IMG/VR virus record: IMGVR_UViG_3300005466_000518
Span: 1 to 24,822 of that record
Reading direction: 5' to 3' (one strand)
From: a virus
Length of the DNA stretch: 24,822 nt
The position numbers and the translations under genes are program-made. The notes beneath the pieces are model-generated. The model was given only the letters and a program-made list of their open reading frames with translations. It was not told the DNA's origin and searched no databases. The number at the start of each line of letters is the position of its first letter. Within the stretch, counting starts at the first letter, position 1. This document shows, in pieces, positions 1-24,822 of the stretch.

Positions 1-588
1 GAGCAGCTCGACCCGTTCGTGGAAGCCGGTGCCGACGAAGACGACATCATGCGCCGGGACGTCGTCTGGGCCGTCGGGCGCCGCCGGCGCATGACGCTGC
101 GGATCATAGGCGTGCGGCAGGTACTGCGTCTTGCGATTCGCCATCTGGAGCCGCGGCACGCTCGAGCGCTCGCTGGTCCAGCACACGTCCACCAGGCTGG
201 CGACGCGCGCCTGGGCGGCATCCTCGTATGGCGACTCGGTAAAGATCACCCCGGTGCGCAGCCCGGCGCGCTTCATCAGGCCGAGCGCATCCGGATGCAG
301 AAACATGCCCGAGATGGCAATCACCCAATCGACCTGAAAGCGCAGCGCCATCTCGAGCGCCTCGACCCCGCCGCGGTAAATCGCCTCGGGCCAACTCGGC
401 CGATCTTCAGGGACGGCGCCGCGGGCCCGCCAGAGCATGCTCAGCCAACGCTGGGCGAGACTGAGCCGCGCCGCCAGGTCGTAGAAGTACAGGCCGTCGC
501 CGAGGAGTTCACCGAGGGCCCGACGGAACCCGTCCTCCACATCGCGAATGGCGATGTCCGCGCCGGCGCCGACCAGCAACACTCTCAT
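1..588 (-). CDS. CgeB-like glycosyltransferase, C-terminus cut by window edge
   Basis: This reading frame starts at ATG 588 and runs without a stop to the left edge, giving about 196 residues. The ATG overlaps the stop of the gene before it (ATGA). The start is MRVLLVGAGADIA, a Rossmann-like beta strand and glycine turn. Further on come YLPHAYDPQRH and, close to the edge, VVFVGTGFHERVELL. This pair resembles the junction between the two GT-B domains in CgeB/DUF3880-type glycosyltransferases, where the second domain opens with a similar strand. The likely role is transfer of a sugar from a nucleotide donor to a phage or host acceptor. The donor-binding C-terminal domain lies outside the window, so activity cannot be judged. 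It belongs to the late operon and follows a probable virion protein. The family call is by eye from the motifs; the reading frame itself is secure. Confidence 0.75.
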   Translation of the reverse strand, partial: MRVLLVGAGADIAIRDVEDGFRRALGELLGDGLYFYDLAARLSLAQRWLSMLWRARGAVPEDRPSWPEAIYRGGVEALEMALRFQVDWVIAISGMFLHPDALGLMKRAGLRTGVIFTESPYEDAAQARVASLVDVCWTSERSSVPRLQMANRKTQYLPHAYDPQRHAPAAPDGPDDVPAHDVVFVGTGFHERVELL

Positions 589-1175
589 AGCGTCGGCTCG
601 ATCTCGCTACAGTTGCAGCCCATACGTCGCCGCAGATTCAGCGTCAGGGTCTGGATGATGTCTGCCTGATTGGCCGGCCAGCCCATCGTCGTCGCCACCG
701 TCTCGATGACGCGACCATGTTGGCAGTTGGCCTCGATGTAGAAGCGATACGGCTCCCGCGCGGGATAGACCCGCCAGGTGCATGACAGCCCGCCAACGGA
801 GGTCAGGCTGAACGTGACCGTAATGACCGTGTTACTCGTCGGGATCGCGCCGGCGCTCTGGACATAGGTCACCGGCACATCGACGTAGGTCGCCTGGGTG
901 ACGGGCGCCGCCCTGACCGTGTACCGCGCGGAGCGCGTTGGGTCGGTGCGGTGCTGTACGTCGAGATTAGAGCCAGGGCTAATGGTGAGCAGCATCGCCC
1001 CGACGTCCTGCCCGCTGTCGGTGGTTTTCGAGATATACACGTGGGTCGCGTTCAGCCAGGTGCCCAGGTCGGTGCGGACCTGGCCGTTGATCGGCGGCAG
1101 CGTGGCCTGGTTGTTCCAGCGCCAGTCGTTGACATAGGGGACGACAGCCTGCTGCTCGGGATGCGGGTCGATCAT
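585..1175 (-). CDS. Beta-rich hypothetical protein, probable virion component
   Basis: The protein is 196 residues long. The start was set at ATG 1175 (MIDPHPEQQ) because this codon overlaps the methyltransferase stop in an ATGA junction, like most neighbours. The first half (DWRWNNQATLPP, then a stretch of short Thr/Val-rich strands up to about residue 110) looks like a beta-sandwich and resembles small domains that phages place in accessory virion proteins. The C-terminal half has four Cys, including a CNC near the end, and no recognised enzymatic motif. There is no signal peptide or membrane segment. Its place between tail-terminator/modification genes and another glycosyltransferase suggests a neck, tail or decoration protein, possibly the target of the adjacent modifying enzymes. 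That role is inference; I do not recognise the family. Confidence 0.7.
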   Translation of the reverse strand: MIDPHPEQQAVVPYVNDWRWNNQATLPPINGQVRTDLGTWLNATHVYISKTTDSGQDVGAMLLTISPGSNLDVQHRTDPTRSARYTVRAAPVTQATYVDVPVTYVQSAGAIPTSNTVITVTFSLTSVGGLSCTWRVYPAREPYRFYIEANCQHGRVIETVATTMGWPANQADIIQTLTLNLRRRMGCNCSEIEPTL

Positions 1176-1660
1176 GGCTTGATCGCCAGACACTGCAGGT
1201 CGCCGCGCGGCAAGGTGTCCAAGTGGAGTACCTCCATACCCTCGAGCCACGCCCGGAGCGATTCCTGCGCGACGTTCTGATACCACTCGCCCGCCCGCAC
1301 GGCGTTGCCATCGACTGCGCTATGCGGGGCGCGGGGGTCGGTTGCGCACGTCACGAGCAGCACCCCGCCGGGCGCCAGCATGCGGATAGCGTTGCGCACG
1401 ATCTCGTCGGCGCGCGGGGAATGCTCGAGGACCTCGCAGCACACCACCATGTCGGGCGCCTCCGGCGGGACGTAGTCGGCCGCGTCGGCGACCACATCGA
1501 CACTGTGGCCCGCTACCAGATCGACACTGCAGTAGCGGGTCCGATTGAACAGATCGCGGACCGAACCGTTGAAGTCCAGGCCGCCGAGCTCGACGACGTC
1601 GTGTGGTGCCGGCAGCCCCGCCAATACGCCGCGCACAAAGGCGTACGCCTCCTCGTGCAT
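1172..1660 (-). CDS. Class I SAM-dependent methyltransferase
   Basis: The protein is 162 residues from ATG 1660, which overlaps the stop of the GT2 gene (ATGA). An upstream in-frame start at 1696 is possible but would overlap GT2 by 37 bases. Motif I for S-adenosylmethionine binding is VVELGGLDFNG near residues 25-35. A motif IV-like VVCCEVLEH follows near 75-83, then a Gly-rich strand (MLAPGGVLLVTC). This order matches the small Methyltransf_11/23-type fold. No DNA-methylase NPPY or PC motif is present, so DNA modification is less likely than methylation of a sugar, protein or small molecule. Flanked by two glycosyltransferases in a late operon, it may methylate a sugar added by them. Substrate is unknown. 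Confidence 0.85.
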   Translation of the reverse strand: MHEEAYAFVRGVLAGLPAPHDVVELGGLDFNGSVRDLFNRTRYCSVDLVAGHSVDVVADAADYVPPEAPDMVVCCEVLEHSPRADEIVRNAIRMLAPGGVLLVTCATDPRAPHSAVDGNAVRAGEWYQNVAQESLRAWLEGMEVLHLDTLPRGDLQCLAIKP

Positions 1661-2289
1661 CACGCGGCGACCTTCCACCACAGGTCGGCGGGCCACGGGC
1701 GGGCGATGCTGATGAGGTCGGGGCGCCAGTCGATGTCGCCGGCGGCGAGCTCGGCCGCGCGTACCGCGGCGTCGAAGTCACCCTCATAGCGCAGGCCCCA
1801 CTCGATCTGCTCGGCGAGCGGCCGCGGGAAGACCAGGCAGTCGGCGTCGATGTTGCCGAGCATCAGGTGCTCGTCACGCCAGATGAGCTGCCGCCAGGGG
1901 GCCAGCCAGCGGAAGAACAGCGGCCGCGGGTGGTCCTGTGCGTCGATCGCGGCCTGCATCGCGGCGAAGGCGCCGGCAGCGGAGATGTTGTCGTCCTGGG
2001 TGAACCAGATCCACGGGGCATTCGCCGCGCGGGCGCCGTAGGTGCGCTGGGGATGGCCCCAGCAGTGGCGTCCGCCGTCGACCTCGAGCCACACGTAGCG
2101 ATCGGCGTCACGCTCGTCCTGCACGTGCGCGCGGGCCTGCTCCAGGTCCGCAGTCAGCCCACCGAAGATGTCGGCGACGACGATGACCTCGACCTGCTCG
2201 GCCTCGGGTTGCGCGTCCAGCGAGTCGAGCGTTTGCGACAGGCTCGCGCGCCCGAGCGTAGGGATGACCACTGACAAACTAGGTGTCAC
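1660..2289 (-). CDS. Family 2 (GT-A) glycosyltransferase
   Basis: The protein is 209 residues and begins with GTG 2289, overlapping the previous stop (GTGA). The N-terminus LSVVIPTLGRASLSQTLDSL is the classic nucleotide-sugar-binding start of GT2 enzymes. The segment APWIWFTQDDNISAAG near residue 95 carries the DxD-like metal site, here QDDN. A later DADCLVFPRPL and the EGDFDAAVRA segment fit the acceptor half. The length is typical for a single GT-A domain without membrane anchor, so a cytoplasmic enzyme is expected. It sits directly after the probable tail-terminator gene and is coupled to a methyltransferase. This suggests phage-encoded glycosylation of virion proteins or of a host surface polymer. 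The acceptor cannot be read from the sequence. Confidence 0.85.
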   Translation of the reverse strand: MTPSLSVVIPTLGRASLSQTLDSLDAQPEAEQVEVIVVADIFGGLTADLEQARAHVQDERDADRYVWLEVDGGRHCWGHPQRTYGARAANAPWIWFTQDDNISAAGAFAAMQAAIDAQDHPRPLFFRWLAPWRQLIWRDEHLMLGNIDADCLVFPRPLAEQIEWGLRYEGDFDAAVRAAELAAGDIDWRPDLISIARPWPADLWWKVAA

Positions 2290-2705
2290 GCCGACACCAG
2301 GACCCGCACGCTCGCCCCGAGCGCAGCAATGCCGCCGATGTCGACGCGGCCGTAGTCGCCGCCGCCGAGCACCCGCGCGAAACTGACGCAGCCGCCGAGG
2401 CTGGGATCAGCGTCGATCGCGCATTTGATCGATTTGCGCCCGGCCGGCGCGAGGTATTCGTTGAGCGCGACCTGGGCGCGGTTCAGGTCTGGGGCGATGG
2501 AGACCATCACCCAGATGTCGAAAGTCCAGTCGGCATGCCCCTCGAAGACCGTGTCGTAGATCCACGACACCAGCCGGGGATAGGCTGCGGGAAAGTCCGG
2601 GCGATCGACCTCGGTGGCCGTCGCTCGCAATCCCGAGATCGTGTCGAGCCGCCGCATGATGCTGTTCTGAATGCCGATGAGGGTCGTCTCGGTGTCGAGC
2701 GTCAT
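2286..2705 (-). CDS. Probable tail terminator / tail completion protein
   Basis: The protein is 139 residues. Its ATG overlaps the stop of the gp10-like gene (ATGA). No motif is diagnostic, but it has the size, alpha/beta look and operon position of siphophage tail terminators, which cap the tail tube and join it to the neck. In HK97-type clusters the order capsid, gp6-like connector, gp10-like protein, tail terminator, major tail protein is usual. Here the next gene is a glycosyltransferase rather than the major tail protein, so the expected tail-tube gene must lie elsewhere or further left. The strand-rich C-terminus (VRVLVSA) is compatible. The call rests mainly on position. Confidence 0.55.
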   Translation of the reverse strand: MTLDTETTLIGIQNSIMRRLDTISGLRATATEVDRPDFPAAYPRLVSWIYDTVFEGHADWTFDIWVMVSIAPDLNRAQVALNEYLAPAGRKSIKCAIDADPSLGGCVSFARVLGGGDYGRVDIGGIAALGASVRVLVSA

Positions 2706-3226
2706 AGCGGATTCCCCGCCAGGTACCCGACGACGCGCGCCCCGATGCGGGCAAATAGGGCGGTAATGGCGCCCTCATTCCGTCGATAGGCTGGCCGCAT
2801 AAACGGCCGCGCAGGAATACCGCGGCGCTTGATGGCACGGGCCAGCGCAAAAGCGCGGTTATAGAGGACTCGCTGGCGGTTCGCTCCGCCGCGGGGCAGG
2901 CTGCCCGTCGCGGCGTGGCGACGCACCCAGCCAATGAGCGCGTCCACCGGCGGCATGCTGCCTGCCCGACGGCCAAACTCGACGTACACGCCGTACTGGA
3001 CGCTCGGCCCGACCCGTCCGACCAGGTTCGGATACTGGCCCGTAATCTCGTGATTGATCGATCCTGCCAATCGGCGGGTGTCCTGCCGGACGTTGCGCTT
3101 GGCGTCGGCCTCGATCATCAGCAGGCTGGCGGTGAGCGCACGGCGCAAGCTGACTTCGGCGACCTGCGGGTAGCGGGTCAAGCGGTTCTCAAAGTCACGC
3201 CACTCGGGCCCGAACTGGATGCTCAT
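2702..3226 (-). CDS. HK97 gp10-like head-tail joining protein
   Basis: The protein is 174 residues from ATG 3226, chosen because it overlaps the connector stop (ATGA); a longer frame upstream would lie antiparallel-free inside the connector gene and has poor composition. The N-terminal helix contains ADAKRNVRQDTRRLAGSI near residues 40-55, followed by VGPSVQYGVYVEFGRRAG near 70-87. This combination (a helical segment, then a strand with YxxYVEFG) is the hallmark of HK97-gp10-like proteins. The later PARPFMRPAYRRN matches the usual ARPFLxPA segment near the C-terminus. These proteins act at the neck, between connector and tail. Gene order agrees. Confidence 0.88.
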   Translation of the reverse strand: MSIQFGPEWRDFENRLTRYPQVAEVSLRRALTASLLMIEADAKRNVRQDTRRLAGSINHEITGQYPNLVGRVGPSVQYGVYVEFGRRAGSMPPVDALIGWVRRHAATGSLPRGGANRQRVLYNRAFALARAIKRRGIPARPFMRPAYRRNEGAITALFARIGARVVGYLAGNPL

Positions 3227-3834
3227 ACGGCGATCCAGGTCGCGGCCGTTGAGCCTGACGCCGCGCCGCCAGCCGAGCCATACGGCGCCAGCAGGGCGAT
3301 CACGTCCGGGTCCTGCTCGGGAATCGAGCCGAACGATCCGAGCTGCGCCGACTCGAGCACGCCGAACGGCGCATTCAGGCGGTGGTAGTAGCGGCTGGCA
3401 AGGATGATGCATGCCTGCTCGACCGCCGCGGGTGTTGACCCGAAGCCCCAGATGCCAGTGACCTGGACCTCGAGCCCGGCAATGAAGCCGGTGCTCGAGG
3501 CCGGTCGCACCCGGATCTCGGTGTAGCTGCCGCTGGCGTTCAGCGGATACAGCTGATACGAGCTCGGTGACAGGATGGTCGCGAATGACCCGTTGGCGGC
3601 ACTATCGACGGCCACCTGGCTGACCGTCGCGACATCCGGGACGCTCAGCCGATCCTCGTAGACCGCGACGAACTCGCGTGCCTCGGCACCGCTGCTCAGT
3701 GGGCCGAAGCTGCGGCCGCAGTAGTTCTCGATCCAGTCGCTCGCGGCGTCCAGGGCACGCTGCAAGTCACCATCGTCAACCGTGTCAGCGATGGTGATCG
3801 CGGCCTTGAACGTCTCGAGCGTGACCAGACTCAT
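3223..3834 (-). CDS. gp6-like head-tail connector protein
   Basis: The protein is 203 residues. Its ATG 3834 overlaps the stop of the small acidic gene (ATGA). The N-terminal region, VDDGDLQRALDAASDWIENYCGRSF near residues 19-43, is the typical first helix pair of phage gp6-like connectors (QLCxxxG family), where a helix ends in a short Cys-Gly-Arg turn. A beta-rich middle section follows, then VEQACIILASRYYHRLNAPFGV, the usual second helical element. Such proteins form a ring beneath the portal that joins the head to the tail. The tail of the protein is Ala/Gly-rich and probably flexible. Confidence 0.85.
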   Translation of the reverse strand: MSLVTLETFKAAITIADTVDDGDLQRALDAASDWIENYCGRSFGPLSSGAEAREFVAVYEDRLSVPDVATVSQVAVDSAANGSFATILSPSSYQLYPLNASGSYTEIRVRPASSTGFIAGLEVQVTGIWGFGSTPAAVEQACIILASRYYHRLNAPFGVLESAQLGSFGSIPEQDPDVIALLAPYGSAGGAASGSTAATWIAV

Positions 3835-3992
3835 GCTTGGGCGGGCTTATCCTCGGTGGGGTTCGGCTCGTCCGCGGCGTCGTCCTCTTCCTCGGGCTCA
3901 GCGTCGGGCTTGTCCTCGATCGGTTCGGGATCGGGTGGCTTTGGTTGCTCGCGGTCCGGGCGGTCCGGACGGGCGGGTGCAGGACTGGTCAT
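3831..3992 (-). CDS. Small acidic proline-rich protein after the capsid gene
   Basis: The preferred start is ATG 3992, because GGAGG lies 8 bases upstream of it. That gives 53 residues, almost entirely Pro, Glu, Asp, Lys and Ala (PEPIEDKPDAEPEEEDDAADE). An in-frame ATG at 4106 would add 38 mostly basic residues, but it sits two bases after the capsid stop with no clear ribosome binding site. The composition predicts an unfolded acidic tail. Its ATGA overlap with the connector gene and its position after the major capsid gene suggest a minor head protein or an assembly helper. I do not recognise a family, and the low complexity makes homology searches weak. Confidence 0.65.
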   Translation of the reverse strand: MTSPAPARPDRPDREQPKPPDPEPIEDKPDAEPEEEDDAADEPNPTEDKPAQA

Positions 3993-4108
3993 GACGATTG
4001 CCTCCTTGTCGTCGTAGTCGGTAATGGCTTGCCGCTGGTAGTCGCCAGGGCGAATGGCACGCCGAACGAGGCGCGAGCGTCGTGGCAGGCGCCCGGTCGG
4101 CAGCATCG

Positions 4109-5440
4109 TTAGAGCCCGGTGATCTTGCTGAACGCCGGCCCGCGGAAGACCGCGAACGCCGCCCGCAGCTCGGCGAGCAAGGTGCGCATATTCCGAATGA
4201 ATTGCTGGTCGATCCAGCCGACCCGGATCTGCGCTTCCTCGCGATCGAACAGCATGCAACCCATCGCGAAGTCGCCCGTCAGCGCGGTGCCCGCGACCAG
4301 GCCCAGCGAGGTCGTCACCGGGCGGCCCCACAGCGTGAGTGGCCCGCTCTGACTCGGGGGCCCCATCAGGTAGCCGCCGAGCGTGCCCGTCGCCGAGTTC
4401 TCGCGCGCGAGGCGGACGTTACCGAAGTCGATGGGATTGAGCACGACCGCGGTCGGGTTACTCAAACCCGTGACCTGGACCTGCAGCATGCCCTTGAAAA
4501 TGGCATCCACGCCCGAGTCGGTGCCCTTGGCCTGGGTGTTGATGCCCGAGGCGTTGAGAATGCCGAGCATGTTCTCGCCGGTGCCGTCGCCGCTGATGAT
4601 CTGGCTTTCGAGCACCAGATCAAGACCCTGGAGCAGGCGCGCCTCGATCAGGCCCTGCAAGGCTGGCGCGTCGGCCAGCATGCGGTTCGTGACCGGGACC
4701 CAGTGCGCGATGGTGCGAACTGGCGCGAGCACGGTGGTATACGTGATCGTCGACTCGGGCTTGGTGCCGCTCGTGCCCGTGGTCGCCGACGCCTCAGGAA
4801 CAGGTGCCGCGGCATTGGTGAACGCCGACTCAGTGACGTACTCGATCGAGTCCGAGGTCGTCCGCGTCGTCGGGATCAGGTCGAGCAGGTTCAGCTGCCG
4901 CAGCAGGATCGGCACCTTGACGCCCGGCAGGACGTCGTTCTGGACCAGTGAGCCGCCGACGGCGGTGCCACTCCAGACGAGCGCCTTCTGGGCAAAGCTC
5001 ATCAGCCCGCCCTTGAGCGGGACGGCGAGCTCGAACTGGTTGCTGTTGTTGCGGAAGATGCCAGAGTCGGCCAGCCGCTTGTAATCGGCCGATTCGATGA
5101 CCTGGCGCGACGGCGAGGGGGGCGGGACGTTGGCGTCAGCGGTCGGGTGGCGATGGCGGCCAGCCTGCTCGTTGTAGCGCTGCACGTTGCCGTTGATGCG
5201 CTCTTTGCGCTGCTCGATCTCCTCAAACGGGGCGAGGTGATCCTCGAGCCTGTCGAGCGAACTGAGCAGCCGCTTGACCTCGCTCTCGTCGGCCGCGTCG
5301 GTGATCGCGCCGGCGTACCGTTTCTCGATCTCCGCAGCGAATTCGTACCGCGTCTTGATCTCGGCGCGGGTCTGGCTGGCGTCGAGGCTGGCGATCTGCT
5401 CGTCGCTGAGGGATTCAGGGCGGGATACGACCTGGACCAT
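4109..5440 (-). CDS. HK97-fold major capsid protein with N-terminal scaffolding domain
   Basis: The protein is 443 residues. GGAGGT lies 8 bases before ATG 5440. Residues 1 to about 95 are charged and helical, like the delta (scaffolding) domain removed by the prohead protease. The mature part follows with the HK97 landmarks: VPILLRQLNLLDLIPTTRT (start of the N-arm/E-loop region), THE P-domain helix around ALQGLIEARLLQGLD, the signature GDGTGENMLGILN, and the C-terminal FRGPAFSKITGL. The length fits the family including the delta domain. The capsid forms the icosahedral shell. The protease gene lies 6 bases upstream, so cleavage near residue 100 is expected; the exact site is not visible. Confidence 0.95.
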   Translation of the reverse strand: MVQVVSRPESLSDEQIASLDASQTRAEIKTRYEFAAEIEKRYAGAITDAADESEVKRLLSSLDRLEDHLAPFEEIEQRKERINGNVQRYNEQAGRHRHPTADANVPPPSPSRQVIESADYKRLADSGIFRNNSNQFELAVPLKGGLMSFAQKALVWSGTAVGGSLVQNDVLPGVKVPILLRQLNLLDLIPTTRTTSDSIEYVTESAFTNAAAPVPEASATTGTSGTKPESTITYTTVLAPVRTIAHWVPVTNRMLADAPALQGLIEARLLQGLDLVLESQIISGDGTGENMLGILNASGINTQAKGTDSGVDAIFKGMLQVQVTGLSNPTAVVLNPIDFGNVRLARENSATGTLGGYLMGPPSQSGPLTLWGRPVTTSLGLVAGTALTGDFAMGCMLFDREEAQIRVGWIDQQFIRNMRTLLAELRAAFAVFRGPAFSKITGL

Positions 5441-5446
5441 TAGGGA

Positions 5447-6250
5447 TTACCTCCGGGTCCGGAAGTCGCGCAGGCGGCGCGACAGCTCCAGACGGGTCTT
5501 GAGGTCGGCCGCGGGGGCTTCCACCAGCTCGCTTTGGACCGTCGGCAGAAGGCGCTCGAGCCGCGCCGCGGAGGCTTTCGCCTCGGCGAGCAGGTCATCG
5601 ATCGCCTGACGATGGCCGTCGGCCAGGGTGCGGCCGTCGGCGACTCGGCGGGCGTAGAGGGCTTCCGCCGCATCTGCGCCAACCTTGAGAAATCCACGGA
5701 CCTGGGCCAGGACGTCGCCGAACGGCTCATCCTGGTCGAGGGCGAACAGCTCGTCGACGGCCTTCGCGGCGCGCTCGACGCGCGACTGCAGCCGCTTGAC
5801 CTGCGTCACCAGCGCCTGCTCGTTCATCGGCAGGGTGACCAGGCTGCACTCGAGCAGGTCGACCTGGGTCAGCTTGCGCACGCCCACGTCGTCGAACTCG
5901 AGCTCGGTCGGCAGGTAGCCAATGCTCATGGAGTCGATGGCGCCGGCCTTCAGCAGCTTGTGGGCGTCGGTGCCGCGGGCGGTGTCGATGACCTTCCACG
6001 TGCCGATCAGCCCGCGGTCGTCAGCCTTGAGGTTGACCTCAACCCCGATCGGCTCGCGCAGGTCGTGCTGCCACAGCAGGGGCCGGCGCTTGCGGGTCAC
6101 GAGCGAGGCGTCGAACGCGCCGCGCATCACCACGTCGCCACCCTGGTCGACGTTACCGAACGTGCTGGCGTACCCGGTGAAGGTCCAGCCGCTATCCGTT
6201 GCTTTGAGCTCTGTCAGCTCAAACGGGACCGTCTGGTAAACCGTATCCAC
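5447..6250 (-). CDS. HK97-family prohead maturation protease
   Basis: The protein is 267 residues starting at GTG 6250; GGAGG lies 11 bases upstream, and an ATG closer to it is out of frame. FTGYASTFGNVDQGGDVVMRG near residues 24-44 is the typical opening of the U35/HK97 gp4 family. His62 (LLWQHD) and the Ser in DSMSIGY (107 or 109) are the expected catalytic residues, and LECSLVTLPMNEQA follows as in the family. Residues about 150 to 260 are a long helical extension rich in Ala, Leu, Glu and Arg. This extension is bigger than in the shortest family members and may act as extra scaffold. The enzyme cleaves the capsid delta domain and itself during head maturation. Confidence 0.93.
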   Translation of the reverse strand: MDTVYQTVPFELTELKATDSGWTFTGYASTFGNVDQGGDVVMRGAFDASLVTRKRRPLLWQHDLREPIGVEVNLKADDRGLIGTWKVIDTARGTDAHKLLKAGAIDSMSIGYLPTELEFDDVGVRKLTQVDLLECSLVTLPMNEQALVTQVKRLQSRVERAAKAVDELFALDQDEPFGDVLAQVRGFLKVGADAAEALYARRVADGRTLADGHRQAIDDLLAEAKASAARLERLLPTVQSELVEAPAADLKTRLELSRRLRDFRTRR

Positions 6251-6346
6251 CGCCCGTCATTCCTCCGCACGTCATCAGCTGTGACCGGGAATGGAACGGG
6301 CCGCGCCGGGTGAGGGCTCGGGTGGTTCGGGCCTGTGTCGAGCGCG

Positions 6347-6375
6347 AGTGTAACTATTTAGCCGGCGTTTGTCAC
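6347..6375 (-). promoter_or_regulatory. Candidate late promoter before protease and capsid genes
   Basis: On the minus strand GTGACA (6375-6370) is followed after 17 bases by TACACT (6352-6347). The spacer is AT-rich for this genome (CTAAATAGT). Transcription would start near 6340, leaving a leader of about 90 bases before the protease. The 142-base gap between the Com-like gene and the protease has no other apparent gene. The same -35 hexamer occurs upstream of the terminase genes. Prediction only. Confidence 0.5.
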
Positions 6376-6392
6376 AGGGGGGCGCGCCGGCG

Positions 6393-6506
6393 TCAGGTGG
6401 TGATGACGTTCAGCGTCTTGCAGCGGTGGCACTTGAGCTCGACGCTCGAGCCCGGCGCCACCCGCCCGATCGGCGCCTGGCAGCCGGCACAGCGGACCAG
6501 TTTCAA
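6393..6506 (-). CDS. Com-like zinc-finger protein (TTG start)
   Basis: This 37-residue protein resembles the Com family (phage Mu Com, a zinc-finger RNA-binding activator of translation). The sequence LKLVRCAGCQAPIG and then ELKCHRCKTLN carries the paired CxxC motifs and the KCxRCKTLN end that mark the family. The TTG at 6506 overlaps the stop of the preceding glycosyltransferase (TTGA), and starting there gives the usual short Com N-terminus, so I prefer it to ATG 6575, which would add 23 unrelated residues inside the glycosyltransferase gene. In Mu, Com permits translation of the Mom DNA-modification gene. No Mom-like gene is seen here; a role in controlling the neighbouring head genes is only a guess. 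Confidence 0.8.
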   Translation of the reverse strand: MKLVRCAGCQAPIGRVAPGSSVELKCHRCKTLNVITT

Positions 6507-7627
6507 CCGCTCGTCACGAGCGCCGTCGACGTGGGCGACCTGGCTGCGGTTGCTGTCGCGAGGATGTTCGACCATGCCTGCGGCCACCTCCACCAGTTCT
6601 GCGCGAGCGCGTGCTCGGTCAGGATGCGCTGCCGTTGCGCGCGGCGCAGGCGCCGGCGCAGATAGGCGTCGTCGATCAGCCGCGCCAGGGCGTGCTCCCA
6701 CTCGGCGGCGGTTTCCGCTACCAGCGCGTCCTGGTCATTGGTGACGTAGGGCCCATAGAGCGTGGGCGAGACGACGCAGGCCGCGCCGGCGAGCGAGTAT
6801 TCCCACAGTTTGATCGGGGTCTTACTCGTGTTGAACAGCTTGGGGGCGACGCTGCAGCAGCCAATGTCGATGTTGAGCAATCCCCGCGGGTATTCCGCCA
6901 GCGGCAACCACGGCAAGCGCCGCACGCGGTCGGCCGGCACCGCGTCGACCAGGCCCGGCGCCATATGCCCCTGCACGACGAAGGTAACCTGTGGGTACCG
7001 GGGGGCGAGCCGAGCCCAGGCTTCAGCGACGGGCAGCAAGTCGTCGGGCTCGCGCGCCCCACCGGCCCAGCCGATGGTCAACGGCCGGACGACGCGCTTG
7101 CACCCCCGCAGGGTGCCCTGGAACCACTCGACGTCGATAGCATTGGGCACGACCTCGACGGGCTTCGTCGTGTACTGCCGCACCACCGTCGCCAGCCGGC
7201 GGGTGCTGACGGTGATGCCGTCCACCTGGTCGAGTAGCCAGATGCGGCCTTGCCGCTGCCGCTCGAGCAGATCGAGCCCCTTCTGCCGCTCGCGGTCGAA
7301 CACGGCGTACTGCCGCGGCGCGATGGCCGGCGAGTACATGTCGTCGTCGACCTCGAGGATGACCGACACGCCGGCGTTGTGGACCTGAGCGAGCTGCTCG
7401 CGCGCCGCGCGCATATTGGCCCACGACATCCGGGCCAGGATGACGGCGTCGAAGTTGTAGGGCACGTTGGCCTGGAAGCGGGCTGTCTGGAGCTCGGGAT
7501 CGCGGGTCGACTTCCAGTGGGCGAACACGCCGCGGCGCTGCAACTCCGCGAATGGCGCCCATATTCGCCAGAGGGTCGGGCCGAGCTCGTCGCCGACCAG
7601 CGCCAGGACCCGCGGCGTGTCGGTCAC
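6503..7627 (-). CDS. GT-B glycosyltransferase (GT4-like)
   Basis: The protein is 374 residues from GTG 7627, overlapping the Mu-F-like stop (GTGA). The N-terminal domain holds strands such as VLALVGDELG and ILEVDDDMYSP; the second domain starts at about residue 190 with LTIGWAGGAREPDDLLPVAEAW, the standard start of the donor-binding domain in Glycos_transf_1 enzymes. VVQGHMAPG, RVRRLPWLPLAEYPRGL, and KLWEYSLAGAACVVSP near 275-290 correspond to the conserved later motifs, with the Glu of WEYSLAG in the usual place for donor contact. It is complete. Lying between head-morphogenesis genes, it probably modifies virion proteins or host glycans late in infection. The acceptor is unknown. Confidence 0.88.
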   Translation of the reverse strand: MTDTPRVLALVGDELGPTLWRIWAPFAELQRRGVFAHWKSTRDPELQTARFQANVPYNFDAVILARMSWANMRAAREQLAQVHNAGVSVILEVDDDMYSPAIAPRQYAVFDRERQKGLDLLERQRQGRIWLLDQVDGITVSTRRLATVVRQYTTKPVEVVPNAIDVEWFQGTLRGCKRVVRPLTIGWAGGAREPDDLLPVAEAWARLAPRYPQVTFVVQGHMAPGLVDAVPADRVRRLPWLPLAEYPRGLLNIDIGCCSVAPKLFNTSKTPIKLWEYSLAGAACVVSPTLYGPYVTNDQDALVAETAAEWEHALARLIDDAYLRRRLRRAQRQRILTEHALAQNWWRWPQAWSNILATATAARSPTSTALVTSG

Positions 7628-8241
7628 GTTTCAGACAGGTCCTGCCGCAGAACCGGGCTCAAGACGAGCGTGCAACGAGGGTGAGCCAAGCTGGGTGCCT
7701 GCTCGAGCGGCACGATTTTTCCATTGCGCGAGCTGCATGGCTGATCGTCGTCGCCGTCGATGATCTCGACGCGGTCGACCACGCCCGAGGCGACGAACCT
7801 GTCCCGCGACGCCACCACCGAGGCGTGCTGGAGCTCCGTCCGCGCCACCGTGTCGGCCCGGCCAGCCCACGTCTCCTGAAACAGGCCGTCGATGCCGCGG
7901 TAGCCGTCCGCCGGCACGCCGTGCGCCACCTGCCAGGTCGAATACCCGCGCTGGGCACCGATCTGCAGCTGGGCGCGAATGGCGTTACGGGTGGTCTCGT
8001 CGATGCGCACGACCTGCGCGGCCGCCTCGGCGAGGATGCGCACCACCGCGGCGTCGCTAACGACCAGGGTGTTCGGGCTGATGCGCCGGCCCAGCGTGCG
8101 GCGCAGGATGCGATTGGTGGCCTCGAGCGTGGCCTGGTAGTACGGGCCGAGGATCGCCTCGAGACGCGCGCGCTCATCGTCCGACGGCCAGACGGTGTCG
8201 AGGTCGTCGGCGCCTTGCTTGAGCGCGAGCGCCTGGGTCAT
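7624..8241 (-). CDS. Mu gpF / SPP1 gp7-like minor head protein
   Basis: The protein is 205 residues. The start ATG 8241 follows AAGAAG directly. After a helical N-terminal half, the region AGRADTVARTELQHASVVASRDRF (about 130-153) is the typical TExxx..A segment of the Phage_Mu_F family. It is followed by a polar turn (DGDDDQPCSSRNGKIV) and by HPRCTLVLSPV near the C-terminus; HPxC is the family signature. These proteins attach to the portal inside the procapsid and take part in head assembly or DNA ejection. It is on the short side, since many relatives have an extra N-terminal portion. Gene order after the portal agrees. Confidence 0.88.
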   Translation of the reverse strand: MTQALALKQGADDLDTVWPSDDERARLEAILGPYYQATLEATNRILRRTLGRRISPNTLVVSDAAVVRILAEAAAQVVRIDETTRNAIRAQLQIGAQRGYSTWQVAHGVPADGYRGIDGLFQETWAGRADTVARTELQHASVVASRDRFVASGVVDRVEIIDGDDDQPCSSRNGKIVPLEQAPSLAHPRCTLVLSPVLRQDLSET

Positions 8242-8245
8242 CTTC

Positions 8246-8515
8246 TTAGCTCACGATCAGGAGTCGGACATCAGGCGACACGACGACGGGCACCATATTC
8301 ACGTCCGAGTCGGCCACCAGCGATAGACAAGCGACTGTATCAATCGTCACCGCGGGCTCACGGATACCGTGCGCCACGTTCTGTTCGGTCATGAACTCCG
8401 CGATCATCTGCGCCTCGTCCGGCCCGATATAGATCGTCTGCGGCGTATGCCCCGCAATCGTGGCCTCTTCGAGGCCGGCATGGATCTCCGCTAGCAGATG
8501 CCAGCCGGGACTCAT
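8246..8515 (-). CDS. Small hypothetical protein between portal and minor head genes
   Basis: The protein is 89 residues, from ATG 8515 to a stop 4 bases before the next gene. It begins MSPGWHLLAEIHAGLEEATI and is mixed alpha/beta without Cys clusters, signal peptide or membrane segment. The ending is hydrophobic and strand-like (VVVSPDVRLLIVS). Codon use and spacing agree with translation within the late operon. I do not recognise a family. A minor head role is suggested by position only. Confidence 0.65.
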   Translation of the reverse strand: MSPGWHLLAEIHAGLEEATIAGHTPQTIYIGPDEAQMIAEFMTEQNVAHGIREPAVTIDTVACLSLVADSDVNMVPVVVSPDVRLLIVS

Positions 8516-8518
8516 CTC

Positions 8519-10012
8519 TCAGCCGCCGCTCAGTAGTGCTCGCTTGGCCCGACGCCGTTGTCCGTCGAAGTGCGCGTCGAGGTCGGCCGCGAGCCGTGGC
8601 GCCGCGGCATCGACCATCGTCTGCACCAGCTCGGCATACCGCCGCGTGTCGAGGTCCTGCGCCTTCGTCTCGAGGTCGTCGATGTCCAGGTCCTTCGGTC
8701 CCGCCGGCTCGCCCAGCGCGGCGCTAGGGGCCGATGTGGCGCGCTCGAGCCACAGGTCATCGAGCTCGGGGTCGGCGACCAGCCCGACAGCCACCCGCGC
8801 CTCGCTGGGCCGAATCCAGTAGCTGCGCACGCCGAGGTCGAGGCGGCGGTACTGCGCATCCATGTCCTCTTGCAGTGCTCGGACCTTGCTCAAATCGTGC
8901 TCAATGAAGATCGTCCGCTCGGGCGTAAAGTCCGGCTTGAGCTGTTTGTTGAGCTTGGCCGCATCCATCCGCCACGTGGGGATCTGCTTCATCTCGGTGA
9001 AGTTCTCGCGGACCTGGCGCATGCTGGCGAAGTTGCTGGTCTGCGCGAGCCCGACGCCGAGCCCGGCCATCGCCGGCGGCAGGCCCATCACCGAGGCGAT
9101 CCTGGTCTCGGGCACGTTGTGCAGGACCTCGAGGTTCAGCTGCTCCGGCGAAAAGCCCAGTTGCTTCATGTCGGCCCCACCGGTCAGGATGCCGACGTTG
9201 CCGCGGTTGCCATTGCCGAAGGCATTCGACATCCGCTCTTTGAGGGCGATCGCCGCGTCCTCGGGAATCGGTGTCTCGCTGGGCACCTGCACGACCAGGC
9301 CAGGGATGCCGTAGTTGTGCAGCAGCGCGTCCTGAAACAGCGTTGCCTCGTCGTCGCTGGCGATCTCACGGATAAGCCGGGCGATCGGGGCGAGGCCGAG
9401 CCGCTGGTCGCGGTCGTCGATGCCGAGCCGGAAGTGGACGATGTTCTCGGTCGGGACCTTTTCTTTCTTGCCCGCCGCCCAGGTGTACTCGTAATAGTCG
9501 ATGAAGTTGCGCGAGCCGTCCTCGGTGACCGGGCGGATCAGCCGCGGGGAAATCGGCCACAACTCGGTCACGTTGCCCGTGATCTCGTTGCCCGTGCGGA
9601 CCTTGCGCCAGTAGGCATTGCCGTCGCAGTGGCGGGCATACTGCGTCCAGAACCACAGCTCGAGCGCGTCGTGCCACGGGTTCGGATCGTCGAGCAGCGC
9701 CTGTAGCGGGCTCGCGACGAGCCAGTCGGGATCAGCCTCGGGATCGGTTTTGCGCATGACCTTGAGCGGCGGCTCGATGTGGGCGTTGGCGAGCGCGAGC
9801 AGGCAGGCGAAGACGGCCGAGTTGCCGTCGGCCCCGCTCGAGTCGGACATATTGCTGAACACGCCCTGCATACCCGGCTGGGATAGCCAGCCGTAGCTCT
9901 GCTCGGCCTGGCTCAGCGTCGGCACCGCGGTGGCATGGCCGGCGGGGGCGGCGACGGCCTTGACGTCCGCGCCGCGGAGATAGTCCCACGCGGCCTGGAT
10001 GGGATTGGGCAT
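8519..10012 (-). CDS. HK97-family portal protein
   Basis: The protein is 497 residues; its ATG overlaps the stop of the small basic gene (ATGA). Typical landmarks are NSAVFACLLALANAHIEPPLKVM (first conserved helix and strand, about 63-85), PLQALLDDPNPWHDALELW with the DPNP turn (about 101-119), GNAYWRKVR, the ENIVHFRLGIDDRDQRLGLAP segment (about 190-210), and GLPPAMAGLGVGLAQTSNFASM (about 310-330), the GxPP...tYsN-like region of the family. The C-terminal 90 residues are acidic and helical. Twelve copies normally form the vertex ring through which DNA is packaged and ejected. Size and order (terminase, portal) match. Confidence 0.95.
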   Translation of the reverse strand: MPNPIQAAWDYLRGADVKAVAAPAGHATAVPTLSQAEQSYGWLSQPGMQGVFSNMSDSSGADGNSAVFACLLALANAHIEPPLKVMRKTDPEADPDWLVASPLQALLDDPNPWHDALELWFWTQYARHCDGNAYWRKVRTGNEITGNVTELWPISPRLIRPVTEDGSRNFIDYYEYTWAAGKKEKVPTENIVHFRLGIDDRDQRLGLAPIARLIREIASDDEATLFQDALLHNYGIPGLVVQVPSETPIPEDAAIALKERMSNAFGNGNRGNVGILTGGADMKQLGFSPEQLNLEVLHNVPETRIASVMGLPPAMAGLGVGLAQTSNFASMRQVRENFTEMKQIPTWRMDAAKLNKQLKPDFTPERTIFIEHDLSKVRALQEDMDAQYRRLDLGVRSYWIRPSEARVAVGLVADPELDDLWLERATSAPSAALGEPAGPKDLDIDDLETKAQDLDTRRYAELVQTMVDAAAPRLAADLDAHFDGQRRRAKRALLSGG

Positions 10013-10176
10013 CAGTGCTTCCGCCGGCGCAGAATGCTGCGGGCCTGCTTGACGGTGCGACCGGGGGAGGTGCCGTTGGTGATGGCTGCGGCGCGCGCTT
10101 TACTCATGCCGTGCTTGCGCAGTGCGCGGTACTGCTTTGGGTTCTTGATCGAGGCGTACTTTTTGGCGCCAGGCAT
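10012..10176 (-). CDS. Small basic protein between terminase and portal
   Basis: The start was set at ATG 10176 (MPGAKKYASIKNPKQY) because GGAGG lies about 9 bases before it (mRNA GGGAGGGTCCACTC); a longer frame from 10245 would run into the terminase gene. It has 54 residues with many Lys and Arg: KNPKQYRALRKHGMSKARAAAITNG and a basic tail RSILRRRKH. Short proteins of the form KNPxxYxALRxKGMSKxxAAxIxN are frequent near phage terminase and portal genes, but their role is not established to my knowledge. The basic charge suggests nucleic-acid contact, possibly during packaging. Confidence 0.75.
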   Translation of the reverse strand: MPGAKKYASIKNPKQYRALRKHGMSKARAAAITNGTSPGRTVKQARSILRRRKH

Positions 10177-10193
10177 GAGTGGACCCTCCCTGG

Positions 10194-11456
10194 TCAATAG
10201 AATTTCACTTCGGAGCCGCCGAGAAGCAGCTCGGTAATCGCCCACACCAGGGCGTCGAGGCGATCGGGTGACGGATCACCGCTATCGGGCACCCAGGTGC
10301 AGAGCTGATCCTCGAGGATCGGCATGCCCGCGCCGACCAAGTGCAGTTTGCCCTGTTCGTCGAGCGCGCTCACCGGCTCGGCCCGCAAGCGCTTGCCGCG
10401 GCTAGCGGTGACGAGCTTGACCGGCACGTTCGCATCGACGGCGCGGATGGTGGAGGCGACCATGTCGCCGCCAAAGTTCTTTTCGGCGACGATCCGATCA
10501 GCACCCAGGTCGACGTACAGCTGCACCGCCCGTCTCGCCCAGCGCTCGGGTGTCAGCCGTTCGGACACGTCCCGCAGGATGTAGCCGTGCCCGTCCGCGC
10601 CCCGACCGGCAGCAACCAGCCCAACCTCGGCGTGCCCCTCTGTGGCGCCACCCGAGGGGTCGATGGCGACGACGATGCGCCACAGGTCGGGGGCTGATCG
10701 CACCCGGTGCAGCTCGAGCCGATCGCGCGTCCACAACGCCCCGGGTACGTCGTCGAGCCATTCGGCCTCGAGCTCCTGGCGGCCGAGGCGCGTCCCCCCA
10801 TACCGCTCGTACAGCCGCGCGCGGACCAGCTCCGATAAGTGGGGATTCTCAGCCGTGGTGGCGCGGGTGACGTGCGTCGATGGCTGGGTCGCCAGGTCGC
10901 GCACGAACTGCCGTGATTTCGGCGTGGTCGTGGCGATCGCCCGCGGGTGCTCACCGAGCCGCAAGCCGAACTGGGCTTGCTCCCACGAGTCCTGGTTCCA
11001 CAGCGCCAGCTCATCGGCCCAGAGCAGCGACCACTGCGGGCCATTCCAGCGTGCCGGCTCCTCAGCACCCAGGAACTTCACGTACCCGCCGCGGACGTGG
11101 TGTGCCTCGCCGAGCGAGCGGTTGTAGTTCGTGAAGCGCTCGCGCGCGACGGTAATCAAGCCCGAGACGCCCTCGGCGCAGACGTCCCTCACATCCGCTG
11201 CCGTCGGGGCGCCGACACCCACACGCGCCAGGGGGCCAAGGTCCTCAAGGTGCTGCAAAACGGCCTCTGCGCCGGCTCTGGTCTTGCCGGTACCGCGGCC
11301 GGCGAGCACGAGCCACACGTCCCACTCACCCTGGGGGATCTCCTGATGCGGTAGGGGGTCCCAGCTCCGGCTGATCGGCTGGGTCCGGGAGAGGGCGGAG
11401 TCCGGCGAGAAGTCGTATGAGGCTATCTCGCTCGGCGCCCAGTAGCTGGGCAGCAT
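10194..11456 (-). CDS. terL: Terminase large subunit
   Basis: The protein is 420 residues from ATG 11456. The frame is open to 11546, but the first 30 residues there are Ser/Arg-rich and unlike the family. Residue numbers are from the chosen start. Walker A is AGRGTGKT (52-59) and Walker B LLWADE (144-149), with the coupling motif TTTPK at 177-181. The nuclease domain has AIDPSGG (Asp266), VAEKNFGG (Glu325) and SPDRLDALVWA (Asp398/Asp401), the acidic cluster expected for the RNase H-like fold. It matches the Terminase_6 type common among HK97-like phages. The enzyme powers DNA packaging and cuts concatemers. It overlaps the small subunit gene by 131 bases, which is long. Confidence 0.95.
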   Translation of the reverse strand: MLPSYWAPSEIASYDFSPDSALSRTQPISRSWDPLPHQEIPQGEWDVWLVLAGRGTGKTRAGAEAVLQHLEDLGPLARVGVGAPTAADVRDVCAEGVSGLITVARERFTNYNRSLGEAHHVRGGYVKFLGAEEPARWNGPQWSLLWADELALWNQDSWEQAQFGLRLGEHPRAIATTTPKSRQFVRDLATQPSTHVTRATTAENPHLSELVRARLYERYGGTRLGRQELEAEWLDDVPGALWTRDRLELHRVRSAPDLWRIVVAIDPSGGATEGHAEVGLVAAGRGADGHGYILRDVSERLTPERWARRAVQLYVDLGADRIVAEKNFGGDMVASTIRAVDANVPVKLVTASRGKRLRAEPVSALDEQGKLHLVGAGMPILEDQLCTWVPDSGDPSPDRLDALVWAITELLLGGSEVKFY

Positions 11457-11748
11457 CGGCGGCCGTTTGTTTCGCAAGCCACTCAGGTCGCGATACGGCC
11501 TGAAGTTGACGTGAAATCGCCTCGAGGTGGATGACGATGAGGTCATAGATCAGGTCACCGATCGTCTCGGGGTCGCGCGCGCGTTGGCGCGTCTCAAGCG
11601 TCCCACCAGCCGTCTCATTGACCCATCGCGAGACCGTCTGTTTGCTGAGTCCAAACTGCCGCGCGGTCGCCGCCACACTGGCCCCGGCAAGCACGGCGGC
11701 GACGGCCTGGGCGCGCAGCTCGGGCGGATGAGCCAGGCCGCGACTCAT
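11326..11748 (-). CDS. terS: Terminase small subunit
   Basis: The protein is 140 residues. Residues 9 to 45 form a helix-turn-helix (ELRAQAVAAVLAGASVAATA, then QFGLSKQTVSRWVNE), the DNA-binding domain that recognises the packaging site. The middle, ETIGDLIYDLIVIHLEAISRQL, is a hydrophobic helical stretch suitable for ring oligomerisation. The C-terminus is Pro-rich. Its position directly before the large subunit supports the call. Translation could be coupled to a 9-codon open frame just upstream (GTG 11774 to TGA 11745), whose stop overlaps this ATG. Confidence 0.85.
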   Translation of the reverse strand: MSRGLAHPPELRAQAVAAVLAGASVAATARQFGLSKQTVSRWVNETAGGTLETRQRARDPETIGDLIYDLIVIHLEAISRQLQAVSRPEWLAKQTAADAAQLLGAERDSLIRLLAGLRPLPDPADQPELGPPTASGDPPG

Positions 11749-11774
11749 GCACCGCCCGGCCTCGAGTGCATCAC
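11745..11774 (-). other. Possible 9-codon leader ORF coupled to terS
   Basis: GTG 11774 opens a frame encoding nine residues (MMHSRPGGA) whose TGA overlaps the terS ATG as ATGA. It begins 6 bases after the -10 element of the candidate late promoter, so the transcript would begin at this GTG. It could serve as a leaderless entry point that feeds ribosomes into terS by coupling; terS itself has no clear Shine-Dalgarno sequence. It may be chance, since nine open codons are common. Confidence 0.3.
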
Positions 11775-11780
11775 GCCGCT

Positions 11781-11809
11781 ACTGTGCCACACGCGGTACT
11801 GGGTGTCAC
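11781..11809 (-). promoter_or_regulatory. Candidate late promoter before the terminase genes
   Basis: On the minus strand GTGACA (11809-11804) and CACAGT (11786-11781) are 17 bases apart. The -35 hexamer is the same as in the candidate promoter at 6347-6375 and lies inside the palindrome at 11799-11813, so binding of a regulator there would block or replace RNA polymerase contact. It sits in the 70-base gap between early and late operons, where a late promoter is expected. Confidence 0.5.
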
Positions 11810-11813
11810 CCAG
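11799..11813. promoter_or_regulatory. Perfect 7-bp-arm palindrome between early and late operons
   Basis: CTGGGTG and CACCCAG flank a single T. The palindrome starts 5 bases beyond the stop of the last early gene and overlaps the -35 hexamer of the candidate late promoter. No T-run follows on either strand, so an intrinsic terminator is unlikely on its own. An operator or a processing hairpin are the alternatives. Confidence 0.45.
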
Positions 11814-11818
11814 GAGGT

Positions 11819-12019
11819 TCAGTTTCGTCGCTCGGCGACCTGCCTCGTCAGCGCCAGCGCGCTACAGCGCACCGCCTGCGTGGCCCAGCGCGCGACGACC
11901 GCCAACGGCGCGCCAACGGTTCGCAATTGACGGATCTCGTCAACCTGCCACGGGTGGTGCTTGGGCAGGTCCAGGGGCGGGGTGATGCGCACGGTCACCA
12001 GCCAGACGCTGCCAGTCAC
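11819..12019 (-). CDS. Small hypothetical protein, end of early operon
   Basis: The frame is open well upstream; the likely starts are GTG 12019 (66 residues) or GTG 11998 (59 residues), both inside the preceding zinc-ribbon gene. The shared part reads RITPPLDLPKHHPWQVDEIRQL and ends with a helical ARWATQAVRCSALALTRQVAERRN. It resembles no family I know. The 80-base (or 59-base) overlap with the previous gene is longer than elsewhere in the operon, which lowers confidence. Without this gene the segment 11814-11939 would be non-coding. Confidence 0.5.
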   Translation of the reverse strand: MTGSVWLVTVRITPPLDLPKHHPWQVDEIRQLRTVGAPLAVVARWATQAVRCSALALTRQVAERRN

Positions 12020-12134
12020 GAAGACTCCGCCCGCAGGTCGGACAGGGCGTGATCGGCTCGATGATCGGCTGGTGCCACACGGCGCGACAGAACAGGCAGG
12101 CGACCAGGATCTCGCCATGAGGTGGTGGCCGCAT
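11940..12134 (-). CDS. Small zinc-ribbon protein
   Basis: The protein is 64 residues. Its ATG 12134 directly follows the TGA of the gene before. VACLFCRAVWHQP and then TPCPTCGRSL give two CxxC pairs 16 residues apart, a typical zinc ribbon. The Pro/Ala-rich tail (APGPAQAPP) is probably disordered. Such mini-ribbons in phage early operons often bind nucleic acid or RNA polymerase, but no particular role can be read here. It is the last of three consecutive small Cys-rich genes. Confidence 0.65.
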   Translation of the reverse strand: MRPPPHGEILVACLFCRAVWHQPIIEPITPCPTCGRSLRDWQRLAGDRAHHPAPGPAQAPPVAG

Positions 12135-12308
12135 TCATCGGACCCGTTGCGTAAGCCGCGGCCCACGGTAGAGCTCGCTGTGACAGCTGCACCGGCATGG
12201 CCGTGTCCGCGGCTGCTGTCCGCGCAAGCCGTAGCACGCCCAGTGCTTGCCGGTCCGGCAGTTGGCACTACTCGCCTCCACATACGGATAGCGCCGCGAC
12301 TCGGTCAC
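12135..12308 (-). CDS. Small Cys-rich protein (GTG start)
   Basis: The start is GTG 12308, which overlaps the previous stop as GTGA; no ATG fits. The product has 57 residues with Cys and His concentrated in the centre: ANCRTGKHWACYG and RPCRCSCHSELY. The six Cys and two His could bind one or two zinc ions. The tail is basic. It lies in a run of coupled small genes following the Cas4-like nuclease. I do not recognise a family. Confidence 0.55.
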   Translation of the reverse strand: MTESRRYPYVEASSANCRTGKHWACYGLRGQQPRTRPCRCSCHSELYRGPRLTQRVR

Positions 12309-12490
12309 TCGTCCGCCCGCACAAACGCAGCCTGGGTGGCCCGTCGTTTCGCCGCCAGCGCCACCGCCCAGGGGGTGTCCCGCCGCCGCTCGTGGCGGGC
12401 GTAACACGTTGAACACAGACCGTGCCCATGATGTGAGCCGCGCCTGCCGCGCTCGATCGGCCGGATACATTCGACACACACGTCGCTCAT
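12305..12490 (-). CDS. Small zinc-finger protein
   Basis: The protein is 61 residues from ATG 12490, which overlaps the nuclease stop (ATGA); an upstream in-frame ATG at 12523 would add 11 residues inside the nuclease. DVCVECIRPIERG and HGLCSTCYARHERRR form two CxxC pairs 19 residues apart. The pattern CVxCxRPI...GLCxxCYxR resembles small treble-clef or ribbon fingers found in many actinobacterial phages. The second half is helical and basic, so DNA or RNA binding is likely. Confidence 0.7.
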   Translation of the reverse strand: MSDVCVECIRPIERGRRGSHHGHGLCSTCYARHERRRDTPWAVALAAKRRATQAAFVRADE

Positions 12491-13239
12491 AGCTTGATCC
12501 GCTTGCTCGGGGGCGGATCGCACACGTGGTCATGTCCCCACCGCGCGCCGCACTCCGGGCAGTAGCCGTGGGTCGCGGGACATGAGAGCTGGTCCTGGGC
12601 GACATTGACGCTGATCTCGCACATCCGCGTCCAGGCCGCATTCATCTGCGCCAGCCACTCGTCGGCCGTCCACTGGCGGCGGAACCTGTCGAGAGTGCCG
12701 GTGACGCGATTGAGCACGATGTACTCGAACGACGGCCACTGGCCGGTCTCGTCCCACGCGGCCCACGTATAGAGCAATGGTTGCCAGGTCTCGGTCTGGG
12801 CGCGGTCTTGCGTCCACCCGCCGCGCGTCGTTTTGAAGTCGTAGACGACGTTATCGGCCTGGTCGTACAGATCGAGGGCTCCGACGATCGGCGCGCCGAG
12901 CTCGAGGTTCGTATCGAGGCTGAAGCCACGCTCAGGCACGCCGTGTAGATCGAGGTCGAAGACCTTGCCGAGGATGGTCAGGCCCATGCCCGTGAGGCTG
13001 GGATGCACCACTCGCCCGAGGCTGGCGACCTCTGCCTTCCATGCAGCGCGGAAGGCGCGCTCGCCGTCGCCGCCGCTGAAGTGCTCCTCGAGCCCCATAT
13101 GCACCGCCTTGCCGAAGCAGAGCGCCTCGGTCGGCTCGAGCGCGACCCCATCGACGTATCTGCTCCGGAACTCGGCCGGGCACTGCTCGAAGAGCATGAA
13201 GCGGGTCGCCGACCAGTGCGGCATGACGATCTTTGGCAT
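12487..13239 (-). CDS. Cas4/RecB-like PD-(D/E)XK nuclease
   Basis: The protein is 250 residues; its ATG overlaps the stop of the gene before it (ATGA). The family motifs appear in order: SATRFMLFEQCPAEFRSRYV (10-29), GKAVHMGLEEHF (43-54, the His of motif I), IVGALDLYDQ (Asp of motif II), VVYDFKTTRGG (the D-x-K of motif III) and QPLLYTWAAW (the QxxxY motif IV). The C-terminus has Cys at SCPATHGYCPECGARWGHDHVC, which with CPAEF could hold an Fe-S cluster or zinc as in Cas4/AddB relatives. It is a probable 5'-3' exonuclease for recombination or replication and would pair naturally with the Rad52-like annealing protein. Confidence 0.9.
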   Translation of the reverse strand: MPKIVMPHWSATRFMLFEQCPAEFRSRYVDGVALEPTEALCFGKAVHMGLEEHFSGGDGERAFRAAWKAEVASLGRVVHPSLTGMGLTILGKVFDLDLHGVPERGFSLDTNLELGAPIVGALDLYDQADNVVYDFKTTRGGWTQDRAQTETWQPLLYTWAAWDETGQWPSFEYIVLNRVTGTLDRFRRQWTADEWLAQMNAAWTRMCEISVNVAQDQLSCPATHGYCPECGARWGHDHVCDPPPSKRIKL

Positions 13240-13487
13240 CAGCCGCGCTCAGCCTGTTTCGCCTCGCTGGCAATCCGTTTCCAACCGCTCGGCGCCTGGT
13301 CGGACGGAATCGAGAACCAGGTCCCGTCGGCCGGATCGCGGACGTTCAGCCAGCCGCGCGCGCGAGCCCAGACGATGGCCGGGGGCCAGAGATTTGAGGC
13401 CGCGCCGTTTCCGTTTTTCTGTTTTTCCCTATATAGGGAATAATCAGAAAACAGAATATTTGTTCGGCTCGGCGCGGGGTCAGTCAT
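13239..13487 (-). CDS. Small hypothetical protein carrying an AT-rich nested palindrome
   Basis: The protein is 82 residues from ATG 13487, overlapping the primase-helicase stop by 8 bases. The N-terminal third (NILFSDYSLYREKQKNGNG) is encoded by DNA far richer in A and T than the rest of the window and contains the palindrome at 13417-13456. The rest (PPAIVWARARGWLNVRDPADGTWFSIPSDQAP) has normal composition and looks like a small folded domain. The stop overlaps the nuclease ATG (ATGA). The N-terminal residues may be dictated by the DNA signal rather than by protein function. No family recognised. Confidence 0.6.
   Translation of the reverse strand: MTDPAPSRTNILFSDYSLYREKQKNGNGAASNLWPPAIVWARARGWLNVRDPADGTWFSIPSDQAPSGWKRIASEAKQAERG
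13417..13456. promoter_or_regulatory. AT-rich nested palindrome, possible origin, operator or terminator
   Basis: Outer arms TTCTGTTT (13417-13424) and AAACAGAA (13449-13456) enclose a perfect 16-bp palindrome TTCCCTATATAGGGAA (13425-13440). The surrounding 45 bases are the most AT-rich run I see in the window. It lies between the primase-helicase and the nuclease genes. Confidence 0.55.
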
Positions 13488-15402
13488 CGTCGTAGACCCG
13501 CTGGTAGTAGCGGTATGGATCGCCCCGTTTGCCCAGCCCGAGCTTGCGCACCTGACCCTCGCGGACCAGCTCGCCGAGGACCCGCAGAATGTCGGCCGGC
13601 GCGCCCGTCACCGCTTCTTTCAGCTCGCCCGTGCTGAGCGCGTCGTCGGGGTTTGTCGGCAGGTTCGCCAGAATGTCGCGGCGCAGCACCTGGTCACGCA
13701 CGACGTCGGCATCGCCGAGCGCGGTATAGGTGTGTGGTTCCTGCGGCCCGAGCTCGACCAGCAGCTTGTCGGGCGTCTCCTCGAACCGACTGATGCCCTC
13801 AAGCAGGCGCTGCCGCTCTTTGCCCGCGGTATTGCTGCCGAGCAACCGCTGCAGATGCAGCACGATGTCGACGGCACCGGCGTACGCCGAACTGCCCCGC
13901 CCACTGTCCCCCACGTCGCCCCCCGACTTGCGATCGTGGCGTGACACCAGCACGGCCAGCCCAGCGCCGGCCGCGGTTTGTAGCGGCTCCATGACCAGCA
14001 ACGCGGTCCCGGCGCTGTTCTCGGCATCGCCGCGGATGCCGCTGAACTGCCCCAGGGTGTCGACAATCAGGATCCGCGCGCCCACCTCGGCGGCATGCGC
14101 CTGAGCCTGCGCGACGACGGCGTCCCACTTCAGGCCGATCGCCTTCGGCCACAGCAGGACGTGCAGGTCGTTCCGCCCGAGCAGCCCAGCGCGGCGCAGG
14201 TTGCGTTTGAACGACGGCCCTGACTGTTCCGTCAGGTAGACGATCGGCGTGTAGGTGGTGGCCTGACCGAGAAATGGCTCGCCCTCGAGGATGGCCCGCA
14301 CCATCGCCAGCACGAGCGTGGTCTTGCCAGATTGCTTCACTTTCCCGTCCAACTCGGCGATGAGGCCGCCCCCGAGCAACCCGTGGGCATACCAGGTGAT
14401 CTGCTCGTCTTCCATCACCGCGATCTCCGCGGCGGTCAGCCATTCCACCAGCCGCGGCCGGGCCGAGTGCCCCGTGCCGTTGCGCCGGTCCGTCCCCGCG
14501 GCCGGGCTCTGCAGCACTATCCGCCGCGGCCCCTGTGACTGCACCGCGCGCGCGACGATGATGCGGTACCGCTCGCCGGCATCACGCCGGCCCGAGAACT
14601 TCGTCCAGCCGAGACTGGCGTCACGCTCGACGAGCAGATCCTCGACGAAGTGCGGCGCACAGCCCGCGTCGAGCAGCGCCACCGCCAGCGACCACAGCGA
14701 ATAGCTGCGGTCGATCTGTCCCGTCTGCGAGTTGGTGTCGAAGGTTCGTCCGTACCAGCGCTCAAGGGCCTCGCCACGCAACGCCACCGGGGGGTCGCCC
14801 GGCGTGCGCGACACGGTCGCCGTGCTCGGCGGCGGCTTCTGTTTGGCCCGCAGCATGTCCGTCGCCCAGCCAGGCTGCGGGACCACCGGCGGCGCGATCG
14901 GCATACCCTGCTCGGGCTGCAGCCAGGTGTAGCTGAGCAAACTCTGATGCCGACTCGGCGGCACGACGGCATAGCCGGCGCTCAGCAGGTCGTACTCGCC
15001 GGTCTGCGTCAGCCGATAGATCGGGCAGTCGGCCGTACGCGCGTAGAGGTGATGCTCGTGTCCGGGCCCGCCGCCCGACGCAAATGACAGGGTTGGCGGC
15101 ATCCCGCGGGCATCGAATTCCGCCCACCAGGCGATGCTGTCGGGAGCCAGGTCGACGAGTCCAGACCGCGCGAGGTCGATGCCGATATTCGCCTGCGGCC
15201 ACGACGTGAACCAGCGCGTGATCTTAGACGGGTCGGTCGTCGCATCCTCGAGCCCATTCATCGTCCGCGGGTGCTTGCCCGTGTTCCGCCCGCAGTCGGC
15301 TTTCTTCGGGCAGTCGCAGACGCCGTTGTCATCCGGCGTGTGCAGCGGCACCACCAGCCAGCCGAGGTGGGCGTAGTGCAGCGCGGCCTCGAGCGGCGTC
15401 AC
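13480..15402 (-). CDS. Primase-polymerase / AAA helicase fusion
   Basis: The protein is 640 residues from GTG 15402 (GTGA overlap with the nuclease before it). Residues 1-160 are a Prim-Pol (archaeo-eukaryotic primase) domain: AHLGWLVVPLHTP, a Cys-rich knuckle CDCPKKADCGRNTGKHPR (29-46), the first catalytic strand GLVDLAPDS (81-89), SGGGPGHEHHLYAR (109-122) and GEYDLLSAGYAVVPPSRH (135-152). The usual D-x-D is A-P-D here. Residues about 200-300 are a helical linker. Residues 320-560 are a RecA-like AAA_25 helicase domain with Walker A KVKQSGKTT (354-362) and Walker B RILIVDT (443-449). The C-terminus resembles a winged helix. It should prime and unwind phage DNA at the fork. Confidence 0.9.
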   Translation of the reverse strand: MTPLEAALHYAHLGWLVVPLHTPDDNGVCDCPKKADCGRNTGKHPRTMNGLEDATTDPSKITRWFTSWPQANIGIDLARSGLVDLAPDSIAWWAEFDARGMPPTLSFASGGGPGHEHHLYARTADCPIYRLTQTGEYDLLSAGYAVVPPSRHQSLLSYTWLQPEQGMPIAPPVVPQPGWATDMLRAKQKPPPSTATVSRTPGDPPVALRGEALERWYGRTFDTNSQTGQIDRSYSLWSLAVALLDAGCAPHFVEDLLVERDASLGWTKFSGRRDAGERYRIIVARAVQSQGPRRIVLQSPAAGTDRRNGTGHSARPRLVEWLTAAEIAVMEDEQITWYAHGLLGGGLIAELDGKVKQSGKTTLVLAMVRAILEGEPFLGQATTYTPIVYLTEQSGPSFKRNLRRAGLLGRNDLHVLLWPKAIGLKWDAVVAQAQAHAAEVGARILIVDTLGQFSGIRGDAENSAGTALLVMEPLQTAAGAGLAVLVSRHDRKSGGDVGDSGRGSSAYAGAVDIVLHLQRLLGSNTAGKERQRLLEGISRFEETPDKLLVELGPQEPHTYTALGDADVVRDQVLRRDILANLPTNPDDALSTGELKEAVTGAPADILRVLGELVREGQVRKLGLGKRGDPYRYYQRVYDDD

Positions 15403-15764
15403 GCGGCGAACGTCGCCTCGATCTCAGGCCAGTCAGACGGTCGCCACACCTTGGTGTCGATGCCGCACGCCGCCAGTTCAGCGATGACCTGCGTCTGATA
15501 CGGGCTGACCGGCCCGCGCTGCGTCTTCAACTCGCGGAGCATGAAGCGTCCTTTCCGTGGATGCCAGAACGCCCAGTCGGGCCAGCCATAGGCGTCGAGG
15601 CGATTGACGCCCATGACCGCCCCGAAACTCTTGCGGGTGTGGTAGCCACGCCAGCCGCGGAGCGCCGCGAGCAGGATGACCCGCTGCTCGAAGCGCTCCT
15701 CTGAGATGCTTCCGCGCCGCGTGGTCGCACGACCTGGACGACGGACACGAACTACCCTCGGCAT
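15399..15764 (-). CDS. VRR-NUC-type nuclease
   Basis: The protein is 121 residues from ATG 15764. After a basic N-terminus come ERFEQRVILLAALRGW, then GWPDWAFWHPRKGRFMLRELKTQRG (about 61-85) with the catalytic PD...(E)xK pattern: Asp of GWPDW, Glu and Lys of ELK. QTQVIAELAACGIDTKVWRPSDW is the usual C-terminal end of VRR-NUC proteins, which pair an SxxQ-like helix with a final strand. Stand-alone VRR-NUC proteins in phages are thought to be structure-specific nucleases or Holliday-junction resolvases. It is coupled to the primase-helicase. Confidence 0.88.
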   Translation of the reverse strand: MPRVVRVRRPGRATTRRGSISEERFEQRVILLAALRGWRGYHTRKSFGAVMGVNRLDAYGWPDWAFWHPRKGRFMLRELKTQRGPVSPYQTQVIAELAACGIDTKVWRPSDWPEIEATFAA

Positions 15765-15777
15765 GCCCGCGACTGGG

Positions 15778-16005
15778 TCACCCGCCGAGACTCACTTTTC
15801 GCCGCACGCGGCGCTGGACGGCGGCGGCCGTCGGCTCGCCCATGATGACTGCGAGGCGGTCCGCCGGCAGGCCGGTCACATCAGCGTCAAACACCCGTTT
15901 GATGCCCTGGATCAACGCAATCGCGCTGATGACGCGCCCGAGCTCGTACGGACTGAGGTCCCCGGCGTACTCCACGAGCAGATGCTTCCGGCCACCGTCG
16001 TCCAT
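15778..16005 (-). CDS. Small hypothetical protein
   Basis: The protein is 75 residues. Its ATG overlaps the stop of the ssDNA-binding-like gene (TAATG arrangement). The sequence has two helical stretches, LSPYELGRVISAIALIQGIKRVF and AAAVQRRVRRKVSLGG; the second is basic. The middle LPADRLAVIMGEPTAAAVQRR could be a helix-turn-helix, but without a clear signature. No family recognised. A DNA-binding accessory of replication is plausible from context only. Confidence 0.65.
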   Translation of the reverse strand: MDDGGRKHLLVEYAGDLSPYELGRVISAIALIQGIKRVFDADVTGLPADRLAVIMGEPTAAAVQRRVRRKVSLGG

Positions 16006-16526
16006 TAGCCGTCGATACGCCGCCGCGGCCGCGCGGCAGGCACCGTCAATGGCTCGATCTCAGCCTCGGGCTCGGGTTTGCCGCGGCGCGGCTTGTCGGG
16101 TCGCAGCAGCACGAGCTGCAGGCGCTCGTTGCCGTCGGGCGTGACCTTGACCTCGAAGCTGCCGCGCGCAGTCTTGCCCACCAGCCCCTCGGCGAAGCCG
16201 TCGTCGATAAGCTGGTCGACCTCCTCGTCGGACATCTCGCGACCCATGAACGCTTCGATGTAGCCGCGCCCCTTTGACGTACGGAACGTCGAGTCGCTGC
16301 TCCAGGCCCACAGGTCGAAGAGCTCGCCCGTGCGCGGGTTCTCGAACGCAGTGTCATCGTCGCGGTAGATGTTCATCTTCCAGACGATCGCCTGAGCACC
16401 CTTGCTGTCGGCGAACTGGCTGTCGCGCTCCTCGATCTCGAACAGCTTGACGCGGTAGGAAGTGGTGTCGTCGAAGTCGTCGTCGATAGACAGGCTGAAG
16501 CCTGAAGAGCTGGGCCGTCTGGGCAT
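16005..16526 (-). CDS. Probable phage ssDNA-binding (OB-fold) protein
   Basis: The protein is 173 residues; AAGGA lies 6 bases before ATG 16526. The core begins TSYRVKLFEIEERDSQF and continues with AIVWKMNIYRDDD and LFDLWAWSSDSTF, then GRGYIEAFMGREMS and LVGKTARGSFEV. Phage proteins with this order (a strand describing ligand, LWAWTS-like strand, EAxxGR helix, xGKxxxxxVE strand) are commonly predicted to have an OB fold and bind single-stranded DNA. The C-terminus is Pro/Arg-rich instead of the acidic tail of bacterial SSB. Position at the head of the replication genes supports the role. The call is by analogy and not by a diagnostic motif. Confidence 0.6.
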   Translation of the reverse strand: MPRRPSSSGFSLSIDDDFDDTTSYRVKLFEIEERDSQFADSKGAQAIVWKMNIYRDDDTAFENPRTGELFDLWAWSSDSTFRTSKGRGYIEAFMGREMSDEEVDQLIDDGFAEGLVGKTARGSFEVKVTPDGNERLQLVLLRPDKPRRGKPEPEAEIEPLTVPAARPRRRIDG

Positions 16527-16573
16527 GCTGGTCCTTCTTTCTGGAATGGCCGCAAGAGCGGCGAATGCGGATA

Positions 16574-16819
16574 TCAGCGTCCCGCCCCGACCAGGCGCAG
16601 GGCCTCCGCCCCGAGTCGCCAGCCGAGGTAGAACAAGCCCCCCGTCAGCACCATCCCCCCGGCGACGCCCCCCACGCCAGCGGCCAGGATGAGCGCGACC
16701 AGGAGGCGGTCACCCCACGACATGCCCTTCGGTGGCGCGCCGGCGCGGGTGATCGGATGCCGCTCGGGGGTGGGCCAGCGGATCGCCTGGGGCGGGTTCA
16801 GATTGCCGTTGGTCGTCAT
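16574..16819 (-). CDS. Small membrane protein, possible holin
   Basis: The start is ATG 16819, preceded by GAGGAGGA; its ATG overlaps the stop of the tiny upstream gene. The product is 81 residues: a polar N-terminus (MTTNGNLNPPQAIRWP) of about 35 residues and a hydrophobic C-terminal part, LLVALILAAGVGGVAGGMVLTGGLFYLGW, long enough for one or a tight pair of transmembrane helices with a Gly-rich middle. Two genes upstream is a lysozyme-like protein with a signal peptide, so a holin or pinholin is possible. Other membrane roles are equally open. Confidence 0.65.
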   Translation of the reverse strand: MTTNGNLNPPQAIRWPTPERHPITRAGAPPKGMSWGDRLLVALILAAGVGGVAGGMVLTGGLFYLGWRLGAEALRLVGAGR

Positions 16820-16950
16820 TCCTCCTCCTCGCAAGTGACACAGACGTGATCGGCAGTCCAGCATTCGGCCATCGCCTCGTCGTCGGGCGCGTGCTCGACG
16901 CAGTACGCCGGCGTTGGCCCTGGCTCTTGCTGCACCGGGTGCCAGTGCAT
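16816..16950 (-). CDS. Tiny acidic Cys-containing protein
   Basis: The frame runs from ATG 16950, overlapping the stop of the lysozyme-like gene (ATGA), to a TGA overlapping the next ATG. It encodes 44 residues: MHWHPVQQEPGPTP, then YCVEHAPDDEAMAECWTADHVCVTCEEEE. Cys at 17, 30, 37 and 40 with His at 20 and 35 could bind a metal ion. Coupling on both sides supports real translation. Its last codons are GAG GAG GAG GAA, which also form the ribosome binding site of the following gene. No family recognised. Confidence 0.6.
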   Translation of the reverse strand: MHWHPVQQEPGPTPAYCVEHAPDDEAMAECWTADHVCVTCEEEE

Positions 16951-17423
16951 CAGCACAGCCCCCGCGTGATGACCTCAAACTCGCGCCCCCGTCCGACGCG
17001 CAGCATCCACGCGACTGCTTCACGATTCGCCGCGGCGTTGAACACCGAATACCCCGCCTGCCCTTGCGGCGTGCTGCGCCACGTGCTCGGCAAGAATTGG
17101 CCGAGGCCAGCTGCGCCTGAGCGCGGGTTGACTGCGGTCGGCACACCCCGCGACTCGTGCCAGATAACGCATTCGACACGTGGGCTGGACGTTGCCGCCG
17201 GCGCGGCTGGGGCGAGCGTGCGCATATGCCCCTTGTCCTCGCCGACGGCAGCCAGGTACGTCTGTGGCTCGAGCCCGGTCGTATTGACCGCGCCGGCCAA
17301 CAGGACCGGGTCGACGTCGTTCTCGCGCGCCACCGTCTCGATGTCTTCGGCCGCGTGCACCTTGACGGCCCCGCCGAAGACGACGGTCAGGCCGAAGACG
17401 GCCGCCACGGTCAGGCGCGCCAT
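16950..17423 (-). CDS. Secreted lysozyme-like / lytic transglycosylase
   Basis: The protein is 157 residues. Residues 1-24 form a signal peptide or signal anchor (MARLTVAAVFGLTVVFGGAV, then KVHA before AED). The domain near 83-140 contains CVIWHESRGVPTAVNP with Glu90 in the place of the catalytic Glu, then SGAAGLGQFLPSTWRS and NREAVAWML. This order (ESxxxxxA.N....GxxQ..psTW) marks the SLT/Rpf lysozyme-like superfamily that cuts peptidoglycan glycan strands. Cys85 and the C-terminal Cys157 might form a disulfide. It sits in the early operon rather than beside the virion genes, so it may be a sec-exported endolysin or a wall-remodelling enzyme. Confidence 0.82.
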   Translation of the reverse strand: MARLTVAAVFGLTVVFGGAVKVHAAEDIETVARENDVDPVLLAGAVNTTGLEPQTYLAAVGEDKGHMRTLAPAAPAATSSPRVECVIWHESRGVPTAVNPRSGAAGLGQFLPSTWRSTPQGQAGYSVFNAAANREAVAWMLRVGRGREFEVITRGLC

Positions 17424-17680
17424 CAGCCCTCAGCCTCGCGCTCGATCGCTAGCGCAATCAGGTAATCGAGCACGTCCTGCAGCAGCGGCACCAGGCCCGC
17501 CCACGACGCCGTGCGCTCGATCGCCAGCGCCTGGCCGATCTTGACGCCGAATTCATAGCTGGCGATGGGATCGTCGGCCCGCTCGGGATACTTCGCCCGC
17601 CAGGCGAACCAGGCGCTCTTGGCATCCGTCGGCTTTTTGTCCACGCGGGGCACAGCAACGCCCGAGGTTGTGTTCACCAC
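17423..17680 (-). CDS. Small hypothetical early protein
   Basis: The protein is 85 residues; the frame begins with two GTG codons (17680 and 17677), and either could start it. The stop overlaps the lysozyme-like ATG (ATGA). The N-terminal part is KKPTDAKSAWFAWRAKYPERADD, the C-terminal part a long amphipathic helix (LVPLLQDVLDYLIALAIEREAEG). No Cys, no signal peptide. No family recognised. Its place near the early promoter suggests expression soon after infection. Confidence 0.65.
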   Translation of the reverse strand: MVNTTSGVAVPRVDKKPTDAKSAWFAWRAKYPERADDPIASYEFGVKIGQALAIERTASWAGLVPLLQDVLDYLIALAIEREAEG

Positions 17681-17685
17681 CAGGC

Positions 17686-17886
17686 TTAGGCCGCCGGCCG
17701 CCGTCGGCGCTCGAGTTGCGGATAGCGGCGATCGATGTGCTGCTCGGCGACGATGTTCAGATACGCCAGGGCATCCCGACGGTCGGCTTCGGCCAGGGCG
17801 TGCAGCTTGCGCCAGCGTTCCTCGTCAAACTCAAGCGGCCCCAGACGGAAGGCGCGGGCCGGCCGGGGCGGGGTGGTCTGGGTCAT
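17686..17886 (-). CDS. First gene of the early leftward operon, hypothetical
   Basis: The protein is 66 residues. It has a proline-rich start, then a helical, charged region (FDEERWRKLHALAEADRRDALAYLNIVAEQHIDRRYPQLERRRR). The ATG at 17886 lies only 6 bases after a CAGACT -10 element and lacks a Shine-Dalgarno sequence, so a leaderless mRNA is likely. Being first behind the putative repressor-controlled promoter, it could have a regulatory task such as an anti-repressor or Cro substitute, but it has no recognisable helix-turn-helix. No family recognised. Confidence 0.65.
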   Translation of the reverse strand: MTQTTPPRPARAFRLGPLEFDEERWRKLHALAEADRRDALAYLNIVAEQHIDRRYPQLERRRRPAA

Positions 17887-17892
17887 GGGGCC

Positions 17893-17927
17893 AGTCTGCG
17901 GTGTCGCAACCGCAACTCAAAAGCGCA
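17893..17927 (-). promoter_or_regulatory. Bipartite element copy 1, candidate early leftward promoter
   Basis: Read on the minus strand: TGCGCTTTTGAGT, 15 bases, GCAGACT. It contains TTGAGT and CAGACT hexamers 16 bases apart, and the ATG of the first early gene begins 6 bases further. The same 35-bp layout recurs at 18403 and 19351 on the plus strand. Confidence 0.6.
17897..17914. promoter_or_regulatory. Candidate repressor operator in the early promoter
   Basis: TGCGGT and ACCGCA, perfect inverted 6-bp arms with a 6-bp spacer, fill the space between the -35 and -10 hexamers of the early promoter. This is a typical location for a CI-like operator. A second copy was not found in the window, which is unusual for phage operators. 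Confidence 0.45.
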
Positions 17928-17945
17928 GTGAATCCACCACTTTTC

Positions 17946-17974
17946 TTAACCTGCCCGTGACCGTGCGCTACACT
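17946..17974 (+). promoter_or_regulatory. Candidate repressor promoter
   Basis: TTAACC and TACACT are separated by 17 bases. Transcription would start near 17981, about 24 bases before the repressor ATG at 18005. It is divergent from the early promoter, and the two -35 regions are about 25 bases apart, so one regulator could control both. Confidence 0.5.
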
Positions 17975-18004
17975 ATCCAGTGATACCCTAGGCGGTGCTT
18001 AGGC

Positions 18005-18274
18005 ATGTCGCACTGGAACGGTACTGAGGCTATTCGCCAGATGACTGACAAAGGATCATCTGGGGAAGTGCTAGTGCCCAGTTTGAACTACTATCGCCGC
18101 CGCCTCGCGTTGTCCCAGGAGAATCTGGCCGAAAAGGCCCACGTCGCGAAATCGACGGTTCGCCGCGGCGAACAGGGCTTGCCAGTCCGGCCATCCAGCG
18201 TCCAGAAGCTCGCCCGGGCGCTGCACGTCAAACCCTGGGAGCTGCAGCAGCCCGCGCCGGATGTAAACGCCTGA
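18005..18274 (+). CDS. XRE/CI-type helix-turn-helix repressor
   Basis: The protein is 89 residues. The domain near 27-80 is a typical HTH_3: LNYYRRRLALSQENLAEKAHVAKSTVRRGEQGL with the recognition helix around VAKSTVRRGE, then PSSVQKLARALHVKPWELQ. There is no C-terminal peptidase or dimerisation domain as in lambda CI, so it is a short, Cro-sized regulator. The frame allows ATG 18005 or ATG 18041; neither has a strong ribosome binding site. Its divergent setting against the early operon and next to the integrase makes it the likely immunity repressor or excision/early switch protein. SOS cleavage is not expected, so induction must use another route. Confidence 0.85.
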   Translation: MSHWNGTEAIRQMTDKGSSGEVLVPSLNYYRRRLALSQENLAEKAHVAKSTVRRGEQGLPVRPSSVQKLARALHVKPWELQQPAPDVNA

Positions 18275-18288
18275 GCGTTCGCGAACGC
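18275..18288. repeat. Perfect 14-bp palindrome after the repressor gene
   Basis: GCGTTCGCGAACGC begins directly after the repressor stop codon. It lacks a following T-run, so it is a weak terminator candidate; an operator for the downstream PAS gene is equally possible. The 248-base gap 18275-18522 otherwise holds no convincing gene. Confidence 0.45.
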
Positions 18289-18402
18289 CCGTTCTAAAGT
18301 ACCGGCCGGCAACGGGTAGGCATCCCGAAATGAATCCGATATGCTCTTGATTCGGTGCACTGGCAATGGCGGCTAAACTTTCACAAAAACTGACCCATTT
18401 CG

Positions 18403-18437
18403 TGCGCTTTTCACTGACTGGATAGCCGCCGCAGACT
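18403..18437 (+). promoter_or_regulatory. Bipartite element copy 2, before the PAS gene
   Basis: TGCGCTTTTCACT, 15 bases, GCAGACT. It differs from copies 1 and 3 in the two S positions of the first block (CAC for GAG). It would give a transcript starting about 80 bases before the PAS gene, which has its own ribosome binding site (GGAGGGCGAGGGG). Confidence 0.5.
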
Positions 18438-18522
18438 GCGTCGTATTCCATTTCGGGACAAGCGCGACGGCAGACCACACCGCCCGCTGCCCATCGCCAG
18501 GAGGGCGAGGGGATGACGATCG

Positions 18523-19329
18523 ATGGCAGATAAATCGGGCCACGACAGACCGCACGGCTACGTTCCACCTGGCCGACGTCCAGGCTTCAGTATGTCCGCA
18601 GAGGATGTGCTCGCAAAAGCTGAGGCGTACGAGCGCCGCACCCGCACACCCAAGCTGGCCGAATTCCTGCGCACGGAGAACATTCAAGCCAATGGGGTCC
18701 AGCGGGGAATCCTGAGTCCGACGCAATTCCGCGCCTGGCGCCGGGGCTACGGCCTGGACTATCCGATGGTGCCGCTGGCCGACGAGGCAGACCGCCGCGT
18801 GGTGGTTTTCTACGTCGACGACCGGCCGCCGCATGTCGTGCGCTGGGTCGCCGGCAACATCGCAGCGGTCTTCGGCTATGAGCCTGCCCAGGTGCTGCAG
18901 GCACCGTTTGCGGACCTGGTCTGCGGGCTGCAAGCCGCGGCGGTCCACCACCTCTTTGCCGCCCCCCGCCGTGGTGCCGCGCATCATCGCACGCCACCCA
19001 ACCCGCTGTGCCTGTTGCGTCAGGATGGCCGCGAGCTGCACGTCCAGGTCCATGCCCACTACGGAGCCCGGAGCGGGGCCTGGTACACCACCGTCGCTGA
19101 GCTCGATTCGGCCGTTGAGGCCGACGACGCCGAGCCACTTTTCAACGTCGAGCCGTATCTGGTCGCCCCGATGGCGCTGACCGTCAAACGCTCCCTCCGC
19201 GGGCATAGCGCCGGCCGCGCGGCGGTCACCGGCCATGTCGGGAGCGGCAAGTCCTTCCTGTTTGCCCGTGAGACCACTCGAGCCTGGCTCGAGCACGCCG
19301 AGCGCCACCTGGGTCAGGACGAAGGCTGA
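18523..19329 (+). CDS. PAS-domain regulatory protein beside the repressor
   Basis: The protein is 268 residues. The start at ATG 18523 follows GAGGGG by 10 bases. Residues about 25-80 are helical (MSAEDVLAKAEAYERRTRTP and ILSPTQFRAWRRGYGLDYP) and may bind DNA or a partner. Residues about 85-205 look like a PAS fold: VVVFYVDDRPP, VRWVAGNIAAVFGYEPAQVLQAP, a linker, then LCLLRQDGRELHVQVHAHYG and GAWYTTVAEL, the usual strand order with the FGY-E-A/E-x-LG-like helix. The C-terminus has GHVGSGKSFLF, a P-loop-like string, yet only about 28 residues follow, too few for an ATPase. It may sense a ligand or redox state and tune lysogeny. That role is inference. Confidence 0.75.
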   Translation: MADKSGHDRPHGYVPPGRRPGFSMSAEDVLAKAEAYERRTRTPKLAEFLRTENIQANGVQRGILSPTQFRAWRRGYGLDYPMVPLADEADRRVVVFYVDDRPPHVVRWVAGNIAAVFGYEPAQVLQAPFADLVCGLQAAAVHHLFAAPRRGAAHHRTPPNPLCLLRQDGRELHVQVHAHYGARSGAWYTTVAELDSAVEADDAEPLFNVEPYLVAPMALTVKRSLRGHSAGRAAVTGHVGSGKSFLFARETTRAWLEHAERHLGQDEG

Positions 19330-19350
19330 GTCTGAAACTGCGCTATTCGC

Positions 19351-19385
19351 TGCGCTTTTGAGTGATTGTCGCTGGGCTGCACACT
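19351..19385 (+). promoter_or_regulatory. Bipartite element copy 3, before a small gene
   Basis: TGCGCTTTTGAGT, 15 bases, GCACACT. The first block plus a flanking base is a 14-bp exact inverted copy of the one at 17915-17928. The ATG of the next gene begins 7 bases after CACACT, again suggesting a leaderless mRNA. Confidence 0.55.
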
Positions 19386-19392
19386 CAGCGAC

Positions 19393-19611
19393 ATGGTCGC
19401 TCACCAGCCGCTGCCGCACGAACTCCTTGAGGAGCTGGCCGACCTGGTCGCCGATCGGCTCGACCAGCGCCATGCCGAGCAGCATCTCAATGCCGCCACG
19501 ATCAGTGCCAAGTGGACTGATCGGCTGGCGAACACCTTGCGCGACATCCGCCTGCGACGGCTAGCCTCAGAAGGTCGTGCAGACGTGGTGGGAGATCAGC
19601 CAGAGTCCTGA
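19393..19611 (+). CDS. Small hypothetical protein downstream of the PAS gene
   Basis: The protein is 72 residues from ATG 19393. The frame is open further upstream with a TTG at 19366, but that would place the promoter element inside the gene. It is helical throughout: PLPHELLEELADLVADRLDQRHAEQHL, then AATISAKWTDRLANTLRDIRLRRL, with a polar tail. There is no Shine-Dalgarno sequence, and the start lies 7 bases behind a -10-like element. No family recognised. The helix pair could be a small DNA-binding or excision-factor-like protein, but this is only position and composition. Confidence 0.6.
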   Translation: MVAHQPLPHELLEELADLVADRLDQRHAEQHLNAATISAKWTDRLANTLRDIRLRRLASEGRADVVGDQPES

Positions 19612-19792
19612 CTATCAGGCCTGGGCACACGCGCGACCGAGCGGCCGCACCGCCCGGCTGCTGCGGACCCTGGACGAGATCCGCCGCTTACGCGGGGCGG
19701 TGCCAGCGGATGGTGGGGTCGCCTGCGACGTCGAGGACCACCGCCTCGACGAGATCAGGCAGGACCCGTCCCCACTCGGCGTCGGTGAATGA
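19577..19792 (+). CDS. Doubtful small ORF overlapping the recombinase end
   Basis: A GTG at 19577 opens a 71-codon frame that overlaps the previous gene by 35 bases and then runs antisense to the last 105 bases of the recombinase. The first part, TWWEISQSPDYQAWAHARPSG and LLRTLDEIRRLRG, looks like a plausible small protein; the part over the recombinase (after residue 37) looks like shadow sequence. It may be real, with a convergent overlap, or spurious. Without it, the stretch 19612-19687 would be non-coding. Confidence 0.3.
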   Translation: MQTWWEISQSPDYQAWAHARPSGRTARLLRTLDEIRRLRGAVPADGGVACDVEDHRLDEIRQDPSPLGVGE

Positions 19793-21388
19793 CGCAACGT
19801 CGATGTCGCCGAGCTCGGCCAGCGCCTGGCCCAGATCGAGCGCCGCCTGCTCGGCGCGCTGAACAATGAGCCGCTGCGCTAGAAGCTGCCGCTTGCGTTC
19901 TTCGGTCTCACGCCTCTTGCTGGCGATCTCCGCGGTCTGCCGGTCGTAGACGTTCTTGCTGATTTCCTTCTTGTCGTAGCGCTCGTACAGGCGATTCTCG
20001 CGGTCGTCCAGTTCGGCCAACGCCTGATCGAGCTCGTCGAGTATCCGCGCCTCGTCGGCCAGGCTGCGCGCCTCGACCTCTTGTTCGGCGAGGACCTGCC
20101 GCCGCTGCTCTTCGGCGAGCGCCAGCGGATCGCGCAGCGCCTCGATGAGTCGTGCTCGGACACGCGGCCACACGCCGGGCTGCGACGGCGTGCCGCCGCC
20201 CTGGCTGCGCCTGCCGGCGCTGTTGACCGGCAGGCTACGCATGCCACACGGCTCCTGATTGACCAAGGTGCGGCCCTTAGCCATCCGCGCGGCGCAGGCG
20301 ATATAGAGGTACGTCCGCTCACCCTGACGGCGCAGGTTCCAGCGCACGCGCCAGGTGCACCCGCACAGCACGGTGACGTGCCGCAGCGGGTGGTCGAATT
20401 CGTAGGGGCGCCCGCCGTGCTTGCCGTCGCGCTGCTTGATGAGCGTATCGAGCGTGTCGGCCGCAGGATACTCATCGCGCCTGCAGCCGCCGCCCAGGCG
20501 GCACTGCGTCCGCTCCAGTTCACTGCTGTGGATCAGCGGCGGCACCGTGAACGCTACCCGCGCTGGGTTGGCGATGCGCCTGCGGATGATGAAGTGGCCA
20601 TCGACCCGGTCCTTCACCTCGAGCCCGCGGGCATACGGCAGCTCGCCCTTCAGTGCCGGGTTGCGCAGCAGATTGCGGAAGCGCTGGCTCGTCCACTCCT
20701 TCTTTGCCCCACGCTTCGGGTCGAGCGGCGCATGCTCGGTCAGCCAGCGGCACGCCTCGCGCGCGGAGCCCGTCGGCTCGGCGTACAGCTGGAGCGCGTG
20801 CAGGAACGCCGCAGCACGGTCCGGGACGATGACCGCGCCCAACGCGGTCGGGTCACGCTCGAGCCAGTAGGGCTTCATGCCGGCCATCCACTGCCCGCGC
20901 TCGGCGCGCGTGCGCCGCTGCTCCATCGACCGTCGCCGCGTGGTATCCGCTTCCATGCCGCTGATGCCTGCCCAGATGCCGATCTGATCGATGTTGTACC
21001 CATCGCGGGTGGCCTCATAGGTGTACTCGGGAAGCTGCGCGTGCAGCATCACGATCGGGTACGCGCCAGTCACGCCGCGATGGAATCGATAGTGGTCATA
21101 GAAGATGACGCCCGAGTGTTTCTTGCTATGCGCATCTTCGATCAGGCCGCGCAGCGCCAGGCGATCAGGATCGAAGCCCGTGCGCCAATCGATGTAGATC
21201 GCGACGATGGTCAGCCCGCGCTGCTTGGCGTACAACGTCTCGGCGGCGAGTTGGTGCTCGATCGAGACCGCCTTCGGATCGTCGTCCGAGAGACGGCAGT
21301 AGAGGGCACGCATGTCGGCAAAGGCGACCGATGGATCGAAAGGCACCAGACGGACCTCATGGTGGTGCGGCTTGCGGCGACGGGGCAT
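19688..21388 (-). CDS. int: Large serine recombinase (integrase)
   Basis: The preferred start is ATG 21388 (566 residues) because a TATACT element lies 7 bases before it and an attP-like dyad occupies the sequence up to the alternative ATG at 21427. The resolvase domain has ALYCRLSDDD with the catalytic Ser34, SIEHQLAAETLYA, and FYDHYRFHRG as the Arg-rich motif. The recombinase domain follows (about 190-290: GQWMAGMKPYWL, WTSQRFRNLLRNPALKGE). A zinc-ribbon region has VTVLCGCTW and the Cys residues near IACAARM and EPCGM. Residues about 420-530 form a long coiled coil. This is the full domain order of phage integrases such as those of phiC31 and Bxb1; it integrates the genome at an attB site. 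Confidence 0.93.
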   Translation of the reverse strand: MPRRRKPHHHEVRLVPFDPSVAFADMRALYCRLSDDDPKAVSIEHQLAAETLYAKQRGLTIVAIYIDWRTGFDPDRLALRGLIEDAHSKKHSGVIFYDHYRFHRGVTGAYPIVMLHAQLPEYTYEATRDGYNIDQIGIWAGISGMEADTTRRRSMEQRRTRAERGQWMAGMKPYWLERDPTALGAVIVPDRAAAFLHALQLYAEPTGSAREACRWLTEHAPLDPKRGAKKEWTSQRFRNLLRNPALKGELPYARGLEVKDRVDGHFIIRRRIANPARVAFTVPPLIHSSELERTQCRLGGGCRRDEYPAADTLDTLIKQRDGKHGGRPYEFDHPLRHVTVLCGCTWRVRWNLRRQGERTYLYIACAARMAKGRTLVNQEPCGMRSLPVNSAGRRSQGGGTPSQPGVWPRVRARLIEALRDPLALAEEQRRQVLAEQEVEARSLADEARILDELDQALAELDDRENRLYERYDKKEISKNVYDRQTAEIASKRRETEERKRQLLAQRLIVQRAEQAALDLGQALAELGDIDVASFTDAEWGRVLPDLVEAVVLDVAGDPTIRWHRPA

Positions 21389-21395
21389 TGCCGGG

Positions 21396-21401
21396 AGTAT
21401 A
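21396..21401 (-). promoter_or_regulatory. Candidate -10 element of the recombinase gene
   Basis: TATACT on the minus strand ends 7 bases before ATG 21388, so the mRNA would begin at or next to the start codon. No good -35 hexamer is visible; the region upstream is the attP-like dyad. Integrase expression may therefore change when the site is recombined. Confidence 0.5.
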
Positions 21402-21403
21402 TA

Positions 21404-21447
21404 GCGCAAACCAGTTTCCCGTTCCATAACCGAAAACTAGTTTGAGC
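21404..21447. other. Candidate attP site: 44-bp imperfect dyad upstream of integrase
   Basis: Left arm GCGCAAACCAGTTTCCCGTT (21404-21423) and right arm AACCGAAAACTAGTTTGAGC (21428-21447) match as inverted repeats in 16 of 20 positions around a 4-base centre CCAT. Serine integrases use attP sites of about 50 bp with imperfect dyad symmetry, often just upstream of the integrase gene. If this is an intact attP, the window is from an unintegrated or circular genome. A promoter operator is the alternative. Confidence 0.55.
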
Positions 21448-21494
21448 CATTCGCGGCAGGCGCGTCTAGGGCCTCACTAAGAATTCACTTCACG

Positions 21495-21500
21495 TACAAT
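21495..21500 (+). promoter_or_regulatory. Candidate -10 element of the Rad52-like gene
   Basis: TACAAT ends 6 bases before ATG 21507, the distance expected for a leaderless transcript. There is no Shine-Dalgarno sequence in front of the gene. The -35 region is not convincing. Confidence 0.5.
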
Positions 21501-21506
21501 GGAACG

Positions 21507-21908
21507 ATGGTGTCGAGCGGGGAACCGCTGGTCGATGAAGCCGGGAAGCCGACCGCGGCGGGCTGGCGAACCATCGGCGAGCGCCTGCGGCATCCGATGC
21601 CGACCCATACCCGGCCCGGCCGCGGCGGCCGAGCGTTTGAGTACGTGACCGCCAGTCAGGTGGCTCAGCGTTTGGACGAGACGGTCGGGCCGGGCAACTG
21701 GTCGAGCCGCCTGCAGCTCCTCGGCCACGAGCCGTGGACGATGCTCTGCGAGCTCACCATCTTCGGGGTAACGAAAACCGACGTCGGCTTCGGCGGGTCG
21801 GACGGGGACGCCGACGATGACAGCCAGCCGTCCAAGATCGCCGCCAGCGATGCGCTCAAACGAGCCGCGCTGCTGTGGGGCGTGGGGCGCTGGCTGCGCC
21901 TGAAATAA
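21507..21908 (+). CDS. Rad52/Rad22-family single-strand annealing protein
   Basis: The protein is 133 residues. FEYVTASQVAQRLDETVGPGNWSSRLQ near residues 45-72 is the family signature (Y-[IV]-x-...-V-x-xRLd..vGp.nW). It is followed by MLCELTIFGVTKTDVG and by PSKIAASDALKRAALLWGVGRWL near 105-130, where the conserved SDALKRAa..fGvGryL motif lies. Phage members are small, as here, and anneal complementary strands during recombination, usually together with an exonuclease. The Cas4/RecB-like and VRR-NUC nucleases in the early operon are likely partners. The gene is transcribed away from the integrase and is probably leaderless. Confidence 0.9.
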   Translation: MVSSGEPLVDEAGKPTAAGWRTIGERLRHPMPTHTRPGRGGRAFEYVTASQVAQRLDETVGPGNWSSRLQLLGHEPWTMLCELTIFGVTKTDVGFGGSDGDADDDSQPSKIAASDALKRAALLWGVGRWLRLK

Positions 21909-21920
21909 GGGAGGGTCCTG

Positions 21921-22040
21921 ATGCCCGGTCAGTTTGAGATCCTGCTACTCGCGATCATCGCCACGCTCGTCGGCAGTGGCCTGGGGTCCATCGCCTACTA
22001 CCTGGTCGGCGAACTCCGTGGCGTGTGGGAGCGCTGGTAA
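21921..22040 (+). CDS. Tiny single-span membrane protein
   Basis: The frame runs from ATG 21921, with GGGAGGG 4-5 bases upstream of a spacer, to TAA overlapping the next ATG (TAATG). It encodes 39 residues: MPGQFEILLLAIIATLVGSG, then LGSIAYYLVGELRGVWERW. Residues about 6-30 form a transmembrane helix, and the basic/aromatic tail probably faces the cytoplasm. Overlap with the next start and a good ribosome binding site support translation. Function is unknown; superinfection exclusion or host membrane interference would fit such proteins, but nothing here shows it. Confidence 0.7.
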   Translation: MPGQFEILLLAIIATLVGSGLGSIAYYLVGELRGVWERW

Positions 22041-22633
22041 TGCCGAAACGCGAGGTACCCGAGGAGACCCACCTGTTCAAAGAACGCGTCGAGCGCGAGC
22101 GCGAGCGGCTTCAGCAAGACTACGCTGGCAAACGGTTCGTCGTCAGCTTCAGCGACTACCTGATGGATCCTGAGCCGCGCTATTACGTCGCGGAACATAA
22201 CCAATACACCGACGAGCGATATCGCAGCACCACCGTCCACGTGAGAGGTCTGAGCGAAGAAGATGCTCGGACTCGCGCGGCGCAGTTCGAAGCGGAATAC
22301 CCAGATGGCACCCCACCGGACTTCTGGTGGAACAGACTGCCGGAGGCAAACAAACACGCTCTTGCGGAGATCATGGCGCAGGCGATACGTCGCCTGGTCG
22401 ACATGAAGCTTGAGGTCGCTGAAAAGCGGCGACGGGGAACACTGACAGAACGCGAAGCCGAACTCGTCAGTCTGCTCGATAGGGACCGCGCTGGCCTCAG
22501 CGGCGCCGAAGACAAGCGCCTGAGCGAGCTCTGTTCTACCTGGCCGTGGCCGTTTGAGGAGAAGGTCGCACCAAAGCCTCGCGCCAAGCGTTCGCGGAGT
22601 TCTGTAGATAAGGGTCGCCGTGGCCTTTGGTAG
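22040..22633 (+). CDS. Hypothetical charged protein downstream of Rad52
   Basis: The protein is 197 residues from ATG 22040, coupled to the preceding stop. The N-terminus is a charged helix (ETHLFKERVERERERLQQDY). The middle, FVVSFSDYLMDPEPRYYVAEHNQYTDERYRS and VHVRGLSEEDARTRAAQFEAEYPDG, is a mixed alpha/beta unit. The C-terminal half has ALAEIMAQAIRRLVDMKLEVAEKRRRGTLTEREAELVSLLDRDR, a long helix pair, and a basic tail. Its DNA is less GC-rich than the structural genes. No family recognised. It may be a recombination or partition accessory by context. Confidence 0.7.
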   Translation: MPKREVPEETHLFKERVERERERLQQDYAGKRFVVSFSDYLMDPEPRYYVAEHNQYTDERYRSTTVHVRGLSEEDARTRAAQFEAEYPDGTPPDFWWNRLPEANKHALAEIMAQAIRRLVDMKLEVAEKRRRGTLTEREAELVSLLDRDRAGLSGAEDKRLSELCSTWPWPFEEKVAPKPRAKRSRSSVDKGRRGLW

Positions 22634-22670
22634 GTCCGATGTGCCTGTCAGCAGAACAATCTGTGATGTA

Positions 22671-22700
22671 TTGACAGCGCGTCCATTACGTTGGTACTGT
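22671..22700 (+). promoter_or_regulatory. Sigma-70-like promoter for the ParB-like genes
   Basis: TTGACA (22671-22676), 18 bases, TACTGT (22695-22700). The -35 is a perfect consensus. Transcription would start near 22707, and GGGGAGGTG lies about 7 bases before ATG 22730. This is the clearest promoter-ribosome binding site pair in the window. Confidence 0.65.
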
Positions 22701-22729
22701 CTGACCATCATCTAGGGGAGGTGGTCTCG

Positions 22730-23752
22730 ATGGCCGCCGCAGCGACTTCTGCGTCTTCGTCGCAGGTCACGGAGATCGAACGCCTGGGCTTCAAATGGAA
22801 TGAAGTTGCCCAATTCGACCTGGCTCGTCTTGATCGCGAGAATCGCGCCGTTCAAGTCCGGGCGGCGAACAACTACGCCCACCGTGACGAGGTCACCGCA
22901 TACGCCCAGCAGATGGGCCAGGTTGCCTTTCCACCAATCGTGGTGACGAAGGATGACTATCTCGTCGATGGCAACACGCGGGTTGCTGCAGCGGTCAGCC
23001 GCAAGGATCGATTCTTCCCGGCGATCATCATCGGCGAGGCCTACGCGACCGCTGAGCCATCGCGTCAACTCGAGTTCAAGGCGTTAGCCGCCACGCTGAA
23101 TAACCAGAATGGTCGACGGCAGACGCCGCGGGAGATGCGGCAGACCGTGGCTGAACTGGTGAGTTTGGGCTGGCGGATCGATCAGGTGCAGCGTGTAACC
23201 GGTGCCAAGCCAGCAGACGTACGACAGATCAAGTGGGAGATCGACGCCCGCGATCGGCTCAAGACGGTCGGGCTCAGTAACGGTCAGGTGCGGGCTACGG
23301 GCGCCTCGCTACGAACGCTTGGCAAGCCAGTTGTTCTGGGACTCAATCACGAGCCGTATCGGGAAGTCGCTCGACTCGCAATGGATGCCGGACTCAATGC
23401 GGCCGAAATTGTCGAAGTGGCAACAAGTGCCAAGGCCACCGGTAGCGACCAGGCGGCACTCGAACAGATCTCCAAGGTGCGCCAGGAAAATGCCGAGCGC
23501 ATCCGTCGACATCAGTTTGAGGCCGGCACAACCAAGCCTCCCGTTGCTCGCCAACTCCGCCAGCATCTGGGCTTTGTCGCCGCGTTCGACGGCAAAGAGT
23601 CTGCGTTGATCGAGACAAACCATCCGTCGATGGCCCAGCACATCGACGTACTGGATAAAGCGATGCGGATTCTCACCGACGTTGCGACCCTGCAACGCGC
23701 GAAACTCACCGAGATTGAAGAAGAGCTCGCCGCCAGTGGCACCAGCAACTAA
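22730..23752 (+). CDS. ParB/Srx-fold DNA-binding protein 1
   Basis: The protein is 340 residues from ATG 22730, 7 bases after GGGGAGGTG; a TTG at 22691 further up is in frame but lies in the promoter. The ParB N-terminal fold shows as VAFPPIVVTKDDYLVDGNTRVAAAVS (65-90), with DGNTRVAA in the place of the usual DGhHRxxA motif (box II). A helix-turn-helix region follows around RQTPREMRQTVAELVSLGWRIDQVQRVTGAKPADVRQ. The C-terminal third is helical. It may bind DNA for partition, regulate genes or act as a nuclease as some ParB-fold phage proteins do. A ParA-type ATPase is not present in the window. Confidence 0.82.
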   Translation: MAAAATSASSSQVTEIERLGFKWNEVAQFDLARLDRENRAVQVRAANNYAHRDEVTAYAQQMGQVAFPPIVVTKDDYLVDGNTRVAAAVSRKDRFFPAIIIGEAYATAEPSRQLEFKALAATLNNQNGRRQTPREMRQTVAELVSLGWRIDQVQRVTGAKPADVRQIKWEIDARDRLKTVGLSNGQVRATGASLRTLGKPVVLGLNHEPYREVARLAMDAGLNAAEIVEVATSAKATGSDQAALEQISKVRQENAERIRRHQFEAGTTKPPVARQLRQHLGFVAAFDGKESALIETNHPSMAQHIDVLDKAMRILTDVATLQRAKLTEIEEELAASGTSN

Positions 23753-24764
23753 ACTCGCGCGGCCGGGCTACGCGCTGGACTTCGTAAGCGTCGTCGTTCA
23801 CGTCGCGGCCGAATTGGAGAGCGCCGGTCCGGCCGCGCTCTCCGTCAATGCGATTGCTGCCCGGTGGACCCCGGTGGTCACCACGGATTTGCATCGCGTC
23901 CAGGTCAATGAGGGAGTTCTTGGCGACGCTGCAGCGAAGATCTGGCTGGTGCTGCGGGCACTGCGCGAATTTGGCGACCAGATCGAGTGGCTGGCTGACG
24001 GCCGTGACGTACGGCTAGCCGTCCCGCGCAACGAGCTGCGTTGGCGGAATGAGCCGGTACCGCGGCAGGATGCGCCGCTGGTGCTGCGCGACCCGTTCAA
24101 TCCGATGAGCGGGCAGTTCGCGGAAAACGTTCGGAAGTTGAGCGGCAAGGATCAAATGACCGAGCTCCGCGAGTCAATGCGGGCGTTCGGCTGGCTCGAC
24201 TGGTTGCCAGCGATCGAGGACGAGCGGGGCGTGACGATCGTCGGCCATCGGCGGAAGTCTGTCGCGGCCGAACTTGGCATTGAGCCCGTGATCCGCAAAG
24301 TCGAATTCGGCCGGGGCGATGCGGGCGATGCTGAGCGGCTCAAGCTGGCGATTGCGTCGAATATTGGGCAGAAACCGTTTACACCCGAAGAGCGCCAACG
24401 GATCGCGAAGTACCTGTACGGCGAGCGCGGATGGGGCCTCGAGCGCATTGCCCAGGCGCTGCAAGTATCCAAGACTACGATCGGGCGTGACCTGGAAGGT
24501 TTTCCCACTGTGGGAAAACCTGATCGACCCAAAGGTGGGCGGCCGAAGCGGCCGGCAGGGGCAGCCAAGAAGGCGCGCAACGTGGCTGAGAAGGTCATCC
24601 ATCAGGGAATGACGCCACGGCAAGCCGCCGCGGAAGAAGGGTATCGGTCAACCAACGCCGAGAAGGTGGTCGATCGCGGGAAGGCCGTGCTCTACGACGA
24701 GATGATCGCGGCGCGAGAGGCGTCACCTAGCAGGCATTGCCAGACCTGTACCTGCTTCGCTTGA
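23736..24764 (+). CDS. ParB-like DNA-binding protein 2
   Basis: The protein is 342 residues. I chose GTG 23736 because it follows GAAGAAGAG and overlaps the previous stop by 17 bases; the longer frame lies inside the first ParB-like gene. Residues 1-110 are unlike anything I recognise. Residues 115-190 form the ParB N-terminal fold: PFNPMSGQF, MTELRESMRAFGWLDWLPAI, and VTIVGHRRKSVAAEL with the GHRR motif (170-173). A helix-turn-helix follows (ERGWGLERIAQALQVSKTTIGRDL, 230-253). FPTVGKP (256-262) is encoded by a 25-bp palindrome. The tail is basic and ends with HCQTCTCFA, three Cys of unknown use. Likely partner of the first ParB-like protein. Confidence 0.82.
   Translation: MAPATKLARPGYALDFVSVVVHVAAELESAGPAALSVNAIAARWTPVVTTDLHRVQVNEGVLGDAAAKIWLVLRALREFGDQIEWLADGRDVRLAVPRNELRWRNEPVPRQDAPLVLRDPFNPMSGQFAENVRKLSGKDQMTELRESMRAFGWLDWLPAIEDERGVTIVGHRRKSVAAELGIEPVIRKVEFGRGDAGDAERLKLAIASNIGQKPFTPEERQRIAKYLYGERGWGLERIAQALQVSKTTIGRDLEGFPTVGKPDRPKGGRPKRPAGAAKKARNVAEKVIHQGMTPRQAAAEEGYRSTNAEKVVDRGKAVLYDEMIAAREASPSRHCQTCTCFA
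24497..24521. repeat. Perfect 12-bp-arm palindrome inside the second ParB-like gene
   Basis: AGGTTTTCCCAC, a central T, and GTGGGAAAACCT. It encodes Glu-Gly-Phe-Pro-Thr-Val-Gly-Lys-Pro between the helix-turn-helix and the basic tail. It could be the ParB-like protein's own binding site, or a protein motif whose codons happen to be palindromic. Confidence 0.6.
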
Positions 24765-24774
24765 GGTCCGTGGC

Positions 24775-24822
24775 ATGCGTAGTCCGTGGAGTATCCCCAC
24801 GAAGTTTGAATTTGCCCAGCTC
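24775..24822 (+). CDS. Start of a further gene, cut by window edge
   Basis: ATG 24775 follows GAGGT by 8 bases and opens a frame of 16 codons to the edge (MRSPWSIPTKFEFAQL). The spacing of 10 bases after the ParB-like stop fits the same operon. Nothing can be said about the product. Confidence 0.55.
   Translation, partial: MRSPWSIPTKFEFAQL

Follow-up and report, generated by a model that had tools for sequence, protein, structure and literature searches.

The region at positions 18005-19329 of the analysed window (the whole stretch of 24,822 nucleotides, virus record IMGVR_UViG_3300005466_000518) is best explained as a module for lysogeny control in a temperate phage of the HK97 type, known from metagenomes only, in which a regulator with a PAS domain would serve as an additional induction input. 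We assign this explanation, taken as a whole, a probability of about one in two. In the proposed mechanism the XRE protein encoded by the first gene would act as the repressor, and three TGCGCTTTT elements are predicted operators of the XRE or the PAS protein, with element A at the putative early promoter, B at that of the second gene and C downstream of the second gene. The product of the second gene would be a regulator joining a helical, possibly DNA-binding N-terminal region to a PAS domain, whose most likely role is to bind a small molecule or a cofactor. Such binding would alter the activity of the regulator at the operators or on the repressor, resulting in an induction input independent of RecA cleavage; operators, ligand, partner and direction of control are the parts of this scheme that we infer. 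The module would work in the manner of VqmA-type and XRE-LuxR phage modules, belonging to neither family. Most studied prophages are induced by DNA damage, and to our knowledge few phage switches possess a dedicated sensor domain (VqmA, LuxR-type, arbitrium). Obtained results suggest that in the window phage and several of its relatives the timing of induction may depend on a signal from the cell which is not DNA damage. A clade repeatedly placing PAS proteins at its switch would offer new, testable cases of phages sensing the metabolism or the signals of the cell, as well as a natural series of swapped regulators.

Relatives were gathered by primase-based scans, the closest being L002 (IMGVR_UViG_3300005364_000014). 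Neither the PAS protein nor the primase, used as queries, retrieved a relative from genome contigs. The minus strand of the window carries the portal, terminase, capsid and protease genes; a glycosyltransferase gene (6503-7627, minus) lies within this head-gene cluster, with portal and protease genes on either side. The primase gene (13480-15402) is followed by a gene of an SLT-domain protein, then by the lysogeny locus and by the gene of a large serine integrase of 579 amino acids (19688-21427, minus; Resolvase 4.6e-11, Recombinase 1.7e-6, phrog_95 6.9e-34). Two ORFs that overlap each other and give ParB-like matches (22691-24764) were noticed past the integrase, at the right end of the record. 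The leftward early (lytic-direction) operon starts with a gene of 66 codons' product length (66 aa; 17686-17886, minus), divergent from the repressor gene. Its product is 97% identical to the counterpart in L002 and 39% identical to that in a further relative, L006; judged by eye, without Pfam support, it is a small ribbon-helix-helix-like protein.

The first gene of the module (18005-18274, plus) encodes a protein of 89 aa, whose residues 29-77 match HTH_3 (E=7.4e-7; 29.5 bits, cut-off 23) and HTH_31 (E=6.8e-7) in Pfam. Possessing HTH_3, divergent from the early operon and located beside the integrase, it is an XRE/CI-like phage repressor gene. Pfam matched no domain C-terminal to the HTH, and no S24 peptidase family was among the matches. 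Judging from its sequence the protein lacks the C-terminal peptidase domain and is probably not of the LexA/CI self-cleaving type, in agreement with the preliminary description, which had pointed to a short repressor without a C-terminal cleavage domain. The repressor is 84% identical between the window and L002, and in the L002 genome the XRE gene is the sole HTH_3 match.

The second gene (18523-19329, plus; 268 aa) was characterised by a coding test and by Pfam, profile and structure matches. Its product shares 86% amino acid identity with that of L002, with one in-frame 3-nt indel. The nucleotide differences in this frame are distributed 22/18/46 over the codon positions and dN/dS equals 0.31, while an antisense ORF of 370 aa (18373-19485) gives dN/dS of 1.21 for the same pair of genomes and was rejected as a real gene. 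Since third-position differences prevail and dN/dS is low in the sense frame only, 18523-19329 is a real coding gene, as had been assumed earlier. Purifying selection varies along the protein: dN/dS is 0.19 in the conserved helical N-terminal region (residues ~24-85), 0.32 in the probable PAS region (residues ~86-197) and 0.44 at the C-terminus, where residues 198-268 are without domain assignment. Searches of Pfam and NCBIfam recognised no DNA-binding or HTH family and no kinase or GGDEF domain in the protein, and tblastn of phage and plasmid collections returned no relative of it. Its C-terminal part contains a P-loop-like motif, GHVGSGKS (19231-19254; GHAASGKT in L002, absent from L006), shortly past which the protein stops; no ATPase family was matched.

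The PAS gene is preceded by an AGGAGG Shine-Dalgarno sequence and a minigene of six codons (18499-18533, plus; minigene 18513-18533, peptide MTIDGR), whose stop codon overlaps the start of the PAS gene. The equal arrangement with a different peptide, MSSNVG, can be read from the window/L002 alignment, and the overlap suggests translational coupling of the PAS gene. At the other end, between the convergent PAS and integrase genes, a strong hairpin is located (19359-19403, extending to about 19410, plus), the 81-nt stretch 19330-19410 having an MFE of -33.4 kcal/mol (z=-3.2). Identity between the window and L002 breaks off abruptly at the far side of the hairpin and the integrases beyond it differ, so this side looks like a module-exchange boundary.

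The PAS-like domain after a helical N-terminus, anticipated in the preliminary description, is strongly suggested by sequence and model matches which are consistent though sub-threshold, and in our judgement residues ~86-197 very probably adopt the PAS fold. The full-length protein matches PAS_4 (E=0.038) and PAS_9 (E=0.27) and no other Pfam families. For the isolated domain the values are 0.0087 and 0.045, respectively, with E=0.0048 for the L002 domain, and none of eight scrambled controls (seven shuffles and the reversed sequence) gave a PAS match. The best score, 16.7 bits for PAS_4 with the isolated domain, lies below the curated cut-off of 23.1, and the window protein stays under every curated PAS-family cut-off. 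In a six-frame scan of the 38.5-kb L002 genome the PAS gene was the only match to PAS_9 (E=0.0024) and PAS_4 (E=2.0e-4); this alone is no proof of PAS, because PAS_4 also gave a spurious, antisense match about as strong (E=5.6e-4) in the record of another phage (G006). That match, together with the sub-threshold level of all window-sequence matches and the lack of any PAS match in PDB searches with the single window sequence, would be in line with an unrelated alpha/beta domain of chance similarity. We consider such a domain improbable, since PAS families alone are matched, across several models, the scrambled controls are negative, and the predicted topology and all PDB Foldseek matches listed are those of PAS.

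The structural evidence is as follows. When the PDB was searched with a profile headed by the window domain, the first 29 matches were PAS-containing chains, LOV kinases or hERG (E 0.024-0.71); since the domains of the relatives L007 and L009 are part of this profile, the result cannot count as independent of these two. The AlphaFold model of the isolated domain, obtained from an alignment including the same L007/L009 domains, is of low confidence (pLDDT 51, pTM 0.40) and displays two strands, helices and three strands, which is the PAS order. All 50 PDB matches listed by Foldseek for this model contain PAS/LOV (E 0.007-0.027, TM 0.35-0.49), none of those listed reaching E<=0.001. The structure prediction proposed earlier as a check has thus returned the expected topology and neighbours, but at a model confidence and TM values that leave it short of a firm confirmation. 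Against viral structures Foldseek gave weak matches only, some of them to viral PAS or histidine-kinase proteins. The full-length protein, modelled from three sequences, reached pLDDT 36 and was not taken to the fold search.

As for the signal, in LOV photoreceptors the flavin-binding cysteine motif GxNCRFLQ follows the first helices. Near this position the window protein reads QAPFADLVCG and the L009 type DHPGMLLLRP; the cysteine motif is absent, and therefore light sensing by LOV photochemistry, one of the inputs suggested before, is not supported. PAS domains may also be purely structural or dimerising. The PAS protein could accordingly be a Cro- or CII-like transcription factor using its PAS fold for dimerisation only, with no sensing, which we regard as unlikely. 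The conservation of the helical N-terminal region in front of the PAS domain speaks in its favour, and in VqmA the PAS domain doubles as the dimerisation domain and is needed for dimerisation (PMC8284805). The recurrence of two PAS architectures at the locus, described below, is easier to explain by a sensory role, but is not decisive.

The sequence TGCGCTTTT is present in the window in three copies, at 17919-17927 (minus), 18403-18411 (plus) and 19351-19359 (plus), against 0.12 expected, and nowhere else. Three copies of the same positions and orientations are found in L002, also with none elsewhere, so the three shared elements reported in the preliminary description, one of them ahead of the PAS gene, are confirmed. 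Element A (17907-17938, minus) lies about 27-47 bp upstream of the start codon of the early operon, element B (18387-18420, plus) in the gap between the repressor and PAS genes, and element C (19335-19368, plus) directly past the PAS stop codon. The last one occurs at the same place in the partial contig L003, whose PAS protein is equal to that of L002 over the part present. A sigma-70 promoter scan around the elements gave no promoter-like match. Morons are commonly found downstream of the repressor and next to the integrase. The PAS gene, downstream of the repressor and adjoining the integrase, might be one of them, serving the host and standing in the lysogeny module as a gene expressed in lysogens, with no role in the switch. 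We find this highly improbable: the shared elements bracket the PAS gene, and in relatives PAS genes are arranged directly next to the early operon, divergent from it in L006 and upstream of it in the same direction in L007 and L009.

In L002 the XRE and PAS genes follow in the same order as in the window. In L006 (primase 70%) the PAS protein has a homologue (23% identity over 173 columns, BLASTP E=0.001 in a single comparison), whose gene is the one directly divergent from the early operon. The XRE gene is situated on the other side, before a tyrosine-type integrase, which separates it from the PAS homologue. The divergent gap between the L006 PAS homologue and the early operon contains a 54-nt inverted repeat, 70% complementary (L006:6600-6758). 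L010 has a homologous XRE gene ahead of its serine integrase; a PAS match was found neither there nor in L030, L031 and L035.

A different protein of 260 aa with an N-terminal PAS domain is encoded at the lysogeny locus of L007, L009, L020 and L021. The NCBIfam sensory_box model scores 25.9 bits with the L007 and 28.5 bits with the L009 protein, both above the curated cut-off of 22.9. PAS_9 also reaches its cut-off in the L007 protein, and the C-terminal region of the L009 protein gives a weak match to the DNA-binding KfrA_N (0.039). In L007 and L009 the PAS gene has the serine integrase on one side and the early operon on the other; a ribbon-helix-helix gene (RHH_1 E=3e-4 and 1e-3) is divergent from the PAS gene, and there is no neighbouring XRE gene. 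In the regulator region of L007 (L007:5978-7218) the repeat ATCGCCAGCGCT is found three times, where 0.28 copies are expected: at 5978 (minus), 6284 (minus) and 7207 (plus), surrounding the two regulator genes. With the early operon drawn rightward, these orientations give the C, B, A pattern of the window. In L009 (L009:4975-6242) an imperfect inverted pair flanks the RHH-PAS block, and a perfect 22-bp palindrome, GATGACGTATCGATACGTCATC, is located between the two genes. Homology of the window PAS family to the L009-type family was not supported (hhalign probability 0.4%).

L030 and L035 encode at this locus a third, non-PAS type of protein (L030:3551-4231, L035:5908-6567), without Pfam match and 34% identical to each other; L010 probably has this type too. 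Homology between the window PAS family and the L030/L035 gene was likewise not supported, though a 'yPMvP' motif is similar by eye. Altogether, a PAS gene of one of two kinds occupies the lysogeny locus in 7 of the 11 phages whose locus could be read (window, L002, L006, L007, L009, L010, L020, L021, L030, L031 and L035). No PAS_9 match was obtained in 31 further records, including L030, L031 and L035, the rest being mostly more distant.

Adjacency of XRE and PAS genes is limited to the window and L002. The arrangements in L006, L010 and the L007/L009 type differ, so PAS recurs at the lysogeny locus with no fixed repressor partner. The conserved repressor-PAS pair envisaged earlier therefore holds in L002 and not beyond it; L010 even retains the homologous XRE gene with no PAS match, a case that had been named as contrary evidence and applies here in part, and what has been borne out is a wider version, the occurrence of two kinds of PAS protein at one locus. 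The same arrangements bear on another explanation, in which the target of the PAS protein is not DNA but the XRE repressor, on which it would act as antirepressor or co-repressor. The two genes are same-direction neighbours in the window and L002, and the PAS protein has no recognised DNA-binding domain. However, the integrase splits the genes in L006, XRE stands alone in L010, and the L007/L009 PAS genes have no adjoining XRE, which makes a dedicated XRE-PAS pair unlikely across the clade and this explanation fairly improbable.

Tentatively, and with less than even odds by a wide measure, the lysogeny locus of this temperate phage clade may be regarded as a site at which sensor-type regulators are exchanged for one another, each bringing operators of its own in a layout common to all. 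The types replacing one another would be the helical-domain-PAS protein, the PAS-HTH-like protein and the third, non-PAS protein, and related phages would then read different host signals. Returning to the lysogeny module with a PAS regulator as an extra induction input, this explanation gains from purifying selection, the PAS-only matches, synteny in L002, the three elements placed alike in the window and L002, the L006 homologue, the second PAS type, the L007 repeats and the precedents for PAS or LuxR receptors in the control of phage lysis. It is weakened by the sub-cut-off PAS matches, the low-confidence model, the lack of a recognised DNA-binding domain, the missing profile match to the L009-type family, the lost adjacency, the relatives with no PAS match, the lack of a promoter match and the purely structural or dimerising role that PAS domains can have.

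The preliminary description knew of no well-established phage switch of this form, which has to be corrected. In vibriophage VP882 VqmA, with an N-terminal PAS domain binding DPO and a C-terminal HTH, activates qtip, and the antirepressor Qtip sequesters the repressor, leading to lysis (PMC8284805, PMC12802170). The VqmA-Qtip system of VP882 and its relatives has in common with the module proposed here a phage-encoded PAS regulator and control of lysis without DNA damage. In the window protein, in contrast, the PAS domain is internal, after a helical region, and no HTH family is matched; owing to this different domain order and the lack of a recognised HTH it is not a VqmA. Moreover, VP882 is a linear plasmid phage, whereas the window phage integrates by means of a serine integrase. 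The bacterial PAS S-box proteins (TIGR00229, PF00989, PF08448, PF13426) have the PAS fold that is probable for the window protein; the curated sensory_box cut-off is passed by the L007 and L009 proteins, but not by the window protein. The xre-luxR operons of Aeromonas phages, used together with an autoinducer (XRE-LuxR TF-smORF modules of Apop and ARM81ld), resemble the window in that XRE is followed by a same-direction receptor gene, here a putative one (PMC10432266). They differ in having a LuxR-type receptor and a separate cI, while in L002 XRE is the only HTH_3 match of the genome. PAS control of phage lysis is already known from VqmA, and the protein described here, different in architecture, may by analogy act in a VqmA-like manner.
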